64,000 nt of DNA from contig NZ_CP024808.1 in assembly GCF_002787055.1 (NCBI RefSeq), forward strand, positions 770,328-834,327, given 5' to 3'. A program made the translations under genes and the position numbers. Within the stretch, counting starts at the first letter, position 1; each line of letters begins with the position of its first letter. This stretch comes from Candidatus Nitrosotenuis aquarius (GTDB taxonomy: Archaea > Thermoproteota > Nitrososphaeria > Nitrososphaerales > Nitrosopumilaceae). Positions 1 to 64,000 of the stretch are shown here, piece by piece. Under the pieces are notes generated by a model, which was not told the DNA's origin, did no database searches, and worked only from the letters and a program-made list of their open reading frames with translations.

Positions 1-218
1 AATATTGCAGTCAGAATTATGACGCCAGGTGCCATGAATTCCAGATAGCTTCCATCAAAGCCAACAGACTGGATTAGCGGCTTTGTTCCAGCAAAGGTAT
101 GGCCTATAACAATTATCCATATTGCGGGCTGGATCAGTCTTATTAGAACTCCGCTTCGAGACTTTCTGTATCTTTTCAGCTCGCGCCAAAACACAGTATA
201 GGTGTCGTATAACATCAT
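1..218 (-). CDS. ABC-2 type transporter permease, N-terminal part (cut by window edge)
   Basis: The reading frame opens at ATGATG (218) and runs off the left edge, about 72 residues. It begins MMLYDTYTVFWRELKRYRKS and then enters a hydrophobic stretch (LIQPAIWIIVIGHTF), the usual cytoplasmic start and first membrane helix of an ABC-2 permease. Its ATG overlaps the stop of the upstream ATPase gene (ATGA), so the two are translationally coupled. Together they would form an exporter for a drug, lipid or polysaccharide; the substrate cannot be told from sequence. The rest of the protein lies outside the window. Confidence 0.85.
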   Translation of the reverse strand, partial: MMLYDTYTVFWRELKRYRKSRSGVLIRLIQPAIWIIVIGHTFAGTKPLIQSVGFDGSYLEFMAPGVIILTAI

Positions 219-1222
219 GTCTTCATCCTCTGCATTTTGCGGTATTCCTTTCTTCTATCGTATGATTTCTGAGTGCTGTCGTCTCTCAGGTCATGGCCGG
301 TAAAAGACAAGAACACGTCATCCAGCGTTGGCTGCGTTATGGACACGGATTTTATTGCAATACCAAGACTAGAAGAAAGAGAAAATATCATCGGGGCAAC
401 CTCGGTTCCCTTTGCGGAAAAAACTGTAATGGTATCGTCCAGAATTGTGGCATCGCGCACAAACTCGATTTGTTTTATCTTGGAGACAAGCTCGGCTTTA
501 GCAGGATTTTCCTCTATTGTAAGGGAAATGACTCCTCCGCCAAGCGCATTTTTGAGGCTGGAAGGCGCATCTATTGTCTGGATTTTGCCATGATCTATTA
601 TTCCGACTCGCCCGCAAAGCTTGTCGGCTTCTTCCATGTAATGGGTGGTAAGAAAAATAGTCATCTTGTACTCATTGTGGATTTTTTTGATATACTCCCA
701 GATTTTCTGCCGGGTTTGTATGTCAAGGCCCACAGTCGGCTCATCTAGGAATAACACCTTGGGCCTGTGCAAGAGTCCTCCGGCAATTTCCAGCCTCTTT
801 CTCATTCCGCCAGAATATGTGATTGCTGCATCGTTTGCCTTGTCGTCTAATTCCACTAGATTCAGTAGATCCTCGATTCTGGAATTTATTTGGTCTTTTG
901 GTATGTGGTTTAGTCTTGCCTGCAGCAAGAGATTTTCCCTTCCTGTCAGATACTCATCAATTGTTATGTCTTGCTGTACATAACCGATACTTGCGCGGAC
1001 ATTTTTTTGCTGGGTTGCAACATTGTATCCTGCGACAAACGCCTCTCCACCTGACGGCTTGAGCAGTGTGGTCAGGATCATCATTGTTGTGCTTTTGCCT
1101 GCGCCGTTTGGCCCAAGAAATCCAAAGATCTCGCCTTCCTCTACGTCAATAGATATTCCATCGACTGCCACCGTTCCTGATTTGTAGATTTTTTTGAGAT
1201 CCTTGGTTTGTATAGAATACAC
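215..1222 (-). CDS. ABC transporter ATP-binding protein (multidrug/lipid export type)
   Basis: A 335-residue ATPase that powers the permease encoded immediately downstream. Visible motifs are Walker A GPNGAGKST (about residues 38-46), the signature SGGMRKR (about 138), Walker B VLFLDEPTVGLD (about 156) and the switch His in TTHYMEEAD. The length, with about 100 residues after the NBD, fits the DrrA/NatA-like family of ABC-2 exporters. It overlaps the permease start by four bases. An AT-rich promoter region shared with the plus-strand mini-gene at 1322 lies upstream. The C-terminal tail is basic (KSYDRRKEYRKMQRMKT). Substrate unknown. Confidence 0.93.
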   Translation of the reverse strand: MYSIQTKDLKKIYKSGTVAVDGISIDVEEGEIFGFLGPNGAGKSTTMMILTTLLKPSGGEAFVAGYNVATQQKNVRASIGYVQQDITIDEYLTGRENLLLQARLNHIPKDQINSRIEDLLNLVELDDKANDAAITYSGGMRKRLEIAGGLLHRPKVLFLDEPTVGLDIQTRQKIWEYIKKIHNEYKMTIFLTTHYMEEADKLCGRVGIIDHGKIQTIDAPSSLKNALGGGVISLTIEENPAKAELVSKIKQIEFVRDATILDDTITVFSAKGTEVAPMIFSLSSSLGIAIKSVSITQPTLDDVFLSFTGHDLRDDSTQKSYDRRKEYRKMQRMKT

Positions 1223-1321
1223 TGATACTGGCCCCAGATATTGCTATAAAATGCTAGGTTTTTGCACCACAGCAAAGCCCGCACAAAAAAATTAAAAATA
1301 ACAAATTTGTTTTATCAAGTC

Positions 1322-1420
1322 ATGAAAGGACTGTGTCATGTGTGTAATTCCTCAAACGTGGAGACAACACTGCAAAACGGCATGCCGGTTTGCGCCGCCT
1401 GCAAGTCTAAAACAAAATAA
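1322..1420 (+). CDS. 32-aa zinc-ribbon micropeptide
   Basis: ATG AAA GGA CTG to TAA encodes 32 residues with two CxxC pairs (CHVC near residue 5 and CAAC near residue 24), the minimum for one tetrahedral zinc site. A TATA-like stretch (AAATTAAAAATAACAAATT) lies about 25-35 bases upstream, consistent with a leaderless transcript. It stops three bases before the end of the convergent PRC-barrel gene. Function unknown; zinc binding is inferred from the four cysteines only. Confidence 0.6.
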   Translation: MKGLCHVCNSSNVETTLQNGMPVCAACKSKTK

Positions 1421-1423
1421 AAA

Positions 1424-1873
1424 TTAATGTAGGTTCTTGAACTGATCTTTTGTCAGCTTCAGGATTACTTTTTCACCGACACCCCAAATGTCCGACTTGG
1501 TTACGATTCTTGTGTGGATCAGACCATCAGATACTTCGATAGAGTGCAGTTCATTTGTCTGCGGGTCCTTTACCAGTCGCTTTATCTTGCCTAGTTTGTG
1601 GCCGTCAATGTCGACTACCTGGACGTTGGTCCTGACTGGCGACCTTGAGAGCAAAAGTGTCTCTTCTGTGAAATGGTCAATGTATTCTGCCGGCAAATAA
1701 TAGTCCTTGTGAAACCCTTGGTGTATTGTGACTCCAGATACCGCTAGGGTCTTGGAGTTGATGTGGATGTGCTTTACCTCGCCGTACTTGATGCCCTCTC
1801 GGTCAACTACGCGCTTGCCTGTGAATGTGTCTGCGGTGCAGTTGTTTTGTGGTATTTCTTCTAGTGCTGCCAT
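1424..1873 (-). CDS. PRC-barrel domain protein
   Basis: 149 residues from the ATG at 1873. Two PRC-barrel-like halves can be seen: GKRVVDREGIKYGEVKHI near the start, and VQVVDIDGHKLGKIKRLV near residue 85. PRC-barrels occur in RimM, in photosynthetic reaction centre H subunits and in many small archaeal proteins, where they mediate protein or RNA contacts. A longer frame reaches 1924, but a TATA-like GGATAAAGG lies about 25 bases upstream of 1873, so I prefer the shorter leaderless start. Role unknown. Confidence 0.8.
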   Translation of the reverse strand: MAALEEIPQNNCTADTFTGKRVVDREGIKYGEVKHIHINSKTLAVSGVTIHQGFHKDYYLPAEYIDHFTEETLLLSRSPVRTNVQVVDIDGHKLGKIKRLVKDPQTNELHSIEVSDGLIHTRIVTKSDIWGVGEKVILKLTKDQFKNLH

Positions 1874-1961
1874 GCGGTACGGTTTTGAAAATCCTTTATC
1901 CAAACCAAAAATCACAATTTTCAATCAATCGGATTAAATTACTTGACTTTGGGCACGCCTC

Positions 1962-2273
1962 ATGCAAAAAAGCGCTTTTCGAGCCACGCTAACCACAAAA
2001 GGTAGAAAGACAGGCGAGCCACATTCCGTTCAGCTACGCGCTGTATGGTATGATAATATGGTGTATTTTTCTCGCAGAAATGAAAATGCGGACTGGCTAA
2101 AAAATGCCCTTGCCGACAATTCAGTATCAGTAGAGTTTGATGGAAAAACACATCACGGAATGGCATCGCTGGTAACGGATGAATCCCTTGCCAAGAAAAT
2201 CTCAGAGCTGAAATACCCAGGAGAGGAGAGAGCCCAAGAAGTGCGCACAATATTGCAGATCAAACTAAGCTGA
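1962..2273 (+). CDS. Deazaflavin (F420)-dependent nitroreductase-family protein
   Basis: 103 residues. The segment ATLTTKGRKTGEPHSVQL followed by an aromatic-rich strand (WYDNMVYFSRR) and WLKNALADNSVSVEF is the hallmark of the small split-barrel DUF385/Ddn family, which uses F420H2 or in some members other cofactors. CofE, the F420 gamma-glutamyl ligase, is encoded at 45621 in this same window, so the cofactor should be available. It is shorter than typical Ddn (about 140-150) but retains the core. Substrate unknown. Confidence 0.78.
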   Translation: MQKSAFRATLTTKGRKTGEPHSVQLRAVWYDNMVYFSRRNENADWLKNALADNSVSVEFDGKTHHGMASLVTDESLAKKISELKYPGEERAQEVRTILQIKLS

Positions 2274-2309
2274 ATCAGACTTTTATATTTACAAAACAAG
2301 ATCAAACCA

Positions 2310-3086
2310 GTGAAGTACGTTTTAGTCATCTCTATAGTGGCAGTGTGTTTGGTTTTTGCAAATAATGATGTCTTTGCCCAAAAATCAAAAATCTGCGGAG
2401 ACACCCTATGCTCAAAGGTGCAGGCATGTCCAATGGACCATGTATTGGACAGAATCACGCTAAAGTGCTATCCAGGCTCTGACGGCTGGAAGATAACAGG
2501 ATATTACTTGCCACTAGAAAAAGAATTCTTCAAGGACAAATTTCAAACAATACTGGTACAGGGAAAAAAGAAGAACGGCTCTTTTGACTATATTGAGGGA
2601 AATTCCACGTATTACTACAAGCAGTTCAGATCAGGATTCCTATCTGATGTAATTGTACAGGGTTCTGGCAAGACAACAGAGTCAAAAATACTGCAAACAT
2701 GGGCGGATGATTTCATCTATCCAAACGGGGAAAAGACCAGATTCTATCATTTTGGAAAATGCGCATACACTGCGTCTGGCGTTTGCCTTCCACTATCGGA
2801 ATCCTCGCTCTCAGAACCACTGGTCCTAGTTGCAGTGACAAAGGGAAAAACAGACATGCAAAAAGGAGTAATATCTCATGGAACCCTGCTTAGGATTCCA
2901 GACATACCGTCGCCATGGAACGCCAGGACCTACTGGGCAACAGACATTGGAGAATGGAGCGACAAGCACATTGATGTTTTTACAGGATATGGTGCAAAGG
3001 CAAAGGCAGACGCATACCGAATAACCAAGCTTCCGCCACAGGAATCAAGCAAAGTCATGGCAGTCGGATTCAAAGACACTAAATGA
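2310..3086 (+). CDS. Exported protein of unknown function
   Basis: 258 residues from a GTG start. The N-terminus KYVLVISIVAVCLVFA followed by NNDVFAQK is a good signal peptide with cleavage after VFA. A Cys-containing segment follows at once (CGDTLCSKVQACPM ... LKCYPG), which could form two disulfides outside the cell. The rest is rich in aromatic and Gly/Lys residues, as in beta-rich exported proteins. A TATA-like TTTTATATTTAC lies about 25 bases upstream of the GTG. I recognise no family. It overlaps the convergent gene at 3079 by eight bases. Confidence 0.75.
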   Translation: MKYVLVISIVAVCLVFANNDVFAQKSKICGDTLCSKVQACPMDHVLDRITLKCYPGSDGWKITGYYLPLEKEFFKDKFQTILVQGKKKNGSFDYIEGNSTYYYKQFRSGFLSDVIVQGSGKTTESKILQTWADDFIYPNGEKTRFYHFGKCAYTASGVCLPLSESSLSEPLVLVAVTKGKTDMQKGVISHGTLLRIPDIPSPWNARTYWATDIGEWSDKHIDVFTGYGAKAKADAYRITKLPPQESSKVMAVGFKDTK

Positions 3087-3723
3087 TATGAATAATAGTA
3101 GAGACTCCGCGCTTTTCTGTCTCGTAGCCGTTTTCCATTTCTGCAACCGTTATAGTAAATGATATCAAATCCCGTTGCTGTGCCGCAGTCGCATCTAGAT
3201 ACAGGTGCACATCCATCAGATCATATTCCCCCTGAGGAATTCTTGTCTCATCTATGAAGACCTTGGCAGTCGACTCTACTCGGAACTGCTGGCCCTTGTA
3301 GTGCTCTATGATCTTGGTCTTTCTTCCGTTTCTGCCTGCCGCCTTGACATTGATGTCTATTATTCCTGGCTTTGAGCTGGTGTATCCTGACTGTTTGTTT
3401 ACAAATACGCCAAGCTGGAATGGCTGGCCTGCGGTGGACTCTGCCATTTTTTGTATTCCGTCATTCATTGCGACATCGACTCCCTTGATTGTCTGGGAGA
3501 CCTTGGCAATCCACTCGTTGCTTTTTTGTATTACTGCAGCTATTCGCTCCCGCCTTTTTTTGTCCTCTTCTGGCTCTAGCTGGTATCTATCAACCCAGGC
3601 CAAATAGTCCTTGGAAATGTCCTCGATGAATTGGATGCATGTTACCTTGTAATCATCAATAGAATTTGCCCGCTCTGATGCATCATCTGTTCGCATTCCG
3701 TCATAATCAGCAGGCATCGCCAT
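3079..3723 (-). CDS. Conserved hypothetical protein with helical N-terminal half
   Basis: 214 residues from the ATG at 3723 (MAMPADYDGM). The N-terminal half (about 20-105) is charged and helical and could be a short coiled coil (EPEEDKKRRERIAAVIQKSNE region); the C-terminal half is beta-rich (GRKTKIIEHYKGQQFRVES, VHLYLDATAAQQRD). No signal peptide or membrane segment. A frame extension to 3777 exists, but its first 18 residues overlap the TATA-like TTATATTTTTTC. Divergent from the gene at 3781. Function not recognised. Confidence 0.65.
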   Translation of the reverse strand: MAMPADYDGMRTDDASERANSIDDYKVTCIQFIEDISKDYLAWVDRYQLEPEEDKKRRERIAAVIQKSNEWIAKVSQTIKGVDVAMNDGIQKMAESTAGQPFQLGVFVNKQSGYTSSKPGIIDINVKAAGRNGRKTKIIEHYKGQQFRVESTAKVFIDETRIPQGEYDLMDVHLYLDATAAQQRDLISFTITVAEMENGYETEKRGVSTIIHII

Positions 3724-3780
3724 GATATCAAAACCAGTACGTCTGTAAAAAACCAATCTTGAAAAAATATAACCCAAATT

Positions 3781-4290
3781 ATGCTGGAAGAATTGTTGAG
3801 CTTTACCAGTATCACAACACAGCTGCAGGCGCAGTTAAAATCAAATCTGCCCCAGATTATGATGTTATTGCGGAACAATCCCGCAATGGCGTACACGAAA
3901 ATAACAGAGATAGGCCTAGATGTAGGCAAAAAATACAACATCCAGCTTTTGGTAAATTTCCCGCAGGAAAACAAGATTAACGAGTTTGACTTTTACGGCA
4001 AGCGTGACTTGTCCATTATAGTAGACAGGCAAAAAAGAAACTTTGCAATTCCGCGCCAGACAATCAAGGATGTCGCTGCCAAAATTTTTGGCCCTGCCAA
4101 AATAGATGACGCATATATGTATGAGGGAAAGGAAGGCGTTCGCGTGACATTTGATGGCGGTAGAATAGACATTTTGCCGCATTCCTTGCACATTTGGTGT
4201 TTCTTTGATGATAAGGTAAACGAGTTTTGCAACTGGCTGCTAGAGCATGTCTATGACAGGGCTCAGGGCTCTAGTGCTACCAGCTCATAA
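3781..4290 (+). CDS. Conserved hypothetical protein
   Basis: 169 residues, soluble, mixed alpha/beta, with a hydrophobic helical start (MLEELLSFTSITTQLQAQL) and aromatic/Cys-containing end (LHIWCFFDDKVNEFCNWLLEH). No motif known to me. The start is four bases from the upstream end of the divergent gene's frame, so both probably share a short promoter. It overlaps the convergent gene at 4263 by 28 bases. The amino-acid composition is that of a real protein, and its codon use resembles its neighbours. Confidence 0.6.
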   Translation: MLEELLSFTSITTQLQAQLKSNLPQIMMLLRNNPAMAYTKITEIGLDVGKKYNIQLLVNFPQENKINEFDFYGKRDLSIIVDRQKRNFAIPRQTIKDVAAKIFGPAKIDDAYMYEGKEGVRVTFDGGRIDILPHSLHIWCFFDDKVNEFCNWLLEHVYDRAQGSSATSS

Positions 4291-4925
4291 GAATAATCCA
4301 GTGCGCCGTCTATTGTATAGTATTGCGCTTTTGCAGGCAGTGGAATATTGTTTGCAATCCAGAGCTTGTTTTCAATGTCGCTTATTTTGTAAGACACCAC
4401 AAATGTTTTGAGTGTGCCAAACTCAAACTCGGAGTCCACATATTCTGTTACCTTTAGCTTGGGAGTGAATTTGCCGACATAGGTTGTGCCCCATTCTGCG
4501 CCAACCACCAGATACTTTGAGCCGGTCAGTGTGTCCCTAACTGAAAAGACGGATCTGTCAAGTGCCAGAATGTACGGTTTTATCTCGTCACTTGGTCCGA
4601 TAAAGACAAAGGCCTCGCCAATTTGCAGCTCCTGCTCTATGTGCTGGCCTGTCTTTTTGTCATCTATTGTGAGATGGATTTTTTCAGTGTCACCTGTCTT
4701 TTCCAAAAACGCAATCTTTGCCAAAAACTCCTTGCCCTGATAATTTACCAAATATTGCAGGACTGGCTGCTCTTCTACTCCTTTTCCCACATGCCACTGG
4801 CTTGCAAATCTAGGAATGATGTTCTGCTCGGACCCCGGAATACCAGTCAGGAAAGGAAATGAAAGTCCAATTGCTGCAGCTCCCAGCATTATTCCTAATG
4901 GTATGAAGAGTGCTTTGCGAACCAA
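4263..4925 (-). CDS. Membrane-anchored exported protein, paralogue of the upstream secreted protein
   Basis: 220 residues with one N-terminal hydrophobic helix (about 5-27, LFIPLGIMLGAAAIGLSFPF) and an extracellular beta-rich domain. It shares features with the preceding gene at 4939: a WHVGKGV motif versus WYVGEGL, and near the end KLWIANNIPLPAKA versus VWIVDNFPFPVKA, each followed by a Tyr/Glu-rich strand ending ELVALE or ELLSFQ. So the pair are tandem paralogues of one extracellular domain. It lies 13 bases after that gene on the same strand, probably one operon. Function unknown; a surface or S-layer-associated role is inference. Confidence 0.72.
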   Translation of the reverse strand: MVRKALFIPLGIMLGAAAIGLSFPFLTGIPGSEQNIIPRFASQWHVGKGVEEQPVLQYLVNYQGKEFLAKIAFLEKTGDTEKIHLTIDDKKTGQHIEQELQIGEAFVFIGPSDEIKPYILALDRSVFSVRDTLTGSKYLVVGAEWGTTYVGKFTPKLKVTEYVDSEFEFGTLKTFVVSYKISDIENKLWIANNIPLPAKAQYYTIDGALDYSYELVALEP

Positions 4926-4938
4926 TTGTTCGGATTTT

Positions 4939-6420
4939 CTAGGACTTTAATTTGATGATTCCGTTTGTTATTAGATACTGCAGGCCGTTGACAAAGTCCT
5001 TGTCGGTTGTCTGTCCCTCTGACCAGAACTTGGCCGCATCTTTTACCCACGACGGTATGACGTCGCTTTTTGCGCCAGTAGATGTGCTGGTTGGAATCTT
5101 GATGATTTTTTGGTTAATCAAATATTGTATGCCAGAGACAAAGTCCTTGTCTGTGATGCTGCCGTCTGACCAGAACTTGGCGTTTGTCTTGATCCAAGAA
5201 GGAATTACTATTTCTCCTGGCTTTGGTGTTGTTGGCGGTGGAGTGGTCGTTCCGGTGCCTGCCTGAACATCTACATCAAATGTGATAAATCCTGCCTTTA
5301 GTGCATCTGGCGCAACCTCAGGACCCGTTCCCTTGACTAGTATTGCATAGGTAGTCTTGCCAGACTCTTTGATGTCAATTGTGGTTCGAACCTGGCCGCC
5401 GGTTGTAAAGAGGGCATTGCGCTTTGCCTCGCCTGCAATTGATCTTACCACTTCTGTTCCAGATGCGCCTGCTTTTACCACCAAAATATCATAGTGGACC
5501 TCGTTTTCAAATTCCTCCTGGTTTACCTTGCGCTTAAAATCAATAATCATGTCCATCGGGCATCCTTGCTTGGGGCTCTTTGGGGAATATTTTACGCTGA
5601 TAATCATGGTGTTTGTGTTTGTGTTCTTGGTGACATATGCAAAGTCCTCAGTGATTACAGGACAGTTGCCTCCTGTAGTTACGGCGCCAGTGTCTACAAT
5701 TTTCTCAAATGGGTTCTTGGTGATATCTCGCTGGAAACTCAACAATTCAAATCTGTACTCTTGTGGCGGAACGCCTTCTGCCACATGTGCATATGTGTCA
5801 GCCTTTACTGGGAATGGGAAATTGTCCACAATCCAGACATTGTTTACTTTGCCGCCCGTCTTCCATGTTATTCTGACTGTGTCAAATACACCTGCCGGGA
5901 CCGGAATCTTTTCTTCGGCTGCAGGAATGATTTGCTCGCCTCCAATGTTTCCAATTTTGCCCCATGACGGCATGGAGAACTTCTTTGGTCCTTTGCCTGT
6001 CAAGTCTCCAGTGTCTGCTGTTGCATATGCAGAAAGCCAAGATAACGATGACTTGAAAGCTGCCGCGTGTGGGATTAGGTTCTTGGTGCTTCCAATTGGC
6101 TCAGCTGCTATTTTTCCCACATTGATGGTACCTTTGTGGATTTTGCCGCCATCATACACTACAACTTGGAGCTTCCACTGGTCTTCGCTGCCGACTTGTT
6201 GGCTGCCCTCTACCCAAAAGTCAATCTTGAATGGGGTGCAGTCCTTGTAGTAAACATGGCACAGGTTGTAGCTGAACTGATCTCCTTTTTTGAGGCCTTC
6301 GCCAACATACCAAGAGCCTTCCTTGTTTACTCCTCCCGCCTGGAGCTGGGCGCTGGCGCCATGTGATAATCCGGATGCTAAAAGTGATATGGCAAGTAAT
6401 GCAACTAAAAACGTCTTCAA
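4939..6420 (-). CDS. Secreted protein with thaumarchaeal extracellular domain and two C-terminal IPSW repeats
   Basis: 493 residues. Signal peptide at 1-24 (FLVALLAISLLASGLSHGASA). Residues about 35-235 hold the domain shared with the downstream gene (WYVGEGLKKGDQFSYNL; VWIVDNFPFPVKA). A second beta-rich region follows (about 250-390), then a Thr/Pro linker (TGTTTPPPTTPKP) and two copies of a roughly 37-residue repeat: IPSWIKTNAKFWSDG and IPSWVKDAAKFWSEG, each followed by T-DKDFV-G-QYLI. I know this repeat from exported proteins of ammonia-oxidising archaea, where it often ends peptidases and cupredoxins. It probably anchors or oligomerises the protein at the cell surface. Confidence 0.8.
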   Translation of the reverse strand: MKTFLVALLAISLLASGLSHGASAQLQAGGVNKEGSWYVGEGLKKGDQFSYNLCHVYYKDCTPFKIDFWVEGSQQVGSEDQWKLQVVVYDGGKIHKGTINVGKIAAEPIGSTKNLIPHAAAFKSSLSWLSAYATADTGDLTGKGPKKFSMPSWGKIGNIGGEQIIPAAEEKIPVPAGVFDTVRITWKTGGKVNNVWIVDNFPFPVKADTYAHVAEGVPPQEYRFELLSFQRDITKNPFEKIVDTGAVTTGGNCPVITEDFAYVTKNTNTNTMIISVKYSPKSPKQGCPMDMIIDFKRKVNQEEFENEVHYDILVVKAGASGTEVVRSIAGEAKRNALFTTGGQVRTTIDIKESGKTTYAILVKGTGPEVAPDALKAGFITFDVDVQAGTGTTTPPPTTPKPGEIVIPSWIKTNAKFWSDGSITDKDFVSGIQYLINQKIIKIPTSTSTGAKSDVIPSWVKDAAKFWSEGQTTDKDFVNGLQYLITNGIIKLKS

Positions 6421-6506
6421 CTATACATCATAGTTGATTTTGGTTAGTTAAATGTTGTTTATCTAAGCTAAGCAAATATAGAGGCAATTTGGTTTTCCAA
6501 ATAGAA

Positions 6507-6683
6507 ATGTGCGAATGCGCCAAAGTTCACATGTTTGAGATAGAATACAAACTGGCCGGAATGGTCGTGGTTCCAACCCACAAAAACTGTGGCAACGCAC
6601 TAAACGAGACCCAACTGGAGAAATTCCAAAAAGAACTGGTAAAATCATGGGGCCTTGATCCTGAAGACGAGAAACTAATCTAG
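6507..6683 (+). CDS. 58-aa Cys/His-containing small protein
   Basis: From ATG 6507 the peptide begins MCECAKVHMFEIEYKLAG and later has HKNCG, so CxC, two His and one more Cys could bind one metal ion. A TATA-like GCAAATATAG lies about 27 bases upstream of 6507, which favours this ATG over one 18 bases earlier. The C-terminal half is helical and acidic (ETQLEKFQKELVKSWGL). It converges on the Cys-rich gene at 6717. Function unknown. Confidence 0.6.
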   Translation: MCECAKVHMFEIEYKLAGMVVVPTHKNCGNALNETQLEKFQKELVKSWGLDPEDEKLI

Positions 6684-6709
6684 GTACAAAAAATAAAAAC
6701 AAAAAGTAG

Positions 6710-6726
6710 GTTAAGTTTAGCTTAAC
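6710..6726. terminator. Inverted repeat between convergent genes
   Basis: GTTAAG-TTTAG-CTTAAC gives a six-base-pair stem with a five-base loop, sitting across the stop codon of the minus-strand Cys-rich gene and 26 bases past the plus-strand gene. The position between two convergent genes suggests a transcription end signal for either, though archaeal terminators usually depend on T-tracts rather than hairpins. Confidence 0.35.
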
Positions 6727-6863
6727 TGTGATACTGCTTCTTTGCAAACAGAAGCCTTGCATTTACAGTCTGCGCTACACAGGCAGTGACCTTGCATTTC
6801 ACAATCGCATTGAAATTCTGGGTCGCCTGTTTCTGTTTCGCATCCGCAAGCTTGATCTACCAT
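6717..6863 (-). CDS. 48-aa cysteine-rich metallothionein-like protein
   Basis: ATG 6863 to TAA 6717 encodes 48 residues with nine cysteines (positions 6, 8, 19, 21, 27, 29, 33, 35, 40), eight of them in four CxC pairs, plus His26 and many Asp/Glu. This density and CxC spacing is that of a metal-thiolate cluster protein. It lacks aromatic residues except one Phe. A role in binding Cu, Zn or Cd is inference from composition; the match to a named prokaryotic metallothionein family is not established. Neighbour: another Cys/His peptide at 6507; a CDF metal exporter lies at 18951. Confidence 0.68.
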   Translation of the reverse strand: MVDQACGCETETGDPEFQCDCEMQGHCLCSADCKCKASVCKEAVSQLS

Positions 6864-6922
6864 AAACTAAGAACCGCTCGGAGGGTTTTAAAGGTTGTCT
6901 AGATTGTAATGAAAGAATAACC

Positions 6923-7804
6923 TTATGCGTAATTTTGCAGGTGAACTAGTTCGTTTGCTATTTTGTGCAGTAACATGGCTTGCTGCTCTAGCTTGATTGT
7001 GTCATGTTCCAAATCCATTGCTGTTTTTAGAATGTGTATCAGCTCTGGTTTTTTGTGGATGGAATCCCGTATTGATATGATGTTGTTTTTGTTGATGTAG
7101 CCTAGGTAAAAGTAGCAATCAGACAATAACGAGTTTGCTGTTAGGTATTCGTATTTTTTCTGGATTATGATACCATGTGAAGAATTCTCAGTCATGTCTG
7201 AGAATCCTATGGTGGATTTTGCCATTCTTTCCAATAGAGAAGGGGTTGCCCTTTCCAGTCCAAGAACTTCGGTTATATTAGAAAAGTATTGGTTTTTGTT
7301 GTTTTTTTGGAATTTGCGGATAAATTCCAGCATGTGTGTTGGACTGCGCTGCTTTGAGTTTAGCAAGACCAATCCATCGCAAATCAGGTAAGCTGCGCAC
7401 TTTGTCCAGACTGCGGCAAACTCGTCGTCGATGTTTTGCTTTGCCCTTGTTGCAAAAAATGTCGCATCTATTAGCGAGTTTTTTGCCACGGAATTTCGAA
7501 TCTTTTCCTGCTTTTCTTTTGTTTTTGATAGTAACGCCCGAAGCTCCCAGGACGGATCGGAGAGAATCTGCATGGAATCGTATTTTTGCAAAACATCGGG
7601 ATTTGTTTCGTTTACTGTACCATGATGGACTTGTACGAGTGCGTCATCTATGGTTTTGAGTTCGGTTCCGGATTTTCCGTCAAATATTGTAATGTCGTAT
7701 TCGCAACACTCGAGAGTTGTTCCGTGTGCCTTGCAACCGCCAAGGCCTACTATATCATTTGATAAGGAAAGCTTGTTTGCTATATCTTGTACCTGCAATG
7801 ACAA
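6923..7804 (-). CDS. Hypothetical protein, possible nucleotidyltransferase-like N-terminus
   Basis: 293 residues, no signal peptide. Residues about 17-42 read DIVGLGGCKAHGTTLECCEYDITIFD in two blocks: a Gly-rich turn followed by an acidic strand (YDITIFD), which recalls the GS/GG...DxD core of the nucleotidyltransferase fold but lacks a clear Ser after Gly. The rest is helical (residues about 80-293) with a segment like a four-helix bundle (EHDTIKLEQQAMLLHKIANEL). A NTase plus HEPN-like arrangement is possible but weakly supported. The gene stands alone, with an AT-rich promoter before 7804. Confidence 0.6.
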   Translation of the reverse strand: MSLQVQDIANKLSLSNDIVGLGGCKAHGTTLECCEYDITIFDGKSGTELKTIDDALVQVHHGTVNETNPDVLQKYDSMQILSDPSWELRALLSKTKEKQEKIRNSVAKNSLIDATFFATRAKQNIDDEFAAVWTKCAAYLICDGLVLLNSKQRSPTHMLEFIRKFQKNNKNQYFSNITEVLGLERATPSLLERMAKSTIGFSDMTENSSHGIIIQKKYEYLTANSLLSDCYFYLGYINKNNIISIRDSIHKKPELIHILKTAMDLEHDTIKLEQQAMLLHKIANELVHLQNYA

Positions 7805-7905
7805 AAATCGATTTTTAATTTTCTTAAATGTAGCAATGATTATTTTTTAACCAATCAATCGAATACCATTCCTTTAAATTGCTAGAATCCACGGCTTTTT
7901 TTGAA

Positions 7906-7981
7906 GCTCCTGTGGTGTAGTCCGGTTAAGCATACTGCCCTCTCAAGGCAGTGATCCCGGGTTCAAATCCCGGCGGGAGCA
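7906..7981 (+). tRNA. tRNA-Glu (CTC)
   Basis: The acceptor stem pairs GCTCCTG (7906-7912) with CGGGAGC (7974-7980), with discriminator A. The anticodon stem is CTGCC/GGCAG with loop CTCTCAA, giving anticodon CTC (Glu, GAG codons). The T-arm is CCGGG-TTCAAAT-CCCGG. No intron and no encoded CCA. A TATA-like TTTAAATT lies about 30 bases upstream. Confidence 0.95.
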
Positions 7982-7993
7982 TCTTTTCCTTAC

Positions 7994-8056
7994 AACTAGA
8001 CAGAACTAGACAGGTTTTGTATTACACCACAACTATGCAGAACTAGGCAGTTTTGT
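7994..8056. repeat. Short direct repeats just downstream of tRNA-Glu
   Basis: AACTAGACAG occurs twice in a row (7994-8003, 8004-8013) followed by GTTTTGT; after ten bases AACTATGCAG and AACTAGGCAG (8031-8050) are followed by TTTTGT. So a composite unit of about 27 bases is present twice, imperfectly. A related string (AACTAGATAG, then TGCGTGTTTT) recurs at 14953-14977. Further right (about 8084-8104) a near-palindrome TAACTCCAG/CTGGTGTTA can form a stem. No gene is seen between 7982 and 8146. Confidence 0.5.
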
Positions 8057-8146
8057 GCGTGTTTTGGTGGTATCAGAAATTAACTCCAGTAATGCTGGTG
8101 TTAAACTGGATTAGCATGGTCATGAAATAAGTGTGAAAAAAATAAG

Positions 8147-8572
8147 TCATTGAAGAAAGCTTGGAACCTTCTTCAGGCGAGATGCAATAGAGATTCTGCC
8201 AGCACCAGTCACTATTATGAACAGCGTCATCGCAACTAGTGCCAGGTCATAGTCCCAACCCCCTTGCGCTATGAAAAACCCGTTGTTCCACCGGATGTGA
8301 AATATCGCATCAACTAGGATTACGCTAAATATCGCGCCTGTGATTCGAGTCAACACTCCGATGATCAGTGCAATTCCGCCGATAGTTTCTGCAAGCGCAA
8401 CTGGGATTTGCAGTTCAGGCGGCAGGCCGAATCCCATTAGGTGTTGCCTCCAGATTGGATCAAATTTTTGCAGGCCGTATGCAACAAAGATGACTCCAAC
8501 CGAAGCCCTAATTCCCCAATAAGTTATCTCGTGTAACTTGTTGGTTTGGATTGTGTTTTTGCTTGTAAGCAT
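8147..8572 (-). CDS. DoxX-family membrane protein
   Basis: 141 residues from ATG 8572 (MLTSKNTIQ); a frame extension to 8590 adds six residues. Four membrane helices are visible (about 18-36, 55-78, 82-100, 112-132). RASVGVIFVAYGLQKF and the helix ALAETIGGIALIIGVLTRI are typical of DoxX/DoxD-like quinone-linked or redox-associated membrane proteins. The family is broad and the exact partner is not known. Single gene with AT-rich promoter at 8580-8600. Confidence 0.88.
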   Translation of the reverse strand: MLTSKNTIQTNKLHEITYWGIRASVGVIFVAYGLQKFDPIWRQHLMGFGLPPELQIPVALAETIGGIALIIGVLTRITGAIFSVILVDAIFHIRWNNGFFIAQGGWDYDLALVAMTLFIIVTGAGRISIASRLKKVPSFLQ

Positions 8573-8668
8573 ACTATAATGTAATATCACATATAGTAAA
8601 ACAGGCTACTTTACAATTGTAAAATCACACCAGATCATACATAACAATATATCTTTACAAATGTAAAA

Positions 8669-8842
8669 TCAGTTGTCTTGGTTTTTCCTAAACGAGTCAA
8701 TTCCTTCGGATGCCAAAAACTCGAGTGCTTTTGAAAAACTCCAAGACTTGTTTGTCTTTAGCATATACCAAGCCTGGACTTCCCTGATTTTCTGTATTAC
8801 ATCACTATTCATTGTTGCCGTGATTCGTTTTTTTCTGATCAT
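8669..8842 (-). CDS. Ribbon-helix-helix DNA-binding protein, 57 aa
   Basis: ATG 8842 to TGA 8669. The N-terminal strand RKKRITATMNSDVIQKIREV followed by two helices (helix B KSWSFSKALEFLASEGID) is the ribbon-helix-helix pattern of CopG/Arc-type regulators, which dimerise and insert the beta ribbon in the DNA major groove. It lies alone 27 bases before the start side of the exported-protein gene's stop at 8870. A second RHH protein of similar size is at 11949. Targets unknown; it could be autoregulatory or an orphan antitoxin, but no toxin gene adjoins it. Confidence 0.75.
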   Translation of the reverse strand: MIRKKRITATMNSDVIQKIREVQAWYMLKTNKSWSFSKALEFLASEGIDSFRKNQDN

Positions 8843-8869
8843 GTCTATAAAAAAAGAAGAATGCTGAAG

Positions 8870-9715
8870 TCACATTCCGGCAAACTGGTAGCCTAAGAGT
8901 GATTCAAGCAGACTTGTTATCTCGGGGTTTTGTCCCACATGGAGGACTATTAGCTTGCCTTTTGTGTAAAAGTGAGGAGTATCCACCCATCGAATTATGC
9001 TAGTACCAATCTCAGTTCCATCCTCAGATACGGTGAGGCTTGATGCTACTGCATCCGATTCATCAGCAAATTCAAAGACTTGGATGTCGGATCCGCCAAC
9101 AGAGATCACCTTGGTCGGCACGGAAAACAACGAGATTTCGGCTGCGAGGTCTTCTTTGTGTTGTACCAAGACTCCTCGCGACTCTATTGCATCAACCAGT
9201 GAGGCATAGTCTGTGACTGCTCCCTCAAATGGTATGACTGGCTTATCGTGGGACGGTAGTTTTGATTGTGGTTTTTTTAGCACGTATTGATGGTTTAGCT
9301 CATCCCAAGAATCATCAGTTACTGCGGAGATTACATTTCCTTCAGACACTATGATGTCCGTTTTGTGATGAGTAACGACTTGGGCCAGCATTTGTCCGGT
9401 CCTGTCTCCAAATCCAGCATTTGCAGAATCAAACGCGATTCGGATTCTGTATGATACGGGATCGGTTTCCAAGACAGCGATTTCCTCTACGTCGATTGTG
9501 TTTGGCAGTCCGTCAAACGCAAATGTTGGGCTGGTCACTATGTACCTTTGAGCAACGCCAAGGGCATCGGACTTTGCCTGCTCCTCAGGAGTCATCGGGA
9601 TCATAGTCAGGGTGCTTTGTGCTGGAACAAAATATGCCCCAGCTGCGCCCGCAATGATTACTCCAATCACGGCCACAGTTATGGCAAGTTTTTTGTGTTT
9701 TAGATGTTGTGACAT
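8870..9715 (-). CDS. Membrane-anchored extracellular protein of unknown function
   Basis: 281 residues: a short basic N-terminus, one membrane helix (about 10-30, LAITVAVIGVIIAGAAGAYFV), then a soluble domain presumably outside the cell. PMTPEEQAKSDALGVAQRYI near residue 40 begins a helical segment, followed by beta-rich sequence. Its start faces the TetR-regulated operon, 114 bases away, so the operator at 9777 could affect both directions, although it lies closer to the plus-strand promoter. No family recognised. Confidence 0.7.
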   Translation of the reverse strand: MSQHLKHKKLAITVAVIGVIIAGAAGAYFVPAQSTLTMIPMTPEEQAKSDALGVAQRYIVTSPTFAFDGLPNTIDVEEIAVLETDPVSYRIRIAFDSANAGFGDRTGQMLAQVVTHHKTDIIVSEGNVISAVTDDSWDELNHQYVLKKPQSKLPSHDKPVIPFEGAVTDYASLVDAIESRGVLVQHKEDLAAEISLFSVPTKVISVGGSDIQVFEFADESDAVASSLTVSEDGTEIGTSIIRWVDTPHFYTKGKLIVLHVGQNPEITSLLESLLGYQFAGM

Positions 9716-9776
9716 TTTCTTAACAGATATGGATATGGTTTGGTTATAACCTTTGATTAAATTTCATTTTAACTAA

Positions 9777-9811
9777 AACTGACCAGTCAGTCAGTTATAT
9801 TTTTATATGGC
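9777..9811 (+). promoter_or_regulatory. TetR-type palindromic operator abutting the TATA box of the zinc-ribbon/RDD/TetR operon
   Basis: ACTGAC-CA-GTCAGT (9778-9791) is a perfect inverted repeat; a larger frame AACTGAC (9777-9783) / GTCAGTT (9790-9796) is also perfect, so two overlapping dyads are present. Directly after it comes TTATATTTTTATATGG (9796-9811), a TATA box about 28 bases upstream of ATG 9830. A repressor bound here would block TFB/TBP access. The TetR-family gene at 10457 in the same operon is the obvious candidate to bind it (inference), giving negative autoregulation. Confidence 0.65.
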
Positions 9812-9829
9812 AATGTTTGCTATCCAACA

Positions 9830-10042
9830 ATGAATACTCAGGTGATCCACACATCCGAAATATGGATGAACAACCAATACTCAAAACCAGACCTTTTGAG
9901 ATTCTACGGACCAAAGTATCCCCACTTTAGGTTTGCGTGTCCTGCATGTGGATCACTTGAGGTATTCGTCTCTTTGCGCAACGACAACACAGAAGGCAAG
10001 TGCCTTGACTGCAATCACGACTGGAATGAGCAAAGCCAATGA
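9830..10042 (+). CDS. Zinc-ribbon protein, 70 aa
   Basis: The C-terminal part has CPACG (about residue 37) and CLDCNHDW (about 58), a classic two-knuckle zinc ribbon of the TFIIS/TFIIB or RNA-polymerase-subunit style. The first gene of a three- or four-gene operon (zinc ribbon, RDD protein, TetR, SnoaL-like). It overlaps the RDD gene by four bases. Leaderless start suggested by the TATA box at 9797. Role unknown; nucleic-acid binding is possible. Confidence 0.78.
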   Translation: MNTQVIHTSEIWMNNQYSKPDLLRFYGPKYPHFRFACPACGSLEVFVSLRNDNTEGKCLDCNHDWNEQSQ

Positions 10043-10452
10043 TAGAAAATCAGCTGATCAGAGTAGCAAGTTGGAAGGACAGATTTCTGGCAGGACTAAT
10101 TGACCATGCGATTCTGGCAGCAAGTGTTGCTATTCCATTGCACTTGGCAAACTATGATCCAATGATGGCTTGCCCAAGTTTGGCGCTCTATGGATATTAT
10201 GTACTGGCAGAATTCAAGTACGGCCAGACACTTGGTAAAAAAATACTGCACATCAAGACTACGCGGCCAGACGGTGCAAAAATCAGTCTAAGGCAAAGCG
10301 CACTCAACAGCATTGGCAAGACGTTTTTGCTGCCAATCGACTTTGTAGTAGGCATCATATTAGTAAAGACCAGAAAACAACGCCTCTTCAACAAGCTAAG
10401 TGACACCATAGTCATAAAGACAGAAGATAAAGCATCCCAGAAACTGGACTGA
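10039..10452 (+). CDS. RDD-family membrane protein
   Basis: 137 residues. The start ASWKDRFLAGLIDHAILAAS carries the R-x-x-A-x-x-I-D motif of the RDD family (Arg and two Asp positions), followed by two or three membrane helices and the loop GQTLGKKILHIKTTRPDG that is also typical. RDD proteins have been linked to ion or solute transport and stress tolerance, but most are undefined. ATGA overlap with the preceding zinc-ribbon gene; four bases before the TetR gene. Confidence 0.88.
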   Translation: MIENQLIRVASWKDRFLAGLIDHAILAASVAIPLHLANYDPMMACPSLALYGYYVLAEFKYGQTLGKKILHIKTTRPDGAKISLRQSALNSIGKTFLLPIDFVVGIILVKTRKQRLFNKLSDTIVIKTEDKASQKLD

Positions 10453-10456
10453 TATT

Positions 10457-11053
10457 ATGCCCAAGGTCTCGCAAGAGCACAAGGACAAGATCAAACACCT
10501 CATCTTTGAGGCCGCGCTGAAGAATTTCTCAAAGTTCGGCTATTATCAGACAAAAATGGACGACATTGCAAAGTCGGCAAATGTAAGCAAGGGCACACTA
10601 TACCTATATTTTCAAAGCAAAGAAGACCTTTTTTTGCACATGTGCAGGCAAAACAGACAAAACCTAATCCACGTCAGAACCGGTCTCTTCCAAGACAAGA
10701 AAAAACTCGCATCCGACCTGGGCAAGTTCTACGACGATCTGACGTCAATACAAAAAGACACAGAGCGAGCATGGCTTGAGGGAATCGCAGAATCCATAAG
10801 GAATCCAAAGCTAAAGCAGACTGTCATTTACCAGCGCGGCGAGCTTGAAGAAATTGTCACGGAATTTCTAAAACAAATGAAAAAGGATGGAGATTTTTTC
10901 AGAGACGATGTTGATTTAAAAACAATGGCAAGGGGAATAATCGCGTTGTATCACGGCCTTACCATAATGAGAATAACCAATCGCAACGATAATACCGTCA
11001 GGGATTCATGGGTAAAGACAATGCTTTCAATATTTGCAGGTGCCGAAAAATAG
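10457..11053 (+). CDS. TetR-family transcriptional regulator
   Basis: 198 residues. The N-terminal helix-turn-helix is clear: FEAALKNFSKFGYYQTKMDDIAKSANVSKGTLYLYFQSKEDLF spans about residues 17-60 (given here in two halves of the TetR signature: alpha-1 and the recognition helix SKGTLYLYF). The C-terminal ligand-binding region is helical and resembles AcrR/FadR-like members. It is the third gene of the operon that starts at 9830 and likely binds the palindrome at 9777-9796. Ligand unknown; the RDD membrane protein and SnoaL-like enzyme may belong to the same response. Confidence 0.92.
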   Translation: MPKVSQEHKDKIKHLIFEAALKNFSKFGYYQTKMDDIAKSANVSKGTLYLYFQSKEDLFLHMCRQNRQNLIHVRTGLFQDKKKLASDLGKFYDDLTSIQKDTERAWLEGIAESIRNPKLKQTVIYQRGELEEIVTEFLKQMKKDGDFFRDDVDLKTMARGIIALYHGLTIMRITNRNDNTVRDSWVKTMLSIFAGAEK

Positions 11054-11063
11054 AGTGAATTCG

Positions 11064-11453
11064 ATGGACATGCCCACACAAAACAAGGAACTAATCAAAA
11101 GATTTTACGAATTATTCAAAAATAGCGACCAGGCTTATCGAGACCTTTGCCACAAAGATATCGAGTGGACGACGTTGGACGGCATGCCGCATGGTGGGAG
11201 ATACGTGGGAGTAAAAGCGGTTTTTGAAGGCTATTTTGTAAAAATGCTCTCGAATTTTAAAGAATTTCATGCCAATCCTGATGAGTTTGTCGGAGTTGAG
11301 GACAAGGTAATTGTTTTTGGAAGATATTATGGAGAATCAAAGTCGGGCAAAAAATTTGATGTGCCTTTTTGTCATGTCTATACAGTGCAAGATGATAAAA
11401 TTTTACGATTCAAGCAGTTTACGGATACCAAAAAGATCCAAGAATCCCTCTAG
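11064..11453 (+). CDS. SnoaL-like / NTF2-fold protein
   Basis: 129 residues from ATG 11064 (MDMPTQNKELIKRFYELF). The helix ELIKRFYELFKNSD, then IEWTTLDGMPHGGRYVGVKAVFEGYF and VFGRYYGESKSGKKFDVPFCHVYTV are the alpha+beta cone of ketosteroid-isomerase-like SnoaL_2 proteins. Such proteins bind small hydrophobic compounds, with or without catalysis. It begins ten bases after the TetR gene and probably ends that operon. The frame can be extended to a TTG at 11034 inside the TetR gene, which I consider unlikely. Confidence 0.85.
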   Translation: MDMPTQNKELIKRFYELFKNSDQAYRDLCHKDIEWTTLDGMPHGGRYVGVKAVFEGYFVKMLSNFKEFHANPDEFVGVEDKVIVFGRYYGESKSGKKFDVPFCHVYTVQDDKILRFKQFTDTKKIQESL

Positions 11454-11881
11454 GCTTTCCAGTGATGCGCACTGTCCAGCAAAACCTGGCCATACTGCTT
11501 TCCAATGTCCGATTCTGTTTCATAAGAGACTGCTCCACTAGCAAGCAATTCACTGACCTTAAAAAAGTAAAACTCTAGATCCGGAGGACTAATCACAAGA
11601 GCGTGTCCACCATTTTTGCCCACAACAAATCTGTGTGGAGCCCCTTGAGGAACAAAAATCACGTCACCTGACTTTCCCATTATAGACTTGGTATCCAGCA
11701 CGAACTCATAATCTCCTTCAATAATATAGAAGATCTCTGGCCCTTTTGGATGCATGTGCAGCGCAGGTCCCAGATTAGGTGGATGAATCACATCAAGTAC
11801 TGTATATCTGCCGTTTGTTTCAGATGTAAGAGCCTTGATAGTGAATTTTGCGCCGTGAAAATCAAATGGTTTGTCCTTCAC
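11450..11881 (-). CDS. Cupin-domain protein
   Basis: 143 residues. Cupin motif 1 is seen in GPALHMHPKGPEIFYIIEGDYEF (His-x-His with a Glu downstream), and motif 2 in GDVIFVPQGAPHRFVV (His). Together these give the metal-binding His/Glu set of a small single-domain cupin_2. It could be a small-molecule dioxygenase or isomerase, or a binding protein. Promoter GGATATATCG lies before the start near 11905. It overlaps the end of the convergent SnoaL-like gene by four bases. Confidence 0.9.
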   Translation of the reverse strand: MKDKPFDFHGAKFTIKALTSETNGRYTVLDVIHPPNLGPALHMHPKGPEIFYIIEGDYEFVLDTKSIMGKSGDVIFVPQGAPHRFVVGKNGGHALVISPPDLEFYFFKVSELLASGAVSYETESDIGKQYGQVLLDSAHHWKA

Positions 11882-11948
11882 AAAAGAAATTACAGATTTG
11901 ACGATATATCCTTTCTAGTTTGCGGTATCTAAACCTGCAAATACAGAC

Positions 11949-12107
11949 CTAGCTGCGCTTTAGTCCCTCATTGAGAACCTGGTTTACCAAGGCTGAAAAA
12001 CTGATATGGTTGTGCTCTTTCATCATTTGGTATTGTTTTTCTTTTAGACGCTTGTTCAGATCAATATTCATTGCAATTGTGACTCGCGTCCAGTCTCGCG
12101 CACTCAT
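11949..12107 (-). CDS. Ribbon-helix-helix protein, 52 aa
   Basis: ATG 12107 to TAG 11949. RDWTRVTIAMNIDLNKRLKE gives the beta strand and first helix, and ISFSALVNQVLNEGLKRS the second helix, matching the CopG/MetJ-like ribbon-helix-helix fold. It has few residues outside the fold, so it is a minimal dimeric DNA-binding unit. No toxin gene is adjacent, so I read it as an orphan regulator. The next gene upstream on this strand is the zinc-finger mini-protein at 12175. Confidence 0.72.
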   Translation of the reverse strand: MSARDWTRVTIAMNIDLNKRLKEKQYQMMKEHNHISFSALVNQVLNEGLKRS

Positions 12108-12144
12108 CAAAAATCTACTCCATTTGAAAAATTAGAGAAAAATC

Positions 12145-12186
12145 GCAAATGCATAGCGGGAGATAGGGGGAGCGCTATGCATTTGC
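12145..12186. promoter_or_regulatory. Perfect 14-bp inverted repeat with purine-rich 14-nt loop
   Basis: GCAAATGCATAGCG (12145-12158) and CGCTATGCATTTGC (12173-12186) are exact reverse complements around the spacer GGAGATAGGGGGAG. The right arm covers the last codons and stop of the zinc-finger gene (12175). Read on the minus strand it would form a strong hairpin at the 3' end of that mRNA, a probable terminator or stability element; as DNA it could also be a protein-binding dyad for the RHH protein encoded next to it. Confidence 0.55.
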
Positions 12187-12351
12187 CACGCAGGCATACG
12201 GCATCGAAACGATGTTGTTTGTGCAATAGTGGTATACGTGACGGATTATGTTCTCGCAGCATTTGCAAACTCTCTCAATTGGGAATTTGCAGGATCTGCA
12301 GTTTGAGACTACTAGTTCTGCGCCACATTTCCTACAACTTTCTTCCCGCAT
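12175..12351 (-). CDS. 58-aa zinc-finger mini-protein with nine cysteines
   Basis: ATG 12351 to TAG 12175. Cysteines at 6, 9, 18, 21, 29, 31, 32, 43 and 54; the first four form CRKCG ... CRSC, a zinc ribbon, and CKCC with HVYHYC may form a second site. It resembles the double-zinc-ribbon (DZR) style seen in many archaeal small proteins. Located between an RHH regulator and hsp20 on the same strand. Function unknown; zinc binding is inferred. Confidence 0.68.
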   Translation of the reverse strand: MREESCRKCGAELVVSNCRSCKFPIERVCKCCENIIRHVYHYCTNNIVSMPYACVANA

Positions 12352-12428
12352 TTTGCAACCACCTTACGCTTTGTTGGATTTTTGTTACCAGTTCCCAAGG
12401 TAGTTTTGATGCATTCATCATGTTTCAC

Positions 12429-12908
12429 CTACTCGATCGTCACTGCTTTTCCCTTTGGTTTTTGCTCGACTAGTCTGAATGAGACTTCGAGTATTCCATT
12501 GGAGTATGTTGCTTTGGTGGAATTTTCATCGATTTTGTATTTGAGAGGCACTTGTGTTTGGTATTTTCTGTCTCCATGTTCTGCACTGATCTTTACGTGT
12601 TTGTCCTCTATCGTTACCTTGATGTCTTTTTTCTCAACTCCTGGCATTTCTGCTAGGAGTTTGAGGGTGTTGCTGTTCTTGTCGACGACTTCGTCGACAA
12701 ATGGTTCTCTTACATCAGATATTGCCAAGCCTGGAATTTGTGTTCCATACTGCTTGACAAGTGGCCTCCCATCATTCCCCACTGTCACAGTGTAACCATA
12801 GAAGTATGGTTTGTTTGCAAATTTTGTTAGTCCAAAGTCGTCATCCATGTTAAAAAATCGGTCTGACAAACTTCGAAACATTTGGTCGAAATGTGTATCA
12901 AACCACAT
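12429..12908 (-). CDS. hsp20: Small heat-shock protein, Hsp20/alpha-crystallin family
   Basis: 159 residues. The alpha-crystallin domain occupies about 65-150: VDEVVDKNSNTLKLLAEMPGVEKKDIKV, VKISAEHGDRKYQ, and the closing consensus TKATYSNGILEVSFRL (the A-x-x-x-N-G-I-L motif). The N-terminal arm is aromatic-rich (DQMFRSLSDRFFNMDDDF) as usual for oligomer-forming chaperones. It is a holdase that keeps unfolded proteins soluble. Divergent from the thermosome gene; the shared 135-base AT-rich region probably gives joint heat-shock control. Confidence 0.96.
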   Translation of the reverse strand: MWFDTHFDQMFRSLSDRFFNMDDDFGLTKFANKPYFYGYTVTVGNDGRPLVKQYGTQIPGLAISDVREPFVDEVVDKNSNTLKLLAEMPGVEKKDIKVTIEDKHVKISAEHGDRKYQTQVPLKYKIDENSTKATYSNGILEVSFRLVEQKPKGKAVTIE

Positions 12909-13043
12909 ATTTGATCACTTGGTATATGTAATATACATGACATTATTTTAATTTTTCTTTGTTCAAGATAATTAAATTACATATAGAATATTTTCTTACA
13001 AAAATTTATAAATTATTTTGTTAAATTACATCCCGGTGCTTTT
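12909..13043. promoter_or_regulatory. Divergent promoter region between hsp20 and thermosome
   Basis: An AT-rich 135-base spacer. Toward the thermosome, AAAATTTATAAATTATTTTG (13001-13020) holds a TATA box about 30 bases before ATG 13044. Toward hsp20, the minus strand reads ATGTCATGTATATTACATATACC near 12915-12940 in shorter pieces, with TATATTAC as TATA box. The string ATTACATATA appears in both orientations (around 12930 and 12974), which may be a shared operator for a heat-shock regulator; this is inference. Confidence 0.5.
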
Positions 13044-14681
13044 ATGACAACACCACAAATAGTTCTTCTCAAGGAAGGAACTACACAAACAAAGGGTAAT
13101 GATGCCCAAAAAAACAACATCAGCGCTGCAAAACTCATAGGCGAACTGGTTCGAACTAGCCTCGGTCCAAGAGGAATGGACAAGATGCTAGTCGACACGC
13201 TAGGAGACGTGACCATCACAAATGATGGCGCAACCATCCTCAAGGAAATCGACGTGCAGCACCCAGCTGCCAAGATGATGGTTGAGATAAGCAAAGCAAC
13301 AGACACCGAGGTCGGTGACGGAACAACATCAACAGTCGTTCTTGCCGGGGCCCTGCTTGAAAAAGCAGAAGAGCTCATTGGCAAAAATGTACATCCGACC
13401 GTAGTTGTCGATGGCTTCAAAAAAGCATCCGAAAAAGCAATTGCAGAACTACAACAGATAGGCATCAAAGTCGATCCACTCGACAAGAAGCTTCTCAAAA
13501 AAATTGCAGTGACTACGCTGTCATCAAAGCTGGTCTCATCAAATTCCGATGAGCTTGCAGACATCATAGTCGATGCAGTCTTGTCTGTGGCAGAAAAAGT
13601 GGGCGACAAATACAAAGTTGACATTGACAATGTCAAACTTGAGAAAAAGGGCAGCTCCTCAATTAAGAACACAGAGCTTATCCACGGAATAGTGTTGGAT
13701 AAGGAAGTAGTCCATGGTGGAATGCCAAAGAGAGTAGAGAATGCAAAAATAGCATTGCTCAACGCACCACTTGAAATAGAAAAGACAGAGTTTGATGCAA
13801 AAATAAACATCAACTCCCCAGATCAAATGCAGATCTATATCGACGAGGAAAACAAGATGCTCAAAAAGCTTGTAGACAAGATAGTAGCATCTGGTGCAAA
13901 CATTGTCTTGTGCCAAAAAGGCATTGACGATATGGCCCAATACTATCTTGCAAAGGCAAACATCCTTGGTGTCAGAAGAATCAAGGAAAGCGACCTGACC
14001 AAGCTTGCAAAAGCAACAGGTGCAAGAATTGTCACCAACATCAACGAGCTGACAGACAAGGACCTCGGATCGGCAAAACTTGTCGAGGAAAGACAGGTTG
14101 AGGCTGACAAGTGGGTCTTCATCGAAGGATGCAAGAATCCAAAAGCCGTCTCTATTTTAGCACGGGGTGGCTCGCAGCGAGTTGTCGACGAAGTAGAGCG
14201 CTCCATCCATGATGCCCTCATGGCAGTAAAGGATGTGGTGGAATATCCAGTAATCCTAGTTGGTGGAGGAGCCCCAGAAGCCAGAGTTGCGGCAAAACTA
14301 CGCGAATGGGCAAACTCGCTAGAAGGACGTCCACAGTTAGCAGCGCAAAAATTCGCAGAAGGTCTTGAGACAATACCTTTGGTTCTGGCAGAAAATGCCG
14401 GAATGGATCCGCTGGACACACAGGTTCAGCTCAGATCAAAGGCAACAACAGGAAAGGCAACATTTGGAATTGACGTAAGCAATGCCAGAGTTGCAGACCT
14501 AGAATCTCAAAACGTCATAGAGCCACTTGCGGTAAAAGAACAAGTGGTAAGTGCGGCTACAGAGGCCGCATGCATGATTTTGCGAATCGATGACGTCATT
14601 GCGGCATCAAAATCCTCAAGTCATGCTCCAAGTCCTGCCGGTCCACCTGGAATGGGTGGCATGGGCGGAATGGACATGTAA
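13044..14681 (+). CDS. thsA: Thermosome (group II chaperonin) subunit
   Basis: 545 residues, full length for CCT/TCP-1-type chaperonins. Key parts seen: GPRGMDKMLVD near residue 40, TNDGATILKEIDVQHPAAKM near 62, the ATPase GDGTTSTVVLAG at about 90, and GGGAPEARVA in the C-terminal equatorial domain. The tail ends in Gly/Met repeats (GMGGMGGMDM) as usual. It folds proteins in the cytosol as a double ring with a built-in lid. A single subunit gene is visible here; other paralogues may lie elsewhere. Followed by T-tracts at 14687. Confidence 0.98.
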   Translation: MTTPQIVLLKEGTTQTKGNDAQKNNISAAKLIGELVRTSLGPRGMDKMLVDTLGDVTITNDGATILKEIDVQHPAAKMMVEISKATDTEVGDGTTSTVVLAGALLEKAEELIGKNVHPTVVVDGFKKASEKAIAELQQIGIKVDPLDKKLLKKIAVTTLSSKLVSSNSDELADIIVDAVLSVAEKVGDKYKVDIDNVKLEKKGSSSIKNTELIHGIVLDKEVVHGGMPKRVENAKIALLNAPLEIEKTEFDAKININSPDQMQIYIDEENKMLKKLVDKIVASGANIVLCQKGIDDMAQYYLAKANILGVRRIKESDLTKLAKATGARIVTNINELTDKDLGSAKLVEERQVEADKWVFIEGCKNPKAVSILARGGSQRVVDEVERSIHDALMAVKDVVEYPVILVGGGAPEARVAAKLREWANSLEGRPQLAAQKFAEGLETIPLVLAENAGMDPLDTQVQLRSKATTGKATFGIDVSNARVADLESQNVIEPLAVKEQVVSAATEAACMILRIDDVIAASKSSSHAPSPAGPPGMGGMGGMDM

Positions 14682-14686
14682 ACCTC

Positions 14687-14701
14687 TTTTTTCATTTTTT
14701 T
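14687..14701 (+). terminator. T-tract terminator after thermosome
   Basis: Two runs of six and seven T separated by CA, starting six bases past the thermosome stop. This is the usual form of an intrinsic archaeal terminator, with no hairpin needed. Confidence 0.6.
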
Positions 14702-14722
14702 AATAAATAAAAATGAAGATTC

Positions 14723-14857
14723 CTAGAGAGTAGCTAGGAATGCTCCAATTCCTGCGCCAACGCCAATGCCCAGAGTGAAAAACAAAGTGTCCCAGGCAAT
14801 GACCTTTTTGAATAGCGCCCTGACTTCGTAATTCCAGTGAGTTGTTTTTGTGTTCAT
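14723..14857 (-). CDS. 44-aa single-helix membrane peptide
   Basis: ATG 14857 to TAG 14723. A polar N-terminus (MNTKTTHWNYEVRALFKK) is followed by one hydrophobic Gly-rich helix (VIAWDTLFFTLGIGVGAGIG) to the C-terminus. Its length and layout resemble small subunits of membrane complexes. A TATA-like AATTGTACAAATATGAACAC lies immediately upstream. The 160 bases between it and 15018 hold no other gene that I can see. Function unknown. Confidence 0.5.
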   Translation of the reverse strand: MNTKTTHWNYEVRALFKKVIAWDTLFFTLGIGVGAGIGAFLATL

Positions 14858-15017
14858 ATTTGTACAATTACAGAAAAAATTGATAAAAATCATTCAACAG
14901 GGATTATGAATTATCAGCTAAGATGTTGATTTTTACACTCATGCCAACTAGAAACTAGATAGAATTAATGCGTGTTTTTATTGGTAAAATTTTTAGCTTT
15001 TTTACTAATTTTGAATT

Positions 15018-16060
15018 TTAGTGTTTTGCAACATAGTAATAATTGATTGGGTCGTGATCTAGCTTCTTGACGGTAACATTTGCAAATCCAGCATCGTTGA
15101 GCATCTTAATTGCAAGCTCCTTGCCCCACATTGCCCCAAGCCCCTTTCCCCCCTGCGCAAGAGATACAGTCATGCAGTGAAGGCATGATGTAGTGTACAA
15201 AAACGGCGCAAGAGGATGATCCATGTTGTTCTCAAGCCTAGAAGAAGCCCCAATGTCCTGCATCAAAAATATGCCGTCAGTGTTTAGCGACATTCTGATG
15301 TTTTGCAGAACTTTGTCTGGGTCTGCCTGGTCATGTATTGCATCAAAGGCAGTTATGAGATCAAAGTGTTCTTTTTTGACAAAGGCAGCAACGTCTGATT
15401 TTTCAAAATGCGCATTGTGCAATCCTAGTTCTTGGGCTTCATTTTTTGCGTTTTGAATTGCCTCAGAAGAAAAATCACAGCCCAGAAACTGCTGTTTGAG
15501 AAGGTTTTTGCCATTAGATTGATGGCCCTTCCGCTACCGCAACCCACATCAAGTACGGCGATTCCTTTTTGCAGTTTTTCAATTAGTCCTGGAACTATGG
15601 GAAGAATCTTGTTTACTAGTCCGGCAAGAACAGTTTGACTGCTTTCTTCTGCCATCACAGCGTGGAATCTATTGTATGATTCGTAAGTAACGCCGCCGCC
15701 GTTTTTGAAACAATTAACAATACTATCTTCGACTTGAGCCAATGCTGGAATCCACTGCATCGATGAGGCAAAGTTGTAAAAACCAGAGTTGGTCAGAAAA
15801 TCTGCTTTCTTTTTTGATAGAGAAAACAAGTTTGTTTGTGGATCATAGTCGATTATTTTAGATGTGACCATTGCCCCAAGCCATTCCCGCACGTATCTCT
15901 CATTGAGATTTGACTGTCTTGCTACATCATGGCTAGTGGACGGCGGGATTTTGGATAAAACATCAAAGAGTTTGGTTCTGTGGCCCACTGAGAGCATCAA
16001 CGCCAGAGCAGACTTGTTCATCACATCCAGCATTTGGCTTTCAAACGAATCGCTTGACAT
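15018..16060 (-). pseudogene. SAM-dependent methyltransferase with winged-helix N-domain, broken by a frameshift
   Basis: Two adjacent frames form one protein of about 347 residues. The first (16060 to about 15490) has a winged-helix-like start (VLSKIPPSTSHDVARQSNLN, YVREWLGAMVTS) and the SAM-binding motif VLDVGCGSGRAINLM. The second frame continues with LGCDFSSEAIQNAKNEAQE, then DLITAFDAIHDQADPDKV and the C-terminal Rossmann strands, ending at 15018. They are joined by loss of one base near 15485-15495 (AACAGCAGTTTCTGGGC). The family resembles Rv2258c-type methyltransferases. It is either a recent pseudogene or a sequencing error; the two halves are otherwise intact, which favours a very recent event. 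Confidence 0.82.
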
Positions 16061-16119
16061 TATTTTTGGCTAACATTTGGGTCTTAAAAAATAATTTCAG
16101 TATGAATGTAATTTGTAGT

Positions 16120-16554
16120 TCAGCTCAAGTCAAGCTTGAATGCTTTAGCATACTGGTCAAAGCCCAAATGAGAATAGAACTTGTGTGATTCCTTTCGTGC
16201 ATGCCCAGATTCCAGCCGGATTCTAAAGCAGTTTTTCTTTTTTGCCACAGATATGGCGTGATTAATGAGGGCTTTGCCAATTCCCATTTTCTGATGGTTC
16301 CTAGACACTACCAGTTCTGGAACGTACATTTCCAACCTGGTTTGGTTTAGTCTTGGCATCAGAATCATGTCTATTACGCCAACCATATTAGAATCAACCG
16401 TGACTACTGTCAGCTGCTTTTTCTTGATGTATTGCAAAATTTGTTTTTCAAACATTGTTTTTTGAGATTTGGTTCTAGGTTTTGGCCTGCCAAGCTCGTA
16501 CAATAACAGCAAAACATCGTCAATGTCGTTTTTTGTTGCAGCTCGAATTATCAT
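16120..16554 (-). CDS. GNAT-family N-acetyltransferase
   Basis: 144 residues. IIRAATKNDIDDVLLLLYEL at the start and the acetyl-CoA-binding motif VSRNHQKMGIGKALINHAI (Q-x-x-G-I-G-x-A) at about 92-110, then NCFRIRLESGHARKESHKFYSHLGF, are all standard GNAT features. Acceptor substrate unknown: protein N-termini, polyamines or small molecules are possible. Single gene with AT-rich promoter between it and the divergent gene at 16606. Confidence 0.93.
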   Translation of the reverse strand: MIIRAATKNDIDDVLLLLYELGRPKPRTKSQKTMFEKQILQYIKKKQLTVVTVDSNMVGVIDMILMPRLNQTRLEMYVPELVVSRNHQKMGIGKALINHAISVAKKKNCFRIRLESGHARKESHKFYSHLGFDQYAKAFKLDLS

Positions 16555-16605
16555 TCTATAGTATTGTACTCTACAGTGGATAAATTTTGCACTTAAATAA
16601 CATCA

Positions 16606-17280
16606 ATGCCCAAAGAAATTGTGGCACTCAAGGATCTTTCACTGAAGCTGCAGTACCGAACTGATGTAGACAACCTAGTAACAGAGTTCTTCGTTCCGTG
16701 TCTTTCAAATGCCATAGAATACGACAGGGCAGTACAATATGTCACGCTAAAGAGCATCTCTACTTTATCATTGGGACTGCAAAACTTTGCAGACCATGAC
16801 GGAAAGATACGAATCATCACAGGTCATCGTTATTCCACTACAGACTTGGACATTTTGGGTAAAATTTTCAACAAAAAAAACGGTACGTTCTCGCTTGGAG
16901 CAATACACAGTCACAAACTGGAAATTCTGCAAAGGCTAGTTCAAAAAAACAAGATTCAAATCAAAATAGCAATTCCAAGATCCGAGCATGTTGACGGTTC
17001 TTTTTCTGAGAGAATAGGAATATTTCGAGACGAACAGGGAGAAATGGTGGCATACACAGGCACATCCAATGAAACATTTAACACTGAAAACCGCAATTTT
17101 GAATCCATTGACGTCTACACATCATGGAATGATAGGCCGCGCGTAGACATCAAGATTAGCGACTTTGAGCGATTATGGAACAACGAGACAAAATACGTCC
17201 AGGTTCACGACTTTGCATATGCATACCAGAACAATCTTCTAAAATACGACTCGCACTGGGCAATAGAGACACTTAGCTAA
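16606..17280 (+). CDS. Stand-alone PLD-like domain protein (resembles N-terminal part of PLD/DEAD helicase fusions)
   Basis: 224 residues. The pattern ALKDLSLKLQYRTDVDNLVTEFFVPCL, then AVQYVTLKSISTLSLGLQNFADHDGKIRIITG and FRDEQGEMVAYTGTSNETFNTE with NFESIDVYTSW matches the phospholipase-D-like module that precedes DEAD/SNF2 helicase domains in many prokaryotic helicases (motif S-N-E ... N-x-E). Here no helicase domain follows; the gene ends at 17280 and the next gene is convergent EndA. The HKD motif is not in canonical form. Could be a trimmed remnant or a free-standing nuclease/binding module. Confidence 0.65.
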   Translation: MPKEIVALKDLSLKLQYRTDVDNLVTEFFVPCLSNAIEYDRAVQYVTLKSISTLSLGLQNFADHDGKIRIITGHRYSTTDLDILGKIFNKKNGTFSLGAIHSHKLEILQRLVQKNKIQIKIAIPRSEHVDGSFSERIGIFRDEQGEMVAYTGTSNETFNTENRNFESIDVYTSWNDRPRVDIKISDFERLWNNETKYVQVHDFAYAYQNNLLKYDSHWAIETLS

Positions 17281-17848
17281 ACACAAAGCCAGACGAATCA
17301 ATGTTTTTTGTGTTTTCCACAAACTTGACATTGGAAATTTTGTAGTATATCACCTCACCTCGCCTTTCAATCACGGCAAGTATTGGCTCTTTTCCCATCT
17401 TTGTGATTTCCTCGATGTTTTTTTGCAGCGTTCCCATTTTCTCCTGTTTTCCTTCGGCTAGGCCAAACACCAGATATTTTGCGCCCTTTTCCCCAAATTG
17501 TCCGCGCTCATAAACACGAAAGTCAGCCCCAAACCCAAATCCGTCTTTGACTGCATAACCACGAACCCGCAAATCGCGATAAATCAGAAATTTGGTCAGT
17601 GCGGCCTCGTCCTTTTCTGATGCAATTGATACCATCTGCTCAAAGTCGATTTTCTTTTTGCCCTTGGTCAGATCAAGTTTTTTGTAAAACAGAAAATACA
17701 TTGCCTCAAACGGCTTTAGCAGGAATTTTCCCTGTCTTGTCTCGCCGTATCCCTTTGACTCTAGCTGGTTTTGCATTTCCTTGTTTTGTATAATGATGTG
17801 ATCGTCAAGCAATACTCCGGCAATGTTTGGCTCCGCATCCGAACTCAT
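17273..17848 (-). CDS. endA: tRNA-splicing endonuclease EndA-type subunit
   Basis: 191 residues from ATG 17848 (MSSDAEPNIAGVLL); TATA-like CTTATATGG lies about 25 bases upstream, so I reject the longer start at 17866. The C-terminal nuclease domain is clear: GFGADFRVYERGQFGEKGAKYLVF, then MGKEPILAVIERRGEVIYY. The catalytic Tyr (VYERG) and the Lys (GKEP) are present, but the third catalytic residue, a His expected just before the YLV strand (HSxYLV in euryarchaeal EndA), appears to be Gly/Ala (KGAKYLV). So it may be a partner subunit of a heteromeric enzyme. The alignment was made by eye. An intron-bearing tRNA-Ser is at 53935. Confidence 0.88.
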   Translation of the reverse strand: MSSDAEPNIAGVLLDDHIIIQNKEMQNQLESKGYGETRQGKFLLKPFEAMYFLFYKKLDLTKGKKKIDFEQMVSIASEKDEAALTKFLIYRDLRVRGYAVKDGFGFGADFRVYERGQFGEKGAKYLVFGLAEGKQEKMGTLQKNIEEITKMGKEPILAVIERRGEVIYYKISNVKFVENTKNIDSSGFVFS

Positions 17849-17947
17849 TTGCAAAAAATCCCACAAATTTCCATATAAGCGTGATCAGAGGCGCAAAAGC
17901 TGCTCCATCGTTAAAATATGGGAACTTTGGGGTTTTATTGAGTCATA

Positions 17948-18448
17948 ATGCACGGCGGATGTTACAGAATAGGAAACGGACAACCTTATGCTCGCAAAGA
18001 GTTCATCAAGGGTAAACCCCAGCCAAAAATCGCAAAATTCCAGGGCGGAAAGCGGGGCGAATACGACTTTATCGTGCAGTTGTGCTCAAACGAGAAAATG
18101 CAGATTCGCCACATGGCAATAGAATCTGCAAGACTTGCGGCAAACAAGACCCTAGAGCAGACTACCGGTGAAACAGGCTACTTTTCGGTTTTGAGAATTT
18201 ATCCGCACATTCTACTTAGAGAAAACAAAATGATTGCAACTGCAGGAGCAGACAGACTTCAGGAAGGAATGAGACGCGCCTTTGGTAAAGCAGTAAGCCT
18301 TGCAGCCAGAGTTCGAGGTGGACAGTGCATAATGGAAATGCATGTCAAAAAGGACCACGTTGAGGCAGCAAAAAAAGCGCTAGTCGGCGCATGTGTAAAG
18401 CTGCCAATCACTCCAACAATCAAAGTCATGCCAGCAAAGAAAAGCTAG
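17948..18448 (+). CDS. rpl10e: 50S ribosomal protein L10e (uL16)
   Basis: 166 residues, usual length. MHGGCYRIGNGQPYARKEFI is a shortened N-terminus of the L10e family (RPARCYR in most), then KIAKFQGGKRGEYDF, MQIRHMAIESARLAANKTLE, FSVLRIYPHILLRENKMIATAGADRLQEGMRRAFGKA (given in parts) are diagnostic. It binds 23S rRNA near the tRNA elbow. TATA-like AAAATATGG upstream near 17915. It overlaps the convergent hypothetical gene at 18445 by four bases. Confidence 0.97.
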   Translation: MHGGCYRIGNGQPYARKEFIKGKPQPKIAKFQGGKRGEYDFIVQLCSNEKMQIRHMAIESARLAANKTLEQTTGETGYFSVLRIYPHILLRENKMIATAGADRLQEGMRRAFGKAVSLAARVRGGQCIMEMHVKKDHVEAAKKALVGACVKLPITPTIKVMPAKKS

Positions 18449-18708
18449 AGTTTTTCTAAAATTTCGTTTTTCCTACTAGACAAGATTTCTAAAAATTCCG
18501 CAAATTCTTGCGGCGTTGGATCACGCGCAAGAATTCTTCTGCTCTGATAGTAAAATGAGTTATACAGTCTGCCAATTATTATTCCGTATTTGAAATCGGT
18601 ACCGGTCTTTTCTGCATCGATTGATTTTGCTATTGTGTTGATTTCAGAAGTGTTGCTTAGCGCATCAGTAATTTTCTGGTGGATTTTTTGCTCCAGCCTT
18701 TTGTCCAT
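18445..18708 (-). CDS. Conserved hypothetical protein, 87 aa
   Basis: A wholly helical, charged small protein: MDKRLEQKIHQKITDALS at the start and DPTPQEFAEFLEILSSRKNEILEKL at the end; central YGIIIGRLYNSFYYQSRRIL. No Cys or His motif, no membrane segment. The promoter lies between it and tRNA-Gly. Its pairing with L10e is convergent and need not mean function. Family not recognised. Confidence 0.68.
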   Translation of the reverse strand: MDKRLEQKIHQKITDALSNTSEINTIAKSIDAEKTGTDFKYGIIIGRLYNSFYYQSRRILARDPTPQEFAEFLEILSSRKNEILEKL

Positions 18709-18783
18709 GCTACAATACAGTCCAAGTTGGATTAAAGGTTAAACAATTGATTTTAATAGACTCTGTTTAGTCTATTCGATCAT

Positions 18784-18857
18784 GCGGCTGTAGTATAGCC
18801 TGGCCAGTACGCGGGATTGCCAATTCTGTGACCCGGGTTCAAATCCCGGCAGCCGCA
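18784..18857 (+). tRNA. tRNA-Gly (GCC)
   Basis: Acceptor stem GCGGCTG (18784-18790) pairs with CAGCCGC (18850-18856), discriminator A. The anticodon stem CGGGA/TTCTG has two G-T pairs, and the loop TTGCCAA gives anticodon GCC (Gly). T-arm CCGGG-TTCAAAT-CCCGG. No intron, no encoded CCA. Confidence 0.95.
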
Positions 18858-18950
18858 TTTGAAATTTCATCAACAATTCAAAACACATTCTACAAAAAAT
18901 TACAACATCACAATTAAAAGCAGGCCTCATTTGAAGATCAGATGTAATAT

Positions 18951-19814
18951 TTGAATAAATTAACAGTGTTTGCGGAGGCTCGCCGCGCGGCGTGGCTTTC
19001 TGTTTGGACATTATTTGGAATTGGAGTAGCCGAAGTATCCATATCGACATACACAGGAAGCCTGACGCTACTTGCAGACGGGCTTGATTCCATGGCAGAT
19101 TCTCTGGTGTCGTTTATTGTGTGGTTTGGAATCAGAATGCTTCACAAGCCAAGAAGCAATCTGTTTCATTTTGGATACGCCAAGATAGAGAGCTTTGCCG
19201 CATTCATTGCAGCCATAATAATCGTAATACTTGGAATCTTTATTGTCTATCATGCATATGAAAACATACTACATCCAACAAGGGCAATAAATCCAGAAAT
19301 CACGATGATCACACTGATAGCTGCCGGAAGCATTTCGCTGCATCGCGCATTTGTGGTCAGAAAAATTGCAAAAAAGCACAACCTTATTTCACTAAAGCTT
19401 GATGCAAAGAACTCCATCAAGGACGGATCCGCTTCATTTGTAGGGTTTGGAAGTGTTCTTGCGGGGTATTTCGGGGTACCCTACATGGATGCAATTGGAG
19501 GCATCATAATTGCAGGCTACATATTCTTCATGGCATATACTGCAATCAGAGAATCCACACTGGTTTTGCTTGATGCGGTCAAAAACCCAGAACTTCAAGA
19601 GACAATAACAAAATTTGTGGAAAAAGAGTTCAACGTAGAGGTGGAAGATGTACTAGTAAGGCCGCTCGGTCATGCCTTGTCAATACAGGTGCACATATTC
19701 CTGGACAGAAGCATGACTTTGGACAAGGTCAACAACATTGTCAACAAAATGCAGGATGCCGTAGGCAAGAAATTCGAGGCAGAAGAGACCCTCATAATCC
19801 CAGATCCAAGATAA
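18951..19814 (+). CDS. Cation diffusion facilitator (CDF) metal exporter
   Basis: 287 residues from a TTG start. Six membrane helices; helix II carries the metal-site pattern LLADGLDSMADSLVSFIVWF (D-x-x-x-D), helix V has the matching D in KLDAKNSIKDGSASF. The C-terminal cytosolic domain (about 205-287) has the CDF ferredoxin-like fold with VEDVLVRPLGHALSIQVHIFLD. These proteins export Zn, Fe, Mn or Co in exchange for protons; the exact metal is unknown. Single gene with promoter right after tRNA-Gly. Confidence 0.94.
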   Translation: MNKLTVFAEARRAAWLSVWTLFGIGVAEVSISTYTGSLTLLADGLDSMADSLVSFIVWFGIRMLHKPRSNLFHFGYAKIESFAAFIAAIIIVILGIFIVYHAYENILHPTRAINPEITMITLIAAGSISLHRAFVVRKIAKKHNLISLKLDAKNSIKDGSASFVGFGSVLAGYFGVPYMDAIGGIIIAGYIFFMAYTAIRESTLVLLDAVKNPELQETITKFVEKEFNVEVEDVLVRPLGHALSIQVHIFLDRSMTLDKVNNIVNKMQDAVGKKFEAEETLIIPDPR

Positions 19815-19911
19815 CACATTTGTAAAATACCAAATCAGAAAAAAGACGGTAGAAAAAACTTGCGATGAAATTTGGACATTGGTTTATTATTAATTAAAAC
19901 AAATTAGGATC

Positions 19912-20583
19912 ATGAAGGCGCACCTTGGCATTTTTGGCATGATGGTCCTTGTTATGGGCATTTTTGCCTCGCCATTATTGGCTAGCGCGCAGACCCACCA
20001 GCAAGTGGTATCAACCGACATAGGCACACTCAAGGTTGGCGTTTCCACAGAGCCTGCATCACCAAAACCAGGCGAAACATCAAAGATGAAAATCGACTTT
20101 CTAAATCCACAAAGCGGTAACATACAAGAGCACATTGACTATACTGTTCTAGTTACAAATGGTGGCAATGCTGTCTTTGGGCCAATTCCATTGACACATA
20201 CATCTCTTGGCTCTGCCACAATTCCAGTCCAGTTCAAAGACGGTGAGAATAAAGTCGTAATTGAAGTACAGGGAATTTTGTTTAGACCAATTCCAACAGA
20301 AAAGGCCTCATTTTCAATCACACTGGGCGACAAATCAGCTGCTACAAAAGAATCACCGAAGGTAGCTGAAAAGTCTAAGCAAAAACAAGCAGACAAACCA
20401 AAACCAACAGAAACAAAAGACAAAAAATCAGACAAAAAAGATCTAAAGAAGGATTCCAAGAAAAAGACCGCCGATAAAGAGGAATTAAAGAAAAAAGAAA
20501 CCAAGAAAGACCCTAAAAAAGACAAGAAAAAGGATACAGAAAAGAAAGCCGTGAAGAAACCAGTTAAGAAAGCAGAAATCTAG
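19912..20583 (+). CDS. Exported protein with long lysine-rich C-terminal tail
   Basis: 223 residues. Signal peptide at 1-27 (LGIFGMMVLVMGIFASPLLASA). Residues about 35-145 form a beta-sandwich-like domain (LKVGVSTEPASPKPGETSKMKI, DYTVLVTNGGNAVFG). From about 150 to the end the sequence is nearly all K, D, E, T, P and A (KKDSKKKTADKEELKKK), a highly basic low-complexity tail of some 75 residues. Such a tail outside the cell may bind acidic polymers, the S-layer or glycan. Family not recognised. It overlaps the convergent gene at 20580 by four bases. Confidence 0.75.
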   Translation: MKAHLGIFGMMVLVMGIFASPLLASAQTHQQVVSTDIGTLKVGVSTEPASPKPGETSKMKIDFLNPQSGNIQEHIDYTVLVTNGGNAVFGPIPLTHTSLGSATIPVQFKDGENKVVIEVQGILFRPIPTEKASFSITLGDKSAATKESPKVAEKSKQKQADKPKPTETKDKKSDKKDLKKDSKKKTADKEELKKKETKKDPKKDKKKDTEKKAVKKPVKKAEI

Positions 20584-21011
20584 CCTTTTGCCTGCAAGCC
20601 CTTTTTGATTATGTCTAGGGCGTTTGCTATTTTTTCAGGCCTTGGAAGTTGGATCATAAACACATTGTCTTTTCCTACTTGTGAGTGAGGAGACGACAGT
20701 GCAAGCATCGACGTAGTTGCCAGCGACTCAAAAAAATCAAGCGACTCGTTTGCATATAGCAGAATTTTTTCGTCTATTCCGCCTTCAGAAAAGGTGAGTG
20801 CCATTTCCACAAAGACATTGCCTAGTCCGTTTTGCAAAATGTTGAGGTTTGTGTCAACAGACAGGGGCTTGCCAGCGACTTTGGCCATTATTTCATCAAA
20901 TCTTTTTTCTGCTAGAATCACGCACGGTACTTTTGTTCCATTATAGTTAAACGAGGTAATTCCAACGTGAACCTTGTCCATTAGTTCTTTCATTTCATCG
21001 TCCATGATCAT
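20580..21011 (-). CDS. Hypothetical protein coupled to the antiporter
   Basis: 143 residues, soluble alpha/beta, starting in the overlap ATGA with the antiporter stop (21008-21011); a second ATG lies six bases on. GITSFNYNGTKVPCVILAEKRFDEI and later EKILLYANESLDFFESLATTSML. No signal peptide. Translational coupling with the Na/H antiporter suggests an accessory or regulatory role, but the family is not known to me. Confidence 0.68.
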   Translation of the reverse strand: MIMDDEMKELMDKVHVGITSFNYNGTKVPCVILAEKRFDEIMAKVAGKPLSVDTNLNILQNGLGNVFVEMALTFSEGGIDEKILLYANESLDFFESLATTSMLALSSPHSQVGKDNVFMIQLPRPEKIANALDIIKKGLQAKG

Positions 21012-22294
21012 TCCTCCGCTGTCTTTGCAACAATTTTGTCACTAGCCCTAATTAAAAATGGTGAGATAAATGCCGAAATGATAGATATGATTCCTATTAG
21101 CGGGAACAAAAAGCTGCTAACCACACCAATATCTACGCCTGTTTTTACTATAACAATAGAAAATTCCCCTCGTGGGCCTGCAAGCGCAAATGCAGAACGT
21201 AGTGATTTTGCCTTGCCCTGCCGGAACAGGTATGTTCCTAGCATTGCGCCTCCAAACTTTACTATGATTGCCAAAGTAATTATTCCAAATGCCAAGAAAA
21301 TGTAGTTTTGCAGCTCTGAAATGTTCATGAGTGCGCCAACAGAGACGAAAAATATTGCAACAAACATGTCCTTAATCGGACTGGACAAAATCTTGGAGAC
21401 CTCGGCAGATTTTGATTCGGCAACCAATACGCCTGCCAAGAATGCGCCAATTGCGACAGAGAGTCCCACTATGTTTGCAAATAACGCATAGCCAAAACAC
21501 AGACCAAGAACAGACAGCAACAGAATTTCCTTGTGCTCAGTAGCTGCCACTCTATCAATTAGTTTTGGAATTGTTCTTGTTCCAATGGTTAGTGTGCCAC
21601 CAATTAGTGCGGCCGCAACTATAAGCACAGTGACTATACTCTCATAAGAGACGTTTCCTACCAGCGCAACAGATTCCAGCGTTGCAATTAGGATCACCGC
21701 TATAATGTCTTCTACAATCAGAATTCCCAACACCAGAATTGACGATTCCTTTTTTATTTTGCCAGCATCTTCTAGAATTTTGACAATTACTGCAGTACTG
21801 GTAATAGATAGAGCAGCCCCCAAAAAGAGCGAATCCATAAAATTTAGTCCAACCATTCCTGCAACATAAAAAACAATACCCAGCGTCAAGAACAACCCAA
21901 TTGTTCCTGCACCGACTGCAACTTTGCCTATTGAGCGGATTTTAGAATATGGAAATTCTATTCCAATTACAAACAAAAGCAAAATCACTCCAAGTTCTGC
22001 AAAAATATTGAGCAGTCCAAGGTCTGACAACAGTCCCGCCTGCCCAAATCCCATAAAGTCCTGGCCCTCAGGCAAAAGCGAGGTCCAAATTGGAGAAAGC
22101 GGGCCAATTAGCATTCCAGCAAACAGGTATCCAATTATGAGAGGTTGTCGCATTTTGAAAAACGCCAGTGTCGCAACCGATGCCAAAATCATGATTATTG
22201 CCAAATCCGTGATAAACGAGGAATGTGGGATATCTGGCGTGACCTGTTCTATCATGGATTGGACGCCGGATTGCAGAAAATAATTTTGCATCAA
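21008..22294 (-). CDS. CPA2-type cation/proton antiporter (KefB/NapA-like)
   Basis: 428 residues with about 12-13 membrane helices. Diagnostic parts: MRQPLIIGYLFAGMLIGP near residue 48, AELGVILLLFVIGIEFPYSKI, GAALSITSTAVIVKILEDAGK and the helix VVSVAIGAFLAGVLVAES. It has no RCK/TrkA-N domain after the membrane part, so it is the membrane unit only. It would exchange Na+ or K+ for H+ across the cytoplasmic membrane. Coupled to the small gene at 20580. A near-palindrome overlaps its promoter (22307). Confidence 0.93.
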   Translation of the reverse strand: MMQNYFLQSGVQSMIEQVTPDIPHSSFITDLAIIMILASVATLAFFKMRQPLIIGYLFAGMLIGPLSPIWTSLLPEGQDFMGFGQAGLLSDLGLLNIFAELGVILLLFVIGIEFPYSKIRSIGKVAVGAGTIGLFLTLGIVFYVAGMVGLNFMDSLFLGAALSITSTAVIVKILEDAGKIKKESSILVLGILIVEDIIAVILIATLESVALVGNVSYESIVTVLIVAAALIGGTLTIGTRTIPKLIDRVAATEHKEILLLSVLGLCFGYALFANIVGLSVAIGAFLAGVLVAESKSAEVSKILSSPIKDMFVAIFFVSVGALMNISELQNYIFLAFGIITLAIIVKFGGAMLGTYLFRQGKAKSLRSAFALAGPRGEFSIVIVKTGVDIGVVSSFLFPLIGIISIISAFISPFLIRASDKIVAKTAEE

Positions 22295-22306
22295 CTAGCC
22301 TAAAAT

Positions 22307-22326
22307 AAAATCATTAAAATGATTTT
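22307..22326 (-). promoter_or_regulatory. AT-rich palindrome in antiporter promoter
   Basis: AAAATCATT-AA-AATGATTTT is a perfect dyad with nine-base arms located 13-32 bases upstream of the antiporter ATG (22294). This is where TATA box and TFB contact site of a leaderless promoter should lie, so a bound regulator would block initiation. The low complexity means chance is possible. Confidence 0.35.
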
Positions 22327-22418
22327 GGGTTGAATTGTGCTAAAATCTAGTCATAACTCTAAAATGTCATTTTTGATCTTTAGAACAATCTGATCATAAA
22401 ATTCATCAGTTGTTCTGG

Positions 22419-22703
22419 TTATTTTTTGACAATCACGTCTTGTCTAACAGTCACTATTCTTTTGCACATCACTTGTGATTTCTCTTTAAGAATATCCACA
22501 GTATCTTTAGAAGTTATTGGAAGCAAGTAGGGATCGTTTGTCTGATTGGTTGTGATACCAGTGCAAACAAAAAACCCAGTATACTGGTGGAACAACGATT
22601 TTGAGATGACCAATAGTGGTCGCCTCTTGTTTTCTGATTGATCTTGGTATTGAGGATCTGCTAAAACTATATCCTTGGGATGAATTTCAAATTTTGAAAC
22701 CAA
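22419..22703 (-). CDS. MazF/PemK-like toxin
   Basis: 94 residues. The family pattern is visible: an N-terminal strand with DIVLADPQYQDQSENKRRPLLVIS (D-I-V ... K-x-R-P-x-L-V-I-S), a middle FVCTGITTNQTNDPYLLPI, and the end SQVMCKRIVTVRQD (S-x-V-x-x-x-x-I-x-T). MazF-fold proteins cut mRNA; many archaeal members are uncharacterised. It follows a 38-residue peptide at 22724 that may be its antitoxin. The stretch 22295-22418 after it holds no gene. Confidence 0.82.
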   Translation of the reverse strand: MVSKFEIHPKDIVLADPQYQDQSENKRRPLLVISKSLFHQYTGFFVCTGITTNQTNDPYLLPITSKDTVDILKEKSQVMCKRIVTVRQDVIVKK

Positions 22704-22723
22704 GCGCTAGATTTTCACAAAGC

Positions 22724-22840
22724 CTATTTCATAACTGTTTTTGCCAGAGAATCTAGATCATTTTCAGCTTGTTCAATTGGCTCATTTTCTGAGATTTCGA
22801 GAGAAACTATGCGTTTCTGAACTTTTGTAGTTGTGGCCAT
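22724..22840 (-). CDS. 38-aa peptide upstream of MazF-like toxin (candidate antitoxin)
   Basis: ATG 22840 to TAG 22724: a basic N-terminus (MATTTKVQKRIVSLEIS) followed by an acidic helix (ENEPIEQAENDLDSLAKTVMK). A beta strand plus acidic toxin-binding helix is the general form of MazE-like antitoxins, though it is shorter than known ones. It lies 20 bases before the MazF-like gene on the same strand. A TATA-like TTTTATATC is about 40 bases upstream. Assignment as antitoxin rests on position and shape only. Confidence 0.5.
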   Translation of the reverse strand: MATTTKVQKRIVSLEISENEPIEQAENDLDSLAKTVMK

Positions 22841-22913
22841 GGTTTACTTTTACCTTCATTAGTAATAAACACTTGTAGATATAAAACACATTCTGATGTT
22901 TGTGTCGTATGTT

Positions 22914-24518
22914 TTAGATTACCGAGATTGTTTTTGCCAGGATTTTGACTTTTTCTGATTCCGGCTCATCAAGCTTGCGCTCTGTGTACTTGTTGCTAAA
23001 GTAGAGCAAGTCAATTACCTTGGATTTGTCCACATTTACTATGGTAGCTAGGTTTGACTGTGGGATGCTGGTGTTTGTTATGATGATTAGCTTGTCCACA
23101 AATGCCGATGATTTTACCACATTGGAGATTATCTCAAAGTTCTTTGCATGATTGTCGTTCATGACTACGGCGATTCCTATTTTTGTGCCAAATGGATCGG
23201 AATACACCACGTCAAAGGAAGGGTTTTGCTTTGCCGATTTTGAGACGTTTCCTATTTCATGCGCATAGTTTACCAGGTTTGCGATTGCTTGCTTTACTTG
23301 GTCCTGGGTGGCTCCTGCAGTTCTTTTTATTTTGATAAACTCAGAGATTGGCACCTCCATAATGCTTCCTTTGATTTTTAGTCCCGGATAGGTGTGTTTG
23401 ATGGTTTCATCAATTACTGCCTCTGTTATTTCAGATGCGCCTAGCTCCGAGCCTTGCTCTATTGCATGGTTCAGTATGTTTATGATAGAGCGGACGTTTC
23501 GGAATTCCGGGAATTCATCGCATAACACTCGAATCTTTGCTGCCAAGTCGTGCTGTTCTTTTTTGTTAAATCGCTCTGTTTTGTCAGCTTCCTTGATGTA
23601 TTCAATTGCAATCTCGATTAGCTCGTCTACTGAGTTTGCGCCTGCAAGATCAATTTTGTAGTTTGCCTTTTCCAGCCTGTCAAAGACTGATGGGTTTGCC
23701 CTTTGTATGTCCAGGTATAATGATGGCGTTGTAATTAGTAACAAGACAGATGCCGGAATGTGAGCGTTTATGAGTGATTTTACAAATTCCAGTGAGCTTT
23801 CTTGCGCATCAAGCTCATCCAGCTCAAAAAGCGTTACTTTGCCCAATAGATTATGGAAGAACTTGCATACTGCTGCCAGTCGTCCGTGAAGATCGTCCAG
23901 ATTTGTCACCTTGTCAAACGAGTTGGAAATTATATTTTGTATTACGGCCGATTCATGCTGTGAATAGTGAGCGCCCAGATAGATGCGCAGAATCTCTTGC
24001 GAGATGGTGTTCTTGTCATAAATGATGTCTTCAGCCTTTTGTTTTATGGTGATTCCCTTTAGTCTGTCCAGAAATCCATAGCCAAGTGCCTTTTTTGCCA
24101 GTGCGTCTCCCTTTTGTGCTCGCTCACAGATCTGCATCAGGAACTTTGCTCGCAGCTCTGAGAACATTTCACGACTAAATCCGCGTATTATGGCAGAATA
24201 GATGCTCTCGTTGGTCTTTGGCGATATTGTGGACAAGTCAACATATGCAGTGACAATGTCCTGTCTTGTCTTTAGCGTCTTGATGTGCAATGCAAGATGA
24301 GTCTTGCCAGAGCCCACATCCTGCACTACCGTGATTAGCCTAAAGTCATTTTCATCAGAATTTCTTCGCGATGTTTGCTTGTACAGATCAGAGATGCATT
24401 CTACTATCGAGTGTTTTGCCTCTTGGTGTTTTGTTCCACCCAAAATCTTGGCATCCTGCTCAGTAGGTGTTGGGCTGCTAGGATATGGGTTGGATTTTAG
24501 GCCGTATGGGTATGTCAT
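22914..24518 (-). CDS. AAA+ ATPase with degenerate nuclease-like C-terminal domain
   Basis: 534 residues. An ORC/Cdc6-like layout: GGTKHQEAKHSIVECISDL before Walker A DVGSGKTH (67-74), Walker B TLFELDELDAQ (229-239, Asp234-Glu235), a sensor-like strand VLLLITTPS (about 258). A helical lid follows (about 290-375). Residues 435-510 read FDVVYSDPFGTKIGIAVVMN..., the strand order of a PD-(D/E)xK nuclease fold, but where E-x-K is expected there is A-V-V, so it should not cut. It may bind DNA ends or a partner. Third gene of an operon; its ATG overlaps the stop of the wHTH gene (ATGA). No named family recognised. Confidence 0.78.
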   Translation of the reverse strand: MTYPYGLKSNPYPSSPTPTEQDAKILGGTKHQEAKHSIVECISDLYKQTSRRNSDENDFRLITVVQDVGSGKTHLALHIKTLKTRQDIVTAYVDLSTISPKTNESIYSAIIRGFSREMFSELRAKFLMQICERAQKGDALAKKALGYGFLDRLKGITIKQKAEDIIYDKNTISQEILRIYLGAHYSQHESAVIQNIISNSFDKVTNLDDLHGRLAAVCKFFHNLLGKVTLFELDELDAQESSLEFVKSLINAHIPASVLLLITTPSLYLDIQRANPSVFDRLEKANYKIDLAGANSVDELIEIAIEYIKEADKTERFNKKEQHDLAAKIRVLCDEFPEFRNVRSIINILNHAIEQGSELGASEITEAVIDETIKHTYPGLKIKGSIMEVPISEFIKIKRTAGATQDQVKQAIANLVNYAHEIGNVSKSAKQNPSFDVVYSDPFGTKIGIAVVMNDNHAKNFEIISNVVKSSAFVDKLIIITNTSIPQSNLATIVNVDKSKVIDLLYFSNKYTERKLDEPESEKVKILAKTISVI

Positions 24519-25039
24519 AGTCGTCTAATGTATCCATGTAGCATTCCGCGCACATGGATTCCCTCCACACCACCTGTCGACATCTCATATTTTGTCGGGT
24601 TTTGTTCTATTATTGCAGATACCTCGGAATAGAATTTTTCCTGTGTAATGTCCAAGATTTGGCAAACTTTGGCCCGCACATCTGCCAGTGGAACCCATCC
24701 CAAGGATGATGAGATTTCTGATATGCGTTTATCAAAATGAATCTTAAAGTCGGCAGTATTTTCTGACTTTGCCGGGATTTGCGAGATTTTTGCCTCTAAA
24801 TTGTTGACTAGTCTTGCTAGAATCTTGAATTTTGGGTCGTTTTGTGACACATGGGACAAATAATTATCCTTACTCCACACATAGTGCGCAACGCCCTTGT
24901 TGTCCACTATTACTTTATCCTCTTTTGCAAGCTCGCTTATTGTATTTTCACAGTCTGCGCCAAAAATCTTCTTTAGTTCCGCCTTTTTTATTCCGCAGAT
25001 TCCTGATGATTCAACTTTCTCAAGAATCTGGGAATTCAT
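24515..25039 (-). CDS. Winged-helix protein of the AAA+/coiled-coil operon
   Basis: 174 residues. Residues about 5-58 form a winged helix (ILEKVESSGICGIKKAELKKIF, ENTISELAKEDKVIVDNKGVAHYVW: helix, recognition helix, wing). A second alpha/beta region follows (about 95-174), with WVPLADVRAKVCQILDITQEKFYSEVSAII, possibly another winged helix. Such tandem winged helices occur in kleisin-associated proteins (ScpB, MukE) and in DNA-binding adaptors. It is four-base coupled to the ATPase. Function not known. Confidence 0.75.
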   Translation of the reverse strand: MNSQILEKVESSGICGIKKAELKKIFGADCENTISELAKEDKVIVDNKGVAHYVWSKDNYLSHVSQNDPKFKILARLVNNLEAKISQIPAKSENTADFKIHFDKRISEISSSLGWVPLADVRAKVCQILDITQEKFYSEVSAIIEQNPTKYEMSTGGVEGIHVRGMLHGYIRRL

Positions 25040-25157
25040 GTGCTAGAATCCCTAAAATTTTTTTTAATGGGAAAGGTCGACTTGTATTACTATTTTGTGA
25101 ATAATAATTACCTAGGCTGCACCAAGAATTATTAGGCATTATGTCACAACTTCGCTT

Positions 25158-25218
25158 GCAGGGTGATGATTAGGTCATCTGAATTTTATGTAGAATGAGA
25201 CCTGGGGTATCTGACTGC
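25158..25218 (+). ncRNA. Candidate C/D box sRNA
   Basis: In order: terminal stem GCAG (25158-25161), C box GTGATGA (25163-25169), nine-base guide TTAGGTCAT, D' box CTGA (25179-25182), spacer, C' box like GAATGAGA (25193-25200), ten-base guide CCTGGGGTAT, D box CTGA (25211-25214) and closing stem CTGC (25215-25218). The spacing and terminal stem agree with archaeal 2'-O-methylation guides of about 60 bases. The C' box is degenerate and I could not assign rRNA or tRNA targets. It lies between two operon genes, on the opposite strand. Confidence 0.45.
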
Positions 25219-25224
25219 TCTAAA

Positions 25225-26580
25225 TCAGCTTAAGCCAAGCTCTTTTCGTATTTCGTCCACGCCGCGTATCCCAAAAATGTCGCGCACTTGATTGATGCGA
25301 ATGTTTTCCTTGACTAGCTCTTTGCCAAGCTTGTTTATCAGAACATTAAACAAATCAGAGAATCTTATTTCCCACTTGTCAGCACAGTCAAGCATTTTTG
25401 ATATTGCCCACTGGCGGACCTCTTGCGGCAGCGAGATTTTATCCTGAGACTCGATTGCCACCTTGTCAAATAGATTGACAATGTCTGATGTTTGCTCTGC
25501 CATTTTCTCAATGTCTTTTAGTTCGCCATATTTTGATTCTGACAAAATTCGAATGTTTGACTGGAACTCTGATAGTTTCAGTAATGCAATTACCTCCTTT
25601 GATGCAGTAGATGAGGACTTGGTTGTGGCGCTTTTGATGTGCTGTACTTCTTGGACTAGATGGTCTGCCTTTTTGTGGAACTCGGATGATGCGGCATCTG
25701 CTCTCTTTAGCAGCTCCGATATTGAAGAGATTTTTTGGTCAATTGTGTTTGTCTTGCCAAGGATGTGGTCCTTAAACGATGCAAGGTCAGACTGGACTGA
25801 TTTTACTCCCTCGCCGACAAACGCAGTCGAGTCCGCCCTTTTGACTAGCGAGCCAATCTCTGATTCGATTTTGGCAATTTCCCCGCTAAGATGAGTGATG
25901 GATTCAGTCTTTGCCATGTTTGTCACAAGCTCGTTTTGCAGTGATACCAGGCTTGCCTTTAGTTGAGGAATCTCGGATTCTAGGCTGGATTTTGACGAGT
26001 TTTCAAACAATGCGTGTAGTTTTTCTTTGATTGCATCTAGTTCTGATTCAATGTTGGATGTCTTGTCTGCCTTGGACGATATATTGACTAGATCGTCTTT
26101 TATGGTATCTATTCTCTGGGCAATCTTGATTATCATGTGGGTGTTGTTTTGAATCGAGTTTTGGCTGTCCGATACTGCCTTCATTATTTCCTCTGGTGCA
26201 GGCGCATTCTTTTGGGTCTGGACTAGCTTGTTTACCTGTTCTTGAAGCTTGTTTGCATGCTCACCAACACTTGTTATCATACTTGCCTGTGCCCGCACCT
26301 GATTTAGTCCAGCATAGAGCCGCTGGTTGTCCTCTTCTATGAGGTTTAGCTGCTTTGATTGCTTTTGGATCTGCTCAAGTGTATCAATTAGGGTATCGAT
26401 CATCCCCTTCATCGACAGGAGAACCTTTTGGTTGTCGGAGAAGACCTTTGCCATTGATTTGATTTCTTTGGATAATGATTTAGTAGAATCAGAGACTGCC
26501 GCCACTTTTTTTGCCAGATTAGCAGTATCTCTTTTTGTCAGTGATTTTTCTGCAGTTTTTGGAGTTTTCCTCGTAGACAC
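25225..26580 (-). CDS. Long coiled-coil protein, first gene of the AAA+/wHTH operon
   Basis: 451 residues from GTG 26580. After a basic tail (MSTRKTPKTAEKSLTKRD), residues about 20-345 are almost continuous amphipathic helix with heptad patterns (MKGMIDTLIDTLEQIQKQSKQ; LVSLQNELVTNMAKTESI), interrupted by short Ser/Ala hinges. The last 100 residues are a globular helical domain (VRQWAISKMLDCADKWEIRFSD ... GIRGVDEIRKELGLS). There is no ATPase head, so it is not itself SMC. It could be a scaffold for the wHTH and ATPase proteins encoded downstream. No membrane segment; not a known family to me. Confidence 0.75.
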   Translation of the reverse strand: MSTRKTPKTAEKSLTKRDTANLAKKVAAVSDSTKSLSKEIKSMAKVFSDNQKVLLSMKGMIDTLIDTLEQIQKQSKQLNLIEEDNQRLYAGLNQVRAQASMITSVGEHANKLQEQVNKLVQTQKNAPAPEEIMKAVSDSQNSIQNNTHMIIKIAQRIDTIKDDLVNISSKADKTSNIESELDAIKEKLHALFENSSKSSLESEIPQLKASLVSLQNELVTNMAKTESITHLSGEIAKIESEIGSLVKRADSTAFVGEGVKSVQSDLASFKDHILGKTNTIDQKISSISELLKRADAASSEFHKKADHLVQEVQHIKSATTKSSSTASKEVIALLKLSEFQSNIRILSESKYGELKDIEKMAEQTSDIVNLFDKVAIESQDKISLPQEVRQWAISKMLDCADKWEIRFSDLFNVLINKLGKELVKENIRINQVRDIFGIRGVDEIRKELGLS

Positions 26581-26697
26581 TGATTTTATCAGGTCTCAAA
26601 GATACTAAAGTTTGGAGCTAAAATAAGGTGAACCACTTGAACACCCATTTTTGCGCCAATCAGAGATTTGCTGTTTCAAAAATATAAAAAAGAGCAG

Positions 26698-26805
26698 CTA
26701 CTCGTTGACCAGTTCTGGGCCATGGAGTATCTCATGGAGTGTTTTTTCGGTCAGTCCAGTCATGGATTCGACGAACTGTTTTGTGCAATATTCGCATGCA
26801 ATCAT
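26698..26805 (-). CDS. 35-aa CxxC peptide under a palindromic operator
   Basis: ATG 26805 to TAG 26698: MIACEYCTKQFVESMTGL followed by TEKTLHEILHGPELVNE. One CEYC pair and two His (HEILHG) make a C2H2-like zinc site (CxxC-x23-HxxxH). The promoter on the minus strand is CAGTATTATTAG (TATA region near 26830-26838), which makes the message leaderless, and the 24-base palindrome covers its start site. Function unknown; a tiny zinc-finger regulator is possible. Confidence 0.58.
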   Translation of the reverse strand: MIACEYCTKQFVESMTGLTEKTLHEILHGPELVNE

Positions 26806-26806
26806 A

Positions 26807-26830
26807 TAGTACGGTACCAGTACCGTACTA
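26807..26830. promoter_or_regulatory. 24-bp perfect palindrome (operator candidate)
   Basis: Arms TAGTACGGTAC and GTACCGTACTA with a two-base centre CA. It starts two bases upstream of the ATG of the CxxC peptide and lies 112 bases upstream of the chemoreceptor gene on the other strand. The length and perfection are well beyond chance, and the position over the expected start site is that of a repressor site. Confidence 0.65.
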
Positions 26831-26941
26831 ATAATACTGTGGTTATGTCATAATTACTCGTGCCTAGTACGCACAAAATCACGAACAAATCCCGCAAAAT
26901 CATACGTTCATAGTAAACACACTTGAGCCTATAATCCAAAG

Positions 26942-28306
26942 TTGCAGACCAAGACTAGCATGTGGAATCGTATCTCGCTTAATTGGAAGTTACAGTTGTT
27001 GTTCAATGCGATCGCCATAGTTTCAGTATTGGTAATATCGCTAGGCAATTTCAACATCGCAAGCCAGCTTGTAGAAAATTCTGGTGACGAGAGTCTGAAG
27101 GGCCACCTCTCAGAGATGGCCACGCAGGCATTGATTTTAGGGATAACAGTAAACGCAGTCGTAGGCGTTTTTGCGTATTTTATGGCACGCAGAATAACAA
27201 AGCCAATCATCAAGGCAACAGAGATTGCCACGCAGATAAGCCAGGGGGATCTGTCAGTCACAGTACAAGAATCCAAGTCCAAAGACGAGATAGGCAAGCT
27301 GCTTTATGCAGAAAAACAAATGGTCTCCAATCTAAGAAACATAATATCCGAAGTAAACAATTCATCGCAGTCGGTTTTTGCAAGCGCACAGCAGATTGCA
27401 GCGTCCGGAACCGAGATGAACTCGTCAATCCAACAAATTGCGGCAACAGTTGACCAAGTGGCAAAGGGTTCAGAATCCCAAGCACAAGGACTCAACAAGT
27501 CAAAGCAAATCGTAGATGAGCTGTCAAAAACAATTAACGAATTATCAAAGGATGCAGTAGAATCAGTTGAAGAGGCAAATCGCGTAGGAATACTATCAGA
27601 AAAAGGATCAGAGGCAGCAAAGGAAGCAGGTGAGAGAATGAACAACATTATTCGAGTCACAAACAGTTCTGCAGAAAAAGTGCGACAGCTGGCGCAAAAA
27701 ACAAGCGAAATCACCGCGGTTTTGACTGTAATTAGAGACATTGCAGACCAAACAAACCTTTTGGCACTAAATGCCGCAATAGAGGCAGCCCGTGCCGGAG
27801 AGTCCGGGCGTGGGTTTGCAGTAGTGGCTGACGAGGTAAGGCGCCTAGCAGAAAGCTCATCCAAATCTTCTGAAGAAATCGATTCAAAGCTAAAACAAAT
27901 CCACGAGGACGCACAAATGGTAGTCGAGGATATTGAGGTCTCCTCAAACGAGGTAAATCAAGGCAAGATGGTAATTGAATCCTCACTAAAGTCGCTTGAC
28001 GAGATAGCATCCCATGTTAAAAATGTCTCAGACAAGATCAAGCACCTATCAAACACAGCACAGCAAGAAGTAATCAAAGTAAACGAAGTGTCCGCTCATG
28101 CAATAGAAATCTCTGCAGTAGCAGAACAAAATGCATCGGCTACCGAAGAGACATCTGCTGCAGTAGAACAGCAAACTGCACATACCCAAGAAATCGCAGC
28201 TACGGCAAACCAAATGTCTGCCCTGGCAGAACAGCTTCAAGGTTTGATTTCTAAATTCAAGCTAAGCTCCGAGGAACAAAAAGAGATCTCGCCAGTACAG
28301 GCCTAG
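26942..28306 (+). CDS. Methyl-accepting chemotaxis protein lacking a large sensor domain
   Basis: 454 residues. Two membrane helices (about 17-36 and 62-82) are separated by only some 25 residues, so there is no outside ligand-binding domain. HAMP follows ([25 protein letters not shown], 82-135), then the long coiled-coil signalling domain with the hairpin tip [19 protein letters not shown] and [16 protein letters not shown] (about 265-305). It would signal to CheA/CheW, which are not in this window. The sensing may be of membrane state, energy or via a partner. Convergent four-base overlap with the next gene. Confidence 0.95.
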
Positions 28307-30318
28307 ACGTCTTCTGACTTGTCGTATGCCTTGAGCTGGTCCTTCTTTCTTTTGAGTACTGCAAATATTCCAAGGATTGCAGCAATCCAAATTGAGCTAA
28401 ACACAATATTTGAAAAACTAGCATACATGTACGGGGTTGCATCCATGATGTTTTGTCGTATCTGAATTGCTCTTAGGTGCAGATCAGACATGGCAGTGCT
28501 GTATTCAACTGAGCTCTTTGGCTGGTTTTGTATTGCTTCTACAGATTCTATTAGGGAATCAACGTCTTCTTGGATTCGTCCAAAGTCAGTAGTGTCTGTC
28601 GGGAAGATCCAGACAGGATTGCCTTCCTTTGGAAGTTGCGTCTTTATTGCGTTAAGATCCTGCAGCATTTGTTGTGGATTTCCTCCTGTTGCGATTCTGT
28701 CCAGATAGCCGCGTGACAAGTCCAAGGGATACACATCGCTTTGGTATCCCTGATATGCCATGTATGCGCCAAAGGTGATTATTGCAAACATGCCGACTAG
28801 TGCCATCTGGTAGTAATTGTCCGCCATTTTTTCTGCTTTTGATCTTGGCCTCTCTGATTTATTTCTTTTAAATCTGGAATGCGACAGGCTCTGATACGCA
28901 ACATACGCAAAACCAATTGTTGGGATTGCAATTATTGGCGCAAAGATTGGGTTTTTGGAAAATATCGCAATCAGTATTCCCATTATACCATATACTGCAA
29001 AAAATATCTCAAGTAGCGTTGTCTTGGTAAATGGCAAATTGTATGCCTTGTCACGCCAGTCATCAGTGTTCTTTATGATTCCGTATTTTGGCGTGCGCAA
29101 AAACTCATTCTTTTTGCCAAGCAACCCGTCAAAGACTGCCACCGTATTATTCACAGACAAGCCTGCGGAATAGATGAGCAGAAATGGCATGACCTTTGCC
29201 TTTTGCTTCCAGTTTTGGCCCCACAAATTGTAAATCACGACCAGATATGCAAATGGCCCCATCGCAAGATATGCCGCAATGGTTAACGCCGGCACGAACT
29301 TGAGTACATGAAGGTTAAAGTTTGCAGCCAAAAGTATTGGTAGCGCCAAAAATTGTATCAACAACAATGGATAGCCAATGTGGCGAGTAAGCTGGACAAA
29401 CGCCTGGATCTTTGCCTCTATTGGGATGTGCCGCTTTATGACAATGTCGCCAAGCAGTTTTACCGCACACTGGATTGCGCCCTTTGCCCACCGGAATTGC
29501 TGCCTTTTTGCAGCATTCATCTGGACGGGCAGCTCCGCATCAACTACAATGTCTTCGATGAAGACGCACTTCCATCCCTTCATCTGCGCCCTATAGCTCA
29601 GATCAAGGTCTTCAACCAGCGTGGCAGTGTGCCATCCCCCAGCATCCTCAATGCAGTCTCTCTTCCAGATTCCCGCAGTTCCATTGAAATTCATGTACAT
29701 TGAAGAGTTGCTCTTTGCCTTTTGTTCGACTAGAAAATGAAAGTCAAGGCTTAGTGCCTGCGCCTGGGTCATTGCAGAATAGTTCTCATTTACATGCCCC
29801 CACCTGCACTGGACTAGGCCGATGTTGGGTTTGGCAAAATACGGCATTGCCTTTTTGAGGAACCATTCCGGCGGAATAAAGTCAGCATCAAAGATTGCGA
29901 CATATTCCGTGTCGGTAAGGGTCATTGCATATTTGAGTGCCCCTGCCTTGTACCCCTTTCTTGTTCCGCGTCTAATGTGGACAATGTCATAGCCATCTCT
30001 TTTGTAGTTGTTTATCTGATCATACAAGAGATTTGTAGTGTCATCGTCAGAATCATCAAGGACCATTATCTTCATTTTGTCCTTTGGATAGTCCATTGCG
30101 CAAACTGCGTCTACCAGCCTTGCCGCAACATATTTTTCATTGTATAGTGGCAGTTGTATGGTAATCGATGGCGTGCCGATCTTTTTTATCTGGTACTTGT
30201 CCTTTCTTCGGATTGCCAGAATCGCAAGATAGTAAAAGTTGAACGTGTATGCAGTCAGCAAGATTGCTGAAATAATGAAAATATCAAAGACAAACACTGT
30301 AAACGGGTTTACTGCCAT
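28303..30318 (-). CDS. Membrane glycosyltransferase family 2, cellulose-synthase-like
   Basis: 671 residues. N-terminal helix (about 8-35), then a cytosolic GT-A domain: [42 protein letters not shown] (DxD), [17 protein letters not shown] (the E/TED base) and [13 protein letters not shown] (QxxRW). Several membrane helices follow (about 320-480, and two near 510-545 and 650), forming the export channel of processive synthases such as BcsA, HasA or AglJ-like enzymes. It should polymerise and extrude a beta-glycan or similar exopolysaccharide. The C-terminal region has a predicted outside loop ([15 protein letters not shown]). The polymer is unknown. Confidence 0.9.
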
Positions 30319-30350
30319 TACAAGTCACCCCAGTGCAGGGTATTTACAAC

Positions 30351-31331
<981 letters not shown>

Positions 31332-31348
31332 TTATTTTTAAATCTTAT

Positions 31349-31660
31349 TCAATCCGAGTCGTCAGGACAGGTAAGTTCGCGCAGTTCCGTGTATTTTTTC
31401 TCCATCTTTTCCGCATGATCCACCACTTTGGCAAGATCATGGTCTTTTTTTGGGTAATACCATCTAATTGGAACCCAGTACCCAATTCCGTCCATGTCGT
31501 GAATCATGCCCTTGTCTGCCAGAACCCCATACGTTTCATCTGTGGTCTGCTCGCGCACAGTCAGCCCTCGCTTTGTCCTGTCTTCTAGGATGTGATCGGC
31601 CTGGCCATCCCGGATATAGTAAAATGCGCCCTTTTTGAGAATTGGTAGTTCCTGACTCAT
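31349..31660 (-). CDS. Hypothetical protein linked to rhodanese
   Basis: 103 residues from ATG 31660, which overlaps the rhodanese stop by one base (TAATG), so they are coupled. It starts MSQELPILKKGAFYYIRDGQ and includes a Tyr/Trp-rich segment (GIGYWVPIRWYYPKKDHD) and an acidic end with a single Cys (ELTCPDDSD). A frame extension into the rhodanese gene (to 31705) is not needed. Family not recognised; context ties it to sulfur transfer or redox together with the ferredoxin fusion. Confidence 0.72.
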   Translation of the reverse strand: MSQELPILKKGAFYYIRDGQADHILEDRTKRGLTVREQTTDETYGVLADKGMIHDMDGIGYWVPIRWYYPKKDHDLAKVVDHAEKMEKKYTELRELTCPDDSD

Positions 31661-32511
31661 TATTTTTCTACTGGATTGCCAATCATGTTGCCCCATTCTG
31701 TCCAAGAGCCATCATAGTTTCTAACTTGTGGGTATCCAAGCAAGTACTTTAGGACAAACCAAGAATGTGATGAGCGTTCGCCGATCCTGCAATAACAAAT
31801 GATCTCTTTGTCAGGTGTGATTCCCTTTGGGGCATAGTTTTGCTTTAGCTCATCTACTGTCTTGAATGTGCCATCAGCATCATTTACTGCAGTGGCCCAC
31901 GGAATGTTTTGTGCTCCTGGCACATGTCCACCTCTTTGTGCATGCTCCATTGGATATTCTGGTGGTGCTGTGATTTCTCCGGTGAATTCTTTTGGAGATC
32001 TCACATCCACTAGGCCGATTTCTTTTCTGTTTAGCGCGCGCCTTACATCAAACAGATATGCGCGCAGTCCCTCGTCTGGCGGCTGTGCAGTATAGTTAGT
32101 CGGAGATATTTTTGGCTCTTCTGTTATGTATGGTTTTTTTTCTAGCTCCCATTTTTTGCGGCCGCCATTCATTATTTTGACGTTTTTGTGGCCGTAATAC
32201 TTGAAAACCCAAAATGCAAATGCCGCAAACCAGTTGTTAAAATCGCCATACAAAATTACCTCGCTTTCCGGATTGATTCCGTTTTTGGACATTAATTCTT
32301 CAAATTGTTTTTTATCCACAATGTCTCGAGTTACCGGATCATTAATGTCGCGCTTCCACCAAATCAGAGTCGCCCCCGCAATGTGGCCCTTTCGGTAGCC
32401 ATTTTCAGGATCATAGTCAACCTCTACGAGCTTCAGGTTTGCGTTTGGTGGATTTTTTGACACATAGTCAGTGTCTACTAGAACTTCGGGATGTGCGTAA
32501 GTCATTTTCAA
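31660..32511 (-). CDS. Rhodanese-type sulfurtransferase (two domains)
   Basis: 283 residues. Two rhodanese domains: the N-terminal one has YDPENGYRKGHIAGATLIWW and VILYGDFNNWFAAFAFW, with Asp in place of the active Cys; the C-terminal one has VDVRSPKEFTGE, GGHVPGAQNIPW and the active loop CRIGERSS with Cys at about residue 241. It should transfer sulfane sulfur from thiosulfate or a related donor to cyanide or a protein. First gene of the operon with 31349 and the ferredoxin fusion. A start at 32505 is also possible. Confidence 0.94.
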   Translation of the reverse strand: MKMTYAHPEVLVDTDYVSKNPPNANLKLVEVDYDPENGYRKGHIAGATLIWWKRDINDPVTRDIVDKKQFEELMSKNGINPESEVILYGDFNNWFAAFAFWVFKYYGHKNVKIMNGGRKKWELEKKPYITEEPKISPTNYTAQPPDEGLRAYLFDVRRALNRKEIGLVDVRSPKEFTGEITAPPEYPMEHAQRGGHVPGAQNIPWATAVNDADGTFKTVDELKQNYAPKGITPDKEIICYCRIGERSSHSWFVLKYLLGYPQVRNYDGSWTEWGNMIGNPVEK

Positions 32512-32595
32512 TTCTATGTCATTTTATGCATAATTAATTTTTTCCATCACATCAAAAAACTACATTTTTTAAACAAACAATACAAAAGCAAAGGG

Positions 32596-33414
32596 TTGAA
32601 GCTTAACCGAGTAGGCATAGTATCCAAGTTTGGCTCTGAAGAATCCGAAAATGCCGCAAAAAAGGTGGCAAAAAAATTCATCTCAAGCAAGGCCGAGGTA
32701 TTCACAATAGCGCCAGTAACAGTAGAGGGAGCAAAAAAGGTAGAATCAGTAGAGGACCTCAACGACAAAAAGCTTGACCTAGTAGTTACAATGGGTGGAG
32801 ACGGCACTACCCTTCGAGCATTCAGAAGCCTTGCCGGAGAGATTCCGCTTTTGACAATAAACGTTGGGGGAAACCGCGGAATCTTATCAGAGATAACATT
32901 GGACAAAATAGACACGGCGATTTCAGACATCAAATCAAACAAGATCTGGTTTGACAAGAGGACCCGCGTTGTGGCATCCGCTGGTGGAGAAGAGTTTCCG
33001 CCGGCACTAAATGAAATCTATATCAACAGGCAAAACATGACCAAGACTGCGGAATTTGAGATCAAATTCCAAAATGATATTGTCAAGCACAAAATGGACG
33101 GAGTCATGATCTCAACCCCAAGCGGCTCCACAGGCCACTCTTTCTCACTTGGCGGACCTGTACTGCACGAAAGCCTCGATATTTTGATAATTACCCCAGT
33201 TGCCCCGGTTCTCAGATTGTTGCCGTCAATTGTTGTGCCTGATGAAAAAATAGAAGTGATTTGCTCGCATGACACCAATATTGTGATGGATGCACAGGTG
33301 ATCAAGGCGGCTGGATTTGAGGAGCCGATTGTAATCAAAAAGCACCCAAAGCGCGCAGTCTTTGTCAGACTCAAAAAGCGCGGCCTAAGACAGATGAGCA
33401 AGCTTGGCGTCTAG
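32596..33414 (+). CDS. nadK: NAD kinase
   Basis: 272 residues from TTG 32596 (KLNRVGIVSKFGSEES); the frame is open further upstream but codes for unlikely sequence. DLVVTMGGDGTTLRAFRSL carries the GGDGT motif, NEIYINRQ and GVMISTPSGSTGHSFSLGGPV the NAD-binding and catalytic loops. It makes NADP+ from NAD+ and ATP or polyphosphate. It overlaps the next gene (Nob1) by 11 bases. Divergent from the rhodanese at 32511. Confidence 0.95.
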   Translation: MKLNRVGIVSKFGSEESENAAKKVAKKFISSKAEVFTIAPVTVEGAKKVESVEDLNDKKLDLVVTMGGDGTTLRAFRSLAGEIPLLTINVGGNRGILSEITLDKIDTAISDIKSNKIWFDKRTRVVASAGGEEFPPALNEIYINRQNMTKTAEFEIKFQNDIVKHKMDGVMISTPSGSTGHSFSLGGPVLHESLDILIITPVAPVLRLLPSIVVPDEKIEVICSHDTNIVMDAQVIKAAGFEEPIVIKKHPKRAVFVRLKKRGLRQMSKLGV

Positions 33415-33883
33415 GGTTTACGATGCCAGTGCGTTCTATGCCGGAGTCCCCTTTGCGTCGCCAGAGTTGGGCCTGACAACAACGCTCGTCTTTGAGGAAA
33501 TAAGACACATCAAAAAAAGCCATGGCGCACTAGAGATTCTGCTGGACACAAACAGGCTGCAGGTACAAGACCCAGATCCAGCAAGTGTGGAATTTGTTTC
33601 CAATGAAGCAAAAAAGACAGGTGATGTGCAAAAGCTGTCAAAGGCAGACATTTCTGCAGTCGCCCTGGCACGCCAGCTAAAAGCAACTCTGGTCACGGAT
33701 GATTTTGCGATATCAAACCTTGCAAAAAACCTCAGGCTCCAAGTACAGCCAATAATGACAAAGGGTATACGCGATGTTGGAAAGTGGCGCCATTATTGTT
33801 CAGGCTGCAGAATAGAGTTCTCAGGATTAGAGTTTTGCCCAAACTGCGGCAACAAGCTAAACAGAAAGCTACTCAAGCGGTAG
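33404..33883 (+). CDS. nob1: Nob1-like PIN-domain endonuclease with zinc ribbon
   Basis: 159 residues from TTG 33404. The PIN domain starts VYDASAFYAGVPF (Asp7), with conserved acidics in TTTLVFEEI, LSKADISAVALARQLKATLVTDDFAISNLA. The C-terminal zinc ribbon is CSGCRIEFSGLEFCPNCG. This is the arrangement of archaeal Nob1, which cuts the 3' end of 16S rRNA precursor during 30S maturation. Overlaps nadK by 11 bases, so co-transcribed. Converges on the second rhodanese. Confidence 0.93.
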   Translation: MASRVYDASAFYAGVPFASPELGLTTTLVFEEIRHIKKSHGALEILLDTNRLQVQDPDPASVEFVSNEAKKTGDVQKLSKADISAVALARQLKATLVTDDFAISNLAKNLRLQVQPIMTKGIRDVGKWRHYCSGCRIEFSGLEFCPNCGNKLNRKLLKR

Positions 33884-34621
33884 TTTTTTGAAATACCAGT
33901 CCACAAATGAGCCATCATAGAGCCTGACATTTTCAAATCCCGCCAGTCTTGCCTGATAGAAAAGGCTGGATGCGCGGTGCCCATGCATGCAGTAACATAT
34001 TACTTGTTTGTCATGTGGAATTCCTCTTTGTGAGAACAGGTTTCTCAGAGATTCTCTAGAGTCAAGCAGCATTCCGTCCTGGCCAATCCCGTCAGTGAAC
34101 GGAAACAGGACAGATCCCGGAATGTGCCCCCCAAAGAACTCTTGCGGAGTCCTTGCGTCCAATATTGTGGAATTGCCAAGCAACCCTTGCAGCTCACCAG
34201 ATTCTATTCTGATATTATTTTGAATTTGCGGTACAAACTGCGTCGGTGCATGTTTCTTTGATGTTTTTGTTATTTCCAGGCCGAGGCTCTGCCAGGCTCC
34301 AATGCTTGCATCCAAGATTTTGGTGTTTTTTTGGCCCAGATACTGCAGAGTCCACGCTATTCTGAACACGGACGGATCCATCAGCTCACCTGTGACTATT
34401 ACAGTTTTGTCATTATCTATTCCAAGATTGCCCAATAGATCCGATGCTTTTTGCGGGTCTGGCGCAAGATGCGCCCCAGCAGGACTGATCTGGATTAGCT
34501 GGTCCACCACCAGAGATATGGAATTTGGAATGTGGCCATACGAATACGCAATTTTCGGTCTTGTATCAATTATGACTGGATCATTGATGTGCTCTGCCAG
34601 CCACTGATGCGATACAAACAT
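33869..34621 (-). CDS. Second two-domain rhodanese/sulfurtransferase
   Basis: 250 residues. VIDTRPKIAYSYGHIPNSI begins domain one, which lacks a Cys (VIVTGELMDPSVF). Domain two has ILDARTPQEFFGGHIPGSVLFP and the active loop CMHGHRAS, Cys at about residue 211, then VRLYDGSFVDWY. It is a thiosulfate or 3-mercaptopyruvate sulfurtransferase-like enzyme, different from the one at 31660. It starts one base after the end of the XPF gene on the same strand. Confidence 0.93.
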   Translation of the reverse strand: MFVSHQWLAEHINDPVIIDTRPKIAYSYGHIPNSISLVVDQLIQISPAGAHLAPDPQKASDLLGNLGIDNDKTVIVTGELMDPSVFRIAWTLQYLGQKNTKILDASIGAWQSLGLEITKTSKKHAPTQFVPQIQNNIRIESGELQGLLGNSTILDARTPQEFFGGHIPGSVLFPFTDGIGQDGMLLDSRESLRNLFSQRGIPHDKQVICYCMHGHRASSLFYQARLAGFENVRLYDGSFVDWYFKKLPLE

Positions 34622-34622
34622 G

Positions 34623-35306
34623 TTAGAGGTCCAGTGTTTTCTGATTTGATTCTTTGTGTAGCTTGCTTTGCTGATCTAGCATTTGCTTTATTTTTTTGGC
34701 GCGCGCCTCGCCTAGCCCCTCCACCTTGGCAAGATCCGCAAGTGATGCGTTTAGCGTCTTGGAAGGTGAGCCAAACTTGGCAAGCATCCTAGTAGCCAGC
34801 TTTTCCCCAATTCCGGGCAGACTGCACAAAACAGATAGTTGCTGCCTTGATAGGTCGTCGGATTTTTTGATTTTTTTGAGGAATGGTCCGCGCAGTGATT
34901 CCTTTCTTGAGCACATTGATACTAGCATTTTGGCAGTGTGTGTAGCGCTTGGCGTCGGAATGATTGGAATCTTAAAGTCGATTGCAACTGTAGACATTGC
35001 TCCATAGAACACAAGTGGGTTTTCCACTATTTGCTCTATTTCCTCTACGTTTCCCTCCATCAGTATGACTGGATGTGCAAAGTGCTCCTTTAGTCGGCTG
35101 CACTGATCAAAAAGTCTTCCATCAAATATTGACGATATCAGATCAGATACGGATTTTCGCTCTACAATTGTCTCTGGCGCAACAATATAGTCCCCTACAG
35201 GAAGTGTCTTTATCTCCAGATTGATTCCGACTGCCCTAAGTAAATCAGGTATGCCGCTTTTTTTTTCGCGCTCATCCACTACGATTCGAAGATTTTCTAT
35301 CTTCAT
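34623..35306 (-). CDS. xpf: XPF/ERCC4-type structure-specific nuclease, helicase-less
   Basis: 227 residues. The ERCC4 nuclease is at about 1-140: IVVDEREKKSGIPDLL (D-E-R-E), LPVGDYIV, ETIVERKSVSDLISSI (ERKxxxD) and GRLFDQ. Two helix-hairpin-helix motifs follow (LCSLPGIGEKLATRML, LAKVEGLGEARAKKIKQML). The end, NQKTLDL, may be a PCNA-binding tail, as in crenarchaeal XPF. It cleaves branched DNA 5' of the flap junction as a dimer. Thaumarchaeal and crenarchaeal XPFs lack the helicase part, so the short length is expected. Confidence 0.94.
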   Translation of the reverse strand: MKIENLRIVVDEREKKSGIPDLLRAVGINLEIKTLPVGDYIVAPETIVERKSVSDLISSIFDGRLFDQCSRLKEHFAHPVILMEGNVEEIEQIVENPLVFYGAMSTVAIDFKIPIIPTPSATHTAKMLVSMCSRKESLRGPFLKKIKKSDDLSRQQLSVLCSLPGIGEKLATRMLAKFGSPSKTLNASLADLAKVEGLGEARAKKIKQMLDQQSKLHKESNQKTLDL

Positions 35307-35331
35307 GGTGTAGTGTGCTATTGTCTGTTAT

Positions 35332-35703
35332 TTATTGAGATGGGGGTTTTTGTGAGCCATGAATCATTTCGTTGATTTTTGTTTCCTGTTCTTTGATGCT
35401 TTCCTTGATTCGCGTTTCCTGCTTTGCTAATACCGTGATTCGTGTGTTTGCAAGCTCTTTTTTCTCTTCTAGTTCTGCAATCAAAGCAGTCTTTGTAGAT
35501 TTTATGAGAATTGTTCCTGCGTGCTTGTATACAGGATCAGTGTCTGCCGCCTTTTTTAGCTCCTCCAGAGCACGATCGGATTCGACTTGCTCCATGTCTA
35601 GCTGTTGCTTTTGCGCCATTATGGATTGCAGGTTTTGCTGAGATTGCTGCAGTTTCATTAATTGTTCCTGCAACCATGGAGGAATTTGCTGGCCTTGTGA
35701 CAT
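35332..35703 (-). CDS. pfdB: Prefoldin subunit beta
   Basis: 123 residues from ATG 35703 (MSQGQQIPPWLQEQLMKLQQ). Two coiled-coil arms (LQQSQQNLQSIMAQKQQLDME and KELANTRITVLAKQETRIKESI) around a central beta hairpin (DTDPVYKHAGTILIKSTKTAL). Prefoldin captures unfolded proteins and passes them to the thermosome (13044). Last gene of the exosome superoperon. A start four codons upstream is possible. Confidence 0.93.
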   Translation of the reverse strand: MSQGQQIPPWLQEQLMKLQQSQQNLQSIMAQKQQLDMEQVESDRALEELKKAADTDPVYKHAGTILIKSTKTALIAELEEKKELANTRITVLAKQETRIKESIKEQETKINEMIHGSQKPPSQ

Positions 35704-35725
35704 GTCTGTGATCACTTTGAATTTC

Positions 35726-35974
35726 TTATATCTTTAGCGATTCAAGCGAGTCCGAGCTTGCCTGTATCAATCGAAGTGTAGAGTTTAGGTTTGCCCTCAA
35801 GTGCGCAAGCTCATCAGCAGTTATTTCTATATGGATCGTGTCTTTTTTCAGAGTGATTTTTGTTTTTGTTGGGTTTTCCGGATAAAACCTATTGTCAGCA
35901 GACAGAGAATCAAAAATTGCTTGTGTTTTACCTTTGTCCCTGATGTACAACACAGCACTAAACTGCGACGTCAT
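35726..35974 (-). CDS. pcc1: KEOPS complex subunit Pcc1
   Basis: 82 residues. AVLYIRDKGKTQAIFDSLSAD, the strand TKTKITLKKDTIHIEITADE and LRANLNSTLRLIQASSDSLE are the CTAG/Pcc1 pattern. Pcc1 dimerises the KEOPS complex (Kae1, Bud32, Cgi121), which makes t6A37 in tRNA. Its start overlaps the end of L37Ae by 17 bases. It is in the classical archaeal location next to exosome genes. Confidence 0.9.
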   Translation of the reverse strand: MTSQFSAVLYIRDKGKTQAIFDSLSADNRFYPENPTKTKITLKKDTIHIEITADELAHLRANLNSTLRLIQASSDSLESLKI

Positions 35975-36170
35975 ATGCGGTTCCAGTAACTTTGTATCCG
36001 CATTTTTTGCACGACCAAATTCCTACCGCCTCTCGTCCAAATCGGAGCGAGCCGCATTGTGGGCACTTTCTTTTTTGTTTTAGTACAGAATGTACCGCAG
36101 AGAATTTCTTTCTGTGCTTGATTCCGTATTTTTGTCTAAGACCTTTGAGTGATGCGCCTTTTTTGAGCAT
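35958..36170 (-). CDS. rpl37ae: 50S ribosomal protein L37Ae
   Basis: 70 residues. GASLKGLRQKYGIKHRKKFSAV followed by the zinc finger CPQCGSLRFGREAVGIWSCKKCG (two CxxC). Binds 23S rRNA. Starts one base after Rrp42 in the same operon and overlaps pcc1. Confidence 0.95.
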   Translation of the reverse strand: MLKKGASLKGLRQKYGIKHRKKFSAVHSVLKQKRKCPQCGSLRFGREAVGIWSCKKCGYKVTGTAYDVAV

Positions 36171-36980
36171 TTAATTACCTGCCTTTTTTAGGATGTCCCT
36201 TATTTTTGCTCCGGTCGCAATTGAGATTTTGCCGCATTGCACCAGTTCTTCTGGCGTGAATCCATCAGTACCACCCTTTTGGATTGCGCAAATGTTTCCT
36301 GCGGCGTTTGTCGTAATCGTTATTCTTGCGTCCATACATGCCCATTCGTCTGCATTGGGGTCAACTATGATGTTATTGCCAATTTTGCCCATTGTGACAG
36401 AGACAGGGATTGTTGTGATTGGCGGTGCTGTGAATTCGCCTTCTACTTTGGTCACAACCCCATCAGCATAGTTGTATTTTGGAATCTTACAGGAAAGAAC
36501 GCTTGCAACAGATGCATAAGAGCATGCATCAAAGAGATTTCCATCATAGTCAGTAACAGAATTGTCAATGAATATGCCAACTACGGACTTGTCCTTTTCT
36601 AGGACTAGTTGCTTGAGGTCAACCATTCCGCTTTCTCTAATGCCCCTGTCTACCACACGTGCTAGTTCTATTACTTCTTCGCCTGGCGGGCCTGGCTCTG
36701 CAGTAGGATCTGCCAGTGGCAAGATTTCCGCAGTGCAGATAAAAATTCCCCTGTCTCCCAAATCCGGAAACGGCTTATCGGGCTGTACCTTGACACCACA
36801 TACTACTTCGGTATCGCCCAGTCGTACTCGCGCAGAGCCTTCTGCCTTTGGAATGACGCCAGTGTCAATTATCAGCTGCCTTGGCTCATCCAGTGCACGG
36901 CCGTCAACTCGCTGTCCTTCTTTGAGTAAAGCATGAATTTTTTTCTTTTTTAGGTCATCTAGTATTGTAGTCGAGGTCAT
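36171..36980 (-). CDS. rrp42: Exosome complex subunit Rrp42
   Basis: 269 residues of RNase PH fold: RVDGRALDEPRQLIIDTGVIPKAEGSARVRLGDTEVVCGVKV at the start (shown over two strands), NLFDACSYASVASVL and TAPPITTIPVSVTMGKIGN. Rrp42 is the non-catalytic partner in the hexameric ring with Rrp41; it supports RNA binding. Overlaps rrp41 by four bases. Confidence 0.97.
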   Translation of the reverse strand: MTSTTILDDLKKKKIHALLKEGQRVDGRALDEPRQLIIDTGVIPKAEGSARVRLGDTEVVCGVKVQPDKPFPDLGDRGIFICTAEILPLADPTAEPGPPGEEVIELARVVDRGIRESGMVDLKQLVLEKDKSVVGIFIDNSVTDYDGNLFDACSYASVASVLSCKIPKYNYADGVVTKVEGEFTAPPITTIPVSVTMGKIGNNIIVDPNADEWACMDARITITTNAAGNICAIQKGGTDGFTPEELVQCGKISIATGAKIRDILKKAGN

Positions 36981-37708
36981 TGCGAATCACCAAAGAATTT
37001 TTCCTGTAATGCCTTTTTCTGAACTTCATAAACGATTTTGCATCCTTCCAGTGCTGTATTGACGCATTTTTCATATTCCTGTGGTGTCAATACCCCATCA
37101 AGCTGGATCAGTGTAATTTTGCCCAAGTTTGGCATGTATGCTACTGGCATGTCTGCCTGTCCTTCCTGGTCTTCCTCGTTGTTGATGTCAAGTACTATGG
37201 TATCAGCTACCTTGCCTGCGGCACATGCAGAAACCATGTCTCGCATTGGAATTCCAGCGTCTGCCAATGCAACGGCTGCAGCATCTAGTGCGGCACATCT
37301 AGAACCGCCGTCCGCCTGTAGAATCTCTATGAAGACGTCAACTACGGTTCTTGGGAAATTCTCCAACATTACTGCTGGCTCTAGTGCCTCTTTGATTACT
37401 TTGGAAATCTCAATTTCTCTTCTAGATGGCGCCGGATTCTTTCTCTCTCCTACTGAGAATGGCTGCATGTGGTATCTGCATCGCAAAATTCCGCGGTCGG
37501 TGTTTGCCAGGTGTTTTGGATGAACATCTCTTGGGCCAAATACTCCTGCCAAGATTTTGTTTTCGCCAAACTCGATATATGCAGAGCCGTTTGCGTTTTT
37601 GAGAACGCCAGCTTTAATCATGATTCTGCGAGGCTCGTTGATTTTTCTGCCGTCGCAGCGAATTCCTTTATCGTCTAGTAGTACTATGTCTGTTTTTTTT
37701 ACACCCAT
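36977..37708 (-). CDS. rrp41: Exosome complex exonuclease Rrp41
   Basis: 243 residues, RNase PH fold. IRCDGRKINEPRRIMIKAGVL, then RGILRCRYHMQPFSVGERKNPAPSRREIEIS (phosphate/RNA binding) and ILQADGGSRCAALDAAAVALADAGIPM with the catalytic Asp region near VADTIVLDINNEEDQ. It is the phosphorolytic 3'-5' exonuclease subunit of the archaeal exosome and also adds A-rich tails. Two bases after rrp4. Confidence 0.97.
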   Translation of the reverse strand: MGVKKTDIVLLDDKGIRCDGRKINEPRRIMIKAGVLKNANGSAYIEFGENKILAGVFGPRDVHPKHLANTDRGILRCRYHMQPFSVGERKNPAPSRREIEISKVIKEALEPAVMLENFPRTVVDVFIEILQADGGSRCAALDAAAVALADAGIPMRDMVSACAAGKVADTIVLDINNEEDQEGQADMPVAYMPNLGKITLIQLDGVLTPQEYEKCVNTALEGCKIVYEVQKKALQEKFFGDSQ

Positions 37709-37710
37709 TA

Positions 37711-38391
37711 TTATTCACTATTTGATCCTAACATTTGTTGTATTCTTTCAGTCAGATTTGGAACGTGTGCTTGTTCTTCGACCGTTTTGATTGCTTCCAT
37801 GGCCTTTAATAATCCCTCTGGCTCCTCGCACGACACCACAACAAATCCGTTTTGCCCTATTGTGATTATTGCTTTTGTTGCGCTCTCTATTGTTTGGATC
37901 ATAGAGCCGCGCTTGCCAATCAGTCGCGGAACCTTGCTAGGAGAGATTTTGATTAGTTCGCCTTCTTCAATTTTGCCCAAGTCCCTGTCCGCTATTGTGA
38001 TTAGTGGGTCGCGTGATCTGTCAGAGTTTGCAACGCGCGCCGCAATCAGATCACCTGTCTTTAGTCGTGAAGTAAGATCATCTACCTTTGGGTTAAAGTC
38101 TCGGCCAAAGACATCTTGCGCAGGCAATATACCCGCATAACACGAGTTGATGTTTAGCTCCCAAGAAAGAGACGTGTGAGATTTTACTATACCAATGATA
38201 AAGTCATCAATTCGCGGAATATACATTCCAGCCAAAGGAATTACTCGAACGCCGCTGTCAAAAATTTCAGAAATGCCAACGGTTGTCGCAATTATTTTGT
38301 CGCCATAAAGATGGACGTTTTCTTCTGCTCTATACGGACCGGTTGTTATGACATCGCCAGGTATGACGTATTTTCTTTTGATATCATCCAT
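37711..38391 (-). CDS. rrp4: Exosome complex RNA-binding subunit Rrp4
   Basis: 226 residues: N-terminal domain (KYVIPGDVITTGPYRAEENVHL), S1 domain (IPRIDDFIIGIVKSHTSLSWEL, RLKTGDLIAARVANSDRSRDP) and KH domain with GKRGSMIQTIESATKAIITIGQNG. It caps the Rrp41/42 ring and threads RNA substrates. Shares one base with the SBDS stop. Confidence 0.97.
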   Translation of the reverse strand: MDDIKRKYVIPGDVITTGPYRAEENVHLYGDKIIATTVGISEIFDSGVRVIPLAGMYIPRIDDFIIGIVKSHTSLSWELNINSCYAGILPAQDVFGRDFNPKVDDLTSRLKTGDLIAARVANSDRSRDPLITIADRDLGKIEEGELIKISPSKVPRLIGKRGSMIQTIESATKAIITIGQNGFVVVSCEEPEGLLKAMEAIKTVEEQAHVPNLTERIQQMLGSNSE

Positions 38392-39077
38392 TACTTGACC
38401 ATCTCCACTGTTGCAGAGCCTTTGGTAATGGAACCTAGTCTGTCGATCACGCTTGCCCTTGCCCCCGCAGGTATTTCTAGTATTGCTTTAAGTGATCCGT
38501 TATTTTGCCATTCTTCTTTTTTTAGCGTGCCGGTCGATTTGAGGACAGCATAGGACTGACCCGCATATTGCGCCGGAACCAAAATTTCCAGCAGCATGTT
38601 TTCTGATTTTAGCGGTATGATGCTTCTAAGAGACTCCACCACATCCTTGCACTGCTCTTCAGTGTTTTTGAAAGGATCAATTGAGATTCTTGCCTGCTCT
38701 AGCGCTTGCTCTATTCGAAGCGGCGGGTGTGGCAGGTGTGATCTGGGATCGACGTAGGTCTTTGCAATAAACTCGATTATCTGCTTTCTTTTTTCTGTAA
38801 CCATTTTGCGCCTCTGATCAGTGGTAAGGTTAAGGTCGCCCTTTTTGAGTATGATTTCTATTATAGCATTGGTGTCCTGTGTCTTGAATGCCTTGAGCAG
38901 TTTCTCAGTGGATGCCCGGGTTCCCTTGTTGGAATCAGTATAGACCTCATCAGATACCAAAACAGTTGAGACGTCCTTTCTTTTGCCAAGCTTGTATTCC
39001 AGGGCAGGATCCGGCTTTACTAGAATCTCGAACTTTTCTCCCGCCACCGAATGCCGAATTACTGTTACGTCAGTCAT
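38391..39077 (-). CDS. sdo1: SBDS-family ribosome maturation protein
   Basis: 228 residues with three domains: FYSH-like N-terminal (VIRHSVAGEKFEILVKPDPALEYK, SEKL-like TRASTEKLLKAFKT), central helical (TDQRRKMVTEKRKQIIEFIAKTYVDPRSHLPHPPLRIEQAL, typical) and C-terminal ferredoxin-like. It assists release of aIF6 from 50S. First gene of the exosome superoperon; promoter in 39078-39144, shared divergently with rpoD. Confidence 0.97.
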   Translation of the reverse strand: MTDVTVIRHSVAGEKFEILVKPDPALEYKLGKRKDVSTVLVSDEVYTDSNKGTRASTEKLLKAFKTQDTNAIIEIILKKGDLNLTTDQRRKMVTEKRKQIIEFIAKTYVDPRSHLPHPPLRIEQALEQARISIDPFKNTEEQCKDVVESLRSIIPLKSENMLLEILVPAQYAGQSYAVLKSTGTLKKEEWQNNGSLKAILEIPAGARASVIDRLGSITKGSATVEMVK

Positions 39078-39180
39078 GGGTTTGGTAATGAAATATTGGT
39101 ATTTATCTCTGTCAAATTTGGCTCAAAACCCACGCTAGATTTTTATGTGGACTTGGAAAAATTTTTTCAAATTGCCTTCT

Positions 39181-39810
39181 TTGGAGATAATTTCACAAGA
39201 CAAAAACCGTATTTCAGTCAAGATAAAGGGCGTAGCACTGCAATACGCAAACGCACTAAGACGAATCTGCCTAAACGGCGTTCCAGTCTTTGCTATTGAT
39301 ACCGTAGACGTAATTGACAATTCTTCCGTAATGTCAGATGAAGGAATTGCCCACAGATTGGGCCTCATACCACTAAAGACAGATCTTAAGAGATTCTCAG
39401 AGCCACACCTGTGTTCCTGCAAAAGCCAGGCAGGCTGCTCAAATTGCAGGGTAATGTTGGTAATTGATTCTGGCGATACCGACACCACAAGAACAATCAC
39501 ATCATCGGAATTAAGCTCTGAAGACCAAACAGTAAAGCCAGTTTCCGACAAAATCCCAATTGTCCAGATTGCACCAGGACAAAAGGTAAAGCTAGAGGCA
39601 TATGCAAGACTAGGACGAGGAACAACCCACGCAAAATGGAATTCCGCCAATGTCTCAGTTCTAACACACACCGACAAGCCAGATGAATTCATCCTTACTG
39701 TAGAGAGCACCGGTGCACTTGGCCCAGAGCAAATAGTTACTGCCGGCGTTGACGAGCTTGCTCAAAGACTAGAAGACTTCAAGCAAGTCATTGCAGAGCT
39801 AAAAGCCTAA
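39181..39810 (+). CDS. rpoD: DNA-directed RNA polymerase subunit D (Rpo3)
   Basis: 209 residues from TTG 39181 (MEIISQDKNRISVKIKG). The frame is open to an ATG at 39145, but that ATG sits in the TATA-like ATTTTTATG, so a downstream TTG (39172 or 39181) is more likely. Core pattern: LQYANALRRICLNGVPVFAIDTVDVIDNSSVMSDEGIAHRLGLIPL (in parts). A Cys cluster CSCKSQAGCSNC remains from the iron-sulfur/zinc insert. It is the alpha-like assembly subunit of RNA polymerase. First gene of rpoD-rpl18e-rpl13-rps9. Confidence 0.95.
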   Translation: MEIISQDKNRISVKIKGVALQYANALRRICLNGVPVFAIDTVDVIDNSSVMSDEGIAHRLGLIPLKTDLKRFSEPHLCSCKSQAGCSNCRVMLVIDSGDTDTTRTITSSELSSEDQTVKPVSDKIPIVQIAPGQKVKLEAYARLGRGTTHAKWNSANVSVLTHTDKPDEFILTVESTGALGPEQIVTAGVDELAQRLEDFKQVIAELKA

Positions 39811-39848
39811 TCATAACATTATATTTGGGTTCCAAAAGCGCAATATCT

Positions 39849-40196
39849 ATGACCAATCAGCTAGTCCAAGGAATGGTAAAAGAGCTCAAGACAGCTTCTG
39901 CAAAGAACAAGGCTCCAATTTGGGCAGATCTTGCAGAAATGGCACTCAAGCCAAAGATAGCAAAAAGACTAGTCAATGTCACAAAGATAAACCGAGTAAC
40001 CTCAGACAACGATATCATCATAGTTCCAGGCAAGGTACTAGGAACAGGCAATATTTCTCACAAGGTAACGCTGTGCTCATTTGCAATATCTGCTGCAGCT
40101 GCCAAAAAGATTAAGGCGGCAGGTGGCAAAATTGTATCATATTCTGACCTAATTTCCAAATTCCCAACAGGAAAGGGAGTGAAAATAATTGGCTGA
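39849..40196 (+). CDS. rpl18e: 50S ribosomal protein L18e
   Basis: 115 residues from ATG 39849; a TATA-like ATTATATTTGGG lies about 28 bases upstream, pointing to its own leaderless promoter besides read-through from rpoD. WADLAEMALKPKIAKRLVNVTKINR and IIIVPGKVLGTGNISHKVTLCSFAIS are family patterns. Overlaps rpl13 by eight bases. Confidence 0.96.
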   Translation: MTNQLVQGMVKELKTASAKNKAPIWADLAEMALKPKIAKRLVNVTKINRVTSDNDIIIVPGKVLGTGNISHKVTLCSFAISAAAAKKIKAAGGKIVSYSDLISKFPTGKGVKIIG

Positions 40197-40632
40197 CCAA
40201 GCACAATCAGTCATAGTTGACGGAACAAATCTGCTGGCAGGAAGACTCAGCTCAAATGTGGCGAAACTTCTCCTGCAAGGAAACCATGTAACCATAATAA
40301 ACTGTGAAAAGATTCTGATCAGCGGAAACAGACGAAATATTATTCAAAACTACAAGAACTTTCTTGGAATTTCCAGCATTTTACACCCAGAGCACGGGCC
40401 ATACCACCCACGCAGACCAGACACAATCATCGCAAGAATGATTCGCGGAATGCTTCCAAGAAAAAAACCATCCGGAACTGCAGCACTGCGAAGACTGAGA
40501 ACATATGTAGGAGTTCCAAGTGGAATGGGCACATCCAAGAAAACAAGCTTTGATTCAGCAAAAATAACAAGACCGATTGCAAACTATACCAGCATGTCCG
40601 ATTTGGCACAAGAAGTAGGATGGAATCGATGA
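40189..40632 (+). CDS. rpl13: 50S ribosomal protein L13
   Basis: 147 residues from TTG 40189. VIVDGTNLLAGRLSSNVAKLLLQGNHVTIINCEKILISGNRR (in parts) and RGMLPRKKPSGTAALRRLRTYVGVP are diagnostic for uL13. Overlaps L18e by eight bases and S9 by thirteen. Confidence 0.97.
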   Translation: MADQAQSVIVDGTNLLAGRLSSNVAKLLLQGNHVTIINCEKILISGNRRNIIQNYKNFLGISSILHPEHGPYHPRRPDTIIARMIRGMLPRKKPSGTAALRRLRTYVGVPSGMGTSKKTSFDSAKITRPIANYTSMSDLAQEVGWNR

Positions 40633-41075
40633 CTCCAAAAACTGAAATCTATTTTGCAACAAGAAAGACGTCACGAGCCCATGTCTACATAACAAAGGGC
40701 TCTGGCCGAATTAGAATCAACAATGTCCCAGCAGAGATGATAAACCAAGAGTCAGCAAGAGAAGTAATTCTATCACCACTAGAAATTGCAGGAGACCTAA
40801 GATCCAAAGTAGACATTTCAGTTCGAGTAAAGGGCGGAGGATTCATGGGTCAGGCATATGCAGCAGCAACTGCAATATCACGAGCACTCACGGGCTGGAC
40901 AAAATCCAAAAAAGAGCCAAAAGAGCACCCGTTCCCAAAGCAGACAAGAACCGATCTTAGGAAAAGACTAAACGATTTTGATAAACACCTCCTGAGTGGA
41001 GATGCCAGAAGAAAAGAGCCAAAGAAGTTTGGCGGACCTGGCGCAAGAAGAAGAAAGCAGAAATCATACAGGTAG
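40620..41075 (+). CDS. rps9: 30S ribosomal protein S9
   Basis: 151 residues from ATG 40620 (a second ATG at 40629). ATRKTSRAHVYITKGSGRIRINNVP, RVKGGGFMGQAYAAATAISRAL and the C-terminal basic tail GPGARRRKQKSYR, whose end contacts P-site tRNA. It overlaps rpl13 by 13 bases and is followed after one base by a nucleotidyltransferase gene. Confidence 0.97.
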   Translation: MESMTPKTEIYFATRKTSRAHVYITKGSGRIRINNVPAEMINQESAREVILSPLEIAGDLRSKVDISVRVKGGGFMGQAYAAATAISRALTGWTKSKKEPKEHPFPKQTRTDLRKRLNDFDKHLLSGDARRKEPKKFGGPGARRRKQKSYR

Positions 41076-41076
41076 A

Positions 41077-41793
41077 TTGAAAGCAGTAATCTTGGCAGGC
41101 GGCAAAGGAACGCGTGCAAGACCTTTTACTGATTATTTTCCAAAGGCAATGATTCCAGTGTATGAAAAGCCGCTGATTTTTCACATCATAAAGCACCTTT
41201 CCTCATTTGATTTCATATCGGAGATAATCGTAGTTTGTGACTTGAGCGGCTTTGGAGGACAGATAAAGAACTATTTTGAGAAATCAAAGATACGATTCAT
41301 CCAAGATTCTGCAAGTGGGACTGCAGGAGATCTGATGCACTTGGCAGGCCTAGTAAAAAAAGGGCCGTTCGTTTTATGGTTTGCAGACAATCTTTGCGCC
41401 CTTGATTTGAGAAAAATGTACAAGCATTATACCGACAAAAAAAGCATGGCATGCATTGCCACAAGGCAATTCCGCAAAGAGGAAACTGGTTTTGCCCAAG
41501 TCGATGACGGAATAATCACCCAATTCATTGAAAAGCCGACCATAAGGATGGAAGATTGTGAATGCACTGGGATCTACATATTGTCAGGCAAAATCATCGA
41601 CATTATAAAATCAAAATCAAAGAAAAACATGAACCTATCCTATGACATTTTGCAGGAATTATCAAAAAAGGGACAAGTAAGCTCCTTTGATATTGGCAAA
41701 ACTCCCTGGGTCGACGTAGAATCTCCTTCCATTCTGCAAAGAAAATCAGACGATATTAAAAAAATAATTAATTCAATAAATCACAATGCGTGA
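41077..41793 (+). CDS. Sugar-phosphate nucleotidyltransferase
   Basis: 238 residues from TTG 41077 (KAVILAGGKGTRARPFTDYFPKAMIPV), one base after the S9 stop. The G-G-K-G-T-R loop and Lys in FPKAMIP bind NTP; VLWFADNLCALDL holds the metal-binding Asp, and FAQVDDGIITQFIEKP is the product loop. It activates a sugar-1-phosphate (glucose, mannose or similar) for glycan or S-layer glycosylation. A frame extension into rps9 is rejected because the family starts right before AVILAGG. Overlaps leuD convergently by 13 bases. Confidence 0.92.
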   Translation: MKAVILAGGKGTRARPFTDYFPKAMIPVYEKPLIFHIIKHLSSFDFISEIIVVCDLSGFGGQIKNYFEKSKIRFIQDSASGTAGDLMHLAGLVKKGPFVLWFADNLCALDLRKMYKHYTDKKSMACIATRQFRKEETGFAQVDDGIITQFIEKPTIRMEDCECTGIYILSGKIIDIIKSKSKKNMNLSYDILQELSKKGQVSSFDIGKTPWVDVESPSILQRKSDDIKKIINSINHNA

Positions 41794-42353
41794 CTTTTTT
41801 CAAATTGGGTAATTTTGTTTTCGTGCTGCAGAGTTACTGCAATGTCGTCTAGGCCTTCCAATAACGTCTTTTTTCGCGATTCGTCAATGTCAAAATGAAT
41901 AGACTTTGAATTGTATTTTATTGTCTGCGACGCAAGATCCACTTGTACAACAGAGTCAGTCTTCATCAGATCATTTACAATTTCTTTTGGCAGAGATATT
42001 GGCAATATGCCGTTTTTGAAGCAATTATTGTAAAATATATCAGCAAACGAGGGCGCAATTACAACATCAAACCCATAGTCCTTAATAGCCCAGGCTGCGT
42101 GCTCACGGCTAGAGCCACACCCAAAGTTGTCACCGCTAACCAAAATGTGAGATCTTTCGTATTTTGGATCATTTAGGACAAATTCCTTTCTCAGAGAGTT
42201 GTTTTGATCAAAGCGCCAATCATAGAACAAAAACTGCCCAAAGCCTGTTCTTTGCACCAATTTGAGGAATTGTTTTGGCACAATTTGGTCGGTGTCCACG
42301 TTTGGCCTATCAAGAGGCGTTATTATGCTGGAAACTAGACCTAGTTTTTCCAT
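41781..42353 (-). CDS. leuD: 3-isopropylmalate dehydratase small subunit, bacterial type
   Basis: 190 residues. LVSSIITPLDRPNVDTDQIVPKQFLKLVQRTGFG and [40 protein letters not shown] (quoted in parts) are the bacterial LeuD swivel-domain motifs, including the substrate loop. With LeuC it turns 2- into 3-isopropylmalate for leucine synthesis. It directly follows leuC (no gap). A second, shorter LeuD homologue is at 43796. Confidence 0.95.
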   Translation of the reverse strand: MEKLGLVSSIITPLDRPNVDTDQIVPKQFLKLVQRTGFGQFLFYDWRFDQNNSLRKEFVLNDPKYERSHILVSGDNFGCGSSREHAAWAIKDYGFDVVIAPSFADIFYNNCFKNGILPISLPKEIVNDLMKTDSVVQVDLASQTIKYNSKSIHFDIDESRKKTLLEGLDDIAVTLQHENKITQFEKSHAL

Positions 42354-43760
42354 CTAGACCCATTCCCGTACATCTACAAAGTGTCCTTCAATTGCGGCAG
42401 CTGCTGCCATAATAGGACTAACCAAATGAGTTCTGCCACCAGCCCCCTGCCTTCCCTCAAAGTTTCTATTTGATGTGCTTGCGCATCTCTCGCCGCGTGA
42501 CAAGATATCAGGATTCATTCCAAGGCACATGCTGCATCCAGACTCGCGCCACTCAAAGTTAGCATCCTTGAAGATTTTGTCAAGGCCCATCTCTTCTGCC
42601 TTTTTCTTTACTTGCTGGGATCCTGGGACCACCATCACCCGAACATTTGGTGATGCCTTTCTTCCCTGGATTATGCTTGCGGCCTCTACTAGGTCTTGCA
42701 GTCGTGCGTTGGTGCAAGAGCCAATAAAGACACGGTCTATTTTGATATCAGTAATTGGTGTGCCAGATTTTAGGTCCATGTATTGTAAAGCATTTTTTGC
42801 AGCAGTCTCTTGACTGGAATCACCCTTGGCAAACTCGGCAGGCTCTGGCACAGATTCTGTGACGTCTGCAGTCATTGCAGGGTTTGTCCCCCAGCTTACC
42901 TGAGGTATGATTTGTGATGCGTCAATTGCAAAGGACTTGTCGAATTTTGCCCCGTCATCTGTTTTTAGTGTATTTTTCCATTTTTCCACTAGATCGTCAT
43001 AGTTTTTTGGGGTATACTTTTTATTCCTAAGATAATCAAATGTTTTCTGGTCAGGTGCGACTAGGCCTGCACGTGCTCCTCCTTCTATCGACATGTTGCA
43101 TATAGTCATGCGCTCATCCATGGATAGATCCGAGATTGCCTGTCCTCGATATTCCAGTACGGTGCCATTGCCTCCAGCAGTTCCGATTTTTTTGATTATA
43201 GACAGTATGATATCCTTGGCAGTAATTGCGTGTGTGTTTTTTCTTTTGCCATCAACTCTTATTTCAAATGTTTTTGGCTTGTCCAAAACAAGGCATTGGG
43301 TCGCTAATATATGTTCTACATCAGATGTACCAATTCCCAGAGCAAATGCTCCAAATGCACCATGTGTGGATGTATGTGAGTCACCGCATACTATTGTGGT
43401 GCCAGGCAAAGTGATTCCAAGCTCAGGCCCTATGACATGCACTATTCCCTGGTATGGCGAATCCAGGCCAAACAACGGAATCCCAAACTCTTGGCAGTTT
43501 TTTTCCAGGGTCTTGATTTGTGTTGCAGCGATTTGGTCAACTATAGGCAATGATCTGTTTGTTGTCGGCACGTTGTGATCCATGGTAGCAAATGTCAGGT
43601 CCGGCCTGCGCACCTTTCGTTTGTTCATTCGAAGGCCGTCAAATGCCTGAGGTGAGGTAACCTCGTGTACCATGTGCCTGTCAATATAGATTAGAGTGCG
43701 GCCGTCAATTTCGTCTACTTTGTGCGAGTCCCAGATTTTCTCAAACAAGGTCTTGGCCAT
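42354..43760 (-). CDS. leuC: 3-isopropylmalate dehydratase large subunit, bacterial type
   Basis: 468 residues from ATG 43760 ([19 protein letters not shown]). Long-form LeuC with [39 protein letters not shown], and iron-sulfur Cys in [13 protein letters not shown] and [12 protein letters not shown], and [20 protein letters not shown]. These motifs are those of bacterial and eukaryotic enzymes (about 470 residues), unlike the neighbouring archaeal-type pair. An acquisition from bacteria is likely (inference). The start five codons upstream is less likely. Confidence 0.96.
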
Positions 43761-43795
43761 ACGTGTGATCAGCAATCTAGGTATAAAATTGTAAA

Positions 43796-44278
43796 TTAGT
43801 CAGGCTTGTACTTGAAGAGGCCGCCCGCCTCAATTATTTTGGCCACAATTTCTGAGAATGGCTTCATGGAATAGGTCTGGTTTTTGGTCAGATTTTTGAT
43901 CTGGTTTTTTGTTATATCCACTTCGATTTGGTCTCCGTCAGAGATTTTCTTGTAGGTATCCTCATCCACTTCAATTGGAAGCAAGAATCCTCCATCGACT
44001 GCATTTCTATAGAATATTCTGGCAAAGGTTACTGCGATTACGCCCTTTATTCCGCATTGGCTAAGGGCAATTGGTGCGTGCTCTCGCGATGAACCACATC
44101 CAAAGTTTCGGCCTGCCACCAAAAAATCCCCCTTTTGCACCTTGGAGTGAAAATCTGGGTCAATTCCTTCCATTGCGTGCTTTGCTATTTCGTCATAGTC
44201 GTGTAACTTGAGATACTGACCAGGCAAAATAACATCAGTGTCAATGTTGTCTTTTTCGTATTTGATTACTTTGCCCAT
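43796..44278 (-). CDS. 3-isopropylmalate/homoaconitate dehydratase small subunit, archaeal type
   Basis: 160 residues. [75 protein letters not shown] (in parts) and the short C-terminus match the short archaeal LeuD/HacB. The loop after DTDVILPG sets substrate choice; YLKLHD differs from the YLRT/YLRR types known to me, so the substrate stays open. Its ATG overlaps the large-subunit stop by one base. Confidence 0.93.
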
Positions 44279-45546
44279 TACAAATCACGCGGATCAGTTA
44301 TTTTGCCAGTAACAGCAGACGCTGCAGCAACTAGTGGAGACGCCAGATATGTCTGTGATTCGACATGACCCATCCTGCCAGGGAAATTCCTGTTTGTGGT
44401 ACTGATGCAGATTTCATCTTTTGCCAATACTCCCATGTGTGCACCACAGCATGCACCGCATGTCGGCGGACCAACTGTGACTCCGGCATCTAGAAATATT
44501 TTGAGCAAGCCATTTTCCATTGCTCTCTTGTATATTGATATTGCAGCTGGAAGAACTTCGGTTCTGATTTTTACTTGGCGGCCCTTTAGGATTTTGGCTG
44601 CCGCCTCGAGGTCTTCGTATTTTGCTCCAGTACAAGAGCCAATGTAGGATTTGTCCAGCTCAATTCCTGCAACGTCGCGCACTGTTGCAATGTTTTCAGG
44701 AGAATATGGTTTTGCTATTGTCGGCTCTAGTTCTGATGCCTCGTATTCGTATACCTTAGCATATTCTGCGTCCGCATCTCCATATACGGGAGTGTATTTT
44801 GCGGCGCCTCTTTGGGATAAATAATCAAAGACTTTTTGGTCCGGCTCGATTATTCCGTTTTTGGCACCTGCCTCGGTAGTCATGTTGCATAATGTCAATC
44901 TTGATTCTACGGACATTTCAGAAATTCCGCTACCGCCAAACTGCATTGCATAATACGCAGCACCTTCGGTGCCAATATCGCCAATTATTTTGAGTATCAA
45001 GTCTTTTGCCATCATGTGATCAGGTAATTTGCCATTCAGCTTAAAGTATAATGTCTCTGGGACCTTGAACCAAATTCTGCCGTTTAGCAAAACATATGCA
45101 ACATCAGTATGGCCTAAGCCGCAGGCAAATGCGCCTAGTGCACCAGTGGTGTTAGTATGGGAGTCGCCTCCAACATAAACTTCTCCAGGCAAGACCATTG
45201 CCTCCTCATGAGACAAGGTATGGCAGATTCCATACTGCCCCATTCCATACTTGAAGTGTTTTTCAATTCCATATTGTTTTGTAAATTTTGTCAGCTTGAC
45301 AATGTTTTCAGCAGAGATCTTTTCAGCGGACGGCACAAAGTGGTCTTCTGCAACCCAGACTTTGGATGAATTCCAGAGTCTGTCTGTTGGAATTCCTTGT
45401 TTTTGGAGCTTTTCAAATACCTTGATTACACCAGGTCCTGAAACATCGTGAATCATTGCCTTGTCCACATTTGCAAATATGATATCGTCTGGTGCAACGC
45501 TTGATTTGCCGGATGCACGTGCAAGAATCTTTTCTGTTATATTCAC
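44278..45546 (-). CDS. 3-isopropylmalate/homoaconitate dehydratase large subunit, archaeal type
   Basis: 422 residues, the archaeal length. MIHDVSGPGVIKVFEKLQKQGIP, VYVGGDSHTNTTGALGAFACGLGHTDVAY, SYIGSCTGAKYEDLEAAAKIL and TCGACCGAHMGVLAKDE with the three cluster Cys, then STTNRNFPGRMG. Paralogue of LeuC at 42354. One pair probably serves leucine, the other could serve an alternative dehydratase step; this is inference. Confidence 0.95.
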   Translation of the reverse strand: MNITEKILARASGKSSVAPDDIIFANVDKAMIHDVSGPGVIKVFEKLQKQGIPTDRLWNSSKVWVAEDHFVPSAEKISAENIVKLTKFTKQYGIEKHFKYGMGQYGICHTLSHEEAMVLPGEVYVGGDSHTNTTGALGAFACGLGHTDVAYVLLNGRIWFKVPETLYFKLNGKLPDHMMAKDLILKIIGDIGTEGAAYYAMQFGGSGISEMSVESRLTLCNMTTEAGAKNGIIEPDQKVFDYLSQRGAAKYTPVYGDADAEYAKVYEYEASELEPTIAKPYSPENIATVRDVAGIELDKSYIGSCTGAKYEDLEAAAKILKGRQVKIRTEVLPAAISIYKRAMENGLLKIFLDAGVTVGPPTCGACCGAHMGVLAKDEICISTTNRNFPGRMGHVESQTYLASPLVAAASAVTGKITDPRDL

Positions 45547-45620
45547 AGAACAAAGATCGAGTCATTTCAGATTAAAAGCTTTGGAGAAGGATAAAAAATG
45601 CGAAAACCGCAACAATACCA

Positions 45621-46376
45621 TTGACCAGAATAATTCCAATCAAGACCTCAAGAAAACGATCCAGCTTTGAACTGTATGAGGATATTATAGAATCAGTAAA
45701 ACCACATGTCTTGGAAACAGGCGACATTATTGTGATTTCAAGCAAATATGTGGCAAATTCCCAGGGGCGATTACTAGACATTACAAAGACTAGGCCGTCG
45801 TCGGAAGCATCAGAATTATCAAAAAAATACCAAATAGACTCAAAATTTGCCGAAGTCATCCTGCGTGAATCTGATAAAAGGTTAGGCGGAGTGACGGGAT
45901 TTGTTCTCACATCAGCAGACCACATCTTGGCTCCAAATGCTGGAATTGACAAGTCCAACGTAGAAAAGGGCACCGCAATACTATACCCGGATTTGCCATA
46001 TACAATAACAGAAAATATCCGGAAAAAAATTCTGCTAAATCTTGGAGTCCATGTAGGAGTAATTCTAGTAGACAGCAGGCTAATGCCCGCAAGGGCAGGA
46101 ACCATAGGGGTTGCAATAGCAACATCTGGCTTTGAGCCAATACAAGATGTGCGTGGCCAAAAAGACCTAGATGGAAACCCCTTGCGAGTCACCATGAAAG
46201 CAACTGCAGACAATTTGGCAACAATTGCAAACCATACCATGGGGGAAGGCTCAGAATCCACACCGATTGTAATAATCAAAGAATCTGGAGTAAAACTCAC
46301 ATCACGCAAAATCAAGCCAGATGAAATGTCAATATCATCAGATCTCTGCGTGTACATGCGCGGCTTTGCTAACTAA
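45621..46376 (+). CDS. cofE: Coenzyme F420-0:L-glutamate ligase CofE
   Basis: 251 residues from TTG 45621 (TRIIPIKTSRKRSSFELYEDI). GDIIVISSKYVANSQGRLLD, LRESDKRLGGVTGFVLTSADHILAPNAGIDKSNVEKG (in parts), VILVDSRLMPARAGTIGVAIATSGFEP and DNLATIANHTMGEG are the CofE/FbiB N-domain pattern. It adds glutamate residues to F420-0 with GTP. It fits the F420-type oxidoreductase at 1962. Promoter lies in 45547-45620. Confidence 0.96.
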   Translation: MTRIIPIKTSRKRSSFELYEDIIESVKPHVLETGDIIVISSKYVANSQGRLLDITKTRPSSEASELSKKYQIDSKFAEVILRESDKRLGGVTGFVLTSADHILAPNAGIDKSNVEKGTAILYPDLPYTITENIRKKILLNLGVHVGVILVDSRLMPARAGTIGVAIATSGFEPIQDVRGQKDLDGNPLRVTMKATADNLATIANHTMGEGSESTPIVIIKESGVKLTSRKIKPDEMSISSDLCVYMRGFAN

Positions 46377-46406
46377 TTTAAATAAAGTAAATTCAAAGAA
46401 TGGCCA

Positions 46407-46958
46407 ATGCAGTATCTGACCAGATATCCAAGGACAGTATCGTTTGGCAGTGGAAAAAACCACTTTATCGACATTGATGCCAAAGGAGTAGAGCAGCTCA
46501 CAGTTATTGTGAAAAAAAGCGCAGAGGAACTATACAACATAATGCTCAAAGAGGGATTCACCAAAGTAAAATTTGAGCACAAGCAAGAAGCCCAGATAGG
46601 GGACGGGCTGTCTCTGAAATTAAAAAAACCATGGGAGATGCATTTGCGATTATTTGATAGAAAAAACGGTGAGGTCGGAATTGAAGCCGAAGTCGAGGTA
46701 TCACGTGATTACCTGCAACATTTGTTTTGCCAGCGAACCCCAGTCATTTATGAGATAGAAGCACTCTTAAAAAAACACCAAATAGAATACAAAATCTGGC
46801 ACAACAAGGTAAAAAATCACATCCATGGCATACTTGACAATTACAAAATAACACTTGCCACACCAAACATCCCGGTCTTTGCCTGGAAGCCAATGATATT
46901 TTTTATCGGTACTGTAGGCGTGTTTTATCTATGGAAATATCTAGATACGATATTCTAG
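46407..46958 (+). CDS. Hypothetical protein with C-terminal membrane anchor
   Basis: 183 residues. A soluble alpha/beta domain (VEQLTVIVKKSAEELYNIMLKE; WEMHLRLFDRKNGEVGIEAEVEVSRDY) and one C-terminal helix (about 160-178, PMIFFIGTVGVFYLWKYL). So it is a tail-anchored cytosolic protein. TATA-like TTTAAATAAAG about 22-30 bases upstream. The next gene (46998) is also of unknown family and may be co-transcribed. Not recognised. Confidence 0.68.
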   Translation: MQYLTRYPRTVSFGSGKNHFIDIDAKGVEQLTVIVKKSAEELYNIMLKEGFTKVKFEHKQEAQIGDGLSLKLKKPWEMHLRLFDRKNGEVGIEAEVEVSRDYLQHLFCQRTPVIYEIEALLKKHQIEYKIWHNKVKNHIHGILDNYKITLATPNIPVFAWKPMIFFIGTVGVFYLWKYLDTIF

Positions 46959-46997
46959 CTTGAAGACTTAATTACAATTTTTTACCAAACCAGTTCA

Positions 46998-47531
46998 ATG
47001 AGTGATGGTTTTCTCTCTGTAGAATTAGGACATTATGGCGTGTCCCCATGGGAAATCGAAGTCATATACGGATTGTTGGCAGAGCGATTCAGAATTTCAC
47101 AGGACGAGATCACAGAGCGAGATCCAGATTTTGTCAGTGTCGTAGAGATCAACATTCCGCTTGCATTCAATGAAGAATTTTTCAAATGGTTTGAATACCA
47201 CAGATGGGACAAGATAAAATACATTTTCAAGGAAATGAGGCGACGACGAGGCAGAAAAAACTCGCTCAAGGTAGGCATCGGATTTACAGGTGCACCAAAA
47301 ATAGCATTCATACTTGATGTTGAGGAAAAAGACACATTTGACAACGCACTTGAAAAACTTGATTTTGTAATAGAGTTGTTATCATATCATCTGAATTTTG
47401 AAAATATTGAGGACGTGTCCAAGGTCATTTACAAATTTGATACAGAAACTAGGAAATGGAAAATGCACACATTGTTTGCAAACAACAAGAGATTTGTTTT
47501 AGTGAACAACACATGGAAGATGATTATTTAA
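46998..47531 (+). CDS. Conserved hypothetical protein
   Basis: 177 residues, soluble alpha/beta. FLSVELGHYGVSPWEIEVIYGLLAERFRISQDEIT begins it (a helix-rich part), with a basic patch MRRRRGRKNSLKVGIGF near residue 90 followed by strand and helix DVEEKDTFDNALEKLDFVIELLSYHL. No Cys or His motif. It overlaps the convergent gene by eight bases. Family not recognised. Confidence 0.68.
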   Translation: MSDGFLSVELGHYGVSPWEIEVIYGLLAERFRISQDEITERDPDFVSVVEINIPLAFNEEFFKWFEYHRWDKIKYIFKEMRRRRGRKNSLKVGIGFTGAPKIAFILDVEEKDTFDNALEKLDFVIELLSYHLNFENIEDVSKVIYKFDTETRKWKMHTLFANNKRFVLVNNTWKMII

Positions 47532-47958
47532 TATCTTTTTCTAGCGGTTCTAGCATTGAGTGTAATTCTTTGTATTTGGAATCCAAAAATTCCAGTGATT
47601 CGACTAGCTTTTTTGACTTTCCATATTTGAAGCGGATCAGCTCGCGATGGTGCCAGAAATTTTTCCCATCACTTAGCGACAGTGTTGTAAAGTAATCAGG
47701 GCCCTTTACAGAATCTGGAATTTTGATATTGTATGGGAATAAAAATTCTGCAATGAACCATTCATCACCATCCGGATAATCAGAGCCAGTCTCAACATCA
47801 AAAAATATGTGCAACAAACTAGATTGCATCAGGCCATCATCAGGTATGGTAGGATGCTTGATGTTTGATTTGCTAAAATCAAGATTCAGCAAGTTTGGCT
47901 CAAAGTAACCTTTGATTATGGATTTTCTAAATATCTTGTTTGCTTCAGTCAGATTCAA
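47524..47958 (-). CDS. Conserved hypothetical protein
   Basis: 144 residues. An aromatic and acidic protein: SLLHIFFDVETGSDYPDGDEWFIAEFLFPYNI and DYFTTLSLSDGKNFWHHREL in the middle, and a C-terminal helix (SKKLVESLEFLDSKYKELH). No membrane segment. Convergent with 46998. Its promoter lies in 47959-48010. Not recognised. Confidence 0.66.
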   Translation of the reverse strand: MNLTEANKIFRKSIIKGYFEPNLLNLDFSKSNIKHPTIPDDGLMQSSLLHIFFDVETGSDYPDGDEWFIAEFLFPYNIKIPDSVKGPDYFTTLSLSDGKNFWHHRELIRFKYGKSKKLVESLEFLDSKYKELHSMLEPLEKDIK

Positions 47959-48212
47959 TTACAGAGGGAGTAGTTAGATCGAGGTTATTTTAATTTCCGT
48001 TAAGAATTAGTCAATTTATGACTGGTTTTGCAGCCAAAATCTTTGAGTTTCTATGCGTCAAACACAGAAGCAGAATAAATTAAAAACCGATTCTGAACCA
48101 ACACGAGGTTTGGGGATTTTATTAATAATACAAGCAACACTCATGAATAGGTTTCATATCGTGTTAAATTATAGTTTAACACACGTGATTTAATATTTCT
48201 TTTACAAGCTAA
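47959..48212. other. Intergenic region with a perfect inverted repeat
   Basis: 254 bases, AT-rich, no gene seen on either strand. GTGTTAAA (48161-48168) and TTTAACAC (48175-48182) form a perfect eight-base dyad around TTATAG, 30 bases past the stop of the oxidoreductase beta gene. It might be a terminator, an operator or part of a small RNA. TATA-like ATTTTAATTTCC near 47988 may serve the gene at 47524. Confidence 0.4.
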
Positions 48213-49169
48213 TTATACTGATAATGAATTCAAAATTTCCGAAAGATCAGTTGTAGGATGACCACTTGAAGAAATTATCTGGGATGCCGGTGGATTTTCC
48301 ACATAATTTGGGATTTTGTCGGTTATTCTTTTATCATATTGACTAATTGTTTCGTTTTTGTAAAACACACCTATTGGAATTTTTGTGTCCCATTCCAAAG
48401 AACGAACCAGTGCTTGTGTGAGTTTTTCATTTAGCTCAATTTCTTCATCATAATGCACTACCGGATCATATCCTGTTTCTTCAAGCTTGTAGATTCTAGG
48501 CTTTGTCATTTTTGTGATCTCATCAAATCCAGCATACCAGTCCCTTGTGTTAATGTCATTATATGTAGGACATGGCTGGAGCACATCGATAAACGAGAGT
48601 CCCTTGTGTTTTACTGCCGCGGTTATGGTATCTTTGAGATGTCTTACATCATACGCATAGCTTCGCGCAACAAAGGTAAACCCACTTGTAATTGCAAGGC
48701 CTATCGGGTTTACGTTATAGTTGGTGTTTGGAGAGGGAAGTGATTTTGTCTTTTCACCAAGCTTCAGAGTAGGCGATGCCTGCCCTTTTGTCAGGCCGTA
48801 AACTCCATTGTTAAATATGATATATGTCATATCCAGATTTCTTCTACCTGCCGCAACAAAGTGTCCTGCACCAATTCCAAGACCGTCACCGTCTCCACCA
48901 ACTGCAATTACAGTGAGATCAGGATTTGCAAGCTTGGCTCCTTGTGCAAATGTTAAGACTCTGCCATGCAATGTGTGGACTCCGTTTACATTGATGTAAT
49001 GAGAAGTCTTGCCAGAACATCCAATGCCAGAAAATATTGCCGCCTTGTGACGAGGGATCTGCATTTCCGCCATGGACATTTGAATTGCATTTACTATGCC
49101 AAAGTCTCCGCATCCCGGGCACCAGTCATTGTGGACATCGGTTTTGTAATCGCCTAGCTTAAGCGCCAT
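48213..49169 (-). CDS. porB: 2-oxoacid:ferredoxin oxidoreductase, beta subunit
   Basis: 318 residues. [45 protein letters not shown], the TPP motif [40 protein letters not shown] (in parts). It decarboxylates pyruvate or 2-oxoglutarate with CoA and reduces ferredoxin. Overlaps the alpha gene by 11 bases. In these autotrophs it joins the carbon-fixation products to central metabolism. The substrate is not decided by sequence. Confidence 0.95.
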
Positions 49170-51063
49170 GAGTCAACACCTGTCTTGGCTTTGCCTTGTT
49201 ATCTATTATGTTTTTTATAGAATTGTATATTTCCGTGCTAGTCATTGTGCGTCCAGTGTATTTTAGGATGTAATAGTCAGGCTTTTTTTGCATGTTTTGT
49301 TTTAGCATCTCGCCCAGCTGTCCTACGTGGTTTGCCTCTATGTCTATTATGGTTTTGACGTCTTTGAGCAAAAATCCCAGATAGTCCTTTGGAAACGGAT
49401 GCAACAGTTTTAGCTGTACAAATCCAATTTTGATATTTTCCTTGTTTAACATTTGTATGGCATCAAGTATTGGTCCCTTTGGTGAGCCCCAGCTTATCAC
49501 AGATATTTGTTCTATGCCAAACGACATTGCTTGCTCTTCGTCAGGCATTGTTTTGAGAACATAGTCCAGCTTTGACTGGCGTTTGTCCATCATTTTGATT
49601 CTCAATTCCGGGTCTTCAGTGATGTGGCCTGCCTCGTCACTTTCATCACCAGTGTTCCAGAAAATTCCGTTTTCAAGGCCTATCTTGGATCTAGGCGAGA
49701 TGTTATCATCGGTAAATGCAAATCTCTTGTAATTCGCATCTGGCGCTAGTTTTTCCAATAGTTTTCCTCGGTTTATCTTTATTTTGTCAAGATCGAATTT
49801 TTTGCAGGTAATCACAGAGCTTGCCAAGAATTTATCCATCATGTGTATTACTGGCATCTGATACTGTTCTGAATAGTTAAAGCATCTGGCTGTATCGTAA
49901 AAGCTTTCTTCGACATCACCAGAGGCATAGACAATTCTTGGAAATTCCCCGTGTCCTGCATAAACCGCAGACAATAGATCATCTTGGCCGTGTCTTGTCG
50001 GCAGGCCGGTAGAAGGCCCGCTTCTTTGGTATAGCGTTACAACAATTGGCACTTCGTTTATTCCCGCCCATCCAAGTGCCTCCGACATTAATGAAAATCC
50101 TGGACCGGATGTGCATGTTGCGGATCTTGTTCCAGTCAGCGCACCACCTATTGTCATGCCTATTGCAGAGATTTCATCTTCTGTCTGCACTACCAGAGTA
50201 GAGCCTGGCCGATTGTCTTTGACATTTATTATTTCGTTTGATTCCAAAAATACGCTTTCATCTGATGCCGGAGTGATTGGATAGTATGGCTGGAATCTGC
50301 ATCCGCAGGCCATCTTTCCCAATGCGGTTCCCTGATACCCCTGCACAAGTATGGTATCAGGTGTTTTGCTAGTCGGCTTTAGTGTGAATTTGAAATCAGG
50401 AAACTTTGCTGCAGCAAAATTGTACGAAAACGTGGCTGCGCCCTTGTTTAGATCTGCAATTGCCTTCTTTTTTGAAAATATTGCATCAATTGATTCGAGC
50501 AGTGTTTGAGGAGGCATCCTCAGTATCCCTAGGGAAAAAGAAACGCCAAGCACATTATACATCCTAATCATTGCCTTGAGCCGTGGATTGTTTGCCTCAT
50601 CTGCCATCGTAGCAAGTACGGTCTTGAACGAAATTGGGCATAATTTTGCCCCGCGATTTTTGGCATGATCCAGTGCATCCTGTACTATAAGCGCGGGCTT
50701 TAGGCTCTTTTCCAGCCTTGACTTGTATTGGGAATCGATTGTGTGAACTTCATCTATTTTGGTTTGTGCAATATCAGAATCATAGATTATTGCCCCATCT
50801 GGAGCCATCTCGGAATAATGGCGAAAGATTGTCTCTGCATCAAATGCCACCATCAGGGTGATGTCATCTACATTGGAGCGAATTATTCCATCAGAGACGC
50901 GCACCATGAAATAGCTGTGCTCGCCTTTGATGTTGGAATAAAATTCCCTTTTGCCAAAGATATGATATCCCATGGAAGCGCATGCCCTGGAGAAAATGTT
51001 GGCAGCAGACTCTACACCACTGCCCTGCGGGCCTCCAATTAACCAGGAAATGTCAGTTGACAC
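49159..51063 (-). CDS. porA: 2-oxoacid:ferredoxin oxidoreductase, fused gamma-alpha subunit
   Basis: 634 residues. The gamma domain comes first (about 1-190: [43 protein letters not shown]), then alpha (about 225-634: [71 protein letters not shown]). This fused architecture is the Sulfolobus-like two-subunit enzyme, which accepts several 2-oxoacids. Operon with porB downstream. Confidence 0.95.
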
Positions 51064-51108
51064 AAGGACTGTAGGTCTTATTTGCTTTTAAGAATATGGA
51101 TGATTTTC

Positions 51109-51252
51109 CTAACCACCGGTTGCTGCCTCAAATAATGCACACTCGCACTTGTCGCGCTCGCCGCAATAAGGACACACACAGACACATTTTTCAATTGCAT
51201 TGCCGCATTCTATGCACAAGGCAAATTCCTCCTCATCTTTTTTGTCAGCCAA
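51109..51252 (-). CDS. 47-aa Cys-rich double-knuckle protein
   Basis: TTG 51252 to TAG 51109. After an acidic start (MADKKDEEEFAL) come CIECG, CVCVCPYCGERDKCEC: eight cysteines at 13, 16, 23, 25, 27, 30, 36 and 38, enough for two zinc sites. TATA box TTTATAAG on the minus strand (about 51277-51285) is 25-30 bases upstream of the TTG, so leaderless. Divergent from the dehydrogenase at 51307. Function unknown. Confidence 0.62.
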   Translation of the reverse strand: MADKKDEEEFALCIECGNAIEKCVCVCPYCGERDKCECALFEAATGG

Positions 51253-51306
51253 GCTACCATTGTAACCACAACAAATCTTATAAAGATTTGATCAAGTTTT
51301 GCTTTG

Positions 51307-52263
51307 ATGCAGATCCTCCTTACCAGAAGACTACACGACTTTGCAATGAAAGAACTTCAAAAAAGATACAAAATTGTCGTCCATGACGGCAAAATTCCAA
51401 TGCCAAAAAAAATCCTAATTGAAAAAATAAAAAATGTCGACGGCCTCATCTGCTTTCCATATGATACTATAGATAGAAAAATAATAGATAGTGCAAAAAA
51501 TCTCCAAGTAATCAGCACATATAGCGTCGGATACGACCACATTGACTTGGATGCTGCAAAGAGAAAAAACATCAAAATCGGCTACACGCCTGATGTCCTG
51601 ACCGGTGCTACTGCGGATCTTACCATTGGGTTGATTTTGGACTTGATGCGCAGAATAACAGAGGGGGACAGACTAATTCGTGCTGGAGGATGGCGCCAGA
51701 TATTTGGGCCCCATGACTATGTTGGAGTCGATCTGGAGGGGAAAACACTTGGGATTTTGGGCATGGGGCGAATAGGCCAGGCAGTCGTAAAAAGAGCCAA
51801 AGGTTTTGGCTTGAGCATACAATACCATACCAGGACACGGCTGCCAAAAAGCCAGGAAAGAAAACTTGGAATCAAATACGTCAGATTCAATGATTTACTA
51901 AAAAACAGCGACATTTTGTCAATCCACACTCCGTACAGAAAAGAAACTCACCACATCATGAATTTGAAGACCATGAAAAAAATGAAAAAGTCTGCTATTC
52001 TTATCAATACTGCGCGAGGCAAGATAATCAATGAAAAAGATTTGGTCAGAGCACTGGAGGCAAAAATCATTGCAGGTGCAGCCCTAGATGTATTTGAAAA
52101 AGAACCAATTGGGAAAAACCACAAGCTGACAAGAATGCAAAATGTGGTACTGGCACCACACATTGGCAGCTCTTCTGCAGAAACGCGCGCAAAGATGGCC
52201 CAAATAACCATACAGAATCTGATTTTGGGACTGGAGAAAAAGAAAATGATCTATTCGGTATAA
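51307..52263 (+). CDS. D-isomer-specific 2-hydroxyacid dehydrogenase
   Basis: 318 residues from ATG 51307. NAD-binding GILGMGRIGQAVVKRAKGFG; substrate Arg in INTARGKIINEKDLV, catalytic Glu in ALDVFEKEPIG and His in VLAPHIGSSSAETR. Early VISTYSVGYDHIDLDAAKRKNIKIGYTPDV is the substrate-domain pattern of glyoxylate/hydroxypyruvate reductases and phosphoglycerate dehydrogenases. No ACT domain, so a glyoxylate reductase-like role is more likely than serine synthesis; not certain. Confidence 0.93.
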   Translation: MQILLTRRLHDFAMKELQKRYKIVVHDGKIPMPKKILIEKIKNVDGLICFPYDTIDRKIIDSAKNLQVISTYSVGYDHIDLDAAKRKNIKIGYTPDVLTGATADLTIGLILDLMRRITEGDRLIRAGGWRQIFGPHDYVGVDLEGKTLGILGMGRIGQAVVKRAKGFGLSIQYHTRTRLPKSQERKLGIKYVRFNDLLKNSDILSIHTPYRKETHHIMNLKTMKKMKKSAILINTARGKIINEKDLVRALEAKIIAGAALDVFEKEPIGKNHKLTRMQNVVLAPHIGSSSAETRAKMAQITIQNLILGLEKKKMIYSV

Positions 52264-52596
52264 TTATAGCATCTCGCGTACTGATTTTAATTGAATCAGA
52301 TCATCGGGATCTGCCTTGATGCAATCGGTACCAACTGGCTTTAGTGTTTCAAACTTTATTTGTCCCTGTGGAACAGAGCCGGCCTTTTGCAGGTCTCCAA
52401 GTTTTTGGTAAATTGTGTCCTTGTGTTTTGCGCATGTAACGCCTACCATGTATTCGTCTTTTTGTGCCAAAATAGATATGACAAATTCTGGAGGATTGAC
52501 GCACTGTCGTCCTTGTTCTTTAATTGAGCACCTGTCTGGCAGCAACAAGAAAGATTCCGGGAAAATTCTATGTAAACGTACCCCCCCCCCCCCCAT
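52264..52596 (-). CDS. Hypothetical Cys/His protein whose start abuts a 14-base G tract
   Basis: 110 residues if read from the ATG that runs into the G tract (MGGGGVRLHRIFPESFLLLP). A likely conserved core has four Cys and His: DRCSIKEQGRQCVNPPEF, VGVTCAKHKDTIYQK and TDCIKADPDD, suggestive of a metal-binding fold. Length of the tract sets the frame: with 12 or 15 G the protein would start from the ATG at 52608 (MCKIW). Directly upstream on this strand ends the LhgO-like gene. Function unknown. Confidence 0.62.
   Translation of the reverse strand: MGGGGVRLHRIFPESFLLLPDRCSIKEQGRQCVNPPEFVISILAQKDEYMVGVTCAKHKDTIYQKLGDLQKAGSVPQGQIKFETLKPVGTDCIKADPDDLIQLKSVREML
52581..52594. repeat. Homopolymer run of 14 C (G on the coding strand)
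   Basis: A run of 14 identical bases located at codons 1-5 of the minus-strand gene at 52264. Such runs slip during replication and are also a common place for assembly length errors. In this A/T-leaning genome a C run of this size stands out. Confidence 0.9.
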
Positions 52597-52611
52597 ATTT
52601 TACACATGGAA

Positions 52612-53889
52612 CTAGGCAGAATCTAGCTTGGAAAAATTCCAGGCGTGTGGCTTTTGGGCCTTGTCCAGTTTTATTATTCCTGAATCTGATAATTGTTGTA
52701 CTAGATATGCCGAATATGCAGGCGCCCCAGTTGCGCCAGGCGAATTGTAATTAATAATATGCAGGGAATTACTAGACTGTAATTCCAGAGTTTCTGGCAG
52801 GAATGTTCCGTTTTTTGTAATTATTGGGGTGCGTATTCCCGCGGTTCCTCGTGAAGTAAAATACTGGGGCTTTATTTTTGGGATGAATTCCTTGACGTGT
52901 CTCACCATTGCATTTTTGGAAATAGAGCTCTTCCACTCTTTTGATACCAGAGATAAAAATTCTGAATTGAATAACAGCTTTTTTGAGCTGCCAGAAATTA
53001 TCTGGCCTAATTTTGATGCTGTCTTTGACACACCGCCGATTCCAGAATATGCCTCTGGATCCGATACTGGTACGGCATTTGGTCCAATTTCTACTGTACC
53101 GTCTGCGCGCCTGATCCAGTGCGGATCTAAGAATGGAAAGCTGGCAAATTTTGCCACGGTGTAAATGTTTGTGCCAACCAGATCCGCATACTGTGGTGCT
53201 ATTTTCCAGTATTCTCCCCTAAAGTGAAGATTCGAGTATTCCCTTGCCAGGCCTAGCTGTTTTGCTATGTCTAGTGAGTATCCGCCTGCGCAGTTTATCA
53301 GAAAATCAAATTCAATTGATTTTTTATTTGCAAAAAATATTGTGTTGTTTTTTATTTTTTGCACCATATGTGAGAAGAGAAATTGTGTTCCGTTTTGCTT
53401 GGATTCCAGAGATAGCTGTTCGGTGAGCATCCCATAACTAGTTGATGCATCTTTTTTGCAGTAAATCCCGGAATGGCATTTTACGTTTGGCTCCCTTTGT
53501 GTTATTTGTGTGTGATCTAATAATTGCAGATCAGATTCTGCAAGTCCATTTTGTGTGCCCCATTTTAGGTATTTTTCTAGCGTGTGGTGCTGGGATTCGT
53601 CCAGTGCAATTTCTATTGTGCCAGTGTCCTTCCATTGAATGTTGTGCTTTTTTGCAAAAGTTTGCCACAGATCATGTGACTGCAAGGCAGCCTTGGCAAT
53701 TTTTTTCTTTTTTTGCGGGTCTAGGTAAAATGGCGAGTGTACAACTCCCGTGTTTCTGCTGCTGGCGTGAGCTGCCACCCTGTCTTCTTTTTCAATTACG
53801 CATACTTTGTGATTGGTAAGAGCAGAGAGCCAATAGGATATAGTGATGCCCAGGATCCCCCCGCCAATTATTGCGACATCAAACTTCAA
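52612..53889 (-). CDS. LhgO-like FAD-dependent 2-hydroxyacid oxidase
   Basis: 425 residues from TTG 53889 (KFDVAIIGGGILGITISYWL); the frame opens 21 bases further up but adds no conserved residues. FAD-binding GGGILG with Glu of VIEKEDRVAAHASSRNTGVVHSPFYLDP, and RGEYWKIAPQYADLV, ADGTVEIGPNAVPV, the FAD-cap motif TSRGTAGIRTPIITK and a late Gly-rich NYNSPGATGAPAYSAYL. These are L-2-hydroxyglutarate dehydrogenase/oxidase patterns. It should oxidise L-2-hydroxyglutarate to 2-oxoglutarate, matching metabolite repair. Near a tRNA-Ser. Confidence 0.9.
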   Translation of the reverse strand: MKFDVAIIGGGILGITISYWLSALTNHKVCVIEKEDRVAAHASSRNTGVVHSPFYLDPQKKKKIAKAALQSHDLWQTFAKKHNIQWKDTGTIEIALDESQHHTLEKYLKWGTQNGLAESDLQLLDHTQITQREPNVKCHSGIYCKKDASTSYGMLTEQLSLESKQNGTQFLFSHMVQKIKNNTIFFANKKSIEFDFLINCAGGYSLDIAKQLGLAREYSNLHFRGEYWKIAPQYADLVGTNIYTVAKFASFPFLDPHWIRRADGTVEIGPNAVPVSDPEAYSGIGGVSKTASKLGQIISGSSKKLLFNSEFLSLVSKEWKSSISKNAMVRHVKEFIPKIKPQYFTSRGTAGIRTPIITKNGTFLPETLELQSSNSLHIINYNSPGATGAPAYSAYLVQQLSDSGIIKLDKAQKPHAWNFSKLDSA

Positions 53890-53934
53890 TGATACAATAC
53901 AATACCACAATCATTAATTGATTATGAAAAAAGG

Positions 53935-54034
53935 CGCCGGGAGAGAGATTTGAACTCTCGAACCCTTGCGAGTACGCGCTTTATGGTTTGTGTAATTTCC
54001 AGGCGCGCGCCCTACCAGGCTAGGCGACCCCGGC
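53935..54034 (-). tRNA. tRNA-Ser (GGA) with anticodon-loop intron
   Basis: On the minus strand GCCGGGG (5' end 54034) pairs with TCCCGGC (53942-53936, one G-T), discriminator G. The T-arm is GAGAG-TTCAAAT-CTCTC. A long variable arm (ACTC-GCAA-GGGT) shows a type II tRNA. The anticodon stem CGCGC/GCGCG encloses 23 bases, CTGGAA then an insert ACACAAACC-rich, so about 16 bases are intron after position 37. The remaining loop gives anticodon GGA (Ser). TGG and CCA within the loop can pair to form the central helix of a bulge-helix-bulge for EndA. Confidence 0.88.
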
Positions 54035-54085
54035 ACTAGTCTTGCGACAAAAATTCTAACAAATTATTCATTATATAATAGGTGA

Positions 54086-55174
54086 TTATCCTTTAATGAA
54101 ATCCTCAAGGGCTGCCTTTGCCTGGGGATCACTCATCTGTCTTGGAGGATGCTTCATCAAATATGCGCATGCCGGAATTATTGGCCCGCCCATTTTTCTC
54201 TCCAGTGCTATTTTGGCCAGTCTTGCTGCATCAATTACTATACCTGCCGAGTTTGCCTTGTCGTCTACCTCTAGTCGAACTTCCATGTTGTATGGTATGT
54301 TTGCCCACTGGCGTCCCTCTATTCTCATGAACATTAGTTTTGTATTTCCTAAAAATGGGATAAAGTCTGACGGCCCGACATAGATTTGGTCGTCTGCCAG
54401 TCTTTGCGATAATTGTGATTGGACACTTTCTGTTTTGGAGATTCTCTTGCTTACTAGTCGCTCTTGCTCTTTCATGTTCAGAAAATCGGTGTTGCCGCCG
54501 ACGTTTATCTGGTATGTCTTTTCTATTTTGGTTCCTCGATCATCGCATAATTTTGCAAGTGTTCTGTGTACAATTGTTGCTCCAACCTGTCCTTTGATGT
54601 CGTCTCCCACCACCGGAAGCTTTTTTGCCGCAAACTTTGCGCCCCATTTTTTGTCAGACGCAATAAATGATGGAATGCAATTTACAAATGCGGTATTTGT
54701 GTCAAGGCACATCTGGGCCCAGAACTGGGTTGCCTTGTCTGATCCTACTGGCAAATACGATACAATGATTTCGGCGCCGGTTTTTTCTATTGTCTTTTTG
54801 ATTTCTTTTTTCAGCTGGTCAGTTGACTTTTTGGATTTGATTGGCTTGACCCTGTTTTCAACCCAGATTCCAACGCCGTCCAGTGCCGGGCTTTCGTATA
54901 CCTCTGCCTTTGTTTTTGGCATCTTGTTTTTTGGAACCCAGTTGACCATGTTTGGGTATTCGTAAATTGCCTCGTTGATTGTCTTGCCTATCTTGTTGTT
55001 TCCAACATCAAAGCCTGCTACAAAGTCTAAATCATGAATCGAATATTTGGTGATTTTTTCATGCATTATTCCAATTACCTTTTGCCTTGGATTTTGCCTA
55101 TAGTATTCAATACCCTGAATTAGGCCGGAAAAACAGTTGCCTATCCCCACAAGACCTACTTTGATTTTTGCCAA
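54086..55174 (-). CDS. ino1: myo-Inositol-1-phosphate synthase
   Basis: 362 residues. KVGLVGIGNCFSGLIQGIEYY (NAD-binding GxGNxxS), FVAGFDVGNNKIGKTINEAIY, IIVSYLPVGSDKATQFWAQ, VNCIPSFIASDKKWGAKFA, PVVGDDIKGQVGATIVHRTLA and NVGGNTDFLNM with Lys are all Ino1 motifs. It turns glucose-6-phosphate into inositol-1-phosphate for archaeal phosphatidylinositol lipids or compatible solutes. Single gene; promoter near 55195. Confidence 0.97.
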   Translation of the reverse strand: MAKIKVGLVGIGNCFSGLIQGIEYYRQNPRQKVIGIMHEKITKYSIHDLDFVAGFDVGNNKIGKTINEAIYEYPNMVNWVPKNKMPKTKAEVYESPALDGVGIWVENRVKPIKSKKSTDQLKKEIKKTIEKTGAEIIVSYLPVGSDKATQFWAQMCLDTNTAFVNCIPSFIASDKKWGAKFAAKKLPVVGDDIKGQVGATIVHRTLAKLCDDRGTKIEKTYQINVGGNTDFLNMKEQERLVSKRISKTESVQSQLSQRLADDQIYVGPSDFIPFLGNTKLMFMRIEGRQWANIPYNMEVRLEVDDKANSAGIVIDAARLAKIALERKMGGPIIPACAYLMKHPPRQMSDPQAKAALEDFIKG

Positions 55175-55212
55175 ACCTAGACTTGTTCTCGCTAAACGCG
55201 TTTTAAGTTTTC

Positions 55213-55647
55213 CTACTTGAGCAGATCCAGTGTAAAGCTGTCGGAGATGCGCTTGCCGGACTCGTCATGTGCAATTATTTCAATTACGTATCGTCCTTCT
55301 AGGATTTTGGAATTGTCGTTTTTTTGTTGGTTCCACTCAAAGGTGTGTTTTTGTGCAGGCTCTAGTTGTTCCGATAGTGTTGTTGTGAAAAATACGGTTC
55401 CATCCAACGCTCGCACTATTATTCCAGGCGAGTCGTCTGAGAATGCAATCTTTGTTGTTCCTGAATTAACTATATGAATTTGTATTGTGTCGCCAAGCTT
55501 GTAGCTGTTTTGTTCCACATGGCCTGAGACCGAAGGGCCCTGGACAAAGACAACATTTTTTGAGTTTAATTGTTGCAGGTATGCTCCAAGTATTGCGGCA
55601 GCTAATACCCCAGTTATCACACAGATGGCCAAGCTTTTTGGAATCAT
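55213..55647 (-). CDS. Membrane-anchored extracellular beta-sandwich protein
   Basis: 144 residues. One N-terminal helix (about 5-24, LAICVITGVLAAAILGAYL), then a beta-rich domain with SVSGHVEQNSYKLGDTIQIHIVNSGTTKIAF, FEWNQQKNDNSKILEGRYVIEI, similar to intracellular-proteinase-inhibitor or immunoglobulin-like domains. ATGA overlap with the Cbf5 stop, so it ends the long secY operon. Function unknown. Confidence 0.75.
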   Translation of the reverse strand: MIPKSLAICVITGVLAAAILGAYLQQLNSKNVVFVQGPSVSGHVEQNSYKLGDTIQIHIVNSGTTKIAFSDDSPGIIVRALDGTVFFTTTLSEQLEPAQKHTFEWNQQKNDNSKILEGRYVIEIIAHDESGKRISDSFTLDLLK

Positions 55648-56639
55648 TGCTCTGGTTTTGGTTTTGTGCGCCAGCTTTTAGGATATGTGTTTGGCGCCAT
55701 TATGATTCGCCTTGTCTGAAACGCATAGCCTTTTACTGCATCCTTGATTTCGTCCGTGCTCATCATTGATTCTGCCAGAGCCACCACCTCGCCTTTTTGC
55801 GTGTAAATGCCGACTAGGTCGCCCTTTTTGATATTTGGGGAAAGCTGCAAAATTCCTGGAATTGCCAGCTGGGCTCCATGGCACAGCGCATCGACTGCAG
55901 AATCCCGAATTACTACTGATTTTATTTCAGTCAGTGCATATTCTATTGGCAGAATTATTTTTTTGAGCTTGGAATCATCGTTTTTTTCCTCCCATGTTGC
56001 AAAGGCGTCTGCTACCTCGTGCAGTGTCACCAGCTGGGATTCGTGGAACTGGTGCACTCGGGATCGTCTCAACTCTACCATGGTGGCGCCTGGGCCAAGG
56101 ATTTCTCCAATATCATAGTATAGCTTTCTGATGTAGGTTCCTGCCTCGCATAAGACCCGCAATAACAATAATCGCTCTTTTTGCTCTACTACTTCTAATT
56201 CATAGATTGTTCTTGTCCTTGTTTGGCGCAAGACTGCAGAGCGCTGCGGGGGCTTTTGGTAGATTTCTCCGATGAATAATTTTAGTACTGATGTGAGTTT
56301 TTCCTTGTTTGGTTCTGAGTGCAGTCGTCCTAGGCCATAGTATTCTTTGGGTCCCATAAGCAAAACTCCCAGTGCCTTTGTCGCCTCGCCTAGTCCCAGT
56401 GGTAGGACTCCTGAGACTTGCGGGTCTAGTGTTCCGCTGTGGCCAATCTTTGGTAGCTTGAGAATTCGCTTTGCCCAGGCAACTGTTTCATGGCTTGTGG
56501 GTCCAGGTGGTTTGTCCAGAAGAATCAGGCCGTAGTTTAGGAGGTCTTTGACTGATCTTTTGTCATATGGTATTCCATAGGCGTCATTTGTGATATCCTG
56601 GTCTATTTGGAGCAGGTTTTGGAGTTGCGGCAGGCTCAA
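55644..56639 (-). CDS. cbf5: tRNA/rRNA pseudouridine synthase Cbf5
   Basis: 331 residues. LILLDKPPGPTSHETVAWAKRIL, the catalytic GHSGTLDPQVSGVLPLGLGEATKAL (Asp in TLDP), then LYYDIGEILGPGATMVELRRSRV and a PUA domain at about 235-315 (VIRDSAVDALCHGAQLAIPGIL, KKGDLVGIYTQKGEVVALAES). With Nop10, Gar1 and L7Ae it forms the H/ACA RNP. Coupled to Cmk by four bases. Confidence 0.97.
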   Translation of the reverse strand: MSLPQLQNLLQIDQDITNDAYGIPYDKRSVKDLLNYGLILLDKPPGPTSHETVAWAKRILKLPKIGHSGTLDPQVSGVLPLGLGEATKALGVLLMGPKEYYGLGRLHSEPNKEKLTSVLKLFIGEIYQKPPQRSAVLRQTRTRTIYELEVVEQKERLLLLRVLCEAGTYIRKLYYDIGEILGPGATMVELRRSRVHQFHESQLVTLHEVADAFATWEEKNDDSKLKKIILPIEYALTEIKSVVIRDSAVDALCHGAQLAIPGILQLSPNIKKGDLVGIYTQKGEVVALAESMMSTDEIKDAVKGYAFQTRRIIMAPNTYPKSWRTKPKPEQ

Positions 56640-57196
56640 GAAAGATCCCTTACCTTTTGTATTGCTGTATCCAGGACTGCATTGGCATCGAGGCCGTCAG
56701 TGTTGATTATGATATCAAAGACTGAGAGGTCTTCGCCAAAATCAAATCCGTAGAGTTTTTTGTATAATGCTCGGTTTTCCTCGTATCGTTTTTTTACAAT
56801 GTCTAGTGCGTTTGATAATTCCATGTTGTCCCGGGCTTGCATTCTCTTTGCGCTGTTTTGCCTGCTTCCGCCAAGCCAGATTTTGATTCCGCCGGAGACA
56901 AGCCATGGTAGGGTGTAGCTTGTGATTACTGCGCCACCCTTTTGGAATATTTCCTTTAGCTTTTCATCTACCTTTTTGTCAAATTCGTAATTGTCTTTTC
57001 TTTGTGAGAGAAACTTCATTCCCTCGTCGGTATCCCACCAGTCATCGCCTTTTGTCTGGAATCCTTTTTCTTGGGCCATTTCCTTGAGGACGTCACCGCC
57101 GCTAAGATTTTTCATTCCAAATTCTTGTGCTAGGCCCTTTGCTACTGTAGTCTTGCCGATGGCAGGTGGTCCTGAGATAATAATTGATTTTTGCAA
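56636..57196 (-). CDS. cmk: Cytidylate kinase
   Basis: 186 residues from a TTG start at 57196. P-loop IIISGPPAIGKTTVAKGLAQEFGM, then LSGGDVLKEMAQEKGF (CMP-binding), DTDEGMKFLSQRKDNYEFDKKVDEKL and LGGSRQNSAKRMQARDNM are as in archaeal Cmk. It phosphorylates CMP/dCMP. In Archaea cmk is usually beside cbf5 and the secY group, as here. Confidence 0.93.
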   Translation of the reverse strand: MQKSIIISGPPAIGKTTVAKGLAQEFGMKNLSGGDVLKEMAQEKGFQTKGDDWWDTDEGMKFLSQRKDNYEFDKKVDEKLKEIFQKGGAVITSYTLPWLVSGGIKIWLGGSRQNSAKRMQARDNMELSNALDIVKKRYEENRALYKKLYGFDFGEDLSVFDIIINTDGLDANAVLDTAIQKVRDLS

Positions 57197-57198
57197 AG

Positions 57199-57813
57199 CT
57201 AGGTAAGATCCATCGAGGTCTTGGTGATCTTCATTATTATGCCGCTAAACGCAATTGAACCAAGAAAATACCAAGCCCAGAAATAAACATCATGTTCATT
57301 ATGACAGATTTTTCCATCGATTTTATCTGCTGGACACGTCAGCGAAAAGAAGTCACCGGGAATGATATTCAAAGAGATAGGAGATAACGCTACAGTGTAT
57401 GCAAACAGTGGCGGCAGGACAAAATAGAAGATCAGAATCAGTGGTACAAACGTAATCATCATTGGGCGCATGTTCATCTGCATCATTTCCTGGTTTAGTC
57501 GAGTCATGTAGGCTGACTTTTTGTTGAGCTCTGCCTGTTTTTCGGCATCCTTTGATCTAAAGGCAGCCATTCTTTCTTTTTGCCAGGCTCTGGTTTCCTT
57601 CATTATTCGCTGGAGTTTTTCTTGGTCGACTAGCTTGCGTCGTACTACTGCATTGAATAGATTCAACAGAATTGAGAATCCCAAGATTCCAAACATGGAT
57701 GGAATTATTCCTTTGACTAGTGGGTCTGCGCTACCAAGTGGGCCTTGGTGCATCCCAAAGAGATCACCTTGCAAAAAGATCGATTCCAGAAATTGCAAAA
57801 CTATGAATTCCAT
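57199..57813 (-). CDS. DUF106/EMC3-TMCO1-like membrane insertase (YidC-related)
   Basis: 204 residues with three membrane helices (about 37-55, 113-137, 180-198) and a cytosolic coiled-coil hairpin between the first two (DQEKLQRIMKETRAWQKERMAAFRSKDAEKQAELNKK in parts). MTRLNQEMMQMNMRPMMITFVPLILIF is the family hallmark. This is the archaeal member of the Oxa1/YidC superfamily and should insert proteins with SecY, whose gene is in the same operon. Confidence 0.93.
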   Translation of the reverse strand: MEFIVLQFLESIFLQGDLFGMHQGPLGSADPLVKGIIPSMFGILGFSILLNLFNAVVRRKLVDQEKLQRIMKETRAWQKERMAAFRSKDAEKQAELNKKSAYMTRLNQEMMQMNMRPMMITFVPLILIFYFVLPPLFAYTVALSPISLNIIPGDFFSLTCPADKIDGKICHNEHDVYFWAWYFLGSIAFSGIIMKITKTSMDLT

Positions 57814-57814
57814 T

Positions 57815-58393
57815 TTAGAGACCTATTGCGTTTATTACCTCAAGAGCAGCTTCTTCAACCTTTCCTTCTGTGTTTAAGACTGATTTCATCGGTGAGCCGG
57901 TAAGAACTACGCAGCTAGAAAGCATTGCGTCTTGGACTGCAAGCTCTTTTTTGATGTTATCTATGGATATAATGTCTCGGTGTCTTGTGCTGTCCTTCAT
58001 TCTTCGGTTGTAGATCTCCTCTGGCCTTGCAGAGACTGCGATGAAATTTGCCGGCCTTAGCAGTTCCAAGACTGGGTATGGCAATCCTGGGTAAAATCCC
58101 TCCTTTGTGGAGATGAATGCGTGGGTGTCAATTATGACCAGATCATCGGACATTGCTGCAATTTTTTTGGCAGCCATTGCCTGGAGTTGTTTTTGCTCGT
58201 CTACTGCTAGCTTTCGGAGTTCGTCTCGGTTTTCGATTCCAAGCTTTTTTGCCTCTTCAAACATTACTGTGCCAAAGCTATGAACGCTGACGCTTTTGTT
58301 TTTGCTTTTGAGAACCTCAACTATTTTTGATACAAGTGTTGTTTTGCCTGCGCCGGCAATGCCTACGATTACTACTTTTTTACTTTCTGCCAA
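57815..58393 (-). CDS. adkA: Adenylate kinase, archaeal type (AdkA)
   Basis: 192 residues from TTG 58393 (AESKKVVIVGIAGAGKTTLV), chosen because the family begins right there; the frame opens nine bases earlier. VSVHSFGTVMFEEAKKLGIENRDELRKL, VIIDTHAFISTKEGFYPGLP and AVSARPEEIYNRRMKDSTRHRD are the archaeal AdkA pattern. It balances AMP/ADP/ATP. Overlaps secY by 14 bases. Confidence 0.95.
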   Translation of the reverse strand: MAESKKVVIVGIAGAGKTTLVSKIVEVLKSKNKSVSVHSFGTVMFEEAKKLGIENRDELRKLAVDEQKQLQAMAAKKIAAMSDDLVIIDTHAFISTKEGFYPGLPYPVLELLRPANFIAVSARPEEIYNRRMKDSTRHRDIISIDNIKKELAVQDAMLSSCVVLTGSPMKSVLNTEGKVEEAALEVINAIGL

Positions 58394-59810
58394 GCAAAGC
58401 ACCCAGACGAGGCATGACGACTTCGACTTGTTCTCGAACTAGCTGTTGATAGTAGTTGATCAGAATATCGACCATCAGGAGGATTCCAATACCTGTTCCA
58501 AATACTCCAAGCACGTCCGATGCACCTGCCAGGGCGCCCAATATTGCAGAGCCAATAATTGTAACAGATGGGATGTACTTGGCAAGTAGCGACTCTACTG
58601 GTTGGTTTGATCTTCTAAATCCTGGGACTTGGACATCTGCATCCAAGAGGTTCTTTGCCGCGCTCTTGGGTGACAATCCTCCAAGCTCAACCCACAGTCT
58701 TCCAAATACTACGACAATTCCAATCATAAACAGAACATAGGCCACTGCCCTTAGCGGATCCAATGCTGCCAAGTCTAGGCCTCTTGGTGGTGTGATATAG
58801 TATACTAGGCCGCCAATTGGAGTTGATGGGCTTTGCGGATCAAACTGGGCTAAAAAGTTGAACAATGCGTTGTTGTTTCTTGGGTTAAAGTTTGCCCACA
58901 TCATCTGCCCGATGAATATGGCGTTTGCGGTAAGCGCTGAGGCCAAGATTACCGGGATGTTAGATACATACATGAGTTTGATTGGATAAGTAGCGGAGAA
59001 TCCCCTATACTTTGTAGATACGATTGGGATTTCGACTTTGATTGCCTGCGTATATACCAGAATTAGCAAGATTCCTGCCGTAATTCCAAGGCCGAACAAG
59101 CTTGGTAATTGATTAGACCTAAAGAAAATACTGGAAATGTCGCCCTGTGCAAACGACTGGGCTACAAACGGCGCAATGCCAATTAGCCCACCGTCACCCG
59201 CAGGCAGTGGACTGAAAATACTCCACAGAATCTGCTGGGCTACGCCTGCCATGATAAACAGACTGATTCCGCTGCCAAGACCCCATCCTTTCTGGATTAG
59301 CTCGTCTAGGAACATGATGATAACAGATGCCGCAATTAGCTGTCCAATTATAACATACAATACGCTTGGGTTTGCAATACCTGGCCCATACACTGCTATG
59401 GCATACACTATTGATTCTACTACAATTACGATATAGGTGACTAGCTTTGTTGCTGTTTGGAACACTCCTCGCTCGTCTGGCTTGGTAAAGTCGAACTTGA
59501 GAATCTCAGATCCCTTTAGCAGCTGCATCAAGAGTCCTGCAGTGACTATGGGTCCGATTCCTAGTTCGACTAGCGTTCCTTGTTGGGATGCGAAAATTAC
59601 TCTAGCAAATGCCAAAAAGTCAAACTGGGGTGCCGTTGCTCCAAAAAGAGGAGTCTGGCCCATAACTTGGTAAATCAGTAGTGCCATTCCGCACCAAATA
59701 AGTCTGGTTGGAAGCGATAGTTTCTTTTTTGGTTTTGGAACCTGAACCAGATATGGTTCTGTTTTTTCTACAATACGCTTGATGATTCCAGTTGTGGTGT
59801 TCTCAGTCAA
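58380..59810 (-). CDS. secY: Preprotein translocase subunit SecY
   Basis: 476 residues with ten membrane helices. The plug-region and pore motifs include LIYQVMGQTPLFGATAPQFD, GTLVELGIGPIVTAGLLMQLLKGSEIL, GSGISLFIMAGVAQQILW and AAKNLLDADVQVPGFRRSNQPVESLLAKYIPSVTIIGSAILG (in parts). It is the channel of the Sec translocon. Overlaps rpl15 by eight bases. Together with FtsY at the operon head it makes a co-translational targeting unit. Confidence 0.97.
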   Translation of the reverse strand: MTENTTTGIIKRIVEKTEPYLVQVPKPKKKLSLPTRLIWCGMALLIYQVMGQTPLFGATAPQFDFLAFARVIFASQQGTLVELGIGPIVTAGLLMQLLKGSEILKFDFTKPDERGVFQTATKLVTYIVIVVESIVYAIAVYGPGIANPSVLYVIIGQLIAASVIIMFLDELIQKGWGLGSGISLFIMAGVAQQILWSIFSPLPAGDGGLIGIAPFVAQSFAQGDISSIFFRSNQLPSLFGLGITAGILLILVYTQAIKVEIPIVSTKYRGFSATYPIKLMYVSNIPVILASALTANAIFIGQMMWANFNPRNNNALFNFLAQFDPQSPSTPIGGLVYYITPPRGLDLAALDPLRAVAYVLFMIGIVVVFGRLWVELGGLSPKSAAKNLLDADVQVPGFRRSNQPVESLLAKYIPSVTIIGSAILGALAGASDVLGVFGTGIGILLMVDILINYYQQLVREQVEVVMPRLGALLGRK

Positions 59811-60225
59811 CAGCTAACACCTCGCCCCCGGCCTTTTTGATCTTTTCTGCTGCAGATTCAGTGTATCTTTCGATTTTGACAGAATAGGCATTCTTTGTTT
59901 GCCCACCGCCAAGAAGTTTATCGTACCCAAGGCTTGCAAGGTCAAGCAGTTTTTTGCCGCCCTCTTGTTTGCCGTGTTTTGCGAAAATGTCGTCTAGGTC
60001 TCTTACACTGGTCCATTTTTTGGTGATGATCGGGTGAGGTGGATGAGTAGAATCGTGACCAAAGTGATCAGGATCGTCTTTGAGTAAAGAGCTGAACAGG
60101 TGCTTGTGCATGCCAGACTGTCCAAGTCCTCCTTTGTGGCCGCTTGCTCTGTGTTGGCCGATTTGTCCCCAGCCGTGTGTTCTGGAGCCGCGGAACTTTC
60201 TTGTCTTGCGGAATCGTGTTGCCAA
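59803..60225 (-). CDS. rpl15: 50S ribosomal protein L15
   Basis: 140 residues. ATRFRKTRKFRGSRTHGWGQIGQHRASGHKGG (in parts) is the L15 glycine-rich start; LDLASLGYDKLLGGGQTKNAYSV and ERYTESAAEKIKKAGGEVL finish it. One base between it and the L30 stop. Confidence 0.96.
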   Translation of the reverse strand: MATRFRKTRKFRGSRTHGWGQIGQHRASGHKGGLGQSGMHKHLFSSLLKDDPDHFGHDSTHPPHPIITKKWTSVRDLDDIFAKHGKQEGGKKLLDLASLGYDKLLGGGQTKNAYSVKIERYTESAAEKIKKAGGEVLAVD

Positions 60226-60226
60226 C

Positions 60227-60703
60227 TCAGATCATGCTCCTTACAAGCTCGACTAGCTCTTTGTTTTGTCCTAGCACTCCACCTTCGCCGTATGTTTTTC
60301 TGGTGCTTCGCTTAAAGCCCTTCTTTGGTGGAGCAAGTGCAAACCAAGGTTTGATTGGTTTGATTTTATTCATAGATGTTTTACCTTCAGAAACAGATGA
60401 TGCAAGATCGTCAATTGATTTGAAGCCCAGTGGTGTCAAGTCCTCGTTTGTAATTTTTTTGTATCCTGACTTTCTTCCCTTTTTGCTGAATAATTCTTTT
60501 GCAATGTCTGCGCTGACTTCTTGCCAAGAAACATAGTGCTTTACTCTGTTTAGCATTCCAAGTGTGTTGTCTTTGGCTGGAATGATTGTTGCTCTGAATT
60601 TTTTGTCTAGTTTTAGTAATGTCATGGTGTTTTTTGCCCAGTGTGGGACGTTGATTTGTCCAGTCATTCTAACAACGAGGTATGCCTTTGCCATTTTGCT
60701 CAA
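60227..60703 (-). CDS. rpl30: 50S ribosomal protein L30
   Basis: 158 residues from TTG 60703 that overlaps the S5 stop (TTGA); an ATG nine bases on (60694, MAKAYLVVRMTG) is an equally good start. YLVVRMTGQINVPHWAKNTMTLLKLDKKFRATI and the archaeal extension with FALAPPKKGFKRSTRKTYGEGGVLG are diagnostic. Confidence 0.95.
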   Translation of the reverse strand: MSKMAKAYLVVRMTGQINVPHWAKNTMTLLKLDKKFRATIIPAKDNTLGMLNRVKHYVSWQEVSADIAKELFSKKGRKSGYKKITNEDLTPLGFKSIDDLASSVSEGKTSMNKIKPIKPWFALAPPKKGFKRSTRKTYGEGGVLGQNKELVELVRSMI

Positions 60704-61395
60704 CCTTGACTAAATGTCTGCCTTAGACATTCTAGGATTGCCTTTGACGTAGAGTTCATCGTTGCAGTAGAGCCCTTTGCTGTGGTCCATGCGTCCTTTA
60801 GTCCTGCTAGCTTGAGGAGGTTTCTGATTTTGCCTCCTGCTACAAGACCAAGGCCTCTTGGTGCCGGTACAATTTCGACTACGACGCTTCCGCCTTTGCC
60901 TCGCACTTTAAACGGTACAGAGTGGGATTGGTCGCATCTGCATTCCCAGCTTCCACAACCTAGTTTGATTGGGCTGACGTTAAGATAAGCATTAGTTGTT
61001 GCCTTTTCGATTGCAACTCTCATTTGTTTTGATTTTCCCTGTCCAATTCCTAGCCAGCCGTTTTCGTTTCCTGCTGCAACTAGCGCCTTGAACTTAGTTT
61101 GCTGGCCGTTTGGTGTCATTTTTTGCACCATGCCAACGTCGATTACCTCGCTTTTCAGATCCGGCAGTAGTTTTTTGATGATTCCTGCTTCTTGAATTCG
61201 TAGTCCTTGAGAGTAAATTTCATTCATGTCAGTAATTAGGCCTGCTGCCACCTTTTTGCCAAGCTCGGTTCGTGGTACCCATGGTGCCTCTTCTTCTTTT
61301 CTTGGGCCTCTTCCCTGTCTTGGTGGCCTGTCGCCTCGTGGTGGTCTGTCTCCGTGTGGCCTGTCTTGTCTTTGGTTTTGTGTGGTTTGGCTCAT
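60700..61395 (-). CDS. rps5: 30S ribosomal protein S5
   Basis: 231 residues from ATG 61395 (MSQTTQNQRQDRPHGD). The N-terminal tail is unusual: a run of RPHGDRPPRGDRPPRQGRGP, basic and proline-rich, before WVPRTELGKKVAAGLITDM. The double-strand RNA fold (LLPDLKSEVIDVGMVQKM, TKFKALVAAGNENGWLGIGQGKSKQMRVA) and the zinc-like CGSWECRC of archaeal S5 follow. A longer frame to 61416 overlaps rpl18 and is rejected. Confidence 0.95.
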   Translation of the reverse strand: MSQTTQNQRQDRPHGDRPPRGDRPPRQGRGPRKEEEAPWVPRTELGKKVAAGLITDMNEIYSQGLRIQEAGIIKKLLPDLKSEVIDVGMVQKMTPNGQQTKFKALVAAGNENGWLGIGQGKSKQMRVAIEKATTNAYLNVSPIKLGCGSWECRCDQSHSVPFKVRGKGGSVVVEIVPAPRGLGLVAGGKIRNLLKLAGLKDAWTTAKGSTATMNSTSKAILECLRQTFSQG

Positions 61396-61396
61396 T

Positions 61397-61879
61397 TTAC
61401 TTTGCTCCACTGTCAATTGCTGACTTTATTTTTGCAATGTCGTTTTTTACTTTGAGATGCTCTCCGTTGATTCGCTCGTTGGCTGGCAGAGTTTCCTCGC
61501 TTGCCGGAATTTCTAGTCCTGCATCGATTACTCCTTTGAGGGCGGCTGCCATTCTTTGTGTGTATTTTCTGGTGCCGCTGTACAAAATTGCGCTAGTTGT
61601 TCCGGAGGCAAGTGCCTTTTTTCCTGCCATGTAACCCGTAAGATAAGCTGCTGGGACGTTCTTTCTTGAGCCTTTCCAGCCTTGAGAAATTAGAAATCTT
61701 GAATGTGCTGATGCGACTACCTTGTCGCCTGTGAATTGTGGCTTGTGGATTTGGACCAGTGTGTTTTCATTTGAGATCTGAACTGTAACAAAGTCTGCGC
61801 GGCTCATGAGCATTAGCTTGCGCTTTTTATAGTTGGTCTTCTCCTCACGTAATCGTCGTAGTATTACTGAATAAGCCAT
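61397..61879 (-). CDS. rpl18: 50S ribosomal protein L18
   Basis: 160 residues. YKKRKLMLMSRADFVTVQISNENTLVQI, VASAHSRFLISQGWKGSRKNVPAAYLTGYMAGKKALASG and the end KNDIAKIKSAIDSGAK. It binds 5S rRNA. A 40-base gap separates it from argF and may hold an internal promoter (CTTATAAACG near 61910). Confidence 0.95.
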   Translation of the reverse strand: MAYSVILRRLREEKTNYKKRKLMLMSRADFVTVQISNENTLVQIHKPQFTGDKVVASAHSRFLISQGWKGSRKNVPAAYLTGYMAGKKALASGTTSAILYSGTRKYTQRMAAALKGVIDAGLEIPASEETLPANERINGEHLKVKNDIAKIKSAIDSGAK

Positions 61880-61919
61880 TGCGATATTGGTGAACTCTTG
61901 AAGTTGCTCTTATAAACGA

Positions 61920-62825
61920 TTAGATGCGCAACGACGCAAGTAACGCTTTTTGCGAATGCAGTCGATTCTCTGCTTCATCCCACACTACAGATTGCGGGCC
62001 GTCAATTACATCCGATGTTACTTCTTGATCCCTCTTTGCTGGAAGGCAGTGCATAAAGATGCAAGAGTCTTTTGCTTTTGCCATTAATGCAGAGTTGACT
62101 TGATACTTTGGAAGGAATTGCTTGAGTCGTTTTGGATTGTCGTGAATTGAGACAAATGTGTCTGTGACTATGATGTCTGCATTCTTTGCTGCCTTGTTTG
62201 GATCTTGGCCCAGATCAATGTCGACGTGTTTTTTGCATTGTTTTACCAAGGTTGAGTCTGGCGCAAACTCTTTGGGTGTTGCAATTGACATTGATATTCC
62301 AACCTTTGAGCAACCAATTATCATTGAATTGCAGACATTGTTTCCATCGCCGATCCATGCTAGGTGCAATCCGTCGATCTTTCCTTTCTTTTCCTTTATT
62401 GTCATAAGGTCGGCCAGAATCTGGCACGGGTGATAGGAATTTGATAGTCCATTGATTATTGGTATGGTTGCGTTTTCTGCCAATGACACTAATGTAGAGT
62501 GCTCATAAACTCGCGCCATTACGACATCGACGTATCGTGACAGAGTTTTTGCAGTGTCTTCGATTGTCTCGCCTCGCGAAATCTGCAGATCTTGAGCGGA
62601 CAGGTTGATTGCGTGACCGCCCAGCTGGAACATTCCAGTTTCAAAGCTTATTCGCGTTCGAGTCGATGGCTTTTGAAATATCATTGCAAGTGTTTTGTTT
62701 TTGAGTAACGGCTTTGCAATTCCCTTTTTGCGATCTTTTTTTAGCTTGATTGCAAGATCGATTGTTTGAGTGATTTCTTTTTTGTCTAGCTCGCCTAGTG
62801 TCAAGACGTCTTTAGTTTTGATCAT
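61920..62825 (-). CDS. argF: Ornithine carbamoyltransferase
   Basis: 301 residues from ATG 62825 in an ATGA overlap with ftsY. KTLAMIFQKPSTRTRISFETGMFQLGGHAINL carries the carbamoyl-phosphate STRTR motif, NGLSNSYHPCQILADLMTIKEK the H-P-x-Q loop, FMHCLPAKR the H-C-L-P loop that binds ornithine. It makes citrulline for arginine synthesis. It is odd to find it between ftsY and ribosomal genes. Confidence 0.96.
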   Translation of the reverse strand: MIKTKDVLTLGELDKKEITQTIDLAIKLKKDRKKGIAKPLLKNKTLAMIFQKPSTRTRISFETGMFQLGGHAINLSAQDLQISRGETIEDTAKTLSRYVDVVMARVYEHSTLVSLAENATIPIINGLSNSYHPCQILADLMTIKEKKGKIDGLHLAWIGDGNNVCNSMIIGCSKVGISMSIATPKEFAPDSTLVKQCKKHVDIDLGQDPNKAAKNADIIVTDTFVSIHDNPKRLKQFLPKYQVNSALMAKAKDSCIFMHCLPAKRDQEVTSDVIDGPQSVVWDEAENRLHSQKALLASLRI

Positions 62826-64000
62826 TTCTTTAACCAACCGAAAAGTCCTTTCTTCTTTGGCTTTTCATCCTTTTCTTTAATCTTGTCTTCTTTTTCTTCT
62901 TCCATGTCTTCTGGTTCTTCCTCTGGTTCCTCTTCTGGTTTCTCTACCTTCTTTTCTTGGCCTGGCTTTGGACGGCCGCTTGCAATCCATTTTTGGATTT
63001 TCTCAGCCATATCAAATGCATCATCATCAGTTTCTGGGGGCGGAACATCGTAGAGGTCTGCATATTTGGAAATGTCTGTGTCTGAGATTCCTTCGAAGGG
63101 ATCGTCGCTTTTCTTCTTCTTTGGTTCTGGTTTTGGTTCTGGTTTTGGTTCTGGTTTTGGTTCTGGTTTTGGTTCTGGTTTTGGTTCTGGTTTTGGTTCT
63201 GGTTTTGGTTCTGGTTTTGGTTCTGGTATCACCGCAGTAAAACCTTCGCCAAAGACAGTCTCTAGGAATAGTTTCTTATCAAAAGGCCTCAGATCCGCAT
63301 ATTCTTGACCCATGCCCACATACATGACAGGCTTTGCAGTGATTTTGACAATGGATAATGCCGCACCGCCTCGTGCATCTGCATCGCTTTTTGTCAGAAT
63401 AGCGCCATCAAATTTTGTGTGCTGGAAAAATTCGCGCGCTTGATTGACAGTGTCGTTTCCTGCAAGCGAATCACCCACGAAGATTTTCAAATCAGGATTT
63501 ACAACTTTGGTGATTTTCTCGATTTGTTCCATCAGGTTTTTGCTTGTCTGCATTCGACCGGCAGTATCAATTAGAACACAGTCAATTTTGTGAGACTTTG
63601 CGTAAAGAACTGCATCACGTGCAACGGCAGCCGGGTCTGCACCATAGTTTTGTGCTACGGTTTTGATGTTGAGTCGATTTGCGTGCTCTGTTAGCTGCTC
63701 AATTGCGCCTGCTCGAAATGTATCAGCTGCCGCAATAACAACAGAAAACTTGTTTTGTTTTAGAAGATATGCAATCTTGGCAAGTGTTGTGGTTTTTCCA
63801 GTGCCGTTGATTCCAACAAACAAAACAATGCAAGGCTCATTTGTTGTCTTTTTGGAATTGATTTTGGCAAAAAGATCCACAGCTCCTGCTTCATCAAATA
63901 ATGCAGAAATTGTTCCAATCAGATTTTCCTTGATGAATTTTTCAATTTGGCTTTTGTCGACCGATGTGCCGGTTAGTGTTTTTTTCAGGTCCGCCTTGAT
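62822..64000 (-). CDS. ftsY: Signal recognition particle receptor FtsY with a C-terminal tail (5' end cut)
   Basis: The frame is open to the right window edge; the first residues seen (KADLKKTLTGTSVDKSQIEKFIKEN) are the N domain, then VGINGTGKTTTLAKIAYLL (G1), IAAADTFRAGAIEQL, LIDTAGRMQTSKNLMEQI (G3), LTKSDADARGGAALSI (G4) and GMGQEYADLRPFDKKLF. FtsY normally ends shortly after this. Here about 135 more residues follow: nine copies of EPKP, a domain-like stretch (SKYADLYDVPPPETDDDAF, AEKIQKWIASGR), an acidic run and the end KKKGLFGWLKK. FtsY docks ribosome-SRP at SecY, encoded in the same operon. Confidence 0.96.
   Translation of the reverse strand: MKADLKKTLTGTSVDKSQIEKFIKENLIGTISALFDEAGAVDLFAKINSKKTTNEPCIVLFVGINGTGKTTTLAKIAYLLKQNKFSVVIAAADTFRAGAIEQLTEHANRLNIKTVAQNYGADPAAVARDAVLYAKSHKIDCVLIDTAGRMQTSKNLMEQIEKITKVVNPDLKIFVGDSLAGNDTVNQAREFFQHTKFDGAILTKSDADARGGAALSIVKITAKPVMYVGMGQEYADLRPFDKKLFLETVFGEGFTAVIPEPKPEPKPEPKPEPKPEPKPEPKPEPKPEPKPEPKKKKSDDPFEGISDTDISKYADLYDVPPPETDDDAFDMAEKIQKWIASGRPKPGQEKKVEKPEEEPEEEPEDMEEEKEDKIKEKDEKPKKKGLFGWLKK
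63121..63228 (-). repeat. ftsY: 12-bp tandem repeat coding for (EPKP)n in FtsY
   Basis: The unit GGTTCTGGTTTT (plus strand) is repeated about nine times without change, which on the minus strand reads AAAACCAGAACC and codes for K-P-E-P. Identical codons in every copy show recent expansion, so copy number is likely to vary among strains. Confidence 0.92.

Follow-up and report, generated by a model that had tools for sequence, protein, structure and literature searches.

The window (the whole stretch of DNA that was analysed, 64,000 nucleotides from Candidatus Nitrosotenuis aquarius) carries three neighbouring ORFs for proteins of 534, 174 and 451 aa, and these, like all features given with coordinates below, lie on the minus strand. 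The ATPase gene (22914-24518) encodes a 534-aa AAA+ protein that belongs to the ORC/Cdc6-TnsC-BrxC clade and ends in a pseudo-nuclease domain. Directly upstream is the winged-helix gene (24515-25039; 174 aa), whose stop overlaps the ATPase start in an ATGA (24515..24518). The third gene (25225..26580) has a GTG start and encodes a 451-aa coiled-coil protein, which we judged to be a neighbour outside the module. An earlier note on this DNA had described the three ORFs, the ATGA overlap and the Walker motifs correctly. Its reading of the three genes as one operon held for the winged-helix and ATPase genes, which overlap, but probably not for the coiled-coil gene, which lies 185 bp off. Only two of the three genes make up the unit, a translationally coupled module.

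A two-gene module and its neighbours

The boundary between the two genes was a 1- or 4-nt overlap in 46 of 65 paired loci, and in all 65 the genes overlapped or lay no more than 5 nt apart. In a survey of 150 genomes of the class, the winged helix was found in 43 genomes, every one of which also had the ATPase. The two proteins co-diverged closely (Mantel r 0.96, 0 of 2000 permutations), which is a sign of shared history and not by itself of interaction. A lone ATPase persists at another place in some Nitrosopumilus genomes that lack the winged helix; a possible winged-helix remnant 5' of it was rejected, since the VQGLLHG match that had suggested one was no better than chance.

Within the 185 bp between the coiled-coil and winged-helix genes lie a conserved element and a TATA-like box. 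The element, TTCACAAAATAGTAA (25087..25101; consensus TTCACMAAWTNGTHA), is a 15-bp imperfect dyad located between 62 and 48 nt upstream of the winged-helix start codon, and the genome contains no other exact match to it. It keeps a constant place across relatives, with one exact match per genome in four of five genomes and two in the fifth. It was not found in Nitrososphaeraceae or Nitrosocaldaceae, where other upstream blocks are conserved, and a search with a related pattern did not find it in seven genomes that lack the module. We consider it a candidate operator, which could be read by a factor other than the winged-helix protein. The TATA-like box, TTAAAAAAAATTTT (25054..25067), is conserved in Nitrosotenuis relatives and has the equivalent TTAAATAAAATTTT in Nitrosotalea. 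Because the gap holds both signals, the coiled-coil gene probably belongs to a separate transcription unit from that of the winged helix.

The distribution of the coiled-coil protein also separated it from the pair. It occurred in 84 of the 150 genomes, all from one family; 59 of these had no ATPase, and it was absent from 21 ATPase-bearing genomes, giving no association (Fisher p = 0.86). It was missing in all pair-bearing Nitrososphaeraceae and Nitrosocaldaceae and was retained where the pair had been lost. The gene adjoins the pair in Nitrosotenuis and Nitrosotalea; its strand varies, being opposite in Nitrosotalea. The three-part complex proposed in the earlier note, for which co-occurrence had been suggested as a check, failed on these counts and strand flips. 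A sequence search of solved structures with the coiled coil gave nothing meaningful, and a BLAST match (E 1e-4) to the coiled-coil stretch of a 626-aa winged-helix protein was judged to be compositional.

The MazF-like gene that had lent the locus an accessory look in the earlier note is real (Pfam PemK_toxin, 7.8e-12). No such gene was seen at the same place in the relatives compared, so it is uninformative about the pair; like the coiled-coil gene, it is a neighbour only. From Nitrosotenuis to Nitrososphaera the ATPase gene is usually followed by one for a conserved 143-aa protein (c2; 20580..21011), which is also retained where the pair is lost and is a possible third partner.

The accessory look itself did not survive comparison, as the pair sits in a conserved gene block (c0 ... 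winged helix-ATPase-c2) common to Nitrosopumilaceae and Nitrososphaeraceae, from Nitrosotenuis to Nitrososphaera. It is present in one copy per genome and is cleanly absent from most marine Nitrosopumilus; its apparent absence in one further genome (G140) is a contig end and not a loss (L176). A search for viral, phage or plasmid copies found none. On the strength of the conserved block and this result we rejected an accessory or mobile island; the pair is ancient and has been passed on mostly vertically, keeping a single chromosomal position.

The ATPase, its pseudo-nuclease domain and the winged-helix protein

The ATPase has intact AAA+ motifs. Walker A (DVGSGKTH, residues 67-74; 24297..24320) contains K72 and T73, which were invariant in 51 ammonia-oxidiser ATPases and in all distant homologues aligned; Walker B lies at residues ~231-236. 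The Arg finger R281 and sensor-2 R343 are kept, and the AAA+ residues were invariant in the alignments. The AF2 model (mean pLDDT 84.5) had an ORC/Cdc6-TnsC-BrxC type fold, and its best Foldseek matches in the PDB were Aeropyrum ORC2 and ORC1 and Sulfolobus Cdc6, followed by BrxC (9zll), with further matches to VchTnsC and MuB. These results bear out the suggestion that the ATPase is ORC-like. Sequence searches of solved structures with the ATPase and with its profile returned nothing meaningful, and some family members had weak nSTAND3 and AAA_22 matches.

Model and alignment place an REase-like domain at the C-terminal end of the ATPase (residues ~425-512; 22983..23246); the assignment draws on alignment with the homologues L138 and L152 and on column counts. 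D436 and D441 are kept; A450 and V452 take the place of the catalytic D/E and K. All 51 ammonia-oxidiser sequences had A, S, T, M or V at position 450 and V, I, A or T at position 452, with no D/E and no K, so that the catalytic pattern D...(D/E)xK was found in none of them. It was found in L138, a full-length and likewise paired homologue from another class, which has DVK where the window ATPase has A450/V452, and in L152, a second intact copy from a third class. In both, D-x12-DVK is intact and the winged-helix gene precedes the ATPase gene. Full-length profile alignment of the ATPase with L138 gave an hhalign E of 1.2e-50. Because homologues with an intact motif align over the whole length, the pseudo-nuclease domain can be taken as real, and the alignments argue that it shares descent with an intact PD-(D/E)xK domain. 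Judged by sequence, the ATPase C-terminus is a genuine PD-(D/E)xK domain that is predicted to be dead in ammonia oxidisers, as the earlier note had supposed from the missing E-x-K pair.

The AF2 model of the 174-aa protein (mean pLDDT 83.5) shows an N-terminal winged helix (~1-56), a helical linker and a C-terminal winged helix (~95-163), and the protein would accordingly be expected to bind DNA. A C-terminal motif, YE.S.GG.EG..RG..HG..R, was invariant in a 53-sequence alignment. Foldseek matches were weak (best E 5e-3) and included ScpB, and a solved-structure search with the profile gave nothing meaningful. The winged-helix proteins of Nitrosocaldaceae, of 419 aa in L126 and 626 aa in L208, carry a long coiled coil.

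Intact versions of the pair were found in other Thermoproteota classes. In one family the intact version adjoins a type III CRISPR Cmr operon, and in a sister genome of that family it is left as a relic; this defence context consists of one intact copy and one relic. Distant ATPase homologues had weak PADLOC matches to mad8 and BrxD. Literature searches on MADS mad8 and on the ATPase/winged-helix family among ammonia oxidisers yielded nothing pertinent.

Proposed role and competing explanations

The explanation that we prefer, with roughly even confidence that it is right, is that of a domesticated AAA+ machine, loaded on DNA and dead as a nuclease, whose winged-helix partner regulates its own expression. 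The winged-helix protein would bind DNA, including its own promoter element, and so regulate its own synthesis; recruitment of the ATPase may fall to its second winged helix or to the invariant tail at its C-terminus. The ATPase, with its Arg finger and sensor 2 kept, would assemble on DNA in an ATP-dependent manner. The ancestral form may have acted like a restriction system and cut DNA once assembled. Ammonia oxidisers would have lost the nuclease and retained the complex for binding or remodelling DNA, in a chromosomal task that is not essential. A bolder version seems to us quite unlikely: a restriction-type machine would have been domesticated, with the death of its nuclease, before ammonia-oxidising archaea radiated, and the pair would now maintain the genome or mark the chromosome as a complex that is loaded at a single site on each chromosome.

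The pair could instead serve active anti-invader defence as sensor and DNA-loading subunit, with the nuclease or effector encoded elsewhere, as in HerA/FtsK capture systems. The domain list matches those systems (Orc/Cdc6 ATPase, inactive REase, wHTH; PMC10853773), and the mad8 and BrxD matches and the Cmr operon beside the intact version point the same way. However, the pair is vertically inherited in one copy within a conserved housekeeping block, without defence neighbours, a HerA/FtsK gene or mobile copies found, the window ATPase itself has no PADLOC match, and its iREase is terminal; we regard active defence as unlikely. A replication or partition factor, in which the winged-helix protein loads the ORC-like ATPase at the promoter element as a single site, would suit the ORC fold, the near uniqueness of the element in each genome and the lack of a related pattern in module-less genomes. 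Yet bona fide Orc1/Cdc6 genes occur elsewhere in every genome tested, the best cdc6 gene is ~0.2-0.4 genome length away from the locus, Nitrosopumilus can do without the module, and there is no iteron array or further site, which makes such a factor very unlikely.

Much the same low probability attaches to a regulatory module, in which a STAND-like, signal-controlled ATPase and the winged-helix protein would regulate transcription of their own and adjacent genes. It draws on the weak nSTAND3 and AAA_22 matches and on the conserved element before the TATA-like box, but an Arg finger and a sensor 2 that do not vary are more in keeping with a AAA+ machine that forms oligomers, and no regulon is visible because the element occurs almost nowhere else in the genome. 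A three-subunit chromosome-organisation complex of SMC/kleisin, MukBEF or Wadjet type, scaffolded by the coiled coil, is highly improbable. Adjacency in Nitrosotenuis and Nitrosotalea, the coiled coils of the Nitrosocaldaceae winged-helix proteins and the weak likeness to ScpB are outweighed by the missing association across 150 genomes, the opposed losses of coiled coil and pair, the varying strand, and a similarity to SMC/JetC models that is low-level, of coiled-coil kind and far under cut-offs.

Ammonia-oxidising archaea are among Earth's most abundant archaea, and on the preferred reading they would gain a defined, ancient two-gene DNA machine with testable ancestry. An intact nuclease lies by a CRISPR operon in one lineage and a dead version is fixed in a housekeeping block in another; the passage from defence ATPases to cellular machines thereby becomes directly testable. 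The two-gene reading also corrects a three-gene one, under which experiments would have pursued the wrong partner.

Comparison with known systems

As the earlier note had anticipated, none of the three proteins could be assigned to a Pfam, NCBIfam or PADLOC family. Its suggestion of a Wadjet or SMC system found no support: the 451-aa coiled coil has no ABC ATPase head, and it occurs independently of the ATPase, so that subunit co-occurrence is not obligate. It had also proposed checking the ATPase against the Cdc6 and BrxC/BrxD families, and membership was rejected for both. The ATPase resembles archaeal Orc1/Cdc6 in its AAA+ fold, Walker A/B, Arg finger and sensor 2, but it has the REase-like domain in place of a fused C-terminal winged helix, and TIGR02928 (the orc1/cdc6 model) had no match at this gene and genuine members elsewhere in the genome. 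With BREX the pair shares an ORC-clade ATPase, the structural match to BrxC and wHTH parts; however, the wHTH is fused in BrxC and separately encoded here, a methyltransferase is missing at the locus, PF10923 (BrxC/BrxD) scored 15.0 bits against a gathering cut-off of 22.2, and PglZ was found in 0 of 10 genomes tested. TnsC/TniB and MuB belong to the same AAA+ clade and were matched by Foldseek, but the window ATPase is distant in sequence and no transposase or transposon ends were noticed at the conserved locus.

HerA/FtsK capture systems combine an Orc/Cdc6 ATPase, an inactive REase and wHTH proteins, in an arrangement where the iREase follows the AAA+ core and precedes a C-terminal wHTH (PMC10853773); Orc/Cdc6 NTPase-REase (CR-type) effectors are described in the same work. 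The window pair differs in being vertical, syntenic and single-copy, with an iREase that ends the ATPase instead of preceding a wHTH, and no HerA/FtsK ATPase or active REase was seen among the conserved neighbours when those of 20 loci were read and clustered. It nevertheless shares with these systems an ORC-clade ATPase, a dead or live REase domain and a wHTH as parts (PMC10853773), and it unites an Orc/Cdc6 ATPase, an REase-like domain and a wHTH protein in one operon.

Pairing and genomic layout of the module

The earlier note described three minus-strand open reading frames, and all were found in the window: a coiled coil (451 aa, 25225-26580), a winged-helix protein (174 aa, 24515-25039) and an ATPase (534 aa, 22914-24518), with the claimed ATGA overlap coupling the last two. 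Their presence was counted in one shared set of 150 genomes of the class (Nitrososphaeria). The ATPase was present in 46/150 genomes and the winged helix in 43/150, all 43 of which carried the ATPase (Fisher p 2e-34), and the coiled coil was found in 84, all of one family, plus one spurious match (25 with both coiled coil and ATPase, 59 with the coiled coil only and 21 with the ATPase only; Fisher p 0.86); because relatedness is ignored in these counts, they tell whether the genes occur together or fail to, and say nothing of independent events. The three genomes with an ATPase and no winged helix were Nitrosopumilus-like and had the gene at a different location. In the 65 loci having both genes, the boundary ranged from -4 to +5 nt (overlap in 46), and the distances of the two proteins co-varied (Mantel r 0.96). 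We hold the parts and pairing of the module with high confidence. Nearly all Nitrosopumilaceae carry the coiled coil, in single copy; the protein has a conserved domain at its C-terminus (about 330-451), and the gene merits separate study.

None of the three proteins was claimed by a curated family model. The ATPase scored below the cut-off against AAA_22 (8e-5) and BrxC_BrxD (0.012), and the coiled coil showed nothing beyond coiled-coil similarity, below cut-off, to the SMC, Rad50 and JetC models. A MazF/PemK-like toxin gene (22419-22840; Pfam 7.8e-12) lies between the ATPase and an antiporter gene, and an antitoxin-like ORF of 38 aa (22724-22840) is immediately upstream of it; the toxin gene was found at this position in the window and in none of the relatives compared. 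The antiporter gene is overlapped by ATGA in the window by c2 (20580-21011, minus strand), a conserved protein without a Pfam family (143-149 aa; also L207:5068-5517) whose gene usually follows that of the ATPase in lineages from Nitrosotenuis to Nitrososphaera.

Within the 185 bp that separate the coiled-coil gene end from the winged-helix start lie a TATA-like box and a conserved element; judged from sequence, the pair therefore probably has its own promoter. The element TTCACMAAWTNGTHA lies approximately 60 nt upstream of the winged-helix start throughout Nitrosotenuis and Nitrosotalea. Nearly all Nitrosopumilaceae loci match it exactly or with 1-2 mismatches, and it also precedes the lone Nitrosopumilus ATPase. 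It had a single exact match in the window, where two-mismatch matches were at chance level, and one exact match per whole genome in four of five genomes and two in the fifth, one always at the pair locus. A related pattern was absent from 7/7 genomes without the module, a rough control because it missed one module-bearing genome (G068) and matched one chance position in another (G025). Nitrososphaeraceae and Nitrosocaldaceae had different conserved upstream blocks. The simplest reading is autoregulation, in which the winged-helix protein would act on its own promoter via TTCACMAAWTNGTHA.

Predicted structures of the two proteins

The AF2 model of the ATPase (mean pLDDT 84.5) best matched Aeropyrum ORC2 (E 2e-5), followed by ORC1, Sulfolobus Cdc6 and BrxC, with TnsC and MuB ranked lower. 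TM-scores were modest (0.2-0.4) because of an extra domain and domain motions, and on these models the ORC-type matches are read as a clade assignment, not a close match. K72, T73, D234, E235, R281 and R343 did not vary across the 51-member alignment or the distant homologues. We have moderate confidence in a DNA-loaded AAA+ mechanism. A second, unpaired ATPase copy in a Nitrososphaera-type genome (L206:3495-5213), with a decayed Walker B (DD) and a lost Arg finger, is a degenerate paralogue. A minimal version of the pair may exist in one Thermoproteota family, where the genes for a 172-aa protein and a 275-aa P-loop ATPase overlap (L155:4407-5727) and this ATPase lacks a nuclease domain.

The winged-helix protein was modelled as two winged helices connected by helices (mean pLDDT 83.5, pTM 0.45), and its structure matches were weak and generic (TFIIIC, ScpB and MarR types). 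In Nitrosocaldaceae the linker lengthens to a coiled coil, giving proteins of 419 aa (L126) and 626 aa (L208). In the latter (L208:2252-4132), the two winged helices are separated by a coiled coil of approximately 500 aa that contains internal repeats, as if the protein were a molecular ruler.

The nuclease domain and its intact relatives

A wider search found complete pairs outside the class. One, in another class (L138; winged helix 906-1538, ATPase 1541-3190), carries the nuclease motif SVDVYWEDKAGRVIVLDVK and aligned over its full length with the ammonia-oxidiser profile (hhalign E 1.2e-50); in another, from a third class (L152), the ATPase (4333-5709) has IVDVFVTTRDNENVALDVK and follows a gene for a winged-helix-type protein of 201 aa. 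A450 and V452 of the window ATPase align with the D and K of L138, and none of 51 ammonia-oxidiser sequences had D/E at 450 or K at 452; D436 and D441 were invariant among them. Since the main third-class copies (L139-L142) are also degenerate, with a different sequence, the nuclease may have decayed more than once.

L138 ends in sequence identical to that with which contig L154 begins; the end of the intact ATPase lies at L154:1-115, and among the genes that follow it there are RAMP and Cmr5 (type III CRISPR). A sister genome (L151) retains a C-terminal relic (5466-5718, 83% identical), and there the same Cmr genes lie about 3 kb away. An intact relative occurred in 1 of 81 genomes searched of that class. 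With these neighbours in two genomes and this rarity, the form with a competent nuclease has the look of an accessory, defence-linked gene, and the nuclease-dead form that of a housekeeping one. On visual inspection, L152 appeared to be surrounded by ordinary cellular genes. In a third-class genome, a BrxC/BrxD-family ATPase (L156:2414-5683; PF10923, 4.5e-48) adjoining a second ATPase-like gene is a separate BREX-like locus.

Inheritance and comparison with known systems

Nitrosotenuis, Nitrosotalea and Nitrososphaera share the gene order c1 (ferredoxin-type), c0 (glycosyltransferase), [coiled coil], winged helix, ATPase and c2. Relative to the pair, the coiled coil is co-oriented in Nitrosotenuis and inverted in Nitrosotalea. 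c0 also lies upstream of the pair in one Nitrosocaldaceae genome (L208), and Nitrosopumilus has the same block minus the pair, retaining c2 and the coiled coil. The simplest reading is that the ancestor of these lineages had the pair, which the marine clade later lost. No copies were found in the IMG/VR, phage and plasmid collections searched. Vertical inheritance and the lost nuclease lead us to favour a domesticated genome-maintenance function over active defence.

Published systems in mobile neighbourhoods combine Orc/Cdc6 ATPases, inactive REase domains and wHTH proteins with HerA/FtsK and an active REase (PMC10853773); an effector class of Orc/Cdc6 NTPases that carry the REase at the C-terminus is also described there. 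The module has parts in common with these Orc/Cdc6-REase systems and probably works in the same way, but it departs from each of them in the defining features tested. It is best called a variant of the Orc/Cdc6-REase kind.
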